Assembly (NCBI RefSeq): GCF_020623625.1
Contig: NC_060201.1
Span: forward strand, 558,001-622,000
Length of the DNA: 64,000 nt
Source of the DNA: Saccharomycodes ludwigii
Lineage: Eukaryota; Ascomycota; Saccharomycetes; Saccharomycodales; Saccharomycodaceae
Reading direction: 5' to 3'
Position numbers and translations under genes: made by a program. Shown here piece by piece: positions 1 through 64,000 of this stretch. Within the stretch, counting starts at the first letter, position 1; every line of letters begins with the position of its first letter. The notes below the pieces were generated by a model. That model was not told the DNA's origin. It worked only from the letters and a program-made list of their open reading frames with translations, and ran no database searches.

Positions 1-106
1 ACTTTAATATCTTTTAAACAGAAGAGAAATTATATCATCACAAACAAACAAACAAACAAACAAACAAACAAACAAATAAACAAACAAAAAAACACAAACA
101 CACAAG
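1..106 (+). promoter_or_regulatory. uricase upstream region and leader with CAAA repeat
   Basis: Upstream sequence of the uricase gene, cut by the window edge. From about 41 to 90 it is a tetranucleotide CAAA tract interrupted once by TAAA, followed by more A/C-only sequence up to the ATG. Unstructured A/C-rich leaders are common in well-translated yeast genes. No upstream ATG lies in this stretch. Confidence 0.5.
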
Positions 107-1030
107 ATGGCTTACTCATACTTATCCTCATCCACCTATGGTAAAGACAATGTCAAATTTTTAAAAGTCAAAAAGGACAAACAAAATCCAAAAAAACAAG
201 AAGTTATGGAAGCAACGGTTAAAGTTTTGTTAAAAGGTGGTTTTGAAGTTTCTTACACCGAAGCCGACAACAGTGTTATTGTCCCAACTGATACAGTTAA
301 AAACACCATTTTGATCCATGCTCGTAAATATGACACTTTCCCAATTGAAAAATTTGCTGCCGAATTGGCATTGCACTTCACTAGCAAATACTCTCATGTC
401 ACTGGTTGTACTATTACTATTACCCAAGATCGTTGGATCAAGTACGACGTTAATGGAAAAGAAAGTTTGCATTCATTTATCCATGAGGGTCCAGAAAAGA
501 AAATATGTCATTTAGACTATGATCAAGCTAGCGGCTCTTCTAGTTACAAGTTGTTGACTAGTATTAAAGATTTGACTGTTTTGAAATCTACAAACTCTAT
601 GTTTTACGGCTACAATGTTTGTGAATACACCACTTTGAAACCAACTAAAGACCGTATTTTAAGTACTGATATTTTTGCCACATGGGAATGGAGCTCTCAA
701 AAGTTGGGATCTTTAGAGTCAATCAGAGATGGTTGCAAGGACGACATTTTTAACAACACCTACTACCAAGCAAGAGATATTACTTTGGATATTTTTGCCA
801 AGGAAAATTCTGCTTCAGTTCAAGCCACCATGTATAATATGGCTACTGCCATTTTGAAAGTTGCTCCACAAGTTGATTTTGTTTCTTACGAATTGCCAAA
901 TAAACATTATTTCTTGTTTGATTTTAAATGGTACAAGGGCTTAGATAATGAAAACGAATTGTTTTACCCATCCCCACATCCAAACGGTTTGATTAAATGT
1001 AAGGTTGGCCGTAACAGTTCTAAATTGTGA
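107..1030 (+). CDS. uricase (urate oxidase), peroxisomal
   Basis: Urate oxidase oxidises urate to 5-hydroxyisourate, the first step from urate toward allantoin, in peroxisomes. The 307-residue length is typical. Family landmarks are visible: YGKDNVK with the catalytic Lys13, VPTDTVKNT near residues 59-67 carrying the active-site Thr, and PHPNG near the C terminus carrying the His. The protein ends in SKL, a canonical PTS1 peroxisomal targeting tripeptide. The start is the first ATG after an A/C-rich leader. S. cerevisiae lacks uricase although it keeps allantoin use, so this gene argues for a non-Saccharomyces yeast able to use urate as a nitrogen source. It converges on the DUF1279 gene. Confidence 0.97.
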   Translation: MAYSYLSSSTYGKDNVKFLKVKKDKQNPKKQEVMEATVKVLLKGGFEVSYTEADNSVIVPTDTVKNTILIHARKYDTFPIEKFAAELALHFTSKYSHVTGCTITITQDRWIKYDVNGKESLHSFIHEGPEKKICHLDYDQASGSSSYKLLTSIKDLTVLKSTNSMFYGYNVCEYTTLKPTKDRILSTDIFATWEWSSQKLGSLESIRDGCKDDIFNNTYYQARDITLDIFAKENSASVQATMYNMATAILKVAPQVDFVSYELPNKHYFLFDFKWYKGLDNENELFYPSPHPNGLIKCKVGRNSSKL

Positions 1031-1341
1031 TTCCCCATCATTTTTCACCCAAAAAAAAAAATGAAAAAAAAAAAAAAAAAAAAATATTATTTTACACATG
1101 TTGCTATGGCCTAATTGCTTAGAGCCATTTATATTTTTACAGCTTAATACTAGTATCAGGTAATACTTTTAGATTTAGTAAAACCTTTTTTTTTTTATTT
1201 TTTTTATTTTTATTTTAATATTTATTTTAATATTTACTAAATCGTTCTTTTATATTAAGTAGTTTTAAAGTATATACAATGAAAAACGACACACACAAAT
1301 ATATGTACTAGATTAAAAATACTGTTTTCTCTGTTTTCGTT
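1031..1341. other. intergenic, convergent 3' ends
   Basis: Shared 3' flank of uricase and the DUF1279 gene. It holds A- and T-runs typical of yeast polyadenylation regions and no ORF or RNA I can support. Confidence 0.5.
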
Positions 1342-2157
1342 TCACATTATCCCATTAAACCATTTCTTATCCTTGGTATTTTTCTTTATAGAGTACTTAT
1401 TTGAACCATTAGACTGAACAAACTTATTGAAGTTTTCACCAGTAACCCCGTTCAGAACATTGCCACCTTTCTTACCAATGTTAAAACCCAGTCTTTGTAA
1501 GTATTTAACTATTGATGGGGTAATGGCGGCTGTAATTGGCAATCTAATAAAAATCAAGCTTTTATGAATCCCGTATGCAATCAGAAATTCAGTTAGTATG
1601 TTACTTTCTTTTAGGTATTCCCAGTACCAAGATAGACCATGACTATTATTGGTAGCGTTACCATCCTGCTCTCTTTGTCTTTGTTCCTGTTTAATTCTAA
1701 TTTGTGTTTTCAACTCTTCTTCATCCATGCCCAACCCAACAAGGTTTTTAATTGAATTTAAAGCAAGCTTAATCCTTTCTTCACCCATTGAATGCACCAT
1801 GTAGAAACAAATAGGTAAATCAATTAGGGATAACGTCAAATACACACCTAATGCACTAAACCCGTATTTCTTCATTAGTTCTCTCAATTTGCTATTTTTT
1901 TTGGTGTTGTTGGTGCTATTGCTGGAAGACGAAGAATAGTTTGATTTTTGATTTTTATTATACTTGAATTTGGAACTATTGTTGGCGCATTGATTGTAAC
2001 TTCTTTTCAAAGAGATGTTGGCATTAACAATTCTATGTGATCTGGTGGCCCTTTTAATTGGTGATAATGACGAGGATAATGAAATATGGTTTTTAAAGAA
2101 TAACTTACTGCTGGTACCAAATACAGTAATACCACTGCAAAAAAAAATTCTATTCAT
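1342..2157 (-). CDS. NAT2: mitochondrial DUF1279 (FAM210-type) membrane protein, NAT2-like
   Basis: 271 residues. The first roughly 65 residues are rich in Arg, Ser and hydroxylated residues with almost no acids, as in a mitochondrial presequence. A DUF1279/FAM210-type core follows: KYGFSALGVYLTLSLIDLP near residues 90-115 with a membrane segment, then a charged Gln/Glu helix and a second hydrophobic segment near 190-220. S. cerevisiae NAT2 (YGR147C) sits beside RPL24B, and here this gene lies just across AGA2 from RPL24, which supports orthology by position. The old name implies an N-acetyltransferase, but the domain gives no sign of that activity, so function is best left open. The symbol rests on family plus synteny. 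Confidence 0.7.
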   Translation of the reverse strand: MNRIFFCSGITVFGTSSKLFFKNHISLSSSLSPIKRATRSHRIVNANISLKRSYNQCANNSSKFKYNKNQKSNYSSSSSNSTNNTKKNSKLRELMKKYGFSALGVYLTLSLIDLPICFYMVHSMGEERIKLALNSIKNLVGLGMDEEELKTQIRIKQEQRQREQDGNATNNSHGLSWYWEYLKESNILTEFLIAYGIHKSLIFIRLPITAAITPSIVKYLQRLGFNIGKKGGNVLNGVTGENFNKFVQSNGSNKYSIKKNTKDKKWFNGIM

Positions 2158-2550
2158 GGCTTCTTATGTTGTTTCTAGTTTATTTTTTATCTTTTAATTT
2201 TTTTTAATTTTTTTTTTATTAAACAGGATGGGGAGAATGAGAAATGAGTGTTGAAATGTTATAATTAAAAGGAGTCAATGAAGTTAGCTTGGAAGATTTC
2301 AGATCCTCGTATGAGCTTAAAGACTGAAAGTAAACAAGAAATGCGAAGGAAGGCGTATTAAAGCGACAGGGGAAAAAAAAAAAAAAAAAGGTTTTCATAG
2401 CTAATGATAACTGATTTCCAATTATAAACATTATTATTATTATTATTATTATTGTTATTATTATTATTACTATTATTATAATTTTATTTTTTAACGAGAT
2501 TATACAAATTTGTACTGGTTAAGTATAATTTTTGTCAGATCGTATTAGAA
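2158..2550. other. intergenic with ATT trinucleotide repeat
   Basis: Upstream flank of the DUF1279 gene. It contains a T-rich stretch next to the start, an A-run near 2371-2388, and an (ATT)n microsatellite at about 2430-2479. No convincing gene is seen. Confidence 0.5.
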
Positions 2551-2623
2551 GCTTCTATGGCCAAGTTGGTAAGGCGCCACACTAGTAATGTGGAGATCAT
2601 CAGTTCGACTCTGGTTGGAAGCA
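2551..2623 (+). tRNA. tRNA-Thr (AGT anticodon)
   Basis: A 73-nt intronless tRNA. The acceptor strands GCTTCTA and TGGAAGC pair with a G-T wobble at the inner end. The D arm has GGCCAAGTTGGTAAGGC, and the anticodon stem CCACA/TGTGG presents AGT in the loop CTAGTAA. The T arm has GTTCGA. The sequence closely matches yeast tRNA-Thr(AGU). The 3' CCA is not encoded, as usual in eukaryotes. It is downstream of and convergent with AGA2. Confidence 0.97.
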
Positions 2624-2972
2624 TCAAATATTATTATTTTTTTTGTTTTCAACAGAATTTGTTTTACGTTGCTGTGTCAGCACCATTTGAAATGCAAAAA
2701 AAATGATAGGTATTCCTTTTCTTTTTGCCATTTTTTAATGTCATAGATATTACTATAATTACTAGAAACAAATCAAAAAAAAAAAAGATAGGATAAAATT
2801 TTTTGCATTTATATTTATTTTTATTAAAATCTTATTAATAACAACGTTACATATATATATATATATGTAGCTCTAAAGTTAGAAGTATACTACAAAAATA
2901 GGATATCATTTAATAATAATATTAATAAAAGAAATAAAAAATCAAACTAAATTAACCTTTTTTCTTTCTTGA
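2624..2972. other. intergenic between tRNA-Thr and AGA2
   Basis: AT-rich flank holding the tRNA terminator and the AGA2 3' end, including a short (TA)n run near 2851-2865. No further gene is evident. Confidence 0.5.
2637..2644 (+). terminator. RNA polymerase III terminator of tRNA-Thr
   Basis: A run of eight T residues starting 14 nt after the tRNA 3' end, the standard Pol III stop signal. Confidence 0.8.
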
Positions 2973-3248
2973 TTAACCAACAATAATGGTAGAAGTTGGT
3001 GTATTTGTGGTGGTTGGAGTACAATTGGAAATATAAGTTATCGAGTTGTAATAAGTGACAACTTTAATGTATGAAGAACCACCACGAAAAGCTGTGAAAG
3101 TAGAAACACCTGCTGGAGTATTTTCTAATGTTGGCTCCGGCATAGTTTCACAGGAAATAGAAATAGAAGAACTAAAAGTATTCTCACCAAAAACACCAAC
3201 ACCAAGGGAAGCGCCAATTATAGAAGTCAAAATGCTTGTAAATTTCAT
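2973..3248 (-). CDS. AGA2: AGA2 orthologue: a-agglutinin adhesion subunit
   Basis: Small secreted protein of 91 residues from the ATG at 3248; the four upstream in-frame codons begin with TTG and are not used. Residues 1-21 form a signal peptide (MKFTSILTSIIGASLGVGVF). The mature part carries the Aga2 pattern: Cys, then PEPTLENTP, then YYNSITYISNC. The S. cerevisiae protein shows CEQIPSPTLESTP and YYKSVTFVSNC, so both Cys residues that disulphide-bond Aga2 to Aga1 are kept. In mating a-cells Aga2 binds alpha-agglutinin on the partner. Adjacency to RPL24 and RPL30 repeats the S. cerevisiae order YGL032C-YGL031C-YGL030W, which confirms the call for a fast-evolving gene. Confidence 0.93.
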   Translation of the reverse strand: MKFTSILTSIIGASLGVGVFGENTFSSSISISCETMPEPTLENTPAGVSTFTAFRGGSSYIKVVTYYNSITYISNCTPTTTNTPTSTIIVG

Positions 3249-3826
3249 GTCTTTGTGCAATAAAAATGGTAGTACGGCTTTGTTATTATGGTTATGAAAT
3301 GTATTATTAGTCTTCCAAGTAATACTTGAAAAAGTTTAAGCGGCTGGGTTGTATAAAAAGCTTCTTTTCCTTTCTCTTCTTCTATTCTTTTCTTCAATTC
3401 TCATAATAAAATTAAATACATACAGATAACTGAATATGAAATAAATATAATAAAACTCTGAAGATTAGCTATTTATATGATCCAAGTTCTTTTTTTTTTT
3501 TTTTTTTTGCGTCTTGATCACATATACATATGGTTTGGGCAGCCACGTTATGCCATAATTATTTATGTTAACCGTATATATATAACTAATGAAAAAGTAA
3601 AAAATTGATCTTCCAATTGTCATGTCTAAATCAGGAAATTTATATTCAAATTGACAAATAAAAATGAACTGAACTAAAAGGGAAAATATTCTCCCTGTCT
3701 TTCATAGCATTACCAATAAATAATAACAATTTTGGCTGTTTGTACGAGTTTCTATTGAAAAAAAAAAAAAAAGGTAAACTCACAATTGATGAGTGTGACT
3801 TAAGTAAACTTTAACCCCTTTTCGTT

Positions 3827-3862
<36 letters not shown>

Positions 3863-4085
3863 TCTTGATTAAATAGGTACACACAGTGTCAGAAAATAAG
3901 AAAGATATCAATTAACAGAAGAAAGGAAAGAAAGAAAAAAAAAAAAAAAAAAAAAACACAATTTAGTGGGTAATATATATGTTTTTATTTATATATATAT
4001 AACAATATGAAAAAGGATAAATAAAAAATAATTTATATAAATTATTAATTATACAAACATAACCAGAATTCAAAGTCTTTTATAC
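3249..4085. other. AGA2 upstream region and RPL24 3' flank
   Basis: 837 bp holding the AGA2 promoter and the RPL24 3' end. T-runs lie near 3490-3508 and 3831-3859, and an A-run near 3936-3955. A partial resemblance to an a-specific Mcm1/alpha2 operator near 3619-3643 did not hold up. No exact pheromone response element (TGAAACA) was seen here. Confidence 0.5.
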
Positions 4086-4535
4086 TTAACGGGAAGTAGC
4101 AGCAACCTTCTTAAAAGCACCCTTAGCTTGTTGCTTAGAGATTTTAGAAGCATTTGGGTTGTTCTTTCTAGCGATCTTGTCAGCCTTCTTCTTTTCTTTG
4201 TCAGCCTTCTTCTTTTCATCTCTCTTAGCTTTTCTGACTTCTGGCTTGACAGATCTTTTTTCCTTGATAAAATCTAAAGAAGCACCGACAATTGGTCTTT
4301 GAGCTTTGACGGTCTTTCTAGTTCTCTTCTTAGAAACTTCTTCAGTAATACCTTTCTTGTGGTGTCTTCTGTACAAGACAGTCCAGGAAATTCTTCTTGG
4401 GTTCTTTCTTTGTTTGAACAAAGAAGCAGATTTAGATGATTGGAATCTGAAAATCTTAGAGTCACCACGAACAAATAAGGTACCTCTACCTGGGTAGATT
4501 TTGGAACCAGAAAAAGAGTCAATTTCAACCTTCAT
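4086..4535 (-). CDS. RPL24: 60S ribosomal protein L24 (eL24)
   Basis: 149 residues (S. cerevisiae Rpl24 has 155). The N-terminal eL24 domain begins [18 protein letters not shown], followed by [16 protein letters not shown] and the [18 protein letters not shown] core. The tail is Lys- and Ala-rich. It is a component of the large ribosomal subunit near the subunit bridge. Codon use is strongly biased to yeast-preferred codons, as expected for a ribosomal protein gene. It is uninterrupted, and divergent from RPL30 across a 1.7-kb spacer, matching the order of S. cerevisiae RPL24A-RPL30. Confidence 0.98.
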
Positions 4536-6203
4536 TTCTCAATTTTATGAATTAAATACACTGCAGAAAATAATAGTATCAATATCAATCATTCCAAATG
4601 TGATGTGTTGTATGATAAAAAAAAATTAACACACAAAACGTCAAAATAAAAGATGATCAAAAAAAAAAAAAAAAGTTAGTAAACAAATTTGCATTAAACC
4701 ATGAATGACACCGTAATCGAAAAATGAAAGACAAAAAAAAAAAAAATTGATAGCAATCCCTTAATTAAAAGGTTCATCTCAAAAAACTGTATGGATGGTA
4801 TTAACCCTGTAAAAATATAGGCAGTAATATCTCTAATGACACCCAATACCTTGTAAATAATATCAACTAAAAAAAAATATCTCTGATCGTTTCAACGATG
4901 TACAGCTATACACGAGTAAGTATCGCTTAGCCCTGGAATAGTCAAAATTAATAACTCTCTTTTTATGAGCCATCTCAATTTATCCCACAGTGTACTTTTT
5001 TGTTATAATTAAAATATCAATCTAGACCCTACTTTCTATTCATACATTGAATTTTCAACATATTAATTTTTTAGATGGATTTCTACAAGGCTACAATTTT
5101 TATTATTTTCATTTAAAATATTAACACAGAGCGAAATACTGTATACAGATGAATCATAATGGGTTTTTTTTAAGACAAAAACATGCATATTGCTCCTTTT
5201 CTTTCACTCTTAAATATCTTCCTACTAATTTTGTATCGTTTTTTTTTTTTGTGCTTCCTTTTCTCGTTCGTCACTGGTAAAATAAACTATAGCGCATGAT
5301 AATGGCCAAATAATTCTTATTATTACTATGCATACCTTAACTTTAGAAAGTTCTTGGAGATATTTGTGATTTCTTTTTCTAACAAGATTTGATACAAAGC
5401 AAATGTATAAAAGAATTGTATAGTTAGAGCATTTTAACAAGGAACACAAGCAATAAGAGTGATTGATAAAACGCAAATTGGATGAGAGAAAAAGTCTGAG
5501 AGAAGGAAAAATTGGAAAAAAAAAAAAGAAGGAAAAAAAAAAAGAATTAATTAATTAATTAATCAAGGAAGTAATTTGAGAAAAATTGGCTGAGAGAGAG
5601 CGGAAATTAACTTGGTGGGATCGTAAAAGAAAAAGTGGAAAAACAAAACAAAACAAAACAAAATGTGGGAATTTACTACAGCTAAAAAGACTCGCTCCCT
5701 CCGCACACCGCCACGGCCACTGCCACTGCCCACCACAGGCAAACTCAAACAATCCTCGAAAACCAAAAAAATAGAAAAAAAAATATTTTAAAAAAAATTT
5801 CAAGGAAAAAAAAAAAAAAAAAAAAAGTTTTAGTTTTAGTTTTATATGCAATTTTATCTATGCTACTACGCTATATTTAAACCATATAAACATGTACGGA
5901 TGTTGTAACAAAATGTCACAAATAGCCTTTTTTATTATACAGCCATAAAAAAAAAAGAAAAGAAAAAGTTTTTTTTTTCTCTCGTTTTCTCTTTCGTTTT
6001 CTCTTTCTTTTTCTCTTTCTTTTTTTATAAAAACTAAAATAAAAAGTATTTTTTTTCTTCATAAATTTTTCCCATAATCCTCTTCAAAAACCTCTTTTAT
6101 TTTCCCATTTTCAATAACTTGCCGTTTTCTTACCACCTTTTATAAACTTAAAATCTTTTATTTTTATCCTATATGTAAAAAAATTCCAAAAAAATCATCT
6201 AGC
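4536..6203. other. divergent RPL24/RPL30 promoter region
   Basis: About 1.67 kb between two ribosomal protein genes, long for this compact genome. Poly-A and poly-T tracts are frequent, including a T-rich run of CTTTTTC-like units from about 5976 to 6025 just upstream of RPL30. A GC-rich island at about 5692-5756, with repeated CCACTG, stands out from the AT background. No exact Rap1 consensus was found. No supported gene is seen. Confidence 0.5.
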
Positions 6204-6273
6204 GACCGGAGTGTTTTTTTAAACTTCAACTTTTCACGTATTATAATTATCCAATTCACACACAGAGATGGTC
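6204..6273 (+). promoter_or_regulatory. RPL30 kink-turn, L30 autoregulatory element over the 5' splice site
   Basis: GACC at 6204-6207 pairs with GGTC at 6270-6273, and GTGT at 6211-6214 pairs with ACAC at 6260-6263. The asymmetric internal loop is GGA against AGAGAT. This is the kink-turn that S. cerevisiae L30 binds in its own pre-mRNA to block splicing. The strand segments ACCGGAGTGT and CAGAGATGGTC match my recollection of the S. cerevisiae element. The stem takes in the last base of the start codon and the first bases of the intron, so L30 binding would mask the splice site. Confidence 0.88.
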
Positions 6274-7216
6274 AGTATTACATTTATACATTTTTTTTTT
6301 TTAATTCACTATGATACTATCACTATTATCGCCAATATAATAATAAGAGTCTATGCCACTAGTAGCACAAATATTAATGCATTTCCCTTCGAATTATGTT
6401 ATATTGTGATATAATGTCCGTCTGTAAAATCAGAAATGAGATGGATCTCGGAGGAGTGTAATGAGGAGTGCAAGGTAGATCATTTGAGCATATTATTTCA
6501 ATTTTTTTTTTTTTTTAATGCAACTGTTTCTCATTTTGTAGTCATAGTACCATGTTGCTATGTAACTGCCCAATTGTGTTGTTAATTGTTTATTGAATCT
6601 TATTGTGCTGTCTTTGCTATTTTTATATTGTAACGAAATATAACATAGTTTATGGTTGTAAAAGACACCAAGTTTAGTATAACAATAACTTTCACAATTA
6701 AAGGACAGTTATAACGAGACATAGAGATATATTGCTTCATGTACATGTGCATAGACGACGGAATTGATAAAAATTGATTTGTATTTTCCTTGTTATAGCG
6801 CCTCGATAAATATAGTATCATATTGATTTCTGTTTTGAATTCAATTTACTAACATTTTTTTTTTTTTATTTTTAAAAAAAATTGCAAATATTTTTAAATA
6901 GGCCCCATCAAAATCTTCCGAAACTATTAACCAAAAATTAGCCTTGGTTGTTAAATCAGGTAAATATACTTTAGGTTACAAATCTACTGTCAAATCTTTG
7001 AGACAAGGTAAGGCTAAGTTGGTTATTATTGCTTCCAACACTCCAGTTTTGAGAAAATCTGAATTGGAATATTACGCTATGTTGTCTAAGACTAGGGTTT
7101 ACTACTTCCAAGGTGGTAACAATGAATTAGGTACCGCTGTTGGTAAATTGTTCAGAGTCGGTGTTATTACTGTCTTGGATGCTGGTGATTCTGATATCTT
7201 AACCACTTTGGCTTAA
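6268..7216 (+). CDS. RPL30: 60S ribosomal protein L30 (eL30), one intron
   Basis: Joined from 6268-6270 (the ATG alone) and 6902-7216, giving 105 residues, the same length as S. cerevisiae Rpl30. The protein reads [20 protein letters not shown] and continues through the eL30 fold to [10 protein letters not shown]. The 5' splice site is GTCAGT, the same noncanonical hexamer used in S. cerevisiae RPL30. The branch point TACTAAC is at 6847-6853 and the 3' splice site TAG ends at 6901. L30 is a large-subunit protein that also binds its own transcript through the kink-turn at 6204-6273. Codon bias is strong. Confidence 0.97.
6271..6901 (+). other. RPL30 spliceosomal intron (631 nt)
   Basis: Begins GTCAGT and ends TAG, with TACTAAC 42-48 nt before the 3' splice site and a T-rich tract between them. 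It is more than twice the length I recall for the S. cerevisiae RPL30 intron (about 230 nt). I searched it for box C/D pairs and saw none I would defend. Confidence 0.95.
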
Positions 7217-7706
7217 GACTTCTCTGGTTGAGAGAAAAACCACTTTTTTTTTTTCTTTCTTTTATAATTACATTTTATAATTACATTTTATAATTGAATT
7301 AATTATTTTATGAAAGTGACAAATTTTTATGCTTGTATTTCCTGCGTAACAAAACTTTCCTATTTCTTATTTCCTCAAGATAAAAAAAAAAAAATATGTT
7401 TGTTGATAGCGATGTATAAACTCATTTTTTTCTAAAAGAAATGACTATATGAAGAATCTAAAAGTATGTAAAAAAAAAAAAAAAAAAAAAGACACTAACA
7501 TATACATATAACCACGATTTATAATTAAAAAAAAAAATTAACTACGTTCATCATAAATGATTCACAAAAAAAGAAAGTAAAGTTAGTTGTGACTAAATCT
7601 ATCCAAACAATTAATACGTCAAAAAAAAAAATACCACCAAAAAAAATTGATAATTGTAAATGCTCAAAGTTGTATTTAACAATGCTAAAAAAAAAAAAAG
7701 AAAAAA
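7217..7706. other. intergenic, convergent RPL30 and VIR1-like 3' ends
   Basis: Starts with three tandem copies of TTTTATAATTACA-like sequence near 7259-7297, followed by several A-runs. It has the character of 3' untranslated and polyadenylation sequence; no gene is evident. Confidence 0.5.
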
Positions 7707-10700
7707 TTAGTAAAACCTTTCATATTCATCAACATGAATAGATTGAGCTCTGCTATTATTAATCATTCTATTATGACCGCCTAAAATATACTTTTTACCG
7801 GCATCTATTTGTTTACTACTGGCACCAGTAACATTACTAATATTGCCATCTTTATTATTCAAGAAACTATTATTATCAGTATTATTATTATTATTATTAT
7901 TATTACTATTACCATTATTATTGTTATTATTCCCGTTCACATTATTGCCATTATAATTGTTAACGTAATTGTTGACATTATTTATACCATTTTTTTGAGA
8001 ACGAATGTTTTTAGGTATTAATAATGACCCAGGTGTTTTGAAAGTGGCCGAGGTCGGGGTACTATTCATGTTATTGGCATATGCTGCCATCCAATTACCA
8101 TTATTATTATTACTATTTCCAACATGTTCTGATGGCAACAGAATAGATGACGATTCTCCAGTTATATGCGATGCAGTGTTTATCGAAGATAACATCATGT
8201 TAGCACCGTGACTGACATTACTTACACTTCTTACTGGCGATCTTAGTTGTATATTATTTCTATTATTGCCTGAAAATCCACCAATGTCATTATTCATATG
8301 ATGGCCACCACCGCTAACATTAGGATTAGTAATTAGCCCCTCAATCGTGTGGTTGGGGTTTATATTAGACGACATTGTGCGCATGTTATTTCTATTGTTA
8401 ATATTATTATTGCTACCACCATAGTAAGACGAGTTTACCGCTGGCAAACCTGAAATACTTATGGATCTAACACCACTCATCTTTGAAGGTGAACTAGGAA
8501 TAAAAGATGTGGCATTTCTATTAAATTTATTGATTGATATTGGATTGTTGTTACCACCATCCAGAATATCGTTCGCAAAAGATCCTATTGTACTTGAAGT
8601 ATTATTAGCATCACTTTGCGAGTACATGTTCATTTTTTGTTGAAGTGGAGACGAAACCGGAGAAGAGGATAAAATTATATTTTCATTTGCATTGCTACCT
8701 TTCGCTTGACATTCTGTCAACAATTCCAGCGACTTTTTAAATCGGGAATCATACTTAAGCAACAATTCCTGCATGGTAAACCTTTTAGTGCTACCACTTA
8801 ATAATGGCCTACCCACAATCTTATCGTAAAAGGTAAAGAAAATCGGACTTCCATCATTCCACAATTCAATATATTTAACAACTATTTCCTTTGTTAGCTC
8901 GTTTTCATTGCACATATTCAAACATACATTGTCTTTGTTATGAAAGAATAAATGATTCAAAAATCTCAAAGATTGATCTTTCACGGACAAAGACTTTAAT
9001 GAGTATTTAGAAATAAATTTAACAAAGCTGTACAACGCTATATGTCCTCCATTGATAATGATTTTCTCCAGAATTTTAGTCGTTAAAATAGTCAATTCAC
9101 GGATCCAAATATCAACTTTACCAACGGCAGTACCTGCCAAAACAGGATATAAATTATCCTGCAATTGACTTAGCAACATTAACACTGAAGTTATGGGAAT
9201 GAAAAATAATTCGCAAAACTCATAACACTCTTTAAATTTTATGCTGGTGCTGATGTTTTCAGAAGGAGGTTCCCCGTCCCTGGCAATGTCCACTGAAAAC
9301 AATTGTATGTTACAGGCTTGATAAATCTCCAATAAGTTGTTAAGAGTGGATAAACCTAGACTTAAAGATTCAATTAATAGTTCAGTTAGCTCACTAAAAT
9401 TGCTACTCTCACCAAGCAACTCAACTTTATTGGTTCCAAAGGTAAACAACGATCTAGAAATGGGTGGTATTTTAAATAGAATTTTTTCTTTAAACTCCTT
9501 CATTATCGAGGTATGACTGTCCCCAATAACGCAACTACTCCCAGCGGCTGTGGCCACACTGGTTATTTTAATTAAATAATCAATTAGGACAAAATTAGAC
9601 ATGTTTAAAACGGCGGGCATACTCAAAGTACTTTTCAGAATATCAATTAAGGTATTATGGGTTTCCAGCATATAGTTTTTTTGGTTTAAACTCAGTTGGT
9701 ATAGGTTGGAATATGCTAATCTGATCAAGAACGTAAAATATGGATTTTCTAAAAAATCGGTTTCTGGATGATCAATAACTTCTAAAAAGGTTTTCAAGCT
9801 GTTGACAGGGGTCATATTTGTTAAGATACAGTCTTGTTTTTTATCATTTGCCATATCATAACGAGTAACGAGAAACGCTGTATAGTTTTTCATATCGGCT
9901 GGTGCAATTATATTACTACCACCACTTTGTTGAACTGCTCTTTTGCACAATTTAAATTTGACATAATTAAACAATTCCAGAGCCCCCTGGTTAACTTGCA
10001 AAGTGGAAAGATTGTTATTTTTATTATCAGAACACAATTTAGGTAATATCAAAACTATTATAAAATCAATAAAGGCTAGATCATTTTTTTGACTAATAGC
10101 ATTTAACGTTCTGGTCATGAATAGCAATGTGATGGTGTCACTGTCATGGACTAGATGATAGTCGTATATCCATTGATTAATGAACAAATCGTTCAAATTA
10201 CCCAGGTTTAAATATTTTAATAAATCGTAGTCGACTGAGGGAAACAATTGTAAGATATTTAAAATTTGTAAAAATCCAATGGAACCTTTGTTATTATTAT
10301 CATTATTTTTGCTAATGTTTGATTGCGGTGGTAAGTATTTCCTTAATTCTTTATGTGTTATGAAAAAAACAGCCAACAAACCAATAGAAAACGTGTCTCC
10401 AGAATTATTAAACAGCTGAATAATTCTGAGGTCAAAAGCATTGAATGGAGTTAAGGAGCCATTGAGTGTGAATAAAGTTTTCTCACCCCAAATTTTAGAT
10501 ATGGCGCTGTCGTTGATATTTTGGTCAATACCATCAAGGCTAATTTTCGACAACAATTTTATTAATAAATAAACCAAATTGAAAACAGTATTATCAACAC
10601 TGGTGGAAGAACTATTTATAAGTTCACCACATTTATTATGCAACATCAATAATAAATCTCTTATTATTACAATGCTAATATGTTCAATTTTATTATTGTC

Positions 10701-10979
10701 TTCAGTACTATCGGTATTATTATTAATAATATGTAACAAAATTTCACTTAGATCAACAGCACTACCAGTACTACTGTTATCAGAAGCATCAGATCCAAAC
10801 GAGGATAGTATTGATAATAATTGTTGTTTCTTAAGTATATATTTATTGTTGCTGTTAATAGTAGGATCTGAGAGTGTTGTCGTAAAATTTTGATCGGTGG
10901 TTACTATAGTGCTACTACCGCTACTATCACTGCCACTGCTATTTTTGCCCATAGCGTTCCCAGACGAACGAGAAGGCAT
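7707..10979 (-). CDS. VIR1: large helical protein, VIR1 (YGL036W) candidate, m6A writer subunit
   Basis: 1090 residues. Residues about 45-740 are Leu-rich and predicted helical, in the manner of ARM/HEAT-like scaffolds. The last 350 residues are low complexity, dominated by Asn and Ser with poly-Asn runs, and the protein ends SIHVDEYERFY. I do not recognise a catalytic motif. The assignment is positional: the gene is divergent from PNC1, with OCH1 next, as YGL036W-YGL037C-YGL038C are in S. cerevisiae, where YGL036W is VIR1. Vir1 is a Virilizer-like member of the meiotic mRNA N6-adenosine methyltransferase complex with Ime4, Mum2 and others. The S. cerevisiae protein is about 910 residues, and the Asn-rich tail could explain the extra length. 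Confidence 0.62.
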   Translation of the reverse strand: MPSRSSGNAMGKNSSGSDSSGSSTIVTTDQNFTTTLSDPTINSNNKYILKKQQLLSILSSFGSDASDNSSTGSAVDLSEILLHIINNNTDSTEDNNKIEHISIVIIRDLLLMLHNKCGELINSSSTSVDNTVFNLVYLLIKLLSKISLDGIDQNINDSAISKIWGEKTLFTLNGSLTPFNAFDLRIIQLFNNSGDTFSIGLLAVFFITHKELRKYLPPQSNISKNNDNNNKGSIGFLQILNILQLFPSVDYDLLKYLNLGNLNDLFINQWIYDYHLVHDSDTITLLFMTRTLNAISQKNDLAFIDFIIVLILPKLCSDNKNNNLSTLQVNQGALELFNYVKFKLCKRAVQQSGGSNIIAPADMKNYTAFLVTRYDMANDKKQDCILTNMTPVNSLKTFLEVIDHPETDFLENPYFTFLIRLAYSNLYQLSLNQKNYMLETHNTLIDILKSTLSMPAVLNMSNFVLIDYLIKITSVATAAGSSCVIGDSHTSIMKEFKEKILFKIPPISRSLFTFGTNKVELLGESSNFSELTELLIESLSLGLSTLNNLLEIYQACNIQLFSVDIARDGEPPSENISTSIKFKECYEFCELFFIPITSVLMLLSQLQDNLYPVLAGTAVGKVDIWIRELTILTTKILEKIIINGGHIALYSFVKFISKYSLKSLSVKDQSLRFLNHLFFHNKDNVCLNMCNENELTKEIVVKYIELWNDGSPIFFTFYDKIVGRPLLSGSTKRFTMQELLLKYDSRFKKSLELLTECQAKGSNANENIILSSSPVSSPLQQKMNMYSQSDANNTSSTIGSFANDILDGGNNNPISINKFNRNATSFIPSSPSKMSGVRSISISGLPAVNSSYYGGSNNNINNRNNMRTMSSNINPNHTIEGLITNPNVSGGGHHMNNDIGGFSGNNRNNIQLRSPVRSVSNVSHGANMMLSSINTASHITGESSSILLPSEHVGNSNNNNGNWMAAYANNMNSTPTSATFKTPGSLLIPKNIRSQKNGINNVNNYVNNYNGNNVNGNNNNNNGNSNNNNNNNNTDNNSFLNNKDGNISNVTGASSKQIDAGKKYILGGHNRMINNSRAQSIHVDEYERFY

Positions 10980-11423
10980 ATCTATATTTTTTCTTTCTTT
11001 CTTTCTTTCTTTCAGTTTTCTTTGTTATGTGCTATGTATTTTCTGTCTTTTTTTTTCTTTTCGTCTTTTTATCTTTTTATCTTTTTATAACTTTAAAATT
11101 CAAAAAAGTGATATATATATATATAGACACAATAATAATAAGAAAAAATAAAAAAAAAAAGTACCAAAAAATAACAAGTCTAAACAAAAAGGTTTGATTG
11201 TTATGAGAAAAACATCATTAGAAGCAAAAGTTAATGTTATATATCTCATAAATTATTGAAAGAAAGGAAAAAAAAAAAAAAAAAAAAAAAAATTAACCGC
11301 GCAAGAACTTTTAAGAAATATCATAGAAAACATTATTTTATCGAGAACAGAAAAATATATCACATAATATATATGTGAATTGTGGTGATGGGAATCATAA
11401 TTCATAAAAAATTTTCAAGAGAT
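10980..11423. other. upstream flank of VIR1-like gene and tRNA-Trp
   Basis: Contains a (CTTT)n tract near 10989-11013, a T-rich stretch to 11090, a short (TA)n, and an A-run of about 21 at 11270-11291. No gene is seen before the tRNA. Confidence 0.5.
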
Positions 11424-11550
11424 GAAGCGGTGGCTCAATGGTAGAGCTTTCGACTCCAGTTAAATCAATTGGTTTCGGCCTTAAAACACCAGTATTATGG
11501 CGTTGACAAGTGCAATCGAAGGGTTGCAGGTTCAATTCCTGTCCGTTTCA
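11424..11550 (+). tRNA. tRNA-Trp (CCA anticodon) with 55-nt intron
   Basis: Exon 1 is 11424-11459 and exon 2 is 11515-11550, giving a 72-nt mature tRNA. The intron at 11460-11514 begins one base after the anticodon CCA, the fixed eukaryotic position. The acceptor strands GAAGCGG and CCGTTTC pair, the A box is TGGCTCAATGG, and the B box GGTTCAATTCC is intact. Exon sequence matches yeast tRNA-Trp almost throughout. The intron is longer than the 34 nt I recall for S. cerevisiae. A T7 terminator follows at 11551-11557. Confidence 0.96.
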
Positions 11551-11557
11551 TTTTTTT
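11551..11557 (+). terminator. RNA polymerase III terminator of tRNA-Trp
   Basis: Seven T residues immediately after the last acceptor base. Confidence 0.8.
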
Positions 11558-11697
11558 GTATACATTTTATACTATAATTTTTTTTCTCCGTTTTTCAAAA
11601 AAAAAAAAAGGTAAATGTTTCCTTTTTTTTCTTTTTTTCTCTTTTCAACTTATATCACCTCATTAATTCTAAAAGTCGTGTTAATAATCACAAGTAT

Positions 11698-11699
<2 letters not shown>

Positions 11700-11729
<30 letters not shown>
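11700..11729. repeat. (TA)n microsatellite upstream of PNC1
   Basis: About 14 TA dinucleotides ending some 25 bp before the PNC1 start codon. They may act as TATA-like sequence in the PNC1 promoter or simply be a microsatellite. Confidence 0.7.
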
Positions 11730-11731
<2 letters not shown>

Positions 11732-11754
11732 AGCAAAAAAAAAAAAGGGGCGAA

Positions 11755-12570
11755 ATGATTCCAGCTGAGGAAGATAACAAGATTAATACTAAGAGCAATG
11801 AGTCTTTACCTAAACCATTGCCCAATTCGGCTTTGCTAGTGATAGACATGCAGTATGATTTTTTACCACCTAATGGTTCTTTGGCGGTTAAATTTGGAGA
11901 TAAGATTTTGAAACCATTGAAACAATATATAGACGAAAATATTAACAATTTTGAAATAATTATATTTACACAGGATTATCATCCTATTGATCATATTTCC
12001 TTTGCTTGCAATCATCCAAACAAAAAAGATTTTGATCCTATTACTTACAAGTTTCCTGATACTGAAACGTCTCTTGCCAGCAATAACAATATGGCTACTA
12101 GCAATAGCATACCAAAAGAAGCCAAGATTAGTAGTTTAAATATGCAATCAAAGACGCCATTGAAGGATACAAAATCTTTCAACAGTTTGTTATGGCCCAA
12201 ACACTGTGTGCAAAACACGAAAGGGTGTGAAATTCATTCAATATTTACTGATTATTTTAACACACTTGATAATAAATATAATAGAATAAAAGTAGTTAAA
12301 AAGGGATATTTACCAGATCGGGAATACTATTCTTGTTTTAATGATATATGGAATGATCATAAAACCGAAGTAAGCGAATACTTACAAGCAGATGGTGATA
12401 AGAAAATAAAAAATGTATATATTGTTGGATTGGCTTTAGATTATTGTGTTTATAACAGTGCATTAAGCAGTAGCCAATTGGGTTACAACACGTTTATAAT
12501 TAAAGCTTTGACCAAGGGCATTGATCCTAATTGGGAATTGCCTAAATGTGATGGTATAACAATGATATGA
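11755..12570 (+). CDS. PNC1: nicotinamidase
   Basis: Hydrolyses nicotinamide to nicotinic acid and ammonia in the NAD+ salvage pathway, relieving nicotinamide inhibition of sirtuins. The cysteine-hydrolase fold is clear: LLVIDMQYDFLPP with the catalytic Asp near residue 26, TQDYHPIDHISF with the metal-binding Asp-X-His, WPKHC with a further metal His, VKKGYLPDREYYS with the catalytic Lys, and GLALDYCVYNSA with the nucleophilic Cys. At 271 residues it is about 55 longer than S. cerevisiae Pnc1. The extra length is mainly a Ser/Asn-rich insertion of about 40 residues between the metal ligands. Its neighbours on both sides are those of YGL037C. Confidence 0.95.
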   Translation: MIPAEEDNKINTKSNESLPKPLPNSALLVIDMQYDFLPPNGSLAVKFGDKILKPLKQYIDENINNFEIIIFTQDYHPIDHISFACNHPNKKDFDPITYKFPDTETSLASNNNMATSNSIPKEAKISSLNMQSKTPLKDTKSFNSLLWPKHCVQNTKGCEIHSIFTDYFNTLDNKYNRIKVVKKGYLPDREYYSCFNDIWNDHKTEVSEYLQADGDKKIKNVYIVGLALDYCVYNSALSSSQLGYNTFIIKALTKGIDPNWELPKCDGITMI

Positions 12571-13282
12571 AACAACAGCATTAAAAAGGGTATTACCGCT
12601 AAGATTTTTGTATTAAGGGAGGGAAGCGAAGTGACGGAGAAAGAAAGAAAGAAAGAAAGAAAGAGAGAAAAACTCCAAATTGTGTTTATTTTCGCCCCTT
12701 TTTATATTTAGCATTATCTATATATAGATGTGACAAAATGCAGATTACTTTTCCATTATTATTTTTTTTTATTTTTTTTTGTTTTACGCGTAAAATCTCA
12801 AATAATAACCATAATAATTAAAGGTCTAGATTTCTCTATATATAAAAATTGCTCTGAAAAAAAAAATAAAATTTGTTTGGTTTTTATTTTTATTTTTTCG
12901 TGTGAGTGTTCTAGAACTTTTTTCCCCTTGTGTTTTAAATCATCCTTTTTTCTCCTTTTCACGTTTTTGTCAAATTTCAATATTTTGTAAAACATTTAAA
13001 GAAAAATCTTATTATTACCATTATAATGGCTATTTGTTTGTAAAAGTTATTACCATTATATATATATATATATATATATACATTTATCTTTGAAAATATT
13101 GAAAAGTCTGCGTCGTTAGCAAGTGTTATATAACTTTTCCTTTTTCTCTTTTCCACCGTCCTTCCTCTTTCTTTTTCATTTTTTAATTAATTTTTCTTTT
13201 TTCTTTTTTCTTTTTTCTTTTTTCTTTTCAGACACTTGCGCTAACAAACCTGGCAATAATAATACCAATAATAGATTGTCAT
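12571..13282. other. intergenic PNC1-OCH1
   Basis: Promoter region of OCH1. It contains a (GAAA)n tract near 12641-12668, AT-rich sequence with T-runs, (TA)n at about 13057-13080, and five copies of TTTTTC at about 13197-13228. No gene is supported. Confidence 0.5.
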
Positions 13283-14827
13283 ATGCTTAATTGTCAATCC
13301 CAAGAAAACAAGAGTCCCCACAATATGCATTATTATGCCTCCAAGAAAAGGAGCATTATATCTATAATAATATCGTTAATTTTATACGTTGTAATATTTA
13401 AAACATTAGCCAATTTACCGGAAATAAATGACAAAAATAATAGCAATGAAATAATACTTCCATCAACATATAATCCACCACTAAATTTAAAGAAACTCGA
13501 TTCATCCCACTCGTCATTGGACATGAATAATTTACGCTCCCAGTTGGTGGCCAATTTCCCATATAATCCAAGGGTACCTATTCCAAAACATATTTGGCAG
13601 ACTTGGAAGGTAGGCTTGAGCTCTCCAGAGTTTCCTAACCATATGAGAGGATATGTTTCTAAATGGGAAGAAAAAGTTATTCCCAAAGATTCTAAAACTG
13701 GTGAATTTACCACCATTGAAAAAGATTTTGCTGAACCAAGCGAAATTGATAAACAATGGGTACATTCGCTTTTGAGTGATGGGGAAATAGACATTTTATT
13801 GGAACAACTATTTGGTTCTACTGCTCCGGCCATCATAAAGGCATATAAGCTAATGCCTACTAATATTTTAAAAGCTGATTTTTTCAGATACTTAATACTG
13901 TATGCTAGAGGAGGGATTTATTCTGATGTAGATACCATACCATTAAAAAACTTGGAGGATTGGCCCGGAAATAATTTGCAGTTTTTGGAAAAGTTTAATG
14001 TATTAGATAATAAAGAAGATCAAAATATTGACGGCGGAAATAAAAACGTAAATGCAAACACCATAAGGTATAAAAATAAAAAAGAAACACAAAGCAGCGG
14101 CAACTCTGATGGCAAGCTCATTACGCCCGGACTAGTTATAGGAATTGAAGCTGATCCAGATAGAGAAGATTGGAACGAATTTTACGCCAGGAGGATCCAA
14201 TTTTGTCAATGGACAATTCAAGCCAAACCAGGCCATCCAGCTTTGAGAGAATTGATCTTAAATATTACAGCAACTACGATTAACAGTGTGGAAAATAGTA
14301 TCGATTTCAAGAACGAATATTCTTTTAAGGGGGAAAATATGCAGGACTTCAAAATCAACCGCCGAGGCAGAAAAGAACGTGACTTGGAGAACCTTAACGA
14401 TGATTTCAAAAATAGTGGGGACGATGTCGACGGTACTGATATTATGAATTGGACTGGCCCAGGTGTTTTTTCAGACGCGATTTTCCAATATTTAAATAAT
14501 TTATTAGAATATAACTCTAATATCGAAATCTATAATACGAATTTACAACCCACCACGACAGCGGCAGCAGAACATGATGACGACGAAGACAAAATATTGA
14601 AGACTACAAGGAAATTTTATAAAGAGATTTCCAACGGCTTGATGGGCGAAAATAGATTTCACTGGGGGTTTTTTTCATTATTAAAAAATCCGATTTTAAT
14701 TGACGATATATTGATTTTACCTATAACTTCCTTTTCACCAGGGGTTGGCCATATGGGATCCAAGGGTCCTCAGGATAAAATTGCATTTGTCACTCATTTG
14801 TTTGGGGGTACTTGGAAAAACGATTGA
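13283..14827 (+). CDS. OCH1: initiation-specific alpha-1,6-mannosyltransferase, OCH1 type
   Basis: Type II Golgi membrane glycosyltransferase that adds the first alpha-1,6-mannose of the N-glycan outer chain. A short basic cytosolic tail precedes one membrane anchor at residues 25-39. The glycosyltransferase-32 signature follows: PKHIWQTWKVG near residue 105, ADFFRYLILYARGGIYSDVD, and the DVD metal-binding motif at residues 215-217. The 514-residue length (about 480 in S. cerevisiae) comes from Asn/Asp-rich insertions near residues 240-280 and 345-385. The paralogue HOC1 belongs to the same family, but the PNC1 neighbour matches YGL038C, so OCH1 is preferred. A second ATG at codon 15 is an alternative start. 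Confidence 0.93.
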   Translation: MLNCQSQENKSPHNMHYYASKKRSIISIIISLILYVVIFKTLANLPEINDKNNSNEIILPSTYNPPLNLKKLDSSHSSLDMNNLRSQLVANFPYNPRVPIPKHIWQTWKVGLSSPEFPNHMRGYVSKWEEKVIPKDSKTGEFTTIEKDFAEPSEIDKQWVHSLLSDGEIDILLEQLFGSTAPAIIKAYKLMPTNILKADFFRYLILYARGGIYSDVDTIPLKNLEDWPGNNLQFLEKFNVLDNKEDQNIDGGNKNVNANTIRYKNKKETQSSGNSDGKLITPGLVIGIEADPDREDWNEFYARRIQFCQWTIQAKPGHPALRELILNITATTINSVENSIDFKNEYSFKGENMQDFKINRRGRKERDLENLNDDFKNSGDDVDGTDIMNWTGPGVFSDAIFQYLNNLLEYNSNIEIYNTNLQPTTTAAAEHDDDEDKILKTTRKFYKEISNGLMGENRFHWGFFSLLKNPILIDDILILPITSFSPGVGHMGSKGPQDKIAFVTHLFGGTWKND

Positions 14828-15090
14828 GGGTGTGCATATGCATGGAGACTTCGTTTCCCTCTTTTCCACCCAACCCAGAAGAAGAAAATAAAAATAGAAA
14901 AAAAAAAGAATACACATTCGTTTCCATTCATCTACTTTTTCCCCTTTTTTCCTTTCTTTTTTTCCTTCTTCTTCATTATCATCATCTTCCTTTCTATATA
15001 GTTTTTATAATAACAATTTATATATGTATGTTTATTTTATTTTTTTTTTTTGCTTCCGTAAATTAAAAAAGTTCCTGATGATAAAATAAC

Positions 15091-15993
15091 CTATAAAATT
15101 ATACAATCCTTCTTCTTTTTCTTCTTATTGTTATTATTGCTGTTGCTACTACCAGGTGACTTTATTTTATTATTGTTATTATTATTACTTTTATTATTGT
15201 TAACTTTAACGTTGCCAGTACCATAACTACCAGAGTTATTTTTTGCTACATTCTTCCCTTTACTATTGCCTACTATAGTGGTGCCATTGGCGATACCAGA
15301 ATGTGAATTTGATGCATCATTAGCAATATTTTTATCACTATTAGTACTATTGTAGTTACTATTATTTCTAGTTTTATTATTGATATTATTAGTACCACCA
15401 TTACTATACTGACGATGGTTATCACTATTGGTATTTCTACTGCTACTACTAGGGGGGCCACTACAATTTTGCTGCTGTTCTTCAATTTCATTACGTATAA
15501 TTTGACGAACTAAATCCACAAACACTTCATCCACATTGCTTCTCAACAGAGCACTGGTTTCATAAAATGGTACTTTGCCCCATTTAGTACTAACATTAAT
15601 ACCTTCCTCAACACTGACTAATCTTTCGTCTTCTAAATCAGCTTTATTCCCAACTAAAACCATAGGAATCTTAAGATTATTTTTAATTCTTAAAACTTGT
15701 TCTCTTAGGTTTAAAAGTTCTTGTAGACTTTGTTTATCAGTAACACTATAAACTAGTAAGAAACCCATACCACTTTTGATATATAGTTCTCTCATTGCTG
15801 TGAATTGAGCCACACCTGCCGTATCCAAGATCTCTAAATTAAAAATTTTACCGTCAATTTCCATGGTTTTTCTGTACGAATCTTCAATCGTTGGATCGTA
15901 CGTATCTAGATACACACCTTGAACAAACTGAACTGTCAAACATGATTTACCAACACCACCAGCACCTAATACAACTAATTTGTAGTCCCTCAT
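15091..15993 (-). CDS. RSR1: Ras-family GTPase RSR1/BUD1
   Basis: Small GTPase that passes the bud-site signal to the Cdc42 polarity machinery. The P-loop GAGGVGKS is at residues 10-17, effector loop YDPTIEDSY at 32-40, DTAG at 57-60 and NKAD at 116-119. The C terminus has a polylysine stretch and a CIIL CAAX box, consistent with geranylgeranylation and plasma-membrane attachment. The 300-residue length exceeds the 272 of S. cerevisiae because of a Ser/Asn-rich linker of about 100 residues before the CAAX box, encoded by ATT/GTT-rich repeats. It sits in the same order as YGR152C among YGR147C-YGR163W genes. Confidence 0.95.
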
Positions 15994-16474
15994 TTAACTA
16001 TATATTTATATATATTGTTTTGTTTTTTTTTTTTTTTCTGCAATTTGAAAATACTTGAAATGTATTGTAAAGATAAATGAAAATCTTAGAGGAGAAAAAA
16101 AAAAAAAAAGAAAAGAAAAGGAAGAAAAAAGAAAGAGAGAAAAGGGAACGATGTTTGAACGTTTAAAATATAAACAAATCTATGAAACTTTAAAGTTAGA
16201 AAGGATAAACTTCGATAAAAAAATAAATGATTTACTTTTTCTGTTTTCGTTTTGATTGTTAGAAATCATCGCAGTGGGGAAATTCACCTTAAAAATAACG
16301 GGTGATTCCCTTTTTGGATCACTATACACGAAAATATTACTTTTATAAACAGAAAATACCACTTATCTGACTTAAATTCTCTATAAAATTTAATAGTAGA
16401 AATGCCAATTGTAACTGTTTGACTTAAAAACCCACTATTCTCAAGGACAATCCGATAAAACTATCATTCCAAAC
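15994..16474. other. divergent promoter, RSR1 and tRNA-binding-domain gene
   Basis: 481 bp with a T-run near 16022-16038 and a purine-rich A/G tract at about 16094-16146. No supported gene. Confidence 0.5.
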
Positions 16475-17179
16475 ATGCTAAAATTCCACAAGTATGTTTT
16501 TGCTAAGAATAATCCAAATATCTTAAGGTTTGTTAGTACTACTGTTACCCCCATCAATAATACCGTAGTACCACCACAGTATCCATTCAAATTATTATCC
16601 TTAAAACTAGGATATATTCAAGATATTAAATTACACGATAATTCAGATAAAATGTATATATCACAAGTTAAAATTGGAGCATCACAAGATACCAATGAGA
16701 AAAAAAATATACTTCAAGTGGTGAGTGGGTTAAAACATTATATTCCAATGGATAAATTATTAAATTCCATCGTGGTAGTTGCCACTAACTTAAAGCCTAG
16801 TAAATTAAGGGGTGTTAGAAGTGAAGGGATGCTTATGTGTGGTTCACTATCACAAAACCATAATGGCAGTAATGTTGTGGAAAAAGTCGAACTTTGTTCA
16901 CTTCCAAAAAATCTCAATAAAACGCAAGGCGATTTAATAAACCTGATTGGTTCTCAAGTAATTTTGAATGAAGATGTGGATACTATTGGTGCCACTGTTA
17001 GAAAGATTAAAAGTAAAGAATTGGAAAATATTTTGAATAATTTATATGTGGGTGATAATTATCAAGTTGTTTTTAGAGATTTGACAGGGAAAGAAAACCA
17101 ATTGGTCATCAAAACAGATAACGGGGAAAAAATACCAATTGTGGTGGAGTCATTGCCAAGAGGCTCAAAAGTTTATTAG
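16475..17179 (+). CDS. stand-alone tRNA-binding-domain (EMAPII/Arc1 type) protein, probably mitochondrial
   Basis: 234 residues. The OB-fold tRNA-binding domain runs from about 38 to 145: LSLKLGYIQDIKLHDNSDKMY, QVVSGLKHYIP, VVATNLKPSKLRGVRSEGMLMCGS. This matches the pattern in the C-terminal half of yeast Arc1 and human AIMP1. It lacks the Arc1 N-terminal synthetase-binding domain. The first 20 residues (MLKFHKYVFAKNNPNILRFV) are basic, without acids, and look like a mitochondrial presequence. It is divergent from RSR1, where YGR153W lies in S. cerevisiae; I cannot say whether they are related. A role in mitochondrial tRNA handling is inference only. Confidence 0.8.
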   Translation: MLKFHKYVFAKNNPNILRFVSTTVTPINNTVVPPQYPFKLLSLKLGYIQDIKLHDNSDKMYISQVKIGASQDTNEKKNILQVVSGLKHYIPMDKLLNSIVVVATNLKPSKLRGVRSEGMLMCGSLSQNHNGSNVVEKVELCSLPKNLNKTQGDLINLIGSQVILNEDVDTIGATVRKIKSKELENILNNLYVGDNYQVVFRDLTGKENQLVIKTDNGEKIPIVVESLPRGSKVY

Positions 17180-17375
17180 TTTTTCCCCCCCTCTTTCTTT
17201 TACTTGTAAATAGCTTCAAAATTAAATAAATATATTCAAAAAAGCAAAAAAAAAAAAAAAAAAAAAAAAAAGTATTAATAATTCCATTATTTATGTTAAT
17301 AATAATATACTCTATTTTTTACATCTAAAAATTGTTCAAAGACTTATTTGTAACAGATCAATGACAACCCTTCCT

Positions 17376-18107
17376 CTAATCACCGTTTAAATAGCTAGAT
17401 ATTAGATATTTATTTTCTAAATAGTTTTCCTTACATTTACCAACAATTTCTTCAATGTCTTGTTCATCTTCATCTTTCATTTTCCAAAATCCACACATCT
17501 CTAGGCCATTTTTAATAAAAGATACACAGCATTCATGGCTTATAATGCCTATCCCTACCAAATCAGATATCTCCATATTGGCATCTACCAACCCTAATAA
17601 TATGCCGTTGCAACACATCTGTAACAATTTAGGTATATTTGAGGTATTAGCAGAATCAGTATTTACAACTTTAACAAAGATATCTATCCCGGATTTAGGA
17701 TATTTATCTAATTGGACAACAGAATCAAATATATTTTTCAAAAAAAAACTTAAATCTTTATAGTCATCAGAGGTATTAAAGTTTTTGCCATCATCAGTAC
17801 TACCATCACTATTGTTAGCTGTTGCAATACTGTTTTCTAAATGAACTGTTAATACTGCCTTTGAAGTAAAGGATCCTCTAATGGGTTTAGGTCCATATAC
17901 GGAGGTAATTAGCATGAGATTGTCATCACCACTTTCTATATATGAAGAACCGTTGCAATTAGTGATCAAACCCATTTTCATATATGGCAGAGCCTTATCA
18001 TTACTAGACACATTAGATATTTCTGTTGGCTCCTCCAATACTTTGCTAAATGCTACTGGTCTGGCATTGGGTGGACCTAATAATCTTCTTCTATCCTGAA
18101 CATTCAT
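17376..18107 (-). CDS. MTR3: exosome core subunit Mtr3 (RNase PH-like)
   Basis: One of six RNase PH-type ring subunits of the RNA exosome, which degrades and processes RNA in nucleus and cytoplasm; the yeast subunit is catalytically inactive. The protein opens MNVQDRRRLLGP, as S. cerevisiae Mtr3 does, and contains NCNGSSYIE, VYGPKPIRGSFTSKA, YPKSGIDIFV and SFIKNGLEMCGFWK. It has 243 residues (250 in S. cerevisiae). Position between RSR1 and NSR1 matches YGR158C. It is convergent with the tRNA-binding-domain gene. Confidence 0.95.
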   Translation of the reverse strand: MNVQDRRRLLGPPNARPVAFSKVLEEPTEISNVSSNDKALPYMKMGLITNCNGSSYIESGDDNLMLITSVYGPKPIRGSFTSKAVLTVHLENSIATANNSDGSTDDGKNFNTSDDYKDLSFFLKNIFDSVVQLDKYPKSGIDIFVKVVNTDSANTSNIPKLLQMCCNGILLGLVDANMEISDLVGIGIISHECCVSFIKNGLEMCGFWKMKDEDEQDIEEIVGKCKENYLENKYLISSYLNGD

Positions 18108-18605
18108 AAGTGGATAATTTTTGTTACTAGTGTTATTCTTGAGTTATAATTCTAATTATTTGAGTGAAAAATCATCAAGGGAGGGCTTTATTTTTAACAG
18201 TGTGCCATACAGCAATAGAATTGCTGAGCAGGACTAATACATAAAACTTTTTTTTTTTTTTTTTTTTTTTAATTTTTTTTTCTCTTTTCTTTTTTTTTTT
18301 GTATCATTTATTATTATTAAACATCTTAATAGCTTAAATACCGCCAATTAAAGTATCCGAAGGTCCTTAAGTAGAATTCCCGAACAAGCATAGCTTTGTA
18401 GCCAGATGCCAATATATCATTTATATGATTTTAGATCAAGGAAGAATAAAACAGTCACTAACCTAAAAACGTAGTTACTAATTAAGAATATTATATAAAT
18501 CTAACTTCCATTATAGATGCTTAATGCAAAATTAAACCAAATATATATATATATATACTTGTGTGTGTGTATTTAAATGAAAAATCTCAATTTTAATATT
18601 TTTTC
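18108..18605. other. intergenic MTR3-RIM8
   Basis: MTR3 promoter and RIM8 3' flank. A T-tract of about 55 nt broken by few other bases lies at about 18248-18300, and a short (TA)n then TG run at about 18542-18570. No gene is seen. Confidence 0.5.
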
Positions 18606-20879
18606 TTACGAAGAAGGTGGCTCACTTTCAAACATTTGTAATCTCTTTCTTTCTAACTCCTTTTTATCATCCACGATTATGGATGTATTGCTACCTTCAT
18701 AACCGTTACTGTTTTCGAAAGATGATCCAAAGGATGGTAATGCATATTTTGGTATGGTGTTATTTAATATCCAAGAATATTTGTCTGATACATTTATATC
18801 TTCATTATTGCCATTATCATAACAACCGTTTGATGCTAATAATTGATCATATATATTGTCCAAACAATTTTTATTGGTAAGGATATCGTTACTATTGTTG
18901 TTGGTAGCGGGGGAAACATTACCATGTGATGTATTTTCATTCTCTTTACAGATTGTGGGGTTTCGATGGGTCCCCACTATTACCTCAAGGCTCATACCAG
19001 TCACATTTTTTAATTTTTTTAATTGGTCAATATTGATTAAGTCTTGGTAAAATATAACCCTCATCGGATCATCTATGATAGAATGATAATCGTTCACCGA
19101 TCTGTTGGACAAATTACATTTTTGCAATACTATAATATCATCATTGTTGGTACGATTTGTACCATTGTTATTAGCAATCATGGTGCTATAACCGGTACCA
19201 GTAGAAGTAGTAGTATCACGGTTATTGTTCTGCTGAGAAAAACGATGATGCAAAGAAGTGATTGTGGCTTGATCCCCATTAAACAAAACTTGGTTGCTTT
19301 CAGTTACAACTTCGTTTTTAGAAGACAAATTAAACAAAATCTCAACATAATATTGAAAATTGAAAAAGTTGCAACAATTCTCGTCCAATATCAATGTAGG
19401 GAAACAAGCATTTGGGATTTTTAGCCATAGCTTCTCATTATACTCATAACGTTGCTCATGTTCGTTCTGTTCATTGTCAGCACAATCATTTTCTGGTGTT
19501 TTCTTTGTTAGTATTGGTAAAATACTTTGACATAAATCCTTCCTAAAAGTTTCAATGACACTCCCAGTATTAACCTTACATATCCTTACCAAGGTTGCAA
19601 TTACACCTATTGGATGGATATAACTTTTATAGTGTTTTATGTGTATATTAATTGGAAATTCTTCACCTAAAATAAATCCTGATCTATCCATCCCAATGCT
19701 AATTTCAATGGTTCTCTTGTTTTTATTATTATCGGCATTATTTTCGCTGATACTACTACTACTACTATTTTTACTCTCTTTGTAACCAATATTGACCTTG
19801 CCACCATTAGTTTTATCATTTTTTTTTGAGATAGCCTTACTTACAACTGAACCCATGTTTACTACAGGCAATCTTGACGTGGTATCGACTGTAGCTGCAG
19901 TGCGTCTTGAAACACCATCTAAATTATCTAGTTTGTTTTTACTTTTCAGTTTCCGTTTTGGTTCGAATAATAACAGCGTGTTTGAAGGTGAAAATTGTAA
20001 ATATATAGTTTTTGTATTCGGTTTATCATAAGAGGAAACATCTAATGGTGACAAAATCGCTATGTTTCTTGTTGCCTTTGCATAGACCACATGATGTTGG
20101 TTCGAAAATAAGTTACTCCTAGAATCATCAGTGTTACAATAAATATTATTAGCATCTTTGTTTTCATCATTCCCCCTTTCTTGATTATTGTCTAAAATGC
20201 CCAAAGTTTTACTGGTATTGCTGTGAGAATGACCGTTATTTGACAGGGATTCGAGCTGTGCAGTTAGGGAATAACTTATTGATCCTTTTTCGAAATTAAT
20301 TGAAGTATATATTCGTTTGTTGTATTTATTGTCGGTATTGTTATTACTATTATTATTATTAGTGCCGGGTATTTTAATTTTAAATGGGAAAATATGTTCA
20401 CCCTTTGTCAAACCATTAAGTATGCATTCGTTATTTGTATCAAAATCAGCAGCACTTTTATTATTACTGCCATAAAGTGTAATTTTTTTATAAAACAATT
20501 TTTTATGATCACATTTGGTTATAACATGTGAAGCTCGCTTGACTTTTAATGTGATTTCTCCTTCAAAAATTAAAATCAATTGAATATTGGCTATATCCTG
20601 TTGTAATTTTAAATGTACCTCTCCGCATAATACATCATTTGGTTTATAAGTTGCTGGGGGGTTTATTAATTTTAAAGTACAATCTGTATGTATATGCAGA
20701 GCATTGTTGGAGGGAGAGTGAATCTTTGGATCTATTACATTTTTACTTCTATTAGCAAGATTGGTGTTATTATGGTTTGGTACATTTTTTAAACCATTAA
20801 TGCTACCACCGTGATTATTACTATTATTTGATAATATTTTGGGTCTTTTCTTCAATAGATCTAATAAAAGACTCGCCAT
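18606..20879 (-). CDS. RIM8: arrestin-related protein RIM8 (PalF)
   Basis: Alpha-arrestin adaptor of the Rim101 alkaline-pH pathway, linking the plasma-membrane sensor Rim21 to ESCRT. The arrestin N lobe is visible: KLINPPATYKPNDVLCGEVHL near residue 70, GLTKGEHIFPFKIKIPG, and ISYSLTAQLES. The C lobe contains SGFILGEEFPINIHIKHYKS and the NFQYYVEILFNLSSKNEVV strand. VIFYQDLINIDQLKKLKNVTGMSLE follows near residue 620. No PPxY motif is present, unlike most ART family members. The 757 residues (542 in S. cerevisiae) include several Asn/Ser-rich insertions. Its place on the OCH1-ALG13 side of the merged block fits YGL045W. Confidence 0.83.
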   Translation of the reverse strand: MASLLLDLLKKRPKILSNNSNNHGGSINGLKNVPNHNNTNLANRSKNVIDPKIHSPSNNALHIHTDCTLKLINPPATYKPNDVLCGEVHLKLQQDIANIQLILIFEGEITLKVKRASHVITKCDHKKLFYKKITLYGSNNKSAADFDTNNECILNGLTKGEHIFPFKIKIPGTNNNNSNNNTDNKYNKRIYTSINFEKGSISYSLTAQLESLSNNGHSHSNTSKTLGILDNNQERGNDENKDANNIYCNTDDSRSNLFSNQHHVVYAKATRNIAILSPLDVSSYDKPNTKTIYLQFSPSNTLLLFEPKRKLKSKNKLDNLDGVSRRTAATVDTTSRLPVVNMGSVVSKAISKKNDKTNGGKVNIGYKESKNSSSSSISENNADNNKNKRTIEISIGMDRSGFILGEEFPINIHIKHYKSYIHPIGVIATLVRICKVNTGSVIETFRKDLCQSILPILTKKTPENDCADNEQNEHEQRYEYNEKLWLKIPNACFPTLILDENCCNFFNFQYYVEILFNLSSKNEVVTESNQVLFNGDQATITSLHHRFSQQNNNRDTTTSTGTGYSTMIANNNGTNRTNNDDIIVLQKCNLSNRSVNDYHSIIDDPMRVIFYQDLINIDQLKKLKNVTGMSLEVIVGTHRNPTICKENENTSHGNVSPATNNNSNDILTNKNCLDNIYDQLLASNGCYDNGNNEDINVSDKYSWILNNTIPKYALPSFGSSFENSNGYEGSNTSIIVDDKKELERKRLQMFESEPPSS

Positions 20880-21531
20880 AGTTTACTAATGAATAATTTT
20901 GATTTTAATTACTGGCAACTTTTGATGTTGGTATTAGTCGTATAGGTGTTTGGCTTTTTCTATTTTATTTTTTTTATTTTTTTTTTTTAAGTTCCTTTTT
21001 TTTTTTTTTTATTTTTTTTTAAGAATGGAAAGGATATTTTCTTGGAATGCATTTTATTTATTTATTTATTTATTTATTTTGAAAATAGTATTGCAAAATC
21101 TTGATGAAAAAATGAGCCGAGGGTCAATTAATAATAAAATGATTGGAATTATTCTTGCAAACGGCATCAAAATATATATATATATATATATATTTTTATC
21201 ATAAAAGGTTTTGAATAAAGGAGTTGTAATTATTTTAATTCATTCCTGGGAGAAAAAAAAAAAAAGAAAAAAGAGAATAAAAGAAACATGGATAAGTATA
21301 AACTAATATACAAATTTATATAATAATACTACGTACTAAAAACAACCACTGTTTAACATTAGAATAAAAATCAAAATAAATAAAATAATGATATATGTGA
21401 AACAGAAATTTAAAAATTATTAATAAAAAAAAAAAAAAAAACATGTTAGTAATTATTAGTATAGGAAAAAAAAAAAAAAAATTAGAAATCAGTTTTTTTT
21501 TTTTTTCTCTCTCTTACTTCTTTATTATTAC
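20880..21531. other. intergenic RIM8-NSR1
   Basis: RIM8 promoter and NSR1 3' flank. It has a T-rich tract at about 20963-21022, a (TTTA)n run at 21052-21080, (TA)n near 21173-21192, and several A-runs. No gene is supported. Confidence 0.5.
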
Positions 21532-22788
21532 TTAATCAAAAGTTTTCTTTTGGCCTTTAAATTCAGCAGTTTGTCTAGGCTTACCTAATGGAATATTGTT
21601 AGCGCCTTTCCCAGAGTTACCACCTCTGAAATTACCTCTGTCGTTATTTCTACCACCTCTGAAACTACCTCTGTCATTATTTCTACCACCTCTGAAATTA
21701 CCTCTGTCATTATTTCTACCACCTCTAAAGTTACCCCTGTCATTATTTGGTCTTGGTGTAGAGTAGTCCAATCTAACTGGTCTGTTGTTAATGTACTCAC
21801 CTTGTAAAACTTCTAATGCCTTTTTAGCATCATCAATGGAACCATATTGAACATAACCAAAACCCTTTGGTTGGTTGGTCTCTGGATTAGTTGGTAAACG
21901 AACTGATATAATATCACCATGCTTTCCGAAAATCTCAAATAGTTCATCTCTATCGGCATCAAATGACAAGTTACCCAAGAATAAAGTATCACTTGGTTCA
22001 CTTGGAACATCACCGAATTTCTTGGCACGATCGCCGCCGTTGTTGGTTTTTGGTTTAGAGGTGGACATATCACAGTTGATCGCTCTACCATCAATTTCCT
22101 TGTCTTGCATTTCCTTAATGGCTTTTTCAGCATATGACATGTCTTCAAAATCAACATAACCGTAACCACGAGATCTATCGGTACCTCTTTCATAAATGAC
22201 CCTAGCATCAACCACACCGCCAATGTGTTCAAACTCAGACTTTAACCATTCACCATCAATATTCCAAGATAATCTACCAACAAAAATAGTAGCAGGTTCA
22301 CCACTCAATTTAGGTTTTTTGGTTTCTGATTCCTCTTCAGCAGTTTCTTCGGCAGTTTCTTCAGATTTACGCTTTTTAGAGGAAGTTTTTTCCTCCTTTT
22401 CTGCATCGTCACTGGATTCAGAAGAAGAGGATTCATCAGAATCGGAAGAAGAAGAAGAAGAAGAGTCATCTGAATCTGAAGAAGATTCAGAGGAAGAAGA
22501 GGAAGCATCAGATTTTTCCTTATTGCTAGTTTTTTTAGCATCTTCCTTCTTTCCCTTTTTTTCTTCCTTCTTTTCTTGTTCTTCACTAGAAGACTCATCG
22601 TCGCTAGAATCAGAGCTGGAATCAGAGTCAGAAGACTCGTTGTCACTGGAACTAGAACTGGAGTCGGAGGACGAGGATTCATCTTCACTAGAAGAAGAGG
22701 AAGAAACATCTTTCTTTTCCTCTTGTTTCTTTTTTAAGTCTTTTTTAGAAACTTTCGATTGCTCTTTCTTGGTAACAGATTTGGCCAT
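21532..22788 (-). CDS. NSR1: nucleolin-like protein NSR1
   Basis: Nucleolar RNA-binding protein needed for pre-rRNA processing and 18S rRNA production. Residues 1-155 alternate Lys-rich stretches with long acidic Ser/Asp/Glu tracts, the CK2-type domain of nucleolins. RRM1 starts ATIFVGRLSWNIDGEW near residue 166 and RRM2 starts DTLFLGNLSFDADRDE near 270. The C terminus holds four tandem 11-residue units of NNDRGNFRGGR, an RGG box likely methylated by Hmt1. The 418 residues compare with 414 in S. cerevisiae, and the position beside MTR3 matches YGR159C. Confidence 0.96.
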   Translation of the reverse strand: MAKSVTKKEQSKVSKKDLKKKQEEKKDVSSSSSSEDESSSSDSSSSSSDNESSDSDSSSDSSDDESSSEEQEKKEEKKGKKEDAKKTSNKEKSDASSSSSESSSDSDDSSSSSSSDSDESSSSESSDDAEKEEKTSSKKRKSEETAEETAEEESETKKPKLSGEPATIFVGRLSWNIDGEWLKSEFEHIGGVVDARVIYERGTDRSRGYGYVDFEDMSYAEKAIKEMQDKEIDGRAINCDMSTSKPKTNNGGDRAKKFGDVPSEPSDTLFLGNLSFDADRDELFEIFGKHGDIISVRLPTNPETNQPKGFGYVQYGSIDDAKKALEVLQGEYINNRPVRLDYSTPRPNNDRGNFRGGRNNDRGNFRGGRNNDRGSFRGGRNNDRGNFRGGNSGKGANNIPLGKPRQTAEFKGQKKTFD

Positions 22789-23502
22789 GTTTGTTGTTGT
22801 AATGTTTGCTTAAAGTAGCTAGTTTGTATATATGTATTACTATTTTATAATTGACGAAAAAATATACTGTTCAAAGGTCAAATAAAAGAAATAATAGGCG
22901 TAAAGGACGTAGACAAAAAAAAAAAAATTAACTTAATAATAAGAGTTGTTACAATTGAATTGATAATGTAAGGTTTAGAAATAAAGTTAAGGTCTCAATT
23001 TGAATTTATTAATAGCTTTTATATTAACTACTTAGAGCAGCTTATGGAATAATTGAAACGAAGAAAAAAAGAAATTTTTTTACTGAAAAATTCTACATAG
23101 AAAAAAGAAAAAAAAGAAACGAAAAAAAAGAAAAAAAGAAAAAAGAAAAAAAGAAACGACTAATAGTTTTCCGAACAAAAAAGTATATTTCTACGGATGT
23201 GTTGGATTTACGGACAATAATAATAATAATAATAATAATTCCTACATTTCCTCTCCTCGTCCTCTGATTCCAAAAAAGAATATACATTTTCCCTCTGTTC
23301 ATTTAAATAATATAAAACTGTTTTTGACCTATAAAGGTAAGATAATGGATTTAGCTCACTAAGAATTAGAAGTTTCAAAGTACAACTCACAGAGTGCCCC
23401 TATTAATAAAAAATAATAAGACTATCAAAAATAAAAAATAAATAAAAAATAAAAAAAAAGAATTTTTATAATAGCGCTTGATATATAAATTTAATATTAA
23501 AA
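22789..23502. other. intergenic NSR1-adhesin
   Basis: NSR1 promoter and adhesin 3' flank. A polypurine GAAAAAA-like tract spans about 23099-23157 and an (ATA)n run about 23218-23238. A TTTTCCGAA match near 23167 was considered and rejected as a centromere element. No gene is seen. Confidence 0.5.
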
Positions 23503-26500
23503 TTAAATAAAATTGGCCAAGATAATCATAAAACTTAAAATGAATGTATTCCCAGGACTAATAGAATTACCACCATCTTTAATAGTTGCTACTTCAGAAA
23601 TAGAAAAAACATTATTAGAAACAACAGTAGTTGTAGAATCTTTTGTCTGAGTAGAAAAAATAGCTGTTATATTTTCTTCTGTTGAACCCGCTGTAGTAGT
23701 AATAGGAACTAGCTTATTGGTGGGAATAGTAACGGTATTTGTTAAATTTCTGGTATTAATTCTTGTTTTTGTGGAAACAATAGTTTCAATGGTGCACAAT
23801 TCAAGACTGCTGCAGGTAGTAATGGTAGCAATAGTAGCATTTTGATATAGGGTGTTAGAAGTTACCAATTTACATCTGCTACTTTCAAAATAAATAGTAC
23901 TGACAAACGGCACAAAGTTTGAAACTGTTACAGAAGTTTGGGTGGCAATTAAAGGTGTATTTTTTTGAGGAACGATGTTACTTATATTATTTGACGCATT
24001 TTGTTTTGGGTTATCCTCAGTATATGAGTTTACTGGATAGAAAGTGGGACTAGATGGTTCATTAAAAGAACTGGATTGAATACTAGAACTGTGTGGAGTA
24101 CTAGAACCTGATTGAACGTACCAACTACTAGATGATCCACCAGAAGAGATGGATGGTTCAATAAAAGAACTGGATTGACTACTAGAACCTGATTGAACGT
24201 ACCAACTACTAGATGATCCACCAGAAGATATGGATAGTTCATTAAAAGAACTAGATTGAATACTAGAACTGTGTGGAGTACTAGAACCTGATTGGACGTA
24301 CCAACTACTAGATGATCCACTAGAAGAGATGGATGGTTTATTAAAAAAACTAGATTGACTACTGGAACTGTGTGGGGTACTAGAACCTGATTGGGCATAC
24401 CAACTACTAGATAATCCACCAGAGGAGATGGATGGTTCATTAAAAGAACTAGATTGAATACTAGAACTGTGTGGAGTACTAGAACCTGATTGAACGTACC
24501 AACTACTAGATGATCCACTAGAAGAGATGGATGGTTCATTAAAAGAACTAGATTGAATACTAGAACTGTGTGGAGTACTAGAACCTGATTGAACGTACCA
24601 ACTACTAGCTAATCCACCAGAGGAGATGGATGGTTCATTAAAAGAACTAGATTGAATACTAGAACTGTGTGGAGTACTAGAACCTGATTGAACGTACCAA
24701 CTACTAGATGATCCACCAGAAGAGATGGATGGTTCAATAAAAGAACTGGATTGACTACTAGAACCTGATTGGACATACCAACTACTAGATGATCCACTAG
24801 AAGAGATGGATGGTTCATTAAAAGAACTGGATTGAATACTGGAACTGTGTGGAGTACTAGAACTTGATTGGACATACCAACTACTAGATGATCCACTAGA
24901 AGAGATGGATGGTTTATTAAAAAAACTGGATTGACTACTGGAACTGTGTGGAGTACTAGAACTTGATTGGACATACCAACTACTAGATGATCCACCAGAG
25001 GAGATGGATGGTTCATTAAAAGAACTAGATTGAATACTAGAACTGTGTGGAGTACTAGAACCTGATTGAACGTACCAACTACTAGCTAATCCACCAGAGG
25101 AGATGGATGGTTCATTAAAAGAACTAGATTGAATACTAGAACTGTGTGGAGTACTAGAACCTGATTGAACGTACCAACTACTAGATAATCCACCAGAGGA
25201 GATGGATGGTTCATTAAAAGAACTAGATTGAATACTAGAACTGTGTGGAGTACTAGAACCTGATTGAACGTACCAACTACTAGATGATCCACTAGAAGAG
25301 ATGGATGGTTCAATAAAAGAACTGGATTGACTACTGGAACTGTGTGGAGTACTAGAACTTGATTGGACATACCAACTACTAGATGATCCACCAGAGGAGA
25401 TGGATGGTTCATTAAAAGAACTAGATTGAATACTAGAACTGTGTGGAGTACTAGAACCTGATTGAACGTACCAACTACTAGATGATCCACTAGAAGAGAT
25501 GGATGGTTCAATAAAAGAACTGGATTGACTACTGGAACTGTGTGGAGTACTAGAACTTGATTGGACGTACCAACTACTAGATGATCCACTAGAAGAGATG
25601 GATGGTTTATTAAAAAAACTAGATTGACTACTGGAACTGTGTGGGGTACTAGAACCTGATTGGGCATACCAACTACTAGATAATCCACCAGAGGAGATGG
25701 ATGGTTCATTAAAAGAACTAGATTGAATACTAGAACTGTGTGGAGTACTAGAACCTGATTGAACGTACCAACTACTAGATGATCCACTAGAAGAGATGGA
25801 TGGTTCATTAAAAGAACTAGATTGAATACTAGAACTGTGTGGGGTACTAGAACCTGATTGGGCATACCAACTACTAGATAATCCACCAGAGGAGATGGAT
25901 GGTTCATTAAAAGAACTAGATTGAATACTAGAACTGTGTGGAGTACTAGAACCTGATTGAACGTACCAACTACTAGATGATCCACCAGAAGAGATGGATG
26001 GTTCAATAAAAGAACTGGATTGACTACTAGAACCTGATTGGACATACCAACTACTAGATGATCCACTAGAAGAGATGGATGGTTCATTAAAAGAACTGGA
26101 TTGAATACTGGAACTGTGTGGAGTACTAGAACTTGATTGGACATACCAACTACTAGATGATCCACTAGAAGAGATGGATGGTTTATTAAAAAAACTGGAT
26201 TGACTACTGGAACTGTGTGGAGTACTAGAACTTGATTGGACATACCAACTACTAGATGATCCACCAGAGGAGATGGATGGTTCATTAAAAGAACTAGATT
26301 GAATACTAGAACTGTGTGGAGTACTAGAACCTGATTGAACGTACCAACTACTAGCTAATCCACCAGAGGAGATGGATGGTTCATTAAAAGAACTAGATTG
26401 AATACTAGAACTGTGTGGAGTACTAGAACCTGATTGAACGTACCAACTACTAGATAATCCACCAGAGGAGATGGATGGTTCATTAAAAGAACTAGATTGA

Positions 26501-27438
26501 ATACTAGAACTGTGTGGAGTACTAGAACCTGATTGAACGTACCAACTACTAGATGATCCACTAGAAGAGATGGATGGTTCAATAAAAGAACTGGATTGAC
26601 TACTGGAACTGTGTGGAGTACTAGAACTTGATTGGACATACCAACTACTAGATGATCCACCAGAGGAGATGGATGGTTCATTAAAAGAACTAGATTGAAT
26701 ACTAGAACTGTGTGGAGTACTAGAACCTGATTGAACGTACCAACTACTAGCTAATCCACCAGAGGAGATGGATGGTTCATTAAAAGAACTAGATTGAATA
26801 CTAGAACTGTGTGGAGTACTAGAACCTGATTGGGCATACCAACTACTAGATAATCCACCAGAGGAGATGGATGGTTCATTAAAAGACTTAGATTGAATAC
26901 TAGAACTGTGTGGAGTACTAGAACCTGATTGAACGTACCAACTACTAGATGATCCACCAGAAGAGATGGATGGTTCAATAAAAGAACTGGATTGACTACT
27001 AGAACCTGATTGGACATACCAACTACTAGATGATCCACTAGAAGAGATGGATGGTTCATTAACAGAACTTGGTTTGTCATGCTTGCTGCTAGATGATTGA
27101 ATAAAGATAGATGGTTTATTTGAGAGGCTGGATGGAGCAATATTAATGGTTGTAGCACTAGAAGTAAATAAAATTGAAGTGCTTGAAGAAACTCCACTAG
27201 TATCATAAAAGGTAGAAGTAATACAAGTTGGACAGAAATCAGCTGTGGTTACAATAGTGGAAGAGGTATAAGTAGTTAAGACAATGTCTGAACTGCTGAA
27301 GATAGTATCGGTAACACATGTCGGGCAAACTGTAGATGTAATAGTTGTAATTGAGGATACATATGAAGTATCCAAGGCATAGATAACAGCACCAAATAGG
27401 ATTAGTACTAAAGGTAGCAACGGTTTATTTGACAACAT
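23503..27438 (-). CDS. GPI-type cell-wall adhesin, AGA1/FIG2-like, 31 tandem repeats
   Basis: 1311 residues. A signal peptide (residues 1 to about 21) is followed by two CPTC motifs at Cys38/Cys41 and Cys69/Cys72 in a Ser/Thr-rich context. S. cerevisiae Aga1 has a similar CPTC motif and binds Aga2 through Cys pairs. Residues about 127-1125 are 31 Ser-rich repeats of 33 or 27 residues with a conserved SSWYVQS core, probably heavily O-mannosylated. A further Cys-containing stretch follows, and the end (SFMIILANFI after NSISPGN) resembles a GPI-attachment signal. It would be covalently linked to the wall. Being the Aga2 partner is inference; a general flocculin is the alternative. No counterpart lies between NSR1 and RTS3 in S. 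cerevisiae. Confidence 0.85.
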   Translation of the reverse strand: MLSNKPLLPLVLILFGAVIYALDTSYVSSITTITSTVCPTCVTDTIFSSSDIVLTTYTSSTIVTTADFCPTCITSTFYDTSGVSSSTSILFTSSATTINIAPSSLSNKPSIFIQSSSSKHDKPSSVNEPSISSSGSSSSWYVQSGSSSQSSSFIEPSISSGGSSSSWYVQSGSSTPHSSSIQSKSFNEPSISSGGLSSSWYAQSGSSTPHSSSIQSSSFNEPSISSGGLASSWYVQSGSSTPHSSSIQSSSFNEPSISSGGSSSSWYVQSSSSTPHSSSSQSSSFIEPSISSSGSSSSWYVQSGSSTPHSSSIQSSSFNEPSISSGGLSSSWYVQSGSSTPHSSSIQSSSFNEPSISSGGLASSWYVQSGSSTPHSSSIQSSSFNEPSISSGGSSSSWYVQSSSSTPHSSSSQSSFFNKPSISSSGSSSSWYVQSSSSTPHSSSIQSSSFNEPSISSSGSSSSWYVQSGSSSQSSSFIEPSISSGGSSSSWYVQSGSSTPHSSSIQSSSFNEPSISSGGLSSSWYAQSGSSTPHSSSIQSSSFNEPSISSSGSSSSWYVQSGSSTPHSSSIQSSSFNEPSISSGGLSSSWYAQSGSSTPHSSSSQSSFFNKPSISSSGSSSSWYVQSSSSTPHSSSSQSSSFIEPSISSSGSSSSWYVQSGSSTPHSSSIQSSSFNEPSISSGGSSSSWYVQSSSSTPHSSSSQSSSFIEPSISSSGSSSSWYVQSGSSTPHSSSIQSSSFNEPSISSGGLSSSWYVQSGSSTPHSSSIQSSSFNEPSISSGGLASSWYVQSGSSTPHSSSIQSSSFNEPSISSGGSSSSWYVQSSSSTPHSSSSQSSFFNKPSISSSGSSSSWYVQSSSSTPHSSSIQSSSFNEPSISSSGSSSSWYVQSGSSSQSSSFIEPSISSGGSSSSWYVQSGSSTPHSSSIQSSSFNEPSISSGGLASSWYVQSGSSTPHSSSIQSSSFNEPSISSSGSSSSWYVQSGSSTPHSSSIQSSSFNEPSISSGGLSSSWYAQSGSSTPHSSSSQSSFFNKPSISSSGSSSSWYVQSGSSTPHSSSIQSSSFNELSISSGGSSSSWYVQSGSSSQSSSFIEPSISSGGSSSSWYVQSGSSTPHSSSIQSSSFNEPSSPTFYPVNSYTEDNPKQNASNNISNIVPQKNTPLIATQTSVTVSNFVPFVSTIYFESSRCKLVTSNTLYQNATIATITTCSSLELCTIETIVSTKTRINTRNLTNTVTIPTNKLVPITTTAGSTEENITAIFSTQTKDSTTTVVSNNVFSISEVATIKDGGNSISPGNTFILSFMIILANFI
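24064..27060 (-). repeat. minisatellite array of 31 in-frame units (99 or 81 bp) with higher-order duplication
   Basis: The array runs without gap for 2997 bp: 27 units of 99 bp and 4 units of 81 bp (numbers 1, 11, 24 and 30) that lack six codons. Unit variants alternate between GGS, GGL and SGS forms. Units 5-15 (25612-26682) recur as units 18-28 (24343-25413), with ten of eleven units identical in protein and an offset of 1269 bp. That pattern indicates a recent block duplication by unequal exchange. Confidence 0.97.
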
Positions 27439-27705
27439 TTTTTGAGCTTTTAGTCTTTATTTATTTATTTTGTAGATGTCTTTTTATTTTAAATAATAAT
27501 GTGCAATGAAATTTAATGTAATTTAAAACTAAGGCATTAACCAAATTTACAGAGATTTTATATGCATTTTGTGATAGATTTCATATGGAAAACCAACCGA
27601 TTGTATAAGTACCTAAGATTAATCTTTATTAAATAAAGAAAAAAAAAAAAAAAAAAAAAAGGGAAAAAGTGTCTTATACTAAATCTTAATTGTTTTCTAC
27701 TTATA

Positions 27706-27738
<33 letters not shown>

Positions 27739-29089
27739 GTCTAATTTGAAATACTAGTAGTAAAAGGATTACTGCTGCCAACTTGTTCAAGATAAAGGAA
27801 TAATATATGTTCAAAAATAATTACGGCCAATAACAAATAACAAGAACAACGGTAACAATGGCTTACATAAAAATCCAAGAAAATTATAAAATTAAAACCT
27901 CAAAAAGAGTAAGCATTCTTTATAGCAAGTCGCCCCCTGTTGGTTTGTTTTTTTTTTTTTGTGTTTATCATTTTCCATTTAAAAAATTATTTATGAAAAA
28001 AAAAAAAGAAAAACAATAGTATTTTTTGTTTACTTATTACTGCTTCTAAGATCTTCATTTTTATATGTTTACTTTTTTTTTTTTTTTTTTTTTTTGATGA
28101 AAATCATGTAAGTTTCCCTTTTTGGATGTTACAAACGTGAGATCAAAGCGACAAAGGAATTTAACAAACTGCGGACAAAGCAAAGAGCGTTGTTAGAAAT
28201 GATGATTTTTTAAAAAAATAGCCAAAAAAAAAAAAAAAAACGCTACTTTAATATTATTCTTATTAAATTATGGTATTTGAGAGAAAAAAAACTTTTTTTT
28301 TTGTGTTTACATTAATATATTTATAGCACCAGAGCTGAAGAAAGGGTTATAAATTTTGTGGTTTCATTTTAGAATTATAGGAAAAAGCTTAAAAGAATAA
28401 TTTTATTATTATTATTAGTATTAGTATTTATTTATTTAATAGAAAACTGAAACCAATTTTCAATAATTTATTGTTTTCTAAACGGTTTACAAAAATGCAC
28501 TTTTTATAGATTTTTAATGGAATGGGGAAGAGAGAAGGAAGATGGTATCAGCTGACTTTTATTCAGTTATTTTATTCTCCTTTCTTTTATTTGTATGATT
28601 CCTCGATATGCATAATGTTAAAATGTAATAAATGTGAAAATTGGTTTGTTATCGTTAGTTCAAATCACTTAAATTACTCGTTTAAATCGCGTTTGTTTTC
28701 GTTCCATTAAATTCTTACTTTCCGTTTATTCTTTTTCTTTTTCTTTTTTTTGGTATGAAACAAAAATAATATTCTTAATAACAATTTTAAAAAAAAAAAT
28801 AATATCAAGGAAAATCCATATACTTATAATTGTTAGTTAGCTATTTCGTTATAGAGTGCGAAATGATATAATATTACTAAAAACTAAACAGGCTAAAACT
28901 AATGTAATATATACCTAAATAATAATAAAACTAAACCGAAAATTTAAAACCAATAAAATGATATTAAAGCTAAAATATATAATAAAAAAGTAAAGATAAT
29001 CCCCTAAAATGCACATGGCTCAGACACTTTACGCTTGTTTCAATAAGCCCAATTTGTCTATCTCCTCTTCCTCCCCCCTCTTTTTGTTT
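27439..29089. other. long upstream region of the adhesin gene
   Basis: 1651 bp, long for this genome, covering the adhesin promoter and the RTS3-candidate 3' end. Long T-runs lie near 27711-27738 and 28073-28095 and an A-run near 27640-27660. Exact TGAAACA matches, the Ste12 pheromone response core, occur at 28756-28762 (+) and 29036-29042 (minus strand). ATGAAACC also lies near 28361 on the minus strand. A 62-codon ORF near 28522 has no coding character. Confidence 0.5.
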
Positions 29090-30148
29090 TTATTTTTCTT
29101 TAGCGTGAATACATGCAATCGAATGCCTCTTTCTATGTAAGCACGAACTGCCATTGATGTTATTTAAAGTACTAGCCCCAGGGTTAGGAGAATAAAATGT
29201 ATTGATATTGGCAGAATTTGTGTTTGAAAATTTCATGCCATTGGCACTGCCACCATTAGCATTATAACCAACATATAGATTATTGCTGGCAGAAGTTGTA
29301 CTGCTAGTAGTGCTGTGAGCGTGGTTGCTACTGGCTGGTGTATCTAAGAGAAAAAAGTTACTGTTATTGCTAACCACACTATTGCTTCGACTGGTGTTAG
29401 CAGTACAACCATTCGAACTAAAACTACCGATTTTAGAGCTTTGATTATTTGTATTTAAGGCATCTGCATTTGTATTGTTGTTGCCATTGAAGTTAAAGGA
29501 ACTACTGTTGATGCTAGCATTACTGCTGCTGGGTCTTCTGGAGTGTACAGGTGAAGTATAAGGAGAGCTGTAATAGAAATGATAATTGGAGTGGTTTACA
29601 ACACCAGCATCCAGTGGAATAGTAGCGCCATTGCAAAGGTAAAAATTTTTCAATTTTGCTCTTAGTTCTGAATTTTCTAGTTTTAAATTTTCGATTTCTC
29701 TTAGTAAATTGACAACTATATGATCTTGTTCATTCTCCATATCATTGATCAATTGTTCTGTGGTGTGAAGTTTGGTATTGGGAGTAATAATGGTAGGAGC
29801 AAGACTGGCGCCAATAGAGCTTCTTCTTCTTCTTCCCCTTCTAGCAGTGACACTGCCGGCGCTGATACTACTGTTACTATTGTTTCTGGTATTACTAGTG
29901 CTTCTAATGCTTCTATTGTTATAGGTGGTAGTTCTTTCTTTATTTAATAAATCAGCACAAAATGGCGGCGTTGTGTCCATTGTTGTTGGGGATCCTTTGA
30001 TTATTTTTTCGTTGATACTTGTCACTGATAATGGTGCAGAAGTGGTTATTTCTAATGGTGGTTTATGGTTGGGCATATTGTTAGAGATTTGTGATTTGCC
30101 TCCTGATCTCTTTTTTTCAGGATTTGGAGGATTATTGTTAGCAAGCAT
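29090..30148 (-). CDS. RTS3: Ser/Asn-rich protein with short coiled coil, RTS3 candidate by position
   Basis: 352 residues, mostly low complexity (Ser, Asn, Thr), so probably disordered. A basic motif RRGRRRRSS lies near residue 105. A single helical, coiled-coil-like segment near 133-170 contains EQDHIVVNLLREIENLKLEN followed by SELRAKLK. I do not recognise the family from sequence. The order NSR1 (-), this gene (-), eIF4G (+), GTR2 (+) is that of YGR159C, YGR161C (RTS3), YGR162W and YGR163W, so RTS3 is the best guess. Rts3 is a putative PP2A-associated protein. The symbol rests on synteny alone. Confidence 0.5.
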   Translation of the reverse strand: MLANNNPPNPEKKRSGGKSQISNNMPNHKPPLEITTSAPLSVTSINEKIIKGSPTTMDTTPPFCADLLNKERTTTYNNRSIRSTSNTRNNSNSSISAGSVTARRGRRRRSSIGASLAPTIITPNTKLHTTEQLINDMENEQDHIVVNLLREIENLKLENSELRAKLKNFYLCNGATIPLDAGVVNHSNYHFYYSSPYTSPVHSRRPSSSNASINSSSFNFNGNNNTNADALNTNNQSSKIGSFSSNGCTANTSRSNSVVSNNSNFFLLDTPASSNHAHSTTSSTTSASNNLYVGYNANGGSANGMKFSNTNSANINTFYSPNPGASTLNNINGSSCLHRKRHSIACIHAKEK

Positions 30149-30186
30149 TCTTTTTGTCTCAGAGATATGACAATAGAAGTATTGTT

Positions 30187-30219
<33 letters not shown>

Positions 30220-30722
30220 CTTTTTCTTTTTTCTTAGTGATATAATTTAATCAAAGGAAAAAGATGTTAGTTGGGAAAATCAAGATGCGAAAGGCTGTCT
30301 TATATATAATTGATTTGTGGATTAAAGTTAAAAAAAAGAAAAGAAAAGAACTTGAAAGTGGAATTAATTTTATCAAAGATTTTATTTATCATCAAAAAAG
30401 TTTGTGATTCAGAGGGGTAGAAAAAGAAATAAGAAAGAATAAGAAAATCAGGCGGATTGTTGAAATTAAAAAATGAAAATTGGGCAAATTTTCGAGACTG
30501 GAAATCGAAATCTAAATTTAAATTTTATTTAAATTTTATTTTTTTTTGTTCTGTACGCCCCCTTAAAAGCGTACTGCGTGATTGACTCAAACAAATATAT
30601 CACATATAACATATAAAAAAAAAAAAGGGTAAATAAATTACTTTCTTTTTATTTCCCTCAACCAAAAAACAAAATTAAAGTTTAATAAACGACAATAACT
30701 CGTCCTCATTCCATCTATTTTC
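30149..30722. other. intergenic RTS3-candidate to ALG13
   Basis: Contains a T31 homopolymer at 30189-30219 just upstream of the RTS3-candidate. A hairpin-capable inverted repeat, GTACGC at 30553-30558 and GCGTAC at 30569-30574, lies in a locally GC-richer patch. No gene is supported. Confidence 0.5.
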
Positions 30723-31445
30723 TTAACCTAACAATACTTCATTTTCAAACTGTTTATTATAACCACTTGGAAATTCAACAATATCATCACCACCTGAACC
30801 AACTGAAAATGAAAAATTACCCCCACACATATTTTTAAATAAATCTCCCATCTCGCTAGGATAACAACTTTTAACATATTTACATTCACTAAATTTCTTT
30901 GCAATATCAACTTGATGATTATCCATCAATTCATCGTTAATAACACATATTATAGATCTTTTAGGTTTTTGTTTTCTTCCTGCTAACCTCAATCCATCTA
31001 ATAACGATCCAGTGCCTGCATGTGTTATTATTATGTTTGGTTGATAATCATATAATAATTCATTTATATATCCAGATAGTTCAAACCCCAATATTTTTAG
31101 CTTCTTAAATCTAGGTATCGTCACATAAAGGCACTTATTGTTATTATCCTTGTTTCGAAAATATTTGAAATAAAGCTCGTACAAATCATCCTTCTCTATG
31201 CTATTGTCAGCAACTGTAGTGTCATCCAGACTTATTATGTTACAATCTTGACCAGTTTCTCCTTCATAACTCTTCTTTATGGCATCAATAAATTGTTGGG
31301 TATAGTTTCTACCATATTGAATTATAAACTCGGTATTCCCAGTTCCTTCTAGTAGTATTATCTTATCTAGATTGGATATTACCTGATTGATTAATTTTGG
31401 AAATGGTACAGTTGCACCCACAGTAACATATATTCTATTAGTCAT
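30723..31445 (-). CDS. ALG13: UDP-GlcNAc transferase catalytic subunit ALG13
   Basis: With membrane partner Alg14, adds the second GlcNAc to dolichol-linked oligosaccharide on the cytosolic face of the ER. It matches S. cerevisiae Alg13: VTVGATVPFPKLI at the N terminus, FIIQYGRNYTQQF, PNIIITHAGTGSLLDGLRL and CVINDELMDNHQVDIAKKF. The ATG at 31445 gives 240 residues; the nine codons upstream start with TTG and are not used. The 202-residue S. cerevisiae protein lacks some of the central insertion near residues 80-120. It is divergent from RPT6 as YGL047W is from YGL048C. Confidence 0.93.
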   Translation of the reverse strand: MTNRIYVTVGATVPFPKLINQVISNLDKIILLEGTGNTEFIIQYGRNYTQQFIDAIKKSYEGETGQDCNIISLDDTTVADNSIEKDDLYELYFKYFRNKDNNNKCLYVTIPRFKKLKILGFELSGYINELLYDYQPNIIITHAGTGSLLDGLRLAGRKQKPKRSIICVINDELMDNHQVDIAKKFSECKYVKSCYPSEMGDLFKNMCGGNFSFSVGSGGDDIVEFPSGYNKQFENEVLLG

Positions 31446-31709
31446 ATATTCTTGTGTATATTTCCTCCTCAATTTTTTATAAAAAGTAGCATGTGTTTTG
31501 TCATTATTATTATTATAAAAGAATTTTGTCTAAATTTTAATTGTAATTGTAATTTAACGCTACGCTTTAAAAAAGCTAAACAGCTTTAAAATAAAAAAAA
31601 AAAAATAAAAAAAAGCCTTGTCCGAACTGCTTTCGGATTGGTGATCTTAATGACAAAAGAAAAAAGAAGAAAAAAGTTAGACAACAAATTAATCAAGCAA
31701 GTATCGTAA

Positions 31710-31718
31710 AGTGGCAAA
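31710..31718 (+). promoter_or_regulatory. PACE-like element (Rpn4 site) upstream of RPT6
   Basis: AGTGGCAAA differs from the proteasome-associated control element GGTGGCAAA only at the first base. It lies 112 bp before the RPT6 ATG, a normal distance for Rpn4-controlled proteasome genes in S. cerevisiae. Confidence 0.65.
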
Positions 31719-31829
31719 TTTTTTTTTTCCTATTTTTCATTAATAAATACATGTATAAAATATAATAGAAAAACTCTGACAAAAATAAACTCTAACCAAA
31801 AATAAATAATAAACGTATACATACCTCTG

Positions 31830-33047
31830 ATGATATCTACTGAAAACACTACACCTGCCAACAGTGTTGGTATAAAACCTTACTTTCTAACTAAACAGCA
31901 AGAATTGGAAATACAAATTCGTTTGAAAAAGCAAAATTTACAAAGATTGGAAGCAACCAGAAATGAATTAAATGATAAAGTCAAATTTATTAAGGATGAA
32001 TTACGTTACTTACAAGAACCAGGCTCATATGTGGGAGAAGTTATTAAAATTGTTAGCGACAAAAAAGTTCTAGTTAAAATCCAGCCAGAGGGCAAATATA
32101 TTGTTGATATCGATCCTTTACAAATTAACATCAAGGATCTAAAACCAAGCGCTAGAGTTTGTTTGAAAAGTGACAGTTACATCTTGCATAAAATTTTAAT
32201 TAATAAAGTTGATCCATTAGTTTCATTGATGATGGTGGAAAAAATCCCAGATAGCACTTACGACATGGTTGGTGGATTAACCAAACAAATTAAAGAAATC
32301 AAGGAAGTGATCGAATTGCCGGTCAAACATCCGGAATTATTTGAAAGTTTGGGTATTGCCCAGCCAAAAGGTGTTATTTTGTATGGACCACCGGGGACTG
32401 GTAAAACCTTATTGGCAAGAGCAGTGGCCCATCATACAGATTGTAAGTTTATTAGGGTTAGCGGTGCTGAATTGGTACAGAAGTATATTGGGGAAGGTTC
32501 AAGAATGGTTAGAGAATTGTTTGTTATGGCTAGAGAGCACGCCCCAAGCATTATATTTATGGATGAGATCGATTCTATTGGGTCTACCAGGTCAGAAGGT
32601 TCTGGTGGCTCTGGTTCGGGAGACAGTGAAGTGCAAAGAACAATGTTAGAATTACTAAATCAATTGGATGGCTTTGAGAGTTCTAAAAACATCAAAATTA
32701 TTATGGCCACCAACAGATTAGATATATTAGATCCTGCATTATTAAGACCGGGTAGAATTGATAGAAAAATAGAATTCCCGCCACCAACAGTAGCCGCCAG
32801 AACAGAAATTTTAAAGATTCATAGCAGGAAGATGAATTTAACCCGAGGTATCAATTTGAAGAAGATTGCTGAAAAGATGAATGGCTGTTCAGGTGCTGAT
32901 GTTAAAGGTGTTTGCACAGAAGCCGGTATGTATGCTTTGAGAGAAAGAAGAATACATGTTACCCAAGAAGATTTTGAATTGGCAGTTGGTAAAGTTATGA
33001 ACAAAAACGATGAAACAGCGGTTAGTGTAGCTAAGTTGTACAAATGA
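31830..33047 (+). CDS. RPT6: 26S proteasome regulatory ATPase Rpt6 (Sug1)
   Basis: One of six AAA ATPases in the base of the 19S regulatory particle, unfolding substrates and opening the 20S gate. At 405 residues it equals the S. cerevisiae protein. An N-terminal coiled coil (residues about 20-70) is followed by an OB domain. The AAA module has Walker A GPPGTGKT at 186-193, Walker [10 protein letters not shown] and the SRH near [14 protein letters not shown]. The last three residues are LYK; the HbYX motif is absent, as in S. cerevisiae Rpt6. The upstream PACE-like site suggests Rpn4 control. Confidence 0.98.
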
Positions 33048-33887
33048 TTTAAAAAAAGATAATATGTATGTATTGCTAACTTTTTTCCTCTTTTTTAATT
33101 TCTTTATTTGGGGGGGGGGGGGATATGGTCTATACAAGTATTGTATCGTGTAAAGTGATAGTTTATCTTTTTGTTATATATCATGATGGTATGCACCGGG
33201 TAACCTGTTGTCACCCGGCCGTGCTGCCTACAACTTTCCCTCTGAAAGACAAAAAAAAAATATCTTTTTTCCACTTTGAAAAAAATGAAAGAAAAAAAAA
33301 AAAGAAAAAGAAAAAGAAAAAGAAAAAGAAAAAGAAAAAGAAAAAATACCCTCTTTGGAAAGAGGTGATTTTTCTATCTCCTGCGTGCTTTTCTTATTGC
33401 TAATGGTCACTTTTTTTTTTTTAAATTTTTTTTAAATTTTTTTTTTATTTATTTTTTTTTTCCTTTTTCTTCTTGTTCTCATTTTTATTACTAGTTAAAT
33501 TACATTTATATATAACAGAAAGATATTTCTCTTAGCTCTAAACAGAATATACTTCTTCATTATTATTCAACTAAACTTTTCCTTGTTTTCTTCTTTTCCA
33601 TCAATAACATTGCTGTTAACATCCAATATTTTATTTTTTTTTGTCTTTTAATCTTTATCTCTTGCTTTTAATTTATAATCTAAATCCCTTTCTTATTCTC
33701 ATTAAGAGGATCCTCTCCAAGTGCTAATATTAATACATACTTTTATCCCTTTCTTTATCTCAAAAAGGTCATAAACTAATAGCGCAACTCAGATTATCGC
33801 ACTACTTTAATCTAATATATTTTATTTAGTTTTATTTTAAAACTTATCTAAACTCCCCCCCCCCCTCCCCCAAAAAAAGTATAGATT
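33048..33887. other. intergenic RPT6-TIF4631 with Reb1-like pair and hexamer array
   Basis: Includes a G12 run at 33111-33122, an inverted Reb1-like pair at 33196-33218, and about seven GAAAAA hexamers at 33302-33346. T-rich sequence follows, then a C-rich stretch (C11TC5) at about 33855-33871 shortly before the TIF4631 ATG. No gene is supported. Confidence 0.5.
33196..33218. promoter_or_regulatory. inverted pair of Reb1-like sites
   Basis: CCGGGT at 33196-33201 and ACCCGG at 33213-33218 form an inverted repeat with 11 bp between. The left arm reads CGGGTAA and the right arm, on the minus strand, CGGGTGA; both fit the Reb1 consensus CGGGTRR. Reb1 defines nucleosome-free regions and can end Pol II transcription. 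The site lies 150 bp after RPT6 and about 670 bp before TIF4631. Confidence 0.45.
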
Positions 33888-36800
33888 ATGACTAGTAGCA
33901 ATATTGATATTACTTCTACTGGTAGTTCTCCCACTACTACTAATGTCAATATTTCATCAGGTATTCCGGTTAATAATAAAAGATTTAACCAAAGATCTAA
34001 CTCCAGCTCATCTACTAATAGACCAGTGATGAACAACAATAGGACACCAAAAAAATACACTCCATTAAATAGTAACAACAACAACAACAACAAACCATAC
34101 AATAATAATGGTAAAATTAAGCATCATCATCACCATCATGGACATTACAACAACAACAGCAATGCTAATACTAATACTAATAGCTATGTTCAGTATAATC
34201 AACTAGTTACACCCCAAACTACTCCTTCAAATCCAACCGTTATTCCTACTTCCCCTGCTGCTGCTTATGTTTATTATACTACCGGTGCTAACGGTGCTCC
34301 TGTTCCTGTTACTGTTACCGGTGGCGCTCCCCAACAGGTTGTTCTTCAACAACCAGATGCTGGTCATATTAGTACCAGTGGTGGTACTAATACTTCAGTT
34401 GACTTTATTAATAGTTATAATGCAGCTGTCCAATCAAATACTAGTAATATGGTTGTCCCACCCGTCACATCGCTTAATACACAAACTACTAACAACATAT
34501 CGGTACCACGTAACTCGCATCATCTGCAGGGTGGTACTTATGATACTACTGCCAATGCTAATACTAACAATGGTTATCAATACAATGGCAGCAACATACA
34601 TCGTGGAAGTAATAATACTACACCTTACAATAAAAGTAAATCTGGTATTACTATTACAAGTAAAAATGGCTCTGTTGTTGATTTGAAAAACATTGACAAG
34701 AAAGAAAGCAGTGGCAGTGCTACACCCGTTATGAGAAAAGTACATGAAAATAATACTGCCAGTACTAGCTTATCGCCTAACAACAGTGCTACTTCCACTT
34801 GTAACGAAATAAAAGACCTAAGTAATAGGGATGAGGAAGTGCAAGGAGAACAAGAAAAAGAGCAGGAAGAAAAGGAAGAAAGAAAAGATAAAGAAGAGTT
34901 ACTTTCTGAACAAAAAGTTAATGATAATGAAGAAAAAGAAGATGATGAAGATGAAGAAGAAGATGATGAAGAAGAAGAAGAAGAAGAAGAAGACGATGAA
35001 ACTAAAAAAGCGACTGTTAACGATTTTAGAGCTGCAATTTTAAGAAGGGCTGCTGAAAAGAAGAAGAAGAAGGAAGACGAGGAAAAGAAACAAGCTGCTG
35101 CCGAGTCTGCTGCTGCCGAGTCTGCTGCTGCTGCTACTACTACTACTGCTACTACTACTACTGCTACTGCTACTACTACTACTACTACTGCTAACTCTGT
35201 CACTTCCAATTCTGCTGTTTCTACCGATAATATGGCTTCTTCAGAAAAGAAAGAAAATGAAACTATTGCTACTTCAACAGTAGAGCCTAAAGAAGAGGAA
35301 CAACAAACAATTGAGGTTTCAGTTGATTCTAAAGGAGATGAAGAGATTAAAGTTTCAGCCGAACCAAAGGAAGAAAGTGTTGAAATTCCAGTCGAACCCC
35401 TTGGAGAAGAAGCTAAGGTTCCTGCTGAATTCAAGCAAACAGAACAAGAAGAAACTGTTCCTGCTACGCCTAAACCAATGAGTTTTTCAGAAAAAATGAA
35501 GTTAGATAAACAGGCCACTGCTGCTAAGAGCAGCGAATCTTCTGAGGTTACCGAGACTGACCAGACTACCGCTGCTCCTGCTTCTCATGATTGTGAAACA
35601 CAAACAACTGTTGACTCTGAAACAAAGGAGGAGGAGGAGCAAGAGGAGAAGAAGGTTAATGAAGATGGTGCTTACTTGTACAAATATTATAAACAATTGC
35701 TAGATAATGCCACTCCAATCTCTGATGTGTTCAACTATCCATACGCAGAAGAAGTAACTAGACCTAAAGTTTCTGCCGAAAAAGATCAGAGTAAAGTTAA
35801 ATATTATTACGACTTAGATTTCTTGATGCAATTTAAAGATAAGGCTAAAGTTTACCCAGATAAGGAGTGGACCGCTTTCATAAAAAAGGAAAGATTGATT
35901 GGATTACCTCCAACCAGCTACTATTACAATGTTGGTGGCAATAGCTACGGTGGCTCAGGTAGAGGTGGATCTATGAGGATGGGTAGAGGTGGTAGACAAA
36001 TGTCTGGTAGAGGTGGTAGTGGCAACAACACAGGCTTTGGTTCCAGAAGTGCCAGTAGAAGGTCTATGGGTGAACGTTCCGGGTCTTCAAGATCAGACTC
36101 GAAGAGAAAATCTAAAAGAAGAGGCAATAACAACAGTAGTAATAGGTCAGAATATACTTCAAGATATGATTCCTCCAAGAGTGGTAGCATAAATGTAAAT
36201 AGCTATAATAATGAAAGACAGTTGCAACAGCAACAATTTGAACAAGAGTTCAACAATAATAGACATTTTGCCGATGAAAACCACGGTGAGAGTGCTGCTA
36301 CTAGTGGTGCTGAAGCTGAGCAACCAAAAGCCACCAACAGATGGAAACCAAAATCCAGAATGAAGAAAGAGGTTGAAGTCAAAACTGCTCCAGATGGTAC
36401 TGTTTTGTTAGGCCCTGAAGAAGTCGAAAAGAAAATGAAATCTTTGTTGAATAAATTGACTTTGGAAAAATTCGATTCTATCTCCACTAAAATAAGCGCC
36501 ATTGCAAACCAATCGAAATATGAAGAGGATGGGACCACAATGAAAGCTTGTTTAAGATTGATCTTAGATAAAGCCTGTGATGAACCACATTGGGCAACTA
36601 TGTACGCTAAGTTATTTGGTGTTATTGTTCAAAATGCTAATGAGGAACTAAAGGATTCGGAATATGAACAGAAGAAGGGTAACTATTTGGTTTTACACTA
36701 CATTTTCTTAATTATTAAGGGAGAATTTGATAAAGGATGGATTGACAAGTTGCCTACAAAGGAAGACGGTACTCCATTAGAGCCAGAGATGATGAGTGAT

Positions 36801-37502
36801 GATTATTATGTCATGGCTGCTGCCAAGAGAAAGGGCTTGGGTTTAGTTCGTTTGATAGGTCACTTGTATCAAACTAATTTGTTGGGTAGTACTGTGGTGA
36901 TGTCTTGTTTCCGTAAGTTTTTGGCTGACATCAACGGCGATCATCCACAAGAAGAAACTTTGGAGTCATTGCTTGAATTGCTTCAAACAGTTGGGTCTAA
37001 ATTTGAAACTGCTGAAATTGGTAACATAACTGGTGGTGTTTTACTAGATTTGACCTTTGATAGGTTGCAAGTTATTATTAACAAGGATTTGTGCTCCAGT
37101 AGAATAAAATTCAAGTTGATGGATCTTTCTGATCTAAGATTGGAGGGTTGGGTAGATGAGAAGAAGAAGAATGCTGGTCCAAAGACTATTTCTGAGATTC
37201 ACAAGGAGGAGGAAGCCAAGAGACTAAGGGAATTTGAGGAACGTCAATATAGTAGAAATAGTAATGCAGGTAGCAGAAGGAGTATGAGAAATACTAGTTC
37301 TAGATATGGTGGTAATAACACGTCTGCTAACAGTAATAGACAAGGCTCGTTCAGAACTATTGGTGGCTCCTCGTCATTATCATCTCAAAAGCGAACTGCC
37401 GGTGGTAATGTTAATTCTACTACTGGTGGTACTTCAAGTTCCAATAGTGAACAAGAAAAGCAGCCAAGCAATATGTTTGATTTATTGGGTACAAATGAAT
37501 AG
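33888..37502 (+). CDS. TIF4631: translation initiation factor eIF4G
   Basis: Scaffold of the eIF4F cap-binding complex, joining eIF4E, eIF4A, Pab1 and mRNA. The first 350 residues are Asn/Thr/Ser-rich and include a His run. A Glu-rich tract and a Lys/Ala/Thr-rich tract follow. The eIF4E-binding motif YDLDFLM (YxxxxL-hydrophobic) is at 641-647, and an RGG/RS-rich RNA-binding stretch at about 680-790. The MIF4G HEAT domain for eIF4A covers about 845-1080, and a second RS-rich region ends the protein. At 1204 residues it is longer than either S. cerevisiae paralogue. It represents the unduplicated ancestor of TIF4631 and TIF4632, with RPT6, TYW3 and GTR2 as neighbours from both S. cerevisiae regions. 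Confidence 0.95.
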   Translation: MTSSNIDITSTGSSPTTTNVNISSGIPVNNKRFNQRSNSSSSTNRPVMNNNRTPKKYTPLNSNNNNNNKPYNNNGKIKHHHHHHGHYNNNSNANTNTNSYVQYNQLVTPQTTPSNPTVIPTSPAAAYVYYTTGANGAPVPVTVTGGAPQQVVLQQPDAGHISTSGGTNTSVDFINSYNAAVQSNTSNMVVPPVTSLNTQTTNNISVPRNSHHLQGGTYDTTANANTNNGYQYNGSNIHRGSNNTTPYNKSKSGITITSKNGSVVDLKNIDKKESSGSATPVMRKVHENNTASTSLSPNNSATSTCNEIKDLSNRDEEVQGEQEKEQEEKEERKDKEELLSEQKVNDNEEKEDDEDEEEDDEEEEEEEEDDETKKATVNDFRAAILRRAAEKKKKKEDEEKKQAAAESAAAESAAAATTTTATTTTATATTTTTTANSVTSNSAVSTDNMASSEKKENETIATSTVEPKEEEQQTIEVSVDSKGDEEIKVSAEPKEESVEIPVEPLGEEAKVPAEFKQTEQEETVPATPKPMSFSEKMKLDKQATAAKSSESSEVTETDQTTAAPASHDCETQTTVDSETKEEEEQEEKKVNEDGAYLYKYYKQLLDNATPISDVFNYPYAEEVTRPKVSAEKDQSKVKYYYDLDFLMQFKDKAKVYPDKEWTAFIKKERLIGLPPTSYYYNVGGNSYGGSGRGGSMRMGRGGRQMSGRGGSGNNTGFGSRSASRRSMGERSGSSRSDSKRKSKRRGNNNSSNRSEYTSRYDSSKSGSINVNSYNNERQLQQQQFEQEFNNNRHFADENHGESAATSGAEAEQPKATNRWKPKSRMKKEVEVKTAPDGTVLLGPEEVEKKMKSLLNKLTLEKFDSISTKISAIANQSKYEEDGTTMKACLRLILDKACDEPHWATMYAKLFGVIVQNANEELKDSEYEQKKGNYLVLHYIFLIIKGEFDKGWIDKLPTKEDGTPLEPEMMSDDYYVMAAAKRKGLGLVRLIGHLYQTNLLGSTVVMSCFRKFLADINGDHPQEETLESLLELLQTVGSKFETAEIGNITGGVLLDLTFDRLQVIINKDLCSSRIKFKLMDLSDLRLEGWVDEKKKNAGPKTISEIHKEEEAKRLREFEERQYSRNSNAGSRRSMRNTSSRYGGNNTSANSNRQGSFRTIGGSSSLSSQKRTAGGNVNSTTGGTSSSNSEQEKQPSNMFDLLGTNE

Positions 37503-38304
37503 ACAATTGGTGGGAAAGAAGAAAAAAAAATTTAAGATAATCATTTGGATAACCAAGGGGAAAAGAAAACTAAAAGGCATTTTTGCTGCTATTGTTGATT
37601 TTTCTTTTTTTTTTTTTTCCTTTTTTCTTTTTTTTTTTTTTTTTTTTTTTTCTTTCTTTCTTTCATTATTTGGCATGTTTTTTACTTGATAATATCTTTA
37701 TTAGGAATTGTAAATTTTAATCTGCTGTTGTTGGTTTTATTCATTATTGTGTCGTAATATTTTTTTTTTTTTCTATCGTCGCCGTAAGTTTACTTTTGAT
37801 ATTTCCCCCCCCCTCTCTCAATACGTGCTTATTTTTATTTTTCAATCAACAGATCGTAATAAGGTCTGTTTCTTTTTCTGTTGTTGTCGCACGTTAAGAG
37901 TGTTATTATGATGTATTGTATATGTATTTTTTTTTTCCCCTCTTTCTTTTTTTCCTTTATAAGAAATATTTGTATATTATTCGTTTACTTTACCTTTTTT
38001 GTATGGAAAAAAACAAGAACACATTAATTCACTAATCGTATAATTTACTTATTCGTAGTATAGAAGAATTTAGAATCAATTGTCAAAATATAAGTCTACA
38101 TTTTTGTTATATTGTCACCAAAAAAAGAATTAGGGATGCTAGTATAAATATATATATATGTCTGTATGTGTGCTTAAAGAAAAATAAAAAATAAAAAAAA
38201 AACTTTGTGCTCTAAGGTAGCCTATATCACAATAGACAAATACTTCACAAACTAATAATAGTAAAAGCAAATTACAGTTAACTGTTACTGCAGTTCTGCT
38301 TTAA
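37503..38304. other. intergenic, convergent TIF4631 and TYW3 3' ends
   Basis: A T/C tract at about 37601-37666 contains a T25-class run, and a second C-rich run lies near 37806-37815. This is long for a convergent spacer, but I find no ORF or structured RNA in it. Confidence 0.5.
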
Positions 38305-39309
38305 TTAAATCGACTGTGAGTTTTTTTTCATCAAAGCTTCTCTCTTCTTTCTTTCTTTACGTTCTTCAAATAATTTTTTGTTCAAATCATCGTTCTGTTT
38401 AAATTGAGCCTGTCTTTGTAAGCCTTCTCTTCTTTTTCTTTCCCTACGTTCTGTTTTAGTTTCTTTTACGGCATTTTCAGCATTATTTACATCAACAAAC
38501 ATTTCTTTTTCAATCGCATGATAAAGTTCGTTTATCTTTTTGAGGTTTTCATCGAATTTGCTTTTTGTTATTGGGTTTAGCACGCTATTAATATATGAAT
38601 TATCGAGAAGTAACTGAAGTTTTGTCTCTTTAAAATTGTTATGCTCAGAATCACCAGCAAAAAATGCACACCCTATAGGCAAATCCAGTTTGATATTTAT
38701 CCTGATACCAACAATAAAATTTGAACCAATTCCACTTTCTCTAAATCCACAGCTCATTGCAACGTTATACAATTTTGAAGCTGTTTCAAAGTTTCTGCAT
38801 TTTACATGTAGAATAAAAGGTTCAAATTTGTATAGCACAAGTCTCTGGGTTTCGATTGGAGGAAAGGCTGAATCTGGGTCCGAACTTGAATGTGGTATAA
38901 TGACATGATTTTTGCAAGTAGAAGAAGAAGCGTCACTTAAATTATTCTTGGCATTAACTTCCGGTTTATATGGGGTAAAGGATCTCGATGATTCGTATAG
39001 TTTTCCAAGCCAGTTATCCACTTCATTAACATCGTGTGTAATAAATAGCCAATCGCCACCCAAACCTTTACCTCCAAGTTTAACAACACTATCATCATTA
39101 TTTGAATCAGTAGGTTTCCTTTTTATTTTTTCACCTTCAACAAAAACACTTAATCTTCCTGAACAAGAAGAAGTAGTAAACATATCAGCATGTTTGTTAA
39201 TTAAATTGATTATTGGTAAACATAGTGTATCGACTGATCCTTTTGGTGATAGATCTGCAGCTTTTAAAACATGTTGTTTCTTTTGAATAAAAGGAATTTG
39301 TTGGCTCAT
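38305..39309 (-). CDS. TYW3: tRNA wybutosine-synthesising protein 3 (TYW3)
   Basis: S-adenosylmethionine-dependent N4-methyltransferase acting on yW-86 at position 37 of tRNA-Phe. The N-terminal half carries the family pattern DLSPKGSVDTLCLPIINLIN, then TTSSCSGRLSVFVEG and GGDWLFITHDV. GFRESGIG and the FVVG-like strand follow. It has 334 residues (273 in S. cerevisiae). The excess includes a charged C-terminal tail of about 55 residues rich in Arg, Lys and Glu (RRERKRREGLQRQ), predicted helical and not part of the usual fold. Position next to eIF4G matches YGL050W. Confidence 0.95.
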   Translation of the reverse strand: MSQQIPFIQKKQHVLKAADLSPKGSVDTLCLPIINLINKHADMFTTSSCSGRLSVFVEGEKIKRKPTDSNNDDSVVKLGGKGLGGDWLFITHDVNEVDNWLGKLYESSRSFTPYKPEVNAKNNLSDASSSTCKNHVIIPHSSSDPDSAFPPIETQRLVLYKFEPFILHVKCRNFETASKLYNVAMSCGFRESGIGSNFIVGIRINIKLDLPIGCAFFAGDSEHNNFKETKLQLLLDNSYINSVLNPITKSKFDENLKKINELYHAIEKEMFVDVNNAENAVKETKTERRERKRREGLQRQAQFKQNDDLNKKLFEERKERKKREALMKKNSQSI

Positions 39310-39814
39310 CCTTGTTAAAATGGTATCAGGGGGGTTTTCTTCTTCTAAGTTATATTACTTTTCCCTCTTCTGTCTATCAAACACACACACACACACACAC
39401 ACTTTCTCTGTCTCTGTCTCTCTCTCTTTGATTCTTAAGTCCTAGAAGTACAAGTACAAAAATTTGTAACTAGATGGAAAGAGTTTGAAGAGGGGGGGGG
39501 GAGGGAGGGGAGGAATAGATGTGTTTTTAATGATTCTTAAATTTTTTTAAATAGTATTTTGGTAACTTAAGTAAATAATTTTTTTTTTTTTCTCTTTTTT
39601 TTTTTTTTTGCTTTTTTTTTATTTTTTTTATTTTTTTATTTTTTTTTTGGCCCTTCTGCCAATAAAACGCTTTTCAGTTTTCATATTTCATAACTTGTAT
39701 CATAGATTAAACTTTTGTTCGATTGGCCCCTTAAAGATTTTTACTGTTACTTTCCAAAAGCTTTACATACAGACAAGAACATTACACAAGACTATCTATA
39801 TCAGCAACACAATT
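39310..39814. other. divergent TYW3/GTR2 promoter region
   Basis: Contains (CA)n at about 39379-39402, (TC)n at about 39403-39428, a G9-containing purine stretch at 39494-39511, and T-rich tracts to about 39650. The open frame upstream of the GTR2 ATG begins with TTG and translates to poly-Phe, so I treat it as leader. Confidence 0.5.
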
Positions 39815-40903
39815 ATGGAACACAGTAGTAGCAGCAACACCACATCTGAATTAACTACGGCAGATGACTCTAAAGCCACAATTTTATTGATGGGATTAAG
39901 AAGATGCGGGAAGTCATCTATATGTAAAGTTGTATTCCATAGTATGCAGCCATTAGACACTCTTTACTTGGAAAGTACATCTAAACCAACAACAGAACAT
40001 TTCAGTACATTGATTGATTTATCAGTAATGGAATTGCCCGGTCAATTAAATTATTTTGAGCCGAATTACGATTCAGAAAGATTATTCCAAAACGTTGGTG
40101 CATTAGTTTATGTTATTGACTCGCAAGATGAATATTTAAACGCATTGGCCAATTTATCGATGATCATCGAATATGCCTACAAGGTCAATCCCAAAATTAA
40201 TATTGAAGTTTTGATTCACAAGGTTGATGGGTTAAGTGAAGACTTCAAATTAGATACACAGAGAGATATCATGCAGAGAATTGGTGACGAATTGTTAGAT
40301 TTAGGATTAGAAGGGGTTTCCATTTCATTTTATCTAACCAGTATTTTTGACCATACAATATATGAGGCGTTCAGTAGAATTGTACAAAAATTAATCGTGG
40401 AATTACCATTTTTAGAAAATATGTTGGATAATTTGGTCCAACAATCTAATATCGAAAAGTGTTTTCTTTTTGATGTGAATTCTAAGATTTATGTCAGTAC
40501 TGACTCAAGTCCGGTGGACATTCAAACATACGAAGTTTGTGCTGAGTTTGTTGATGTGATATTGGATCTAGAAAATTTATACAAATCCACGGAAACCACT
40601 GGTTTTATGGATAAAGAAATGATGGGAGTATCAAAATTGAATAATGGGGTTTATATCTATTTAAAACAAATGATCAGGGGCTTGGCCTTGGTAGGGTTAA
40701 TAAGAACTAATACTACTGGTAATAACAACAATAACAATTTCTTGGCTGTTATTGATTATAATGTTGATATTTTTAAAAAGGGGTTGCAAGAAATCTGGGC
40801 ACACACTAGATTGAATAAACAAAATCAAATAAGTACTTCTAGTACCTTTGTTGATAACACTAATGATCCTAGACATAATTTAATAACAAGCTCGAATATA
40901 TAA
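39815..40903 (+). CDS. GTR2: Rag-family GTPase Gtr2
   Basis: RagC/D-type GTPase that pairs with Gtr1 in the EGO complex on the vacuole to signal amino-acid sufficiency to TORC1. I start at ATG 39815, giving 362 residues (341 in S. cerevisiae). The longer frame begins at a TTG and would add 69 mostly Phe-rich residues. The P-loop is MGLRRCGKSS near residue 29, followed by switch II-like MELPGQLNYF and the IHKVDGL motif. The C-terminal Roadblock-like region includes FDVNSKIYVSTDSSPVD. Its position after eIF4G matches YGR163W. Confidence 0.94.
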   Translation: MEHSSSSNTTSELTTADDSKATILLMGLRRCGKSSICKVVFHSMQPLDTLYLESTSKPTTEHFSTLIDLSVMELPGQLNYFEPNYDSERLFQNVGALVYVIDSQDEYLNALANLSMIIEYAYKVNPKINIEVLIHKVDGLSEDFKLDTQRDIMQRIGDELLDLGLEGVSISFYLTSIFDHTIYEAFSRIVQKLIVELPFLENMLDNLVQQSNIEKCFLFDVNSKIYVSTDSSPVDIQTYEVCAEFVDVILDLENLYKSTETTGFMDKEMMGVSKLNNGVYIYLKQMIRGLALVGLIRTNTTGNNNNNNFLAVIDYNVDIFKKGLQEIWAHTRLNKQNQISTSSTFVDNTNDPRHNLITSSNI

Positions 40904-41619
40904 ATAGAATAAATAATGCAATATATATATATATATATATATATATCGTTTTAAAAGACAGAATTTAGAGAGAGAGATAGAGAGAGAGAGAAATTGGTTA
41001 TGGAAACATTATTGTACCATGTCTATCAAGGGATAGTTATGTGATTCATATAAATGTCCGTCTTTTAGTTGGCTGCTAATCTAAAGTTGGTTGTTTATGC
41101 GATATAATTAATCAACTACCTAGTGAAAAGGACATTCTAAATAAAAGAAATATATAAAGGATTTAAGTCTAGTAACCAATGGCAATACACAGCATTTTAT
41201 TATTCACAAACTTTTGACTTTTTTTGATACTGACTTTTTTTTTGTTTTTTTTTTTTTTTTCTCTCTCTTTTTCTTTTCTTTGCATAGTGAAGAAAGCCGA
41301 TTGAAAACTATCCCACACAGACTCAAAATAATTATTTTTTAAATGTTATTGCTTTTACTTGGATATATTTTAGCTTTTCTCAAGTTCCTACAAAACCTTA
41401 ATCAATACACTTAGATTATTGTTTTATTTAATCTTCTCAACTTAAAATATGTGTTGCATTTTGCCTTCTGCCACTCGACAAGTTATAAATTTTCAAATAT
41501 ATAGTTATATCTTGAATAGCCAGTCCTGCCTTCTACAAAGTTAACCATAAAAGGGGCATATTAAATAGGGAACAAATTGAACATCCAAATATAGACATAT
41601 TGAAAGCATAGAAAACAAG
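40904..41619. other. intergenic GTR2-flavin reductase-like
   Basis: Contains (TA)n at about 40919-40946, (GA)n at about 40967-40991, and a T-rich tract near 41237-41282. No gene is supported. Confidence 0.5.
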
Positions 41620-42459
41620 ATGACCAATAGAAAAACAGCCACCAAGATGGAAGATTTGTTTGTTACGCATAAAAATAATTCTAATGAATTCACCTCGTAC
41701 AGGTTTATTAAAACACAAGTTCCTAATCCAAACTGGAGACCACATACTAAGTCAAAAGATGCTGGTGGTGAAGCCATCAATATTACAGACACATCTGACA
41801 AGGAAAAAGTTTCACTAGAACCATCAAGTTCAGATTATAAATTCATAACAAGCGCAATAGCACCTCGACCAATTGCACTAATTTCCACCCTAAGCCCAAG
41901 TACAAATGCTCAACAGAACCGCATCGCAAATGTTGCGCCATTTTCCTTTTTCAATGTGATGACCAAAGACCCAGTAACCTTTTCCTTTGGGTTATCGCCT
42001 GTAAAAAATGGTTACAAAGATACTGCCAATAATCTAATAAGCACGAAACAATGTGTGATTAATCTAGTCAGCGAAGATATTGTCCAGCAAGCTAATTTTA
42101 CATCCATTGAAGTTCCTGGTGATGTAGACGAATTTGAATTGGCAGGACTTCGTAAAGGCGTCAGTGAAAAAATTGATGTCCCATACGTTAAGGACTGTGT
42201 TGTCAGTATTGAATGTGAGCTATTGCACACAATAGAAGTTCCTCTCGAGTACAACACTGTAGATGGAAAAGATAAAGAGCCGAATCTGATTTTTATTGTT
42301 AAAGCTGTGAAATATCATGTTGATAAGGATGCTATTGATCTAAGTAATAGAGCCGTAGACATGGAATTGTTGAAACCTGTTAGCAGACTGATTGGCATCA
42401 CCTATGGGAGAACTACCAAGAGTTATGACATTTGCAAGCCACCAGCCGATATGATATAG
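41620..42459 (+). CDS. flavin reductase-like FMN-binding split-barrel protein
   Basis: 279 residues. From about residue 70 the sequence follows the flavin reductase-like domain: FITSAIAPRPIALISTLSP, RIANVAPFSFFNVMTKDPVTF, then a TANNLISTKQCVINLV segment. The phosphate- and isoalloxazine-binding turns of FMN-binding split barrels lie in this part. The substrate is unknown; relatives reduce free flavins or act as partner enzymes. The N-terminal 70 residues are not conserved and have no clear targeting signal. A second ATG at codon 10 is an alternative start. I do not recall an S. cerevisiae orthologue. Synteny with the YGR block ends here. Confidence 0.8.
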   Translation: MTNRKTATKMEDLFVTHKNNSNEFTSYRFIKTQVPNPNWRPHTKSKDAGGEAINITDTSDKEKVSLEPSSSDYKFITSAIAPRPIALISTLSPSTNAQQNRIANVAPFSFFNVMTKDPVTFSFGLSPVKNGYKDTANNLISTKQCVINLVSEDIVQQANFTSIEVPGDVDEFELAGLRKGVSEKIDVPYVKDCVVSIECELLHTIEVPLEYNTVDGKDKEPNLIFIVKAVKYHVDKDAIDLSNRAVDMELLKPVSRLIGITYGRTTKSYDICKPPADMI

Positions 42460-42840
42460 GACTAAAGTTGTTTCAAAGACCGTCTCATTTTTATATTGTC
42501 AATGTTCTCTAAGTAAACATGTTATGTAATGTTATATTTTTCTCCCTTTAAAAACTTAAAATCAATGCAAAGTATGACTTAACCATAAATCGTATGAGAA
42601 ATATCAATAAAAAATTGCAGACGCTTATTAATAACCATATAAGTTAGAATTAAAATACAATTAAAAGAGTATATACTATAACAAAAAAAAAAAAAAAAAA
42701 AAATTTTATACACATATATAATATATATGACAGGAAAATAAAAAAACAGAGGGAAAAGGAAATATTAACGTAATGTAAATACAGAAAAAAAATCATAAAT
42801 TGCATAGTCACCCTGACCCATCACATCGCACAGTATTAAT
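42460..42840. other. intergenic, convergent 3' ends
   Basis: Between the flavin reductase-like gene and SSA. It holds an A-run of 20 or more near 42683-42703 and short AT repeats. No gene is seen. Confidence 0.5.
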
Positions 42841-44778
42841 CTAGTCAACTTCTTCAACAGTTGGACCTTCAGCTTCTGGAGCTGGAGGAGCACCACCTGG
42901 GAAACCACCTGGAGCAGCACCTGGAGCACCACCTGGAGCACCACCGGCAGCGTACAACTTAGACATGATTGGGTTGGAAACATCTTGCAATTCCTTTTGC
43001 TTGTCTGTATATTCTTCTTCAGTAGCAGTAGTGTTGCTGTCTAACCATTCAATGACTTCTGTGCACTTCTTTTCTAAAGTTTCCTTGTCGGCAGCGTCTA
43101 ATTTGTCGGCAGCTTCAGAAATAGTGTTCTTCAAAGAGTAAGCCATAGATTCCAATTGGTTCTTAGCTTGAATTCTCTTGGCTTCCTTTTCATCTTCCTC
43201 CTTAAACTTCTCAGCTTCAGAAACCATTCTCTCAATATCTTCTTGAGACAATCTACCTTTATCGTTGGTGATAGTGATCTTTTCAGATTTACCGGTACCC
43301 TTTTCAACGGCGGAAACGTTCAAAATACCATTGGCATCAATATCAAAGGTAACCTCAATTTGTGGAACACCTCTTGGAGCTGGTGGAATACCACTCAACT
43401 CAAATTTACCCAACAAGTTGTTATCCTTTGTCTTGGCACGTTCACCTTCAAAAACTTGGATCAAGACACCTGGTTGGTTATCAGCATATGTAGAAAAGAC
43501 TTCTGATTTCTTGGTTGGAATAGTAGTGTTTCTTGGAATCAACTTGGTCATGACACCACCAGCAGTTTCAATACCCAAGGATAATGGGGTAACATCCAAC
43601 AACAATAAATCTTGAGTCTTGGAGGATTGATCACCAGTCAAAATGGCAGCTTGGACAGCAGCACCGTAAGCAACGGCTTCATCTGGGTTGATAGATCTGT
43701 TTGGTTCTTTACCGTTGAAAAAGTCAGAAACCAACTTTTGGACCTTTGGAATTCTGGTGGAACCACCAACCAAAACAATTTCGTGGACTTGAGACTTGTC
43801 CAACTTGGCATCTCTCAAAACCTTTTCAACTGGTTCCAAAGTGGATCTGAACAAATCGGCACACAATTCTTCAAATCTAGCTCTGGTAATACTGGTGTAA
43901 AAGTCAATACCTTCATATAAAGAATCGATTTCAACAGAAGTTTGAGCAGAAGAAGACAAGGTTCTCTTGGCTCTTTCACAAGCAGTTCTTAATCTTCTCA
44001 AAGATCTTTGGTTGGTTGTTAAATCTTTCTTGTTCTTTCTCTTGAATTCTTGGACAAAGTGGTTGACCAATCTGTTATCAAAATCTTCACCACCCAAATG
44101 AGTATCACCAGCAGTGGCCTTAACTTCAAAAATACCATCTTCAATGGTCAACAAGGAAACATCAAAAGTACCACCACCCAAATCGAAAATCAAAACATTG
44201 TGTTCACCAGCACCAGAATCTTTCTTATCCAAACCGTAAGCAATGGCAGCAGCGGTTGGTTCGTTAATAATACGCAAAACGTTCATACCAGAAATGGCAC
44301 CAGCATCCTTTGTGGCTTGTCTTTGAGAATCGTTGAAGTAAGCTGGAACTGTGATAACAGCGTCATTGACTTTAGAACCCAAGTAAGCTTCGGCAGTTTC
44401 CTTCATCTTGACCAAGATCATAGAGGAAATTTCTTCTGGAGTGAAAACTTTGGTTTCACCCTTGTATTGAACTTCAATCTTTGGCTTACCAGCAGAGTTG
44501 ATAACCTTGAATGGCCAGTGTTTCATATCACTTTGGACTTCTGGATCATCAAATTTTCTACCAATCAAACGCTTGGCGTCAAAAACAGTGTTGGTTGGGT
44601 TCATGGCAGCTTGGTTCTTAGCAGCATCACCAATTAATCTTTCAGTATCAGTGAAAGCAACATAGGATGGAGTAGTTCTGTTACCTTGGTCATTGGCAAT
44701 AATTTCGACACGGTCGTTAGCAAAGTGAGCGACACAGGAGTAGGTAGTACCTAAATCGATACCGACGGCTTTAGACAT
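42841..44778 (-). CDS. SSA2: cytosolic Hsp70 chaperone, SSA family
   Basis: ATP-dependent chaperone for folding, translocation and disaggregation. It has the Ssa hallmarks: [11 protein letters not shown] at the start, [29 protein letters not shown], and C-terminal GGAPGG-type repeats ending PTVEEVD, whose EEVD binds TPR co-chaperones such as Sti1. At 645 residues it is within the SSA1-SSA4 range. Codon bias is extreme, indicating very high expression. The order SSA-POM33-HIF1 matches YLL024C (SSA2)-YLL023C-YLL022C. A perfect three-unit heat shock element lies about 405 bp upstream, and an A-run abuts the start codon. Confidence 0.97.
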
Positions 44779-45182
44779 TTTTTTTTTTTTTTTTTTTATT
44801 TGTTAACTTGGTTATATATATAGGATTATAAAAATAATCTCGATGGTTTTTATTTTGTTTTTACAATATAATAGAGAATTAATTTAAAAGAGGAAGAAGA
44901 TAGAAAAACAATTAAGTAAAAGAGGAAAACTCGAAAACAATTACAACAACTCCTATATTTATTCCCCTTATTTATATATCTTTTCATGGAAACAGATTTC
45001 TCGACTAGAACAATTTTCGAAACAAGAAAATGAGGAAAAGAGAAAAAAAAAAGAGGAAAAAAAAAAAAAAAGGAAAAAGTTGGAAATGGAATGGAATGGA
45101 ATAGAATAAAAAGGAAATGAACAGGAGTGTCTCGAATAGTAGTAGCATCCCTTTAAACAAACGAATAAAAAAGAAGGAGATA

Positions 45183-45195
45183 GAACATTCTGGAA
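45183..45195 (-). promoter_or_regulatory. heat shock element upstream of SSA
   Basis: GAACATTCTGGAA is three perfectly alternating inverted pentamer cores (GAA-TTC-GAA, two-base spacers), the Hsf1 binding pattern. It lies about 405 bp upstream of the SSA start, in the position class expected of SSA genes. Confidence 0.75.
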
Positions 45196-45485
45196 AAAAA
45201 AAAAATATATTTATGTATATATTATTTTTTTTTTCAATATTAGTTGAGTTTTTCAGATCTTAGATTTATTTTTTTTGTTTTGGTTTATAACACCACGCAC
45301 AACTGGCATTGCCGTTAATATTAGCAGAACTTCTAAGCTGGAGAAGAGAAAAGAAGGGGGGAAAGAAAGGCGAGAAATTAAGAAAAGGGATCTTAGTCAC
45401 GTGAAAAGGATTGCGTGCTAATAAAAGTACTCAAGAAAAGAAAAGAATGGAACCTCATCGAATACTATGGAATAAATTTACTTTT

Positions 45486-45516
<31 letters not shown>

Positions 45517-46013
45517 AAAGGAAAATGTGGTTATTGTTTTTATAACGTACTGTCAAATGGCTAAAATTTTTAACTCAAATAAAGGAAAATTGAAAGGGTA
45601 GTAAAAAATAAAATAAAATAAAATAAAAATGTTTTGTCCGAAATAAATCCCTAACAAAGGAATTCGGATAAGCACTTTCCTTTTTCCCCCCCTGCCTCCC
45701 TTAAAGTAAAATAAACAATTCTTAAGCTCGTGTCATCGATGGTGTGCAATCAAACAACAATTCCACAGAATAGCAAGATAAATGTATAATTTTCTATCCA
45801 AATTCGTTCACATGTTATTTATTATTATGTATGAATTAGTATTCATTACGTACCCATTGAAATAAATGTACATTTATAAATAAAATTACATACAATAGTA
45901 GCTACATTATTTACTTTCTCCCTCTCTATTTATTTAGTTATTGCTATGAACTTATGACAAATATATCAAATAGGTTAATTCCATGTATATCTGTGTATGT
46001 GTGCGCAAATATT

Positions 46014-46089
46014 CAAAAAGAAAAAGAAAAAGAAAAAGAAAAAGAAAAAGAAAAAGAAAAAGAAAAAAAAACAAAAAGAAAAAGAAAAA
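46014..46089. repeat. GAAAAA hexanucleotide array at POM33 3' end
   Basis: About 12 imperfect GAAAAA units, ending roughly 10 bp before the POM33 stop codon on the opposite strand. It resembles the array at 33302-33346. Confidence 0.8.
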
Positions 46090-46097
46090 TTATTGGA

Positions 46098-46967
46098 TCA
46101 CTGTTGTCTCTTAGTTTCTGCAGCATCTTTATCACTACTACCACTAGTATTACCCTTCACTAGGTTGCGAGTATATTGAGAAACTAATAAATCAAATCTT
46201 TCAATATAGGCCTTCAATCTAGTATAAGCCATCTTGATTTTAATATTGACGTTTGGTGAGCTCAAAACACCGTCTAATCTAACTACCCAATGTCTTATAC
46301 TGTCTTGCATAAAAATAGAGCCATGATATCTGGTTCTAATAAACAAAATGTAAGCAATTAAAACAATCCATGATCTAGGTCTCCAAAGCAAAGCACGGAA
46401 AAAAACGGAAAATAAACAGGCCAATTCTAAATTAGCACTGTAGATCATACTCCTTTCTTGGTTCGTAACTAAAAAGGAGTTAATTTTCGAAATTATTGGT
46501 AGGTTTGGATTAAACACTTGTGGAAGTAAAATTGATTTCAAATAAGTTAGTGAATGAAACAAAGAGAATATAAAAAATGGCAAGCAGCCAATCACATTAA
46601 CTGGTGTTAACAGCCATAAAATAGCCATTATAAAATATGGGAAATTGACATCTGAAATTAAGCCTTGTATGTTATTGGAAATACCGGCAGCACCACGACG
46701 AGTTGAGAAATGACATTGGTACAATTGAACACCAAACGATACCAACACGCCAACATAGAATAAGTTGTATAAAAATTGAGGGAAACCGTTTAAATTGTAA
46801 AAGATAAAAGATAAAAATGTAGTGAAATGGCCAACAAACCAGGCAAATTGGGTCGTTTTTGTTAATAAAATTAATCTTTGGAATGGAGTAGTAGTAATTC
46901 TACTGGCATTTGCAGAAGCGTGGGTGTTTTTATTTTGTGGTGTATTAGTCCTTGAGGTACTTGACAT
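46098..46967 (-). CDS. POM33: POM33/PER33 (TMEM33 family) nuclear pore and ER membrane protein
   Basis: Integral membrane protein of the nuclear envelope and ER that helps new nuclear pore assembly. It has 289 residues with several hydrophobic segments: about 40-60, 64-82, 110-150 as two helices, and 180-215. A conserved-looking stretch ERSMIYSANLELACLFSVFF and an amphipathic C-terminal region follow, the latter with RTRYHGSIFMQDSIRHWVVR; in Pom33 this part binds membranes and Kap123. Position between SSA and HIF1 matches YLL023C, so POM33 is preferred over its S. cerevisiae paralogue PER33. Confidence 0.88.
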   Translation of the reverse strand: MSSTSRTNTPQNKNTHASANASRITTTPFQRLILLTKTTQFAWFVGHFTTFLSFIFYNLNGFPQFLYNLFYVGVLVSFGVQLYQCHFSTRRGAAGISNNIQGLISDVNFPYFIMAILWLLTPVNVIGCLPFFIFSLFHSLTYLKSILLPQVFNPNLPIISKINSFLVTNQERSMIYSANLELACLFSVFFRALLWRPRSWIVLIAYILFIRTRYHGSIFMQDSIRHWVVRLDGVLSSPNVNIKIKMAYTRLKAYIERFDLLVSQYTRNLVKGNTSGSSDKDAAETKRQQ

Positions 46968-47658
46968 TGTTAATTTCCAGTTATTGTTGATGTTGGATAT
47001 ATGGAGGAGGAAATAAAATAGATATTTTTTTGAGTTTTATAGTAAACAAATATCTTGAGATTGGATATGATAGCAATCGGAAAGAAGAAGAGAAAAAGGT
47101 TAAAGGTTAAAGGATGTGAGCAACAATTAGCAATGTAGAAGCATAAAAGAAAAAGTTTTTTTTTTTTCTCCTTTAATACTTTATATATATGTAGCATAAA
47201 ATTGCTATTGTTAAGTATATTTCAAATACGCAGGTAATAATTAATATGGAAAAGGGAAAAGAAAAAAGGAAAAAAAAACAAAAAAACAAAAAATTTTCTT
47301 GAAGGTTAAAAAATGAAAAAAAGAAAACAGAAAACAGAAAAAAAAAAAAATTGACATATAAAAAAGATCAAAGCAGCAAGGTGGCAAAGAAGGTGATAGA
47401 AAAAATGTCAACAAATTTACCGATATTATGTGCATTTTTAATAAGAGGCTCATACCAAGTACAAAAAGAAAAAAAATTAAAAATTAAATTCACAAATAAC
47501 GCCTAAATCTCACCATATTTCTAACTGTTTTTTTACCATCATTTCTTTCTCTCTGTTATCTTCTTTTTTATCTTTTTAATAAATCCTTACAAGTACACAA
47601 TGTTAAATTTGAAAAAAGTGCTGTACCCACCTTCCTTAATCACATTTTTTTTTTTTTT
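46968..47658. other. intergenic POM33-HIF1
   Basis: 691 bp of AT-rich sequence with A-rich tracts near 47261-47350 on the plus strand. A 70-codon minus-strand frame there is poly-Phe low complexity and rejected. No gene is supported. Confidence 0.5.
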
Positions 47659-48792
47659 CTACTTTTTAGCCTTTTTTTGCGAATTGTCATCATTAGCACC
47701 GTTTCCTGCCGGTCTTTTCTTATTCTTTTTAACAACTATACTACTCAAATCATGCACATTTGCATGGCTGCTATTGACAGTACTATGACTGGTAACAGCG
47801 CCTCCAGACAATAAGCTCTTCATCATTTCTATTTGTTGATTTTCCATATTAGCATTTAATTTTATAGATTCTTTGGTTTCCTTTAATTTGGTTTCTAAGT
47901 CCTGTAGTAATGAACTATCACCTTCCTCACTTTTACCTTGGTCGATTCTATCTTTTAATAACTTAATAGCAATGCCTAAATTCTTTTCGCAATCTGGTCC
48001 TCTTTTCGGTTGAAATTCATATGATAATGATAATTTGTAATAAGATTCAATTATTAATCTGTTGGTAGGATCTTTTCTATCCTTATTGTTTTCAAAGTAC
48101 TGTTTCCTATAATTTAATGATTGTTCAAAATCAATTGAAGCCTGTTCAAAGTTTTCATTTTCTAAAGAGATTTCCCCTAAAATGTCATGAACTTCGGACA
48201 ATCTTAATATTATATCAGAACTAGATTGCAAAGGTTCTTTTTTTAGCCTGTTTTCATATAATTTACGAGAAACTTCTAAAACATCCCAAGCATTTTCAAA
48301 ATCATTTTGAAGATCTTCATATTCTTGTTTATTATGCTTTTCTTTACTTTCTTCTTCTTCTTCTTCTTCTTCTTCTTCTTCTTCTTCTTCTTCTTTCTCT
48401 TCTTCTTCCTCTTTTTCTTTCTCTTCCCCTTGCTCTTCATCTTCCTCTATTTCAGTATCAAATTGAAACATCTTACTTTTTTTTTTGCAAACAGTACCAC
48501 TTTCTTCACGTAACCCTTCTTCATCAACTTCATTCTCTTCTCCATCGAGATCAACACCAGGGTTACCTCCAAATATATCTGAATTATCCAATGCAAGTTG
48601 AAACAAACTTTTTCCATACAAAAACAAATAATCCGGACTATTTTCACCATTTAAGTCATAATACAACTCATTTAATTTTCCATAGTTTTCAACGCTCTTG
48701 TTGTAATCTTTATTTGCATAGTATTTACTGGCCTCAGTCAGCAAGTGGTTCAATTCCTTGGTGCTCTTGGTTTTAGTAGTACTGTCTGACAT
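47659..48792 (-). CDS. HIF1: histone chaperone Hif1 (NASP/SHNi-TPR family)
   Basis: Nuclear chaperone for H3-H4 that works with the Hat1-Hat2 acetyltransferase. The 377 residues (385 in S. cerevisiae) begin with a TPR-like unit, HLLTEASKYYANKDYNKSVENYGKL. A long Glu/Asp acidic tract at about 115-152 interrupts the TPRs, as in NASP proteins, and is encoded by a pure TTC/TTT-type run on the plus strand. The second TPR pair contains ILGEISLENENFEQASIDFE and SYYKLSLSYEFQ. A Lys-rich end (RPAGNGANDDNSQKKAKK) can act as a nuclear signal. Its place after POM33 matches YLL022C. Confidence 0.88.
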   Translation of the reverse strand: MSDSTTKTKSTKELNHLLTEASKYYANKDYNKSVENYGKLNELYYDLNGENSPDYLFLYGKSLFQLALDNSDIFGGNPGVDLDGEENEVDEEGLREESGTVCKKKSKMFQFDTEIEEDEEQGEEKEKEEEEEKEEEEEEEEEEEEEEESKEKHNKQEYEDLQNDFENAWDVLEVSRKLYENRLKKEPLQSSSDIILRLSEVHDILGEISLENENFEQASIDFEQSLNYRKQYFENNKDRKDPTNRLIIESYYKLSLSYEFQPKRGPDCEKNLGIAIKLLKDRIDQGKSEEGDSSLLQDLETKLKETKESIKLNANMENQQIEMMKSLLSGGAVTSHSTVNSSHANVHDLSSIVVKKNKKRPAGNGANDDNSQKKAKK

Positions 48793-49329
48793 TAAAATTC
48801 TACTATTATTCTGTTTTCTTTTACTTGCTTTTCTTCTTTCATATTATGAATTGGGAAATTGTCATATTGCTCATACGTAAAGCGTTGTTATGAAAAATAT
48901 TTTTTTTTTTTTTTTTTTTTTAGAAAGAAACAAATAAATAATAATAATAATGCCCTAAAAAACTAATTGTCATTTCTTTTCCGAGAAAAAAAAAAAAAAA
49001 AAAAAAAAAGCGTGTTAGTTTGTATGTTTTTGTCCCTTTTGAAACGTATAAAAAACTCAGTAAGAAAAAAAAAACTTGCTTTCTTCTTTATTCCCAATTC
49101 TTTTTATTTTTCTTTCCTCTGTTCTTTCCTTCCATCTTGGTGGTTGAAAAAAAAAAACAAAAGGGACAGGCATGTATTTGGAATAATGCTAAATCTCGCC
49201 ACTGTTGCCATTAGACATCTCAGTTAGTTTCATAGCTTTCTGAGATGCAATTATACACACATTTGAATAAGTCTATTCAATATATTTTGTGTTTAAAAGG
49301 TACTTATCGATGTATATGTCTATTTATTT
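48793..49329. other. HIF1 and RPR1 upstream region
   Basis: 537 bp with a T-run near 48900-48920 and an A-run near 48987-49009. I looked for a Pol III A box and B box in front of the RNase P RNA, as exist in the S. cerevisiae RPR1 leader, and found no B-box match (GGTTCGANTCC). An ATATATTTTG lies near 49279-49288. An 86-codon frame here lacks coding character. Confidence 0.5.
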
Positions 49330-49919
49330 GCTATAATGTTTCTACATTTTACCTGCTTACACAATCAATGTTTATATTTGCAGGTGGGAAATTCGGTGGA
49401 TCACTACGAAAACGCAATAGATGTTTTTCTAATTATTTTTTTTTTTGGAAAAAGTCTATTCACCTAGTCTCTTTTCAGAGCCTTATTTAGGTTCTGTTGG
49501 TTTTTTGATGACCTTTTTGAAATCAAGGGAAAAAAAAAATTTTTTTTTTTTTTTCATGAGGGCCAAATTTCTTTTTTCAAAAAAATTTAGAAAAAAGGAA
49601 GGAGGTTGAGATGTTTGCTGTGTAATAATATTGCATAGCAACCATCCTTCTTGGAAAGCTATTTGAGATTAATACACTAGGTATTCCCTTGAAGGGAGGA
49701 ATTTTTTTTTTTCGGAATGAAAGTCTGGATTTGCGCTGTTATAAGAAATATTTTATCTGGGGAAGTTAGTTTTTCAAACTAAACCCAATGGGATAGACAG
49801 CGGTTTAAAGTTTCGTTTGAGGTAAAGGATTTGTATATTCTTTATACTTCTATTGAGTGCAATTGTAGAAGGAGTGTTTAAATACTACTCTAACCCGATA
49901 CCGATTATCATTGTAGCAT
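49330..49919 (+). ncRNA. RPR1: RNase P RNA (RPR1)
   Basis: RNA subunit of nuclear RNase P, which cleaves tRNA 5' leaders. Conserved region I is AGGTGGGAAATTCGGTGGA (49382-49400). Region IV-like sequence TTGAGTGCAATTGTAG is at 49853-49868, and region V-like AACCCGATACCGATTA at 49892-49907; all closely match S. cerevisiae RPR1 as I recall it. Helix P1 forms between GCTATAATG (49330-49338) and CATTGTAGC (49909-49917). P4 forms between 49390-49397 and 49900-49906 with the universal bulged U (49392). ACCTGC and GCAGGT flank a hairpin before region I. Length is near 590 nt against 369 in S. cerevisiae, with expansions between regions I and IV. Internal runs of T11, T15 and T11 are unexpected for a Pol III gene. 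The ends are approximate. Confidence 0.9.
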
Positions 49920-50442
49920 TTAATTTTATACATACAGTATCTTTTAAATTGAAAATATACATCTTGCATGGGTTTATTGTGACGAAGAAAGGATTTCGTT
50001 GTTGGACTTTGACATACAGATTTTGTTCTGCTTTTGCACTTAGGTGTTTCAAAACTAAGCCTTGAGTAATTATTGTAATTTTAAGCCTGTTAAGCCTTTT
50101 TCTTTTCTTTTTTCTTTTTTCTTTTCTCGTTTGGATTTCAATTTGAATGCAATTAAGATCATCTTTTGTATTCTACATTCAATTCGTGTAGAGTGATTAT
50201 GATGATGTTAGTAAATTGTTATATCTATTAAGATTTTTTTTTTTTTTTTCTTTTCTTTTGTGGTTGTTACAACTTGATAATTTTTTTTTTTTTTTTTTTT
50301 TTTTAATAGTAAACAAACAGATTGATAAACCAAGCTCAATATTTAACCTCTTATAGATAAACAATTTTAAATTATTAAAATAGAAGGATAAGGAAAAAGA
50401 ACGAAAAACGGAAATAAAAAATAAAAAAAAAAAAAAGGAACC
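49918..50442. other. RPR1 3' flank and CDC3 promoter
   Basis: A short T4 follows the RNase P RNA at 49924-49927. Further on are a (TTTTC)n-like tract near 50099-50125 and T-runs near 50227-50240 and 50281-50304. The CDC3 leader is A-rich, with no ATG in the last 60 bases. No gene is supported. Confidence 0.5.
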
Positions 50443-51927
50443 ATGTCTGTTGAAGTTAAAAAAGAGGTGCCAAGTGAAAACCAACTTTTACGTGAAACTA
50501 AAACTAATAATAGTGATGTGTCACACCTTGTTAATAATGGTAATTCCGACGTTTTAACCAATACAGAAAACGCTATTAATATTGAAGGCCAAGTTATACC
50601 ACCACAACCAGAATTGAAAATTATTCGTCGGAAAATTAATGGGTACGTTGGTTTTGCTAACCTACCAAAACAATGGCACAGAAAAAGTATTCGTCGTGGA
50701 TTTTGTTTGAATTTATTGTGCGTTGGTCAGAGGGGGTTGGGTAAATCCACCTTGATCAATACTTTGTTCAACAAAAGATTGTATGATGATGTGAATGATC
50801 CATTTAGTGAAATTGAACTAGAAAAAGATATTGCCAGGAAATTGCAGAACATTTCTATTGATGATGACCCTAATGGTGTTGTTAATACCAATGATAATAA
50901 AGTTGCTATCAAAGCTTTGTCTACGGAAATTGAAGAAAATGGCGTTAAATTGAAATTAACTGTTATTGATACTCCTGGGTTTGGTGATTCCATTGATAAT
51001 TCCGACTCTTGGAAACCTATTGTGAAGGAAATAGACTCCAGGTTTGATCAATACTTGGATGCCGAAAATAGAATTAATAGAACACCGTTGGGTAGTAGAG
51101 AAGATCCCAGGGTCCATGCTTGTTTATATTTTATTGAGCCTACTGTACATGGGTTAAGGTCATTGGATATCGAGTTTTGTACACAAGTGTATTCTAAATG
51201 TAACTTGATTCCCATTATCGCCAAGTCAGATATTCTAACTGATGAAGAAATTGAGCATTTCAAGAAAATTATTATGATCCAATTGAACGAAGCTGGTGTT
51301 GAATTATTCCAGCCCCCAATCTATGAAAAAAGTGATGATATCGAAACGGTAAATTCTACCAAAAACCTTATTGACAAGTATCCATTTGCAGTTACTGCAT
51401 CTATTGATTTGGTTCAGGCTTTGGATGGTAGAGTAGTTAGAGGTCGTGCTTATCCATGGGGTTGCATCGAAATTGATAATGCTTCTCATTCTGATTTCAT
51501 CTATTTAAGTGATTTATTAATTAGGCAATATATGGAAGAATTACGTGAGAAAACAAATAATGTTTTATATGAAAACTATAGATCCAATAAGTTGTTTGCT
51601 TTGGGTATAAAACAAGACAATAGTGTGTTTAGAGAATACGACCCAGCTACCAGATCTATAGAAGAAAGGAAATTACATGAAGCTAAATTAGCCAAACTAG
51701 AATCTGAAATGAAGTCTGTTTTTCAACAAAAGGTTTCAGAAAAGGAGAAAAAATTGCAAAAATCTGAAGCTGAATTATTTGCAAGACATAAGGAGATGAA
51801 GGAAAAATTAACTAAACAATTGAAAGCTTTGGAAGAGAAAAAGAATCAATTAGAACATTCAATGGTTAATGCTGCCTCTGTGTCAGCTTCCTCACAGCCT
51901 ACAAAAAAAAAGGGATTTTTACGTTAG
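50443..51927 (+). CDS. CDC3: septin Cdc3
   Basis: Septin of the bud-neck filament, pairing with Cdc10 and Cdc12. It has 494 residues (520 in S. cerevisiae). The polybasic region and QWHRKSIRRGF precede the P-loop GQRGLGKS at 95-102. G3 DTPGFGD and G4 AKSD follow, and the septin-unique element is present. The C-terminal coiled coil (about 400-475) includes KLAKLESEMKSVFQQKVSEK, and the tail ends KKKGFLR, as in S. cerevisiae Cdc3. The P-loop is closer to the general GTPase consensus than the S. cerevisiae one I recall (GPDGIGKT). It does not sit beside HIF1 in S. cerevisiae. Confidence 0.97.
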   Translation: MSVEVKKEVPSENQLLRETKTNNSDVSHLVNNGNSDVLTNTENAINIEGQVIPPQPELKIIRRKINGYVGFANLPKQWHRKSIRRGFCLNLLCVGQRGLGKSTLINTLFNKRLYDDVNDPFSEIELEKDIARKLQNISIDDDPNGVVNTNDNKVAIKALSTEIEENGVKLKLTVIDTPGFGDSIDNSDSWKPIVKEIDSRFDQYLDAENRINRTPLGSREDPRVHACLYFIEPTVHGLRSLDIEFCTQVYSKCNLIPIIAKSDILTDEEIEHFKKIIMIQLNEAGVELFQPPIYEKSDDIETVNSTKNLIDKYPFAVTASIDLVQALDGRVVRGRAYPWGCIEIDNASHSDFIYLSDLLIRQYMEELREKTNNVLYENYRSNKLFALGIKQDNSVFREYDPATRSIEERKLHEAKLAKLESEMKSVFQQKVSEKEKKLQKSEAELFARHKEMKEKLTKQLKALEEKKNQLEHSMVNAASVSASSQPTKKKGFLR

Positions 51928-52860
51928 GAGAAGAGGCAATATATATATATATATATATAGCATAAATAAGTTTGTATGGTATATTATAGTTGGTTATAAA
52001 ATTATGATATATAGTATTGGAATGAACTAACTAGTTTAGTACGCAAAATACTAAAGTTTGATTGATAAGGCAAATATAGGTGATTTAACTTGAAAGTATT
52101 ATCGAATTCACATATATTGCTTATCAATATTAAGTTATACCAGCCTGTATTAATCAACAAAGGTTTTTATTTATTTTTTTTTTTTTTTTTTTTTTTTTAT
52201 TACCAAGTTTGTATATTATGTTGTATATTATGTGAAGTGGCACACTCTGTATAATAATATACACATTATAGTAAAAAAAAAGAGTTACACACACAGTGTT
52301 TATTTAATTATTAGTAATCTGTAGCAATAACAACGCAATAATATTAATTTTGGATTAAAGTACACTTTCCCCTCGCTTGCTTTTTTTTTTCTCATAGTTA
52401 ATATAAATTAATGAAAAACAAATTAAAAATATCAGCTAAAAAGACGCAATATAAATATATATATATATATTATTATTATGGCGATTATTATAGCGATTAT
52501 TTTGCTGTTACTTAGCGGCGGTTTCTATGCATTTAAAAAAAAAAAATACACTTTTTGAAATGTATGGGAGCCGTTCATTATGGGCAAGTGTTGTTTTATA
52601 ATTCAAATGTCAACTATCAACAACAAAGTATAACTTTGATAAAAACTAAATTAACAGGGTATAAATAGGATTGGAAATGTGAATAAAAAAAATTTTATAA
52701 TTCACTTTTATTTCCCTCTCCTTCTATTTTCCTTTTTTTCTCTCTTTTGTACCTATAACATATATACATATCTACATATCTACATCGCTAAACAAATATC
52801 TAAATTAAGCATCAACTAAAAAAACAAACACCACACACACACACAAACAAGTCACAAAAC
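51928..52860. other. intergenic CDC3 to copper ATPase
   Basis: 933 bp. (TA)n lies at about 51941-51958, a T-run near 52175-52199, (TA)n near 52456-52470, and a tandem GCGATTATTATA pair near 52481-52503. The sequence ATTTTGCTGT at 52499-52508 fits the loose Ace1/Amt1 copper-response consensus. The final 60 bp are an A/C-rich leader with (CA)n. No gene is supported. Confidence 0.5.
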
Positions 52861-55800
52861 ATGGCAAAAAATAATTTGCCATCCTCCCAATTAGTTGAAC
52901 TAAAAATACATATCTCAAATATCCATTGTGATAAATGTAAAACAGCTATCTTAACCAAATTAAAAGAAAATCATAATATTAAAAGTTACATCGTTCCTAC
53001 ATCGTTTACAACTAAAAATGCCACTAACACCCATAAATTGAAAAATATTATTAGAAATGGTAGATTAATTCCAAACTTGTCTTATCCTTCCCATTTTTTA
53101 AAACATTGCACTGGAGGCAAGTCTATCAAGGCTAATACCAGTGTTCTCCCATTTATTTACTCGATTGATATTGTTGAAGATGACTGGTTGAGTATAATTG
53201 GAATGGCAAATCCTGTTTTCTTACAAAATGATAATTTTGTTTTTGAAATCGTCGAGATACTAAGGGAAATTGGATATATTCCAGATAACATTTCTATGGT
53301 ACCTTATGGTCCTGATAATGGAACTGTAGGCACAAATAAAGAGGCTAAAAATAACAAAAATAGTAAGACCAAGACAAACAAAAATTTCGAATTATTTAAT
53401 GAAAAAACTTTTGAAATACCATCGTCACCAAAAGCTGATGAAAACGACAGCGATACTAACAGCGATATTGTTAAAAGCCATTATAAATTTTGTAAAGTCT
53501 GTCAAGATACAATGTTGCCTGTTATGGATAATGTTAACACTGGTGTTGAATCCTATCAACAAAAGACTCAAATGACACATTACAAATTGAAATTTTCTAT
53601 CCAGGGGATGACCTGTTCTAATTGCTCTAAATCTATAGCCAGTGCGCTATCTGAAATGTTTACTGACAAATACGGAAATACTCATAGTTACGAACTGGAC
53701 AAAAAAGTTAAATTATTGGCAATGAATATTAACAGTGTCAATAATTTGGCTGAAATTGAAATTGAAACCAATTTTGGCCTTCAAAATGCTGATAGCAACA
53801 GAAACAATGAGATTATTCAAAACATTGAAACTGTTGTTGAAGATTTAGGTTATCAAGGTCAATTAATGCAAATATATGATTGCGGTACTGCGGAACCAAA
53901 GGGTAATATCGCAGATGGTTCCAATCCCATTGACCAATATAGACTTGTTGCCGCTATTGGTGGCATTACTTGTGCAGCATGTGCAGCAACAATAACTAAT
54001 GTTTGTGCTGAGTTAGATTTCATTAAGGATATTTCTGTTAACATTGTTTCCAAAACAGGAACATTTATATTGAGATTTGCCGCTGATGAACAAGCTGAAA
54101 AATTAAAAGTTTTACAGGAGACAATCGAAGATTGTGGGTTTGATTTTGAAATCTTAACACCAGTCACAAAAATTAAGAAGAGTACAATAGCTGCCACTAC
54201 TGACACCATTGGTAGCAAAGTTTCTGTGCCACGTAGAACTTTTGAAATTGAAATTTCAGGTATTTATTGCTCAAATTGTCCCATCAGGATAATGAATGTT
54301 TTGAAAACACCTGAATATCAAATAAACATATTAGAGTCGGATTTACAAACTTCTACATATTCCAAGAAATGTAAAATTAAATTTGATTACCAGCCACAAA
54401 ATATAGATGGAGCTAAAAATAATGTTACCATTAGAACAATAATATTGGATAAACTATCCAAGGAACTACAGCTAAACGTCAAAGTTGTAGAAAATGAATC
54501 CATTGAAGAACATTTGAATAGGTTAGCAAAATTGGAAACTTATAATATTGGTGTTTACTTATTAATCACTTTTTCTATTGTTATTCCAACGTTCATTTTT
54601 GGCGTTGTTGGGATGTCGTTGTTGGCTAAGACGAATCCGTTTTACAAATGGTTAGAAGAGACATTGCCACATACTAACACAAGTAGAGTTATATGGATTT
54701 TATTTATATTGAGTACTCCTGTCTACTTTTACATTGATAAAATATTTCACATGAAAGCAATTAAAGAGATTTTGATGATTTGGAAATTCGGTGGGAGTAG
54801 CACTTGGAGTAAAAAGTTTTTCAAATTTGGCAGTATGAACTTACTAATGAGCCTTGGTACCTCTGTTTCATATATTGCAAGTTTAGGTTTATTGATAGCA
54901 AACAATGTAACAAAAAAAAATGATGCTGCTAGTAATAAAAGTTCCATGGATACATATTATTTTGACTCTGTTGTTTTTTTGACATTTTTTTTATTAATCG
55001 GTAGATTATTAGAAAGTTTTAGTAAATGCAAAGCGGCAAGCTCAATAAATGAGCTTTCCAAATTTAAATCAGATTCAGCGCTATTAAAATCAACTATGGA
55101 AGAAATTAATCCATTGTATTTAGAAATTGGAGATAAAATCATAGTTAAAAATGGTGAATCTCCACCATTAGATTGTAAGTTGTTGTCATATGATTATACG
55201 GATAAAAACAACAAAGGGGCTACTGCTACTAGTGATGCCAATAATTCCTCTAATTCCATAAATATTACTGACAACGATGCCAATAATGTTGAATTCGATG
55301 AAAGCTGTCTAACAGGAGAATCTACGCCAATAATTCATATCCCGGGTGATGTAATATATGCAGGTACCATAAACATCAGCGGTAAGCCTATTATATTAAC
55401 ACCTATAACAACTATAGAAAAAAATGATTCGCTACTAGATCAAATAATCTCGAGCGTTAGGGACGGACAAATGAATTCTCCTAAAATAGTACAAACTGCA
55501 GACAAAATCACAAGTATATTTGTTCCTCTCATTATTCTGTTGGCCATTTTAACCTGGATTATTTGGATACTTATCACTAAGATTAATAAAAATTTTATAA
55601 TAAACAGCAGTACAAGTTCTGATTCTGATATTTCTACCGGTAATGCTATAGTCTGGTCATTAAATTTTGCAATTAGTGTTTTTGTAATTGCTTGTCCCTG
55701 TGGTATTGGATTAGCTGCTCCGACTGCAATGTTTGTTGGAAGCGGTATTGCCGCAAAAAATGGTATCTTAGTCAAAGGTGGCGGCCATGCTTTTCAACAA

Positions 55801-57102
55801 GGTAGTAAGATCAACGTTGTCTGTTTTGATAAAACAGGCACCTTAACTTTGGGTGGGGGTAAAAATTTCCAAGTTACCAACTATTGTATTGATCCAAAAT
55901 ATGAAGATGAAGTCACTGGTGGTAGCCGCGAAATTGGTGTCAAGGACATTTGGGGAATGATTGATAAGCTAGAATCCAATTCTACGCATCCATTGAGTAT
56001 TGCGATTAGAAATTTTTTGGAGCAAAAGTTGGAAATGGTACAACAAAAGGATAGCGATGGAGAAATGAATCCCAATTATGAATTGCTTGATAGCCAGGAA
56101 ATCCCAGGGTGTGGTTTGATGGGTGTATTTAAAAATAATAGACTTAAAAGTGGTGACACCGGCAATAATAAATTTACGTTGTTGATTGGGAACGAAAAGT
56201 TTATGCACAAGCAGAAAGAGCCCGGGCAAATTACGATAATTAGTGAAAAGCACCAAAAGATGTTGGAAACTTGGAAAACTCAAGGTAAAAGTATAGTAGT
56301 GGTATCAATGTTGCAGCAAATGAAAGGTGCCAATTTTATTACTCCTATACTTTACTTTAGTATAAGAGACACAATTAGACCAGAGGCCAAGTATATAATC
56401 AATCGATTACAAAATAACTTTAAAATTGAAACATGGCTAATATCCGGTGATAATGAAGTAACCACAAAAGCAATAGCAAAAGAGGTGGGTATCCCCGTTG
56501 AAAATGTCATAGCCGGTGTTTTGCCCGAAGAAAAGGCCAAAGCAATAGAAAGTATAAGGAATGGGAGTATTTATACCAAGAAAAGTGCAAATATTGCAAA
56601 GCCCGTAATCTGTATGGTCGGTGATGGTATAAATGATGCGCCAGCATTGTCTATAGCTGATGTTGGTGTGGCAATGGCAACAGGTTCAGATCTAGCAATG
56701 ACCTCAAGTGATTTTGTATTATTATCCACAGATACGAATAGTTCTCGTAATGGAAGTAACGGTAATATGCTATATTCCTTATTGACTTTAATTGAACTTT
56801 CAAGAAAGGTATTCAATAGGGTTAAATTTAATTTTTGTTGGGCATTAGTGTATAATATGATCGGTATTCCTATTGCTGCAGGAGTTTTGTTTCCATATAA
56901 AAAAACTCGACTTTCACCCGTTTGGGCTAGCTGTTGTATGGCATTATCTTCTGTTTCCGTTGTTTTAAGCAGTCTATTATTGAAGCTGTATAAACCTAGA
57001 CGCAAGAAGATTATTAGTAATAAGTTCAAGCGCAGCACCGAGGATAATGAACCTAATGTTGATGATATTGAAATGTTTGAACCAGAAAAGGAAGCGTTTT
57101 AA
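52861..57102 (+). CDS. P1B-type copper-transporting ATPase, CRP1-like, four metal-binding domains
   Basis: 1413 residues, P1B-type heavy-metal pump. Four CxxC metal-binding sites lie N-terminally: CDKC (23-26), CSNC (252-255), CAAC (371-374) and CSNC (470-473). The transport core has a TGES actuator motif, CPC at 945-947 in a membrane helix, DKTGT with the phosphorylated Asp990, and GDGIND. The context IACPCGIGLAAPTAMFVGSG and KGGGHAFQQGSK resembles Candida Crp1/Aspergillus CrpA copper exporters more than Golgi Ccc2 (CPCALGLATPTA) or S. cerevisiae Pca1. Plasma-membrane copper efflux is therefore the likely role, by inference. S. cerevisiae Ccc2 has two N-terminal sites and about 1004 residues. 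A HxN-rich linker inflates the loop near residue 785. Confidence 0.88.
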   Translation: MAKNNLPSSQLVELKIHISNIHCDKCKTAILTKLKENHNIKSYIVPTSFTTKNATNTHKLKNIIRNGRLIPNLSYPSHFLKHCTGGKSIKANTSVLPFIYSIDIVEDDWLSIIGMANPVFLQNDNFVFEIVEILREIGYIPDNISMVPYGPDNGTVGTNKEAKNNKNSKTKTNKNFELFNEKTFEIPSSPKADENDSDTNSDIVKSHYKFCKVCQDTMLPVMDNVNTGVESYQQKTQMTHYKLKFSIQGMTCSNCSKSIASALSEMFTDKYGNTHSYELDKKVKLLAMNINSVNNLAEIEIETNFGLQNADSNRNNEIIQNIETVVEDLGYQGQLMQIYDCGTAEPKGNIADGSNPIDQYRLVAAIGGITCAACAATITNVCAELDFIKDISVNIVSKTGTFILRFAADEQAEKLKVLQETIEDCGFDFEILTPVTKIKKSTIAATTDTIGSKVSVPRRTFEIEISGIYCSNCPIRIMNVLKTPEYQINILESDLQTSTYSKKCKIKFDYQPQNIDGAKNNVTIRTIILDKLSKELQLNVKVVENESIEEHLNRLAKLETYNIGVYLLITFSIVIPTFIFGVVGMSLLAKTNPFYKWLEETLPHTNTSRVIWILFILSTPVYFYIDKIFHMKAIKEILMIWKFGGSSTWSKKFFKFGSMNLLMSLGTSVSYIASLGLLIANNVTKKNDAASNKSSMDTYYFDSVVFLTFFLLIGRLLESFSKCKAASSINELSKFKSDSALLKSTMEEINPLYLEIGDKIIVKNGESPPLDCKLLSYDYTDKNNKGATATSDANNSSNSINITDNDANNVEFDESCLTGESTPIIHIPGDVIYAGTINISGKPIILTPITTIEKNDSLLDQIISSVRDGQMNSPKIVQTADKITSIFVPLIILLAILTWIIWILITKINKNFIINSSTSSDSDISTGNAIVWSLNFAISVFVIACPCGIGLAAPTAMFVGSGIAAKNGILVKGGGHAFQQGSKINVVCFDKTGTLTLGGGKNFQVTNYCIDPKYEDEVTGGSREIGVKDIWGMIDKLESNSTHPLSIAIRNFLEQKLEMVQQKDSDGEMNPNYELLDSQEIPGCGLMGVFKNNRLKSGDTGNNKFTLLIGNEKFMHKQKEPGQITIISEKHQKMLETWKTQGKSIVVVSMLQQMKGANFITPILYFSIRDTIRPEAKYIINRLQNNFKIETWLISGDNEVTTKAIAKEVGIPVENVIAGVLPEEKAKAIESIRNGSIYTKKSANIAKPVICMVGDGINDAPALSIADVGVAMATGSDLAMTSSDFVLLSTDTNSSRNGSNGNMLYSLLTLIELSRKVFNRVKFNFCWALVYNMIGIPIAAGVLFPYKKTRLSPVWASCCMALSSVSVVLSSLLLKLYKPRRKKIISNKFKRSTEDNEPNVDDIEMFEPEKEAF

Positions 57103-57174
57103 TTTTTCTTTTTGTTTATATATACATATGTGTATGTCTGTATACTTTTTTATTCCCATTATAACATTTTACCC

Positions 57175-57213
<39 letters not shown>

Positions 57214-57412
57214 AGCAAGCGCTGCAGACAGACATAAAAATAGATGTAATAATAATCAAAATCAAAATCTTAAAATATATATAAATTTATAACTTACATA
57301 ATAAAATAAAAATAAAAATAAAAATAAAGAATGCTAATGAAAATGATGGTTAAGAACAACCAAGCATTAAATGACGGATCAACTTTTATTGAAACCCTTT
57401 AGAATTAGAAAA

Positions 57413-57448
<36 letters not shown>

Positions 57449-57506
57449 ATTCATAACGTACATTATCATAACCGTGTGTATACGAAGATACATGTATAAA
57501 AACTAA
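57103..57506. other. intergenic, convergent 3' ends of copper ATPase and 41-codon ORF
   Basis: Contains an A-run of about 36 at 57176-57211, an (AAAAT)n tract near 57301-57327, and a T-run of about 24 at 57420-57443. No gene is supported. Confidence 0.5.
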
Positions 57507-57632
57507 TCACATCAACAGAGAAACAGCTTGCTTTGGTTGAGTAGTGTTAACTCTACTTTGAGCACCATCCTTAGCTGGAACAGCTGGGACAAATGGTTGA
57601 GAAACTTCGGAAGATAAAACTAAAAAGGCCAT
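57507..57632 (-). CDS. unrecognised 41-residue small ORF with strong codon bias
   Basis: Starts ATGGCC after the leader AACAATAACA, a good yeast start context, and encodes MAFLVLSSEVSQPFVPAVPA followed by 21 more residues ending SLLM. Nearly every codon is the yeast-optimal one (TCT, TCC, GTT, GCT, CCA, CAA, AAG, GGT, AGA, ACT), as in ribosomal and chaperone genes here. There is no signal peptide, membrane helix, Cys or CAAX box. I do not recognise a family. A TATATATA stretch lies just upstream (57641-57648), and the promoter side contains a CACACCCGCAA motif near 57999. An exon of a longer spliced gene is possible. Confidence 0.65.
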   Translation of the reverse strand: MAFLVLSSEVSQPFVPAVPAKDGAQSRVNTTQPKQAVSLLM

Positions 57633-59840
57633 TGTTATTGTTATATATATAATTTGTTGAGTTGGGAAGGTTTTTTATTTGCTTTGTTGCTCGCTTTATT
57701 GGTTATTTTTATATTTTCATACAAGGATTAAAGAGAGAATTAAAAAAAAAAAAATAAAATCTCAGATCTTAATCATGAAAAATAAGTTCTTTTTCATTCT
57801 GTTTATATATCTTTTTTTTTTTTTTTCTTTTTTTTTTTTTTACTTTTCTAACTTTTAAGATTTACCTTCAAAAGTAGGATTTATTATTGATCTGAATGAC
57901 CTGGCAAGGGAAGGTCATTCGTTTATTAATAATAAGCAAATGATGTTAAGAGTCATCAAAATTTGATTAAATCATCAATAATAATACATTTCCGTCCTCA
58001 CACCCGCAAAATTTTGCTTGTTAAGAAAAAAGCTCGCTTGCGGTTGTGTTTGTGTGTCATCCATAATTATAAAGCAATGAGCTCAATGAAAAAAGACATT
58101 TTTGAATGACATTTTAATTGACAAGCTTTACTTAAACTGAGGGTTAATTCCTTATAAGCGGAAGTTAATATACGCTTTTTCCAATTTGTTTATAAACGAA
58201 TTCTTTTGTGCTACGGTTTATACTGTGTAACTTGTCCGGGGATGGTTTTTTTTTTTTTTTTTTTTTTTTTTCTTTTTTCAAAAAGGGTTAACAATGTTAC
58301 TATGTGTGGATGAGTCATTTAACCGCGCATTATCCACAATTTTCCTTTTTCTTTCTTTGTTCTTCCATAAAATTCTATCAATCCAATAGGCCTTTTGTCC
58401 GTGATATGATCGGGAGGGAAGCGCAAATACGGGACCGGGTAAATGTAAATTACAAAAGAAGAAAAAGTATTAACCATCCGCTCCCTCCGTATCTTTATAA
58501 GTAAATAAAAGCGGGGCAAAATATTAAATTTACAACTGCATTTCTAAAAAAAAAAAATATACGTGTACAATGTCTTAATTCGTTTGTAATACGTATAAAT
58601 AACATTTATTATTGACGCAGTATTGTTTGTTTTTAAATATAAAAATTTAACTATAAGATTCATTATAATAGAAATTATTTCCTGCATTTTTAAATAACGT
58701 CAAATAAACAAAATATCGAAAAAAAAAAACAAAAAAAAAACATTTTTTTAAAGGCTTTTTCCACGTGCTCTTGCATCTGGGATACCTAGCTTAGAATAAA
58801 TAAACTACATAAAGGTTCTATTGTCATGGACGCGTTTTCATTAACCATAATTCCTCTTTCCCTGTGATATTTTACTAATATTTTTATAAACTATCGCTAT
58901 CATATTTTATTAATATTTCCGATATATATGTATGGTGTCTAAATGATATTTGTTGTTGACACGGTGGTAATTGTCATTAAATATACTAAATTACATTTTA
59001 AACCGAAAACATTGTATAAAGTGTCATCCTCTGTGGATTTATGAAACTTAACCCTTTTAATTGCCACCAATTGTAGCCTGAATAGTGTATGTAGTTCAGT
59101 AATCTTTTCTGTATAATGTCCACCTCAGCTAGCTGTAAATCACATTGTACTTCGTCTGTTAATTCCACGTGCCCTCTTAAAAAAAAAAAAAAAATACTTT
59201 ACCCTTTCGTGGTTTGTGGTAATATTATAACGTAAGCAACTGCAACTGCCCTGTGATTTTACACACAACGCGTAACTAACTTTATAATTGATTGTACTGT
59301 GCGTTACTTTCTATGGTTTGAAAACAAAAAGCAAAAAATTGAAACCACGCGTTTCAAGTGTACAATATAAACAATACGATCCAATTTATTGTAAATCCTT
59401 TCCATTTATATGGCGTAATCTTAAATTACCCGCGCGGGTATTTCTGTGTTTTACGATTGTACATTTGTTCAACTGGGGAAAAAAAAGAAAAAAAAAAAAA
59501 GAAAAAAAAAATAATATAAATATAAATAAATTAAATTTAGTTATTTATGAATATTTTATTCTCGTTTTTGTGGTAATAATAATAATAATTTTTTTTTTTT
59601 TTTTTTTATGTCCTGTCAAGCATCAAAATAACAAACCAATATCTATTGCATTCCTGGTTCATTCCTTTCGATTCCATTACCAACCATTTATTTGAAGCAG
59701 CTTTTCTTATTCTCTCATATCTGATAATAAAAATTATACATTATACTTATACATCGATTTCTGGCCTCAAAAATTCTTTTCTTTCCTTCACCCACTTTCC
59801 CTTTCAGTACATACAAAAATAGCTTAGTTTAAAGCACAAA
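57633..59840. other. long intergenic region upstream of SPA2
   Basis: 2.2 kb, the longest gene-free stretch here. It contains an inverted repeat (57999-58009 with 58038-58048), TGAGTCA (58311-58317, Gcn4/AP-1 type), a Reb1-like CGGGTAA (58436-58442), and two CACGTG E-boxes (58762-58767, 59166-59171). It also holds three ACGCGT boxes (58830-58835, 59268-59273, 59347-59352) and a palindromic Reb1-like site at 59427-59440. Short frames at 58304 and 59288 lack coding character. An unannotated RNA cannot be excluded. Confidence 0.5.
59427..59440. promoter_or_regulatory. 14-bp perfect palindrome of two overlapping Reb1-like sites
   Basis: TACCCGCGCGGGTA reads the same on both strands. With the preceding T it contains TTACCCG on one strand and CGGGTA on the other. 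It is a rare GC-rich block in AT-rich DNA, 400 bp upstream of SPA2. Confidence 0.5.
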
Positions 59841-62800
59841 ATGACCAATAGTACTAGTAGCAAAAAAAGTTCTTCAAACACTGGAACACTTAATCCAGAG
59901 GATAGAAGAAAAATTTACAATTTTTATGTCGCTTTAAATCAATATTATCAAATAACAAGCGATTCTAAAGTCGATAGATCAGGCAATCAAAGAGCGAAAA
60001 AGGCTAGAGCAAAACTACTGAAGTTATCTTCTCCCCAATTTTTCGAATTGGGTACTGATGTTCATGATGAACTGGAGCGAAGATTGAATGAATCCCAACA
60101 ACAACCGGCTTATCTATTGCCAAATGAAAAGTTCCACATAAAGAGAAACCAAGCTAGACAAAAACTAGCTAATTTGTCGGCTTCTAGATTTAATGATTTA
60201 GTTGATGATATTTTGTACGAAATTAGAAGAAGAAATTACGATGTAGATCCTATTTTTGAAACTTCAGCCGCAAATAATAGTGTTCCAATGGGTGATGCAC
60301 AGCAACAACGGAATAATATTAAGGAAGCTAGTTCTTTAGATAAATCTATTATGAATAATGACAATGGTATTAAAAAGAACAGCAACAACAATTCTAAGGG
60401 CCCTAGCACAACCGCCACAGGAATACAAGCAACCAAAGTTATTCCTAAGAAGGCTTCCCTAGATTGGAGCTCAGATGAGGAAGAAAAAGAGGAAGGAGCT
60501 GAATCTCATTTTTCTAACTATAATCATAGCGCTCAAAAAAAGGCCAATCCTACTAATGTTACCAATAATGGTGAACGGGAAATTAATAATAATACAAATA
60601 CCAACGTAGAAATTGCCGCTGCTTCCACTGATGTTGAATTTAAACAACAGGAGCAACAACAGCAAAACATACCTAGGGGATTTGTCAAGCAAGGTTTGAG
60701 AATAAGAGAATTAAATCCATCATCTAATGTTCGCAATACTGGTATTACAGATAATATTTCGGCTAATTCTATGACGGATGAATCCTCATCATCAAAGCCA
60801 AAAAATAATAAAGATATATCCAAATTAGAAGCAGAATTAAATGAAACTAATCAAAAATTCAACGAATTAGAAAATTTGAATTCCATTTTATCTAGTAAAG
60901 CTAATAAGTTTGAAAAAGAAGCCTACGATTTAAGACAAACTAATGAAACACTATCTATTGAGGTTGCTTCTTTAAAAGAAGAGAAGATGACCAGCGATAA
61001 GATTATAACTAACTTAAAATCGGAATTGACGATGACAGAAACTCAATTAAAAGAGGTCAATAATAAATATTTGGAAAACGAAGCTGCTGTTCATAACTTA
61101 GGTAAATCTATGGATTCAAATTTCCAAAAAGAAGTTTCAGCCTTGTCTAGAGAAATCAGTGCTCTATCTATCGAAAATGAAAATTTAAAATTGGCTATCT
61201 CAGAACTGGAATTAAAACTGAAACAAGCTAATAACAAATCTCCCACCAATGGAAATGCCAACACAAATGAGGCACCAAATGTTACTATGATAGAGCAGGA
61301 GGCAAAATTATGGAAATCAAGGTATGAATCGGTAATTAAAAGCAATAATGATAATATTAACACGCCAGTTAAATTACCAAGCACTTTTGATTCCGTTAAA
61401 TCCACTGATATTTTACGATACATTTCGCCTGATGGCCTTATCCCATTGGTTTTGGTACAATCTTTGCAAAATAAGGTTATTAAATCATTTCAACATTTAC
61501 AAAACACTACCGACACTAATAATTGTAACAACAATAAAAATAATATAGGTGATGTATTATTCGAAGACATTGCCCAAATTTCTGATGACGTTTCTTCCAT
61601 TATCTCCTATTGCGAAAAGTTTGAAGATTTCACTGAACATGCCATATTATTAAGAGCCTCGGTGTCACATGCCATTACAACAATTCGCTACTATGCTATC
61701 TATCACTCTTTGTTACCTAGAATTACCGTTGAAAGCGCTCTATGCGAAATTTTGTTTACCATCTGTAACTTACTGAACGTTGCTCATATTAATGAAGCCA
61801 TTGAATGTGTAACCAAAAGTCTCCCACAAGCCACAAAATCCACAACGACTAGGTCTGTTGCCAATTCTAAGGTTGACACTGATGTAAAGGAGGCATCCAT
61901 ATCCAAAGACCTTAATAATGGATCCACAGAATATGCTAAGCCAATAGTTAATTTTAACAAAAATCAAAACTCATTTGGCAATTTAAGTCATAACAACAAT
62001 ACTAACATTGATGGTCATGCAGACGATGACAATGATTTTGGGGTTTCTTCGCCTGTTAGACCATTGAAATTAGCACAAAAATTGGCGTCCAGCGAAAATT
62101 TGACTTCTCCTACAGCATCTACTGCTCCAAGAAAACCAGCCAATACCGGATTGTTTAATTATTTACAAAAAGAATCCAATAATCATATTTCATCTAAAAA
62201 AAAATTTTTTTTTAATAACAACACCTCCTTATTATCGAAAAATAATAGAATTGGCAATATCAAATCAAATAATGTAGCAGAAAATGGTAAAAACATAAAT
62301 TTGTTAAAACTAAATTTGAACGAGAATAGTGATAATACATCGGCTAATGATGTTAATAATAATGAAAAGATTGACAACACTGAATCTTCTGCAGTAGCTA
62401 CTGACAATAATATCGATGATTTAAAAAATAAAGAAACCAATGTTACACCTAACACTAAAAAACATGAAAAATCAAATTCCCTAGCATCTACAATTTCTAA
62501 ACAAAGTGGTAGCGATATTAGTCGTTCACCTGGAACTATTAAATCCAAAGTTTTACAATTTGAAAATAAAACGGTGAACAGTAATTCAATATCATCCAAC
62601 TCTTCCTCCACTGAAGCTTCTCCGCTAAATTCTACTTTGTTCTTAAAAAACAATGAAAGTGTTACCTCTACTGATAATATACTACAAAGTTCTAAAAATG
62701 GCGGTTCACTTTCCAAGAAAAACAGCTTTGCATCTATTGAAGAAAGAGTTAAAAGTTTCCAAGATCCAAATGTTAGTTTAACTAAGAAATCTAGTTTATT

Positions 62801-64000
62801 ATCACTGAACAAAAGCAGTATTAGCAATAACAGCATCGAAGAAGAAGAAGAAGAAGAAGAAGAAGAAGAAGAAGAAGAAGAAGGAGGAGAGAAAAAAAAG
62901 GAAGAAGGAGAAGGAGAGGTTGAAGAAAGACAAGCAAGGGAAAAGGAGATACCTAGCCATAATGGTAAAAATTTGGATGCTGAAACAAAGTGCACACCTA
63001 CTGTTTCTTCTGAAGCATCCACTATTAAGTTAACAGAGGAAAAGCTTGCTAATACTAACGAAATTAATCACAAAACTGACGCATCGTTTTTTAATAATAC
63101 CTTTGATATAAATAAACCGCCCCCATCATTAGCCACTTCCAAATTGGCCAGTGCATTGGAAGATATTCCATCGTCTAGTGTACCAACATCCACAGACGAC
63201 GATGACTACAACGACGACGAAGAAGAAGAAGAAGAAGAAGAACAGAAAAAACAAATTGCTCAAGAAACTTTGAGAAACGAGCAAGCTTATCAGAAAATTC
63301 AAGCTTCTCTATTGAATGGCCACGGTACTAATAATAATGGTGATGGCATTAAAAGTTTGTCAGAAAGTAAATTAAGCAATAATACTGTTTCTGACTCTAA
63401 ATCAGACTTAGGCTTGGATAAATACCCTTTGATTTCGTCGGATACATCTAATATTGGCGATAACATATCTGTACGGGATAGTTTGAATTCCAGAGACTCT
63501 ATCGTTGCGTTTGACTCTAAACCGGTAAATTTGATGAGTTCTATAGATCCGACATCACCCATTAAAAAGGTACTACCTACAATGCACAGTAATAAGACTA
63601 ACACCAGCCCTTTAAATAATTTGGTTAGCAGACAAAGCAATGAAATACCGCAAACCGATGAACCCGTGTCAAAGCCTGCTACTAACACTGAAGTTGCTGG
63701 AACGATGGATCATAGTCGTTTAAGCATATTAGAAGAAACGTTTGATGTGGGTGGGTTTGATATTGAAAACCCCGATAACACCTTAAGTGAGTTATTATTA
63801 TATTTAGAACATCAAACTGTAGATGTAATTAATACAATCCAAAGTTTATTATCCTCGATTAAACGACCAAAGGCTAAAACAGGTGAATTAAGAGGGGAGT
63901 CATTTGATATTAACCATGTTATTGGACAAATGGTTGAAGCCACCAGTGTTTCTATGCAACAAAGCCGTAATTTTGCACTAAAAGAACACGGTACTTGGGT
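59841..64000 (+). CDS. SPA2: polarisome scaffold SPA2 (3' end beyond window)
   Basis: Scaffold that gathers Bni1, Pea2, Bud6 and MAPK-pathway kinases at sites of polarised growth. It is open for 1386 codons and incomplete at the window end. The N-terminal SHD-I/GIT domain (about 18-140) shows RRKIYNFYVALNQYY, RAKKARAKLLKLSSPQF and RNQARQKLANLS. A coiled coil covers about 325-460, and long Asn/Ser-rich and Glu-run tracts fill the middle. From residue 1306 the conserved FDIENPDNTLSELLLYLEH segment and LRGES follow, closely matching S. cerevisiae Spa2 near residue 1270 onward. Probably under 130 codons are missing. HIF1 and SPA2 are adjacent in S. cerevisiae (YLL022C-YLL021W). Confidence 0.95.
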   Translation, partial: MTNSTSSKKSSSNTGTLNPEDRRKIYNFYVALNQYYQITSDSKVDRSGNQRAKKARAKLLKLSSPQFFELGTDVHDELERRLNESQQQPAYLLPNEKFHIKRNQARQKLANLSASRFNDLVDDILYEIRRRNYDVDPIFETSAANNSVPMGDAQQQRNNIKEASSLDKSIMNNDNGIKKNSNNNSKGPSTTATGIQATKVIPKKASLDWSSDEEEKEEGAESHFSNYNHSAQKKANPTNVTNNGEREINNNTNTNVEIAAASTDVEFKQQEQQQQNIPRGFVKQGLRIRELNPSSNVRNTGITDNISANSMTDESSSSKPKNNKDISKLEAELNETNQKFNELENLNSILSSKANKFEKEAYDLRQTNETLSIEVASLKEEKMTSDKIITNLKSELTMTETQLKEVNNKYLENEAAVHNLGKSMDSNFQKEVSALSREISALSIENENLKLAISELELKLKQANNKSPTNGNANTNEAPNVTMIEQEAKLWKSRYESVIKSNNDNINTPVKLPSTFDSVKSTDILRYISPDGLIPLVLVQSLQNKVIKSFQHLQNTTDTNNCNNNKNNIGDVLFEDIAQISDDVSSIISYCEKFEDFTEHAILLRASVSHAITTIRYYAIYHSLLPRITVESALCEILFTICNLLNVAHINEAIECVTKSLPQATKSTTTRSVANSKVDTDVKEASISKDLNNGSTEYAKPIVNFNKNQNSFGNLSHNNNTNIDGHADDDNDFGVSSPVRPLKLAQKLASSENLTSPTASTAPRKPANTGLFNYLQKESNNHISSKKKFFFNNNTSLLSKNNRIGNIKSNNVAENGKNINLLKLNLNENSDNTSANDVNNNEKIDNTESSAVATDNNIDDLKNKETNVTPNTKKHEKSNSLASTISKQSGSDISRSPGTIKSKVLQFENKTVNSNSISSNSSSTEASPLNSTLFLKNNESVTSTDNILQSSKNGGSLSKKNSFASIEERVKSFQDPNVSLTKKSSLLSLNKSSISNNSIEEEEEEEEEEEEEEEGGEKKKEEGEGEVEERQAREKEIPSHNGKNLDAETKCTPTVSSEASTIKLTEEKLANTNEINHKTDASFFNNTFDINKPPPSLATSKLASALEDIPSSSVPTSTDDDDYNDDEEEEEEEEQKKQIAQETLRNEQAYQKIQASLLNGHGTNNNGDGIKSLSESKLSNNTVSDSKSDLGLDKYPLISSDTSNIGDNISVRDSLNSRDSIVAFDSKPVNLMSSIDPTSPIKKVLPTMHSNKTNTSPLNNLVSRQSNEIPQTDEPVSKPATNTEVAGTMDHSRLSILEETFDVGGFDIENPDNTLSELLLYLEHQTVDVINTIQSLLSSIKRPKAKTGELRGESFDINHVIGQMVEATSVSMQQSRNFALKEHGTW

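Follow-up and report, generated by a model that had tools for sequence, protein, structure and literature searches.

The RNase P RNA gene (RPR1) of Saccharomycodes ludwigii raises the question of which polymerase can read a gene that carries, inside its own boundaries, long runs of T. In the budding yeasts studied, RNase P RNA is as a rule encoded by a Pol III gene, and RPR1 has been described as such in S. cerevisiae (PMC5356446) and, by Rpc82 ChIP, in C. albicans (PMC2926782), both of which count against synthesis by Pol II. Pol III of S. cerevisiae is reported to terminate effectively at T7-T8, and read-through of T8 was not seen in wild-type S. pombe (PMC5356446). The earlier note on this DNA had left three options side by side, i.e. 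Pol II synthesis, read-through by Pol III, or synthesis of the RNA in several pieces. As far as sequence can tell, the first of these is now favoured by the promoter and by control genes of the same genome, and RPR1 is very probably a functional single-copy RNase P RNA gene whose control has passed from Pol III to Pol II.

The RNase P RNA gene and its internal T runs

RPR1 extends, from P1 to P1, over positions 49329-49918 on the + strand of the window (the whole 64-kb stretch of DNA that was analysed, with 31.6% GC) and measures about 590 nt. A search with the Rfam model had been suggested for this locus, and RF00009 could be aligned to 49665-49901 with 28.0 bits, exactly its gathering score (28), which places the gene within the family; the match was missing from a scan of the whole window run at gathering level. 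In the genome (12,500,424 bases in 8 contigs) it is the sole RF00009 match, 15 of the 322 first-look candidates having been scored, and a DNA search with the conserved parts of RPR1 matched this locus alone. A second copy free of T runs, which the earlier note had envisaged as carrying the function in place of a silent one here, was found by neither search.

P1, P4 with its bulged U and conserved regions I-V are all present (Table 1), the names of the five regions being those that we presume to apply, and regions II and III being positioned by eye. Regions I, IV and V and the P4 helix had been recognised before and are borne out, P4 being legible as 49390-49397 paired with 49900-49906; regions II and III are visible in addition. 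The P1 helix is also there, but it consists of 10 bp including one G-U pair (49329-49338 paired with 49909-49918) instead of the 9 bp first given. The RNA folds with a z-score of -5.7 and beats all 100 of 100 dinucleotide shuffles. The P3 region (49351-49386) seems short, with ACCTGC and GCAGGT around about 23 nt and without a clear distal stem; in S. cerevisiae the P3 region, which binds Pop6/Pop7, is about twice as long. The enlargement of the RNA, another point made earlier, is real when set against the 369 nt of the S. cerevisiae RNA. It is not extreme, though, the RNase P RNA of N. delphensis having 1368 nt (PMC3847288).

Table 1. Features of RPR1 and its surroundings (positions in the window)
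Feature	Position	Strand	Basis or remark
ATGCCCTAAA, Tbf1-like element	48950..48959	+	once in 64-kb window
A24 tract between ATGCCCTAAA and TATA	48986..49009	+	sequence
TATAAAA, 95 bp past GCCCTA core	49047..49053	+	sequence scan
Pyrimidine-rich tract (90%), putatively just upstream of start site	49084..49133	+	composition
Putative 5' leader with hairpin 49216-49247; A/B box not above background	49139..49328	+	fold, weight matrix
Conserved region I including P4 5' strand	49383..49399	+	sequence
T11	49436..49446	+	T-run scan
T15, right after A10 (49530-49539)	49540..49554	+	T-run scan
T11	49702..49712	+	T-run scan
Conserved region II	49740..49749	+	sequence, by eye
Conserved region III	49788..49803	+	sequence, by eye
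Conserved region IV	49855..49869	+	RF00009 alignment
Conserved region V including P4 3' strand	49891..49906	+	sequence and RF00009 alignment
178 nt 3' of RPR1 without T run of at least 5	49919..50096	+	T-run scan

The gene holds eight internal runs of at least T5, which are, in order, T5, T11, T6, T5, T15, T6, T11 and T5. The three long runs lie exactly at the positions first reported, and all of them fall in the enlarged segment that separates region I from region II, so that their earlier placement between regions I and IV is true but can be narrowed; the five further runs of T5-T6 are at 49424, 49501, 49514, 49572 and 49770. Mononucleotide shuffles of RPR1 produced three runs of at least T11 in none of 2000 cases, one such run in 16 of 2000, and at least eight runs of at least T5 in 14 of 2000. 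Downstream of the gene, the first T run of at least 5 begins only at 50097. RPR1 therefore lacks the organisation of a Pol III gene of the RPR1/SCR1/U6 class, in which a T run closes the 3' end and the interior is free of such runs. As the assembly was made from PacBio reads and polished with Illumina reads (PMC8567612), the exact lengths of the long homopolymers may be off; we infer, all the same, that runs of T11-T15 cannot be assembly artefacts of short runs.

Controls were taken from the same genome, the polymerase class of all control genes being assigned by homology and recall. Among 65 tRNA genes in 63 loci (the best-scoring 63 of 914 candidates, mostly intronless), none has a T run of at least 5 in its body, and this holds for an intron-bearing tRNA as well. 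As a raw count, 63 of the 65 have a run of T5 or longer in the 60 nt that follow them, and tRNA genes of this genome end at T runs as short as T5-T7. In SCR1 (551 nt, 38% T) the longest internal run is T4 and a T10 follows the gene; because 7.4% of its mononucleotide shuffles are likewise without a T run of at least 5, the SCR1 comparison taken alone is only suggestive. U6 has T4 at most inside and T14 after the gene. A T run of at least 5 is found, on the other hand, in 9 of the 11 Pol II-type RNAs scored (MRP, two U3, snR82, snR57, snR55, snR61, snR66, snR189, U14 and snR71), the exceptions being snR55 and snR71; snR30 was omitted because the ends of its RNA are not defined. MRP and U3 are Pol II genes in yeast, and here MRP carries T5, T5 and T8, and the U3 Rfam spans carry T9 and T8. 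The two U3 genes have near-identical RNA and different upstream and intron sequences, and in each of them an A run is paired with a T run (T9 and T8), comparable to the A10/T15 of RPR1. Within the window itself, Rfam matched a tRNA gene at 11424-11550 whose anticodon region is interrupted by about 50 nt and which ARAGORN missed.

The upstream element and the layout of the promoter

Upstream of RPR1 lies the element ATGCCCTAAA, which is similar to the site recognised by the snoRNA promoter factor Tbf1. In C. albicans and S. cerevisiae, Tbf1 has been reported on snoRNA promoters, and its motif is given as ACCCTA (PMC2926782; PMC7277114). The genome encodes a TBF1 orthologue of 869 aa with TRF and Myb domains, whose best solved-structure match is TBF1 in the PDB (1.9e-32); binding of the factor at RPR1 can be presumed from this and from the motif. 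The element occurs 20 times in the genome, vs 9 copies of the reversed pattern, with 7 of the 20 copies within ORFs of at least 100 codons and 13 outside. When all 20 loci were searched with Rfam, the element was found upstream and in the same orientation in five cases, namely RPR1, MRP/snR66, snR57-55-61, snR189 and snR30, of which the snR30 match is weak (26.7 bits vs a gathering score of 80; E 0.0009). The motif was picked after it had been seen in this position and orientation at two promoters, those of RPR1 and MRP, and the snoRNA sample is small; without these two, 3 of 18 copies precede ncRNAs. The other 15 of the 20 precede no recognised ncRNA, one of them being antisense within snR82. 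Seven intergenic copies (L075, L077, L079, L081, L084, L085 and L092) may belong to unrecognised snoRNAs or to Tbf1-controlled protein genes; the 3 kb searched at each contained no Rfam snoRNA, and a tRNA is present at L085. For comparison, a scan of 20 tRNA-centred loci (61 kb in all; 20 of the 30 of this size) gave no Rfam snoRNA at E 0.05.

The GCCCTA core of the element is also present upstream of U3A, of U3B (twice) and of snR82. It is found within 300 bp upstream of none of the 65 tRNAs and nowhere within 700 bp of U6, and SCR1 has just an ACCCTA, beside a divergent ORF. Two snoRNA genes count against a snoRNA-type reading of RPR1, in that no GCCCTA occurs within 700 bp of U14 (one is at -973) or upstream of snR71; a family search for snR48 gave no match. 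The MRP RNA itself (L032, 1940-1501, minus strand) scored 27.7 bits, under the gathering score of 50, and snR66 (L032, 1293-1174, minus strand; 51.5 of 65 bits) lies downstream of it on the same strand, which is presumably the gene order of S. cerevisiae as well.

RPR1 shares not only the element but also its spacing, an RCCCTA element at 48950 being followed by a TATA at 49047 as in a Tbf1-type unit. From GCCCTA to TATA, RPR1 has 95 bp, and the corresponding distances at MRP, U3A, snR57-55-61, snR189 and snR30 range over 71-134 bp. The short spacing is not general, as the two elements of U3B are 203 and 272 bp from the TATA, and no TATAAAA-type box in sense orientation was found between the snR82 element and the start. 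In the window and 30 tRNA loci, which together make up 312,354 strand-bases, the element-TATA composite was counted 8 times, once as RPR1, and four of the other seven start within tRNA-Lys genes by position. Of the 11 ncRNA loci scanned, 3 also have the composite on the wrong strand. The leader hairpin of the RPR1 unit is present, but it was rejected as a processing site since the whole leader has a z-score of only -1.4 and 18 of 200 shuffles were as good. Nrd1/Nab3-like motifs 3' of RPR1 number 5 vs 4.5 in shuffles.

It could be that this promoter does not belong to RPR1. RPR1 is flanked on the left by a minus-strand HIF1-like SHNi-TPR gene (47659-48792) and on the right by a septin gene on the + strand from 50443. 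The element ATGCCCTAAA lies 158 bp from the HIF1-like ATG and could also serve that gene. One could thus assume that element and TATA are owned by the divergent gene or occur together by chance, and that RPR1 has another promoter, possibly still a Pol II one; the 15 genomic copies that precede no recognised ncRNA agree with this. The TATA and the 90% pyrimidine tract, however, face toward RPR1, and the element stands in the same orientation upstream of MRP and three snoRNA units. Only one + strand ORF of at least 80 codons starts between the promoter and 50443; it has 81 codons and overlaps RPR1. We regard this explanation as unlikely, though as the best of the alternatives, and since it is compatible with Pol II synthesis, its probability and that of the preferred reading are not mutually exclusive. 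As to the HIF1-like gene, a POM33-like gene adjoins it (window 46098-48792), a pair that we take to be comparable to YLL023C-YLL022C of S. cerevisiae.

Pol III signals and the remaining explanations

A Pol III gene of this kind would be expected to show a B box, and a B-box weight matrix was built from 65 tRNA B boxes of the genome. The tRNAs score 11.2-18.9 bits with this matrix, the site downstream of U6 12.3 bits and SCR1 9.9 bits, the last barely exceeding the 95th percentile of random window segments (9.0 bits; median 2.7). The best site in 49127-49400 reaches 1.7 bits, under the background median, and the best over the whole of 49000-50440 reaches 4.4 bits; RPR1 is therefore without a B box recognisable by the standard of the genome's own tRNAs, which confirms what the earlier note had said of the upstream region. 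The best A box near RPR1 (49225; 1.8 bits) is likewise under its background median of 3.6 bits, a score that says little because the A box of U6 itself scores just 3.3 bits. The U6 B box is located at L034 1761-1771, about 150 nt downstream of the gene, as in S. cerevisiae.

Another possibility is that Pol III still transcribes RPR1 and passes the internal T runs, with a promoter that is either driven by the TATA or not recognisable as such. Such a persistence of the arrangement described in S. cerevisiae (PMC5356446) and C. albicans (PMC2926782) might draw on the read-through reported for S. cerevisiae tRNA genes, which averages about 10% over the terminators, a value that counts against Pol II synthesis of RPR1, and exceeds 40% at some genes (PMC5356446). 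Read-through is also reported to drop as T length rises (PMC5356446), however, and the enzyme would have to pass T11, T15 and T11 and five shorter runs in series, in a genome whose tRNAs end at T5-T7 and avoid such runs internally in 65 of 65 cases; there is, besides, neither a B box nor a nearby 3' terminator. We therefore consider transcription by Pol III very improbable.

Still less credible is an RNA made or kept in pieces, either as Pol III fragments ending at the T runs or by removal of the T-rich expansion. The position of the three long T runs, all in the enlarged segment from region I to region II, would be in line with such a scheme, yet each downstream piece would need its own promoter, for which the 4.4-bit site is the best B box available. 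The unbroken RNA, moreover, folds well, with its two ends joined by P1, and no GTATGT or TACTAAC intron signals were seen by eye around RPR1. Next to no credence can be given to the idea of a defunct copy here and an ordinary RPR1 at another locus: the RF00009 score does no more than reach the threshold, but P1, P4 and the conserved regions are intact, and the model (15 of 322 candidates scored) and the DNA search each gave this one genomic match.

Comparison with known systems and the presumed change of polymerase

Synthesis by Pol II from an independent, snoRNA-type gene with a processed leader is accordingly the best reading of RPR1. Tbf1 would bind ATGCCCTAAA at 48950, and Pol II would start downstream of the TATA at 49047, probably at about 49135-49165, and read through the T runs inside the gene; a leader of about 165-195 nt and a 3' extension would then be removed to leave the P1-bounded RNA of about 590 nt. 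With the gene released from Pol III, internal T runs would have ceased to be harmful, and with selection against them ended, the mutation bias of the species toward AT may have let them accumulate in RPR1. This bias is described as strong in S. ludwigii (PMC8567612); the assembly of strain NBRC 1722 (12.5 Mb, 7 chromosomal scaffolds, N50 1,848,403 bp) has 30.9% GC (PMC8567612). It seems likely, with somewhat less assurance than for the change of polymerase as such, that this lineage independently moved RPR1 into a Tbf1-driven Pol II regulon of snoRNAs, MRP and U3, and that the Pol III terminators accumulated afterwards.

The elements of this proposal have counterparts elsewhere. Tbf1-dependent snoRNA promoters of yeasts have the same RCCCTA-type element and TATA before an independent Pol II ncRNA, and differ in that the product here is RNase P RNA and that Tbf1 binding at RPR1 is presumed from sequence. 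S. cerevisiae RPR1 is a homologous RNA that likewise has a precursor with a leader, but its gene is transcribed by Pol III, the A and B boxes being located in that leader (PMC5356446). The view expressed in the earlier note that Pol II synthesis of RNase P RNA is unknown in yeasts does not hold, as the K-RNA of RNase P in fission yeast, rrk1 (PMC1885965), has been described as transcribed by Pol II and as having a leader that can be cleaved off (PMC5982833; PMC7721064, both citing Jacobs et al. 2014). In the descriptions of rrk1 in these sources, neither a Tbf1-type element nor internal T runs are mentioned, in which the gene would differ from RPR1. Earlier reports of a Pol II RPR1 in Saccharomycotina, or literature on RPR1 of Hanseniaspora, were not found among the open-licence papers searched. 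S. pombe belongs to another subphylum than S. ludwigii.

The RNase P RNA of insects and crustaceans, e.g. Drosophila, is also made by Pol II, and in D. virilis the gene contains two poly-T stretches that were mutated before it was put under a Pol III promoter (PMC6797745). Two insect papers nevertheless give Pol III as the polymerase for the RNase P RNAs examined in organisms ranging from yeast to human (PMC4287351; PMC6797745). The insect and crustacean genes differ from RPR1 of S. ludwigii in being intronic in a protein gene, whereas RPR1 is a stand-alone unit; a host intron was considered for it and rejected on the same inspection for GTATGT and TACTAAC by eye.

If the proposal is true, S. 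ludwigii would add one more independent switch to those of S. pombe and of insects and crustaceans, here with an MRP/snoRNA-type promoter that stands alone, and would provide a natural case of an essential ncRNA that has changed its polymerase and hence its regulation and processing. The 5' processing of tRNAs would then be set by the ribosome-biogenesis programme, and the Pol III terminators filling the released gene would make the switch hard to reverse. The combination of internal T runs, no B box and an RCCCTA element provides a simple sequence test by which the switch could be dated within the Saccharomycodaceae.
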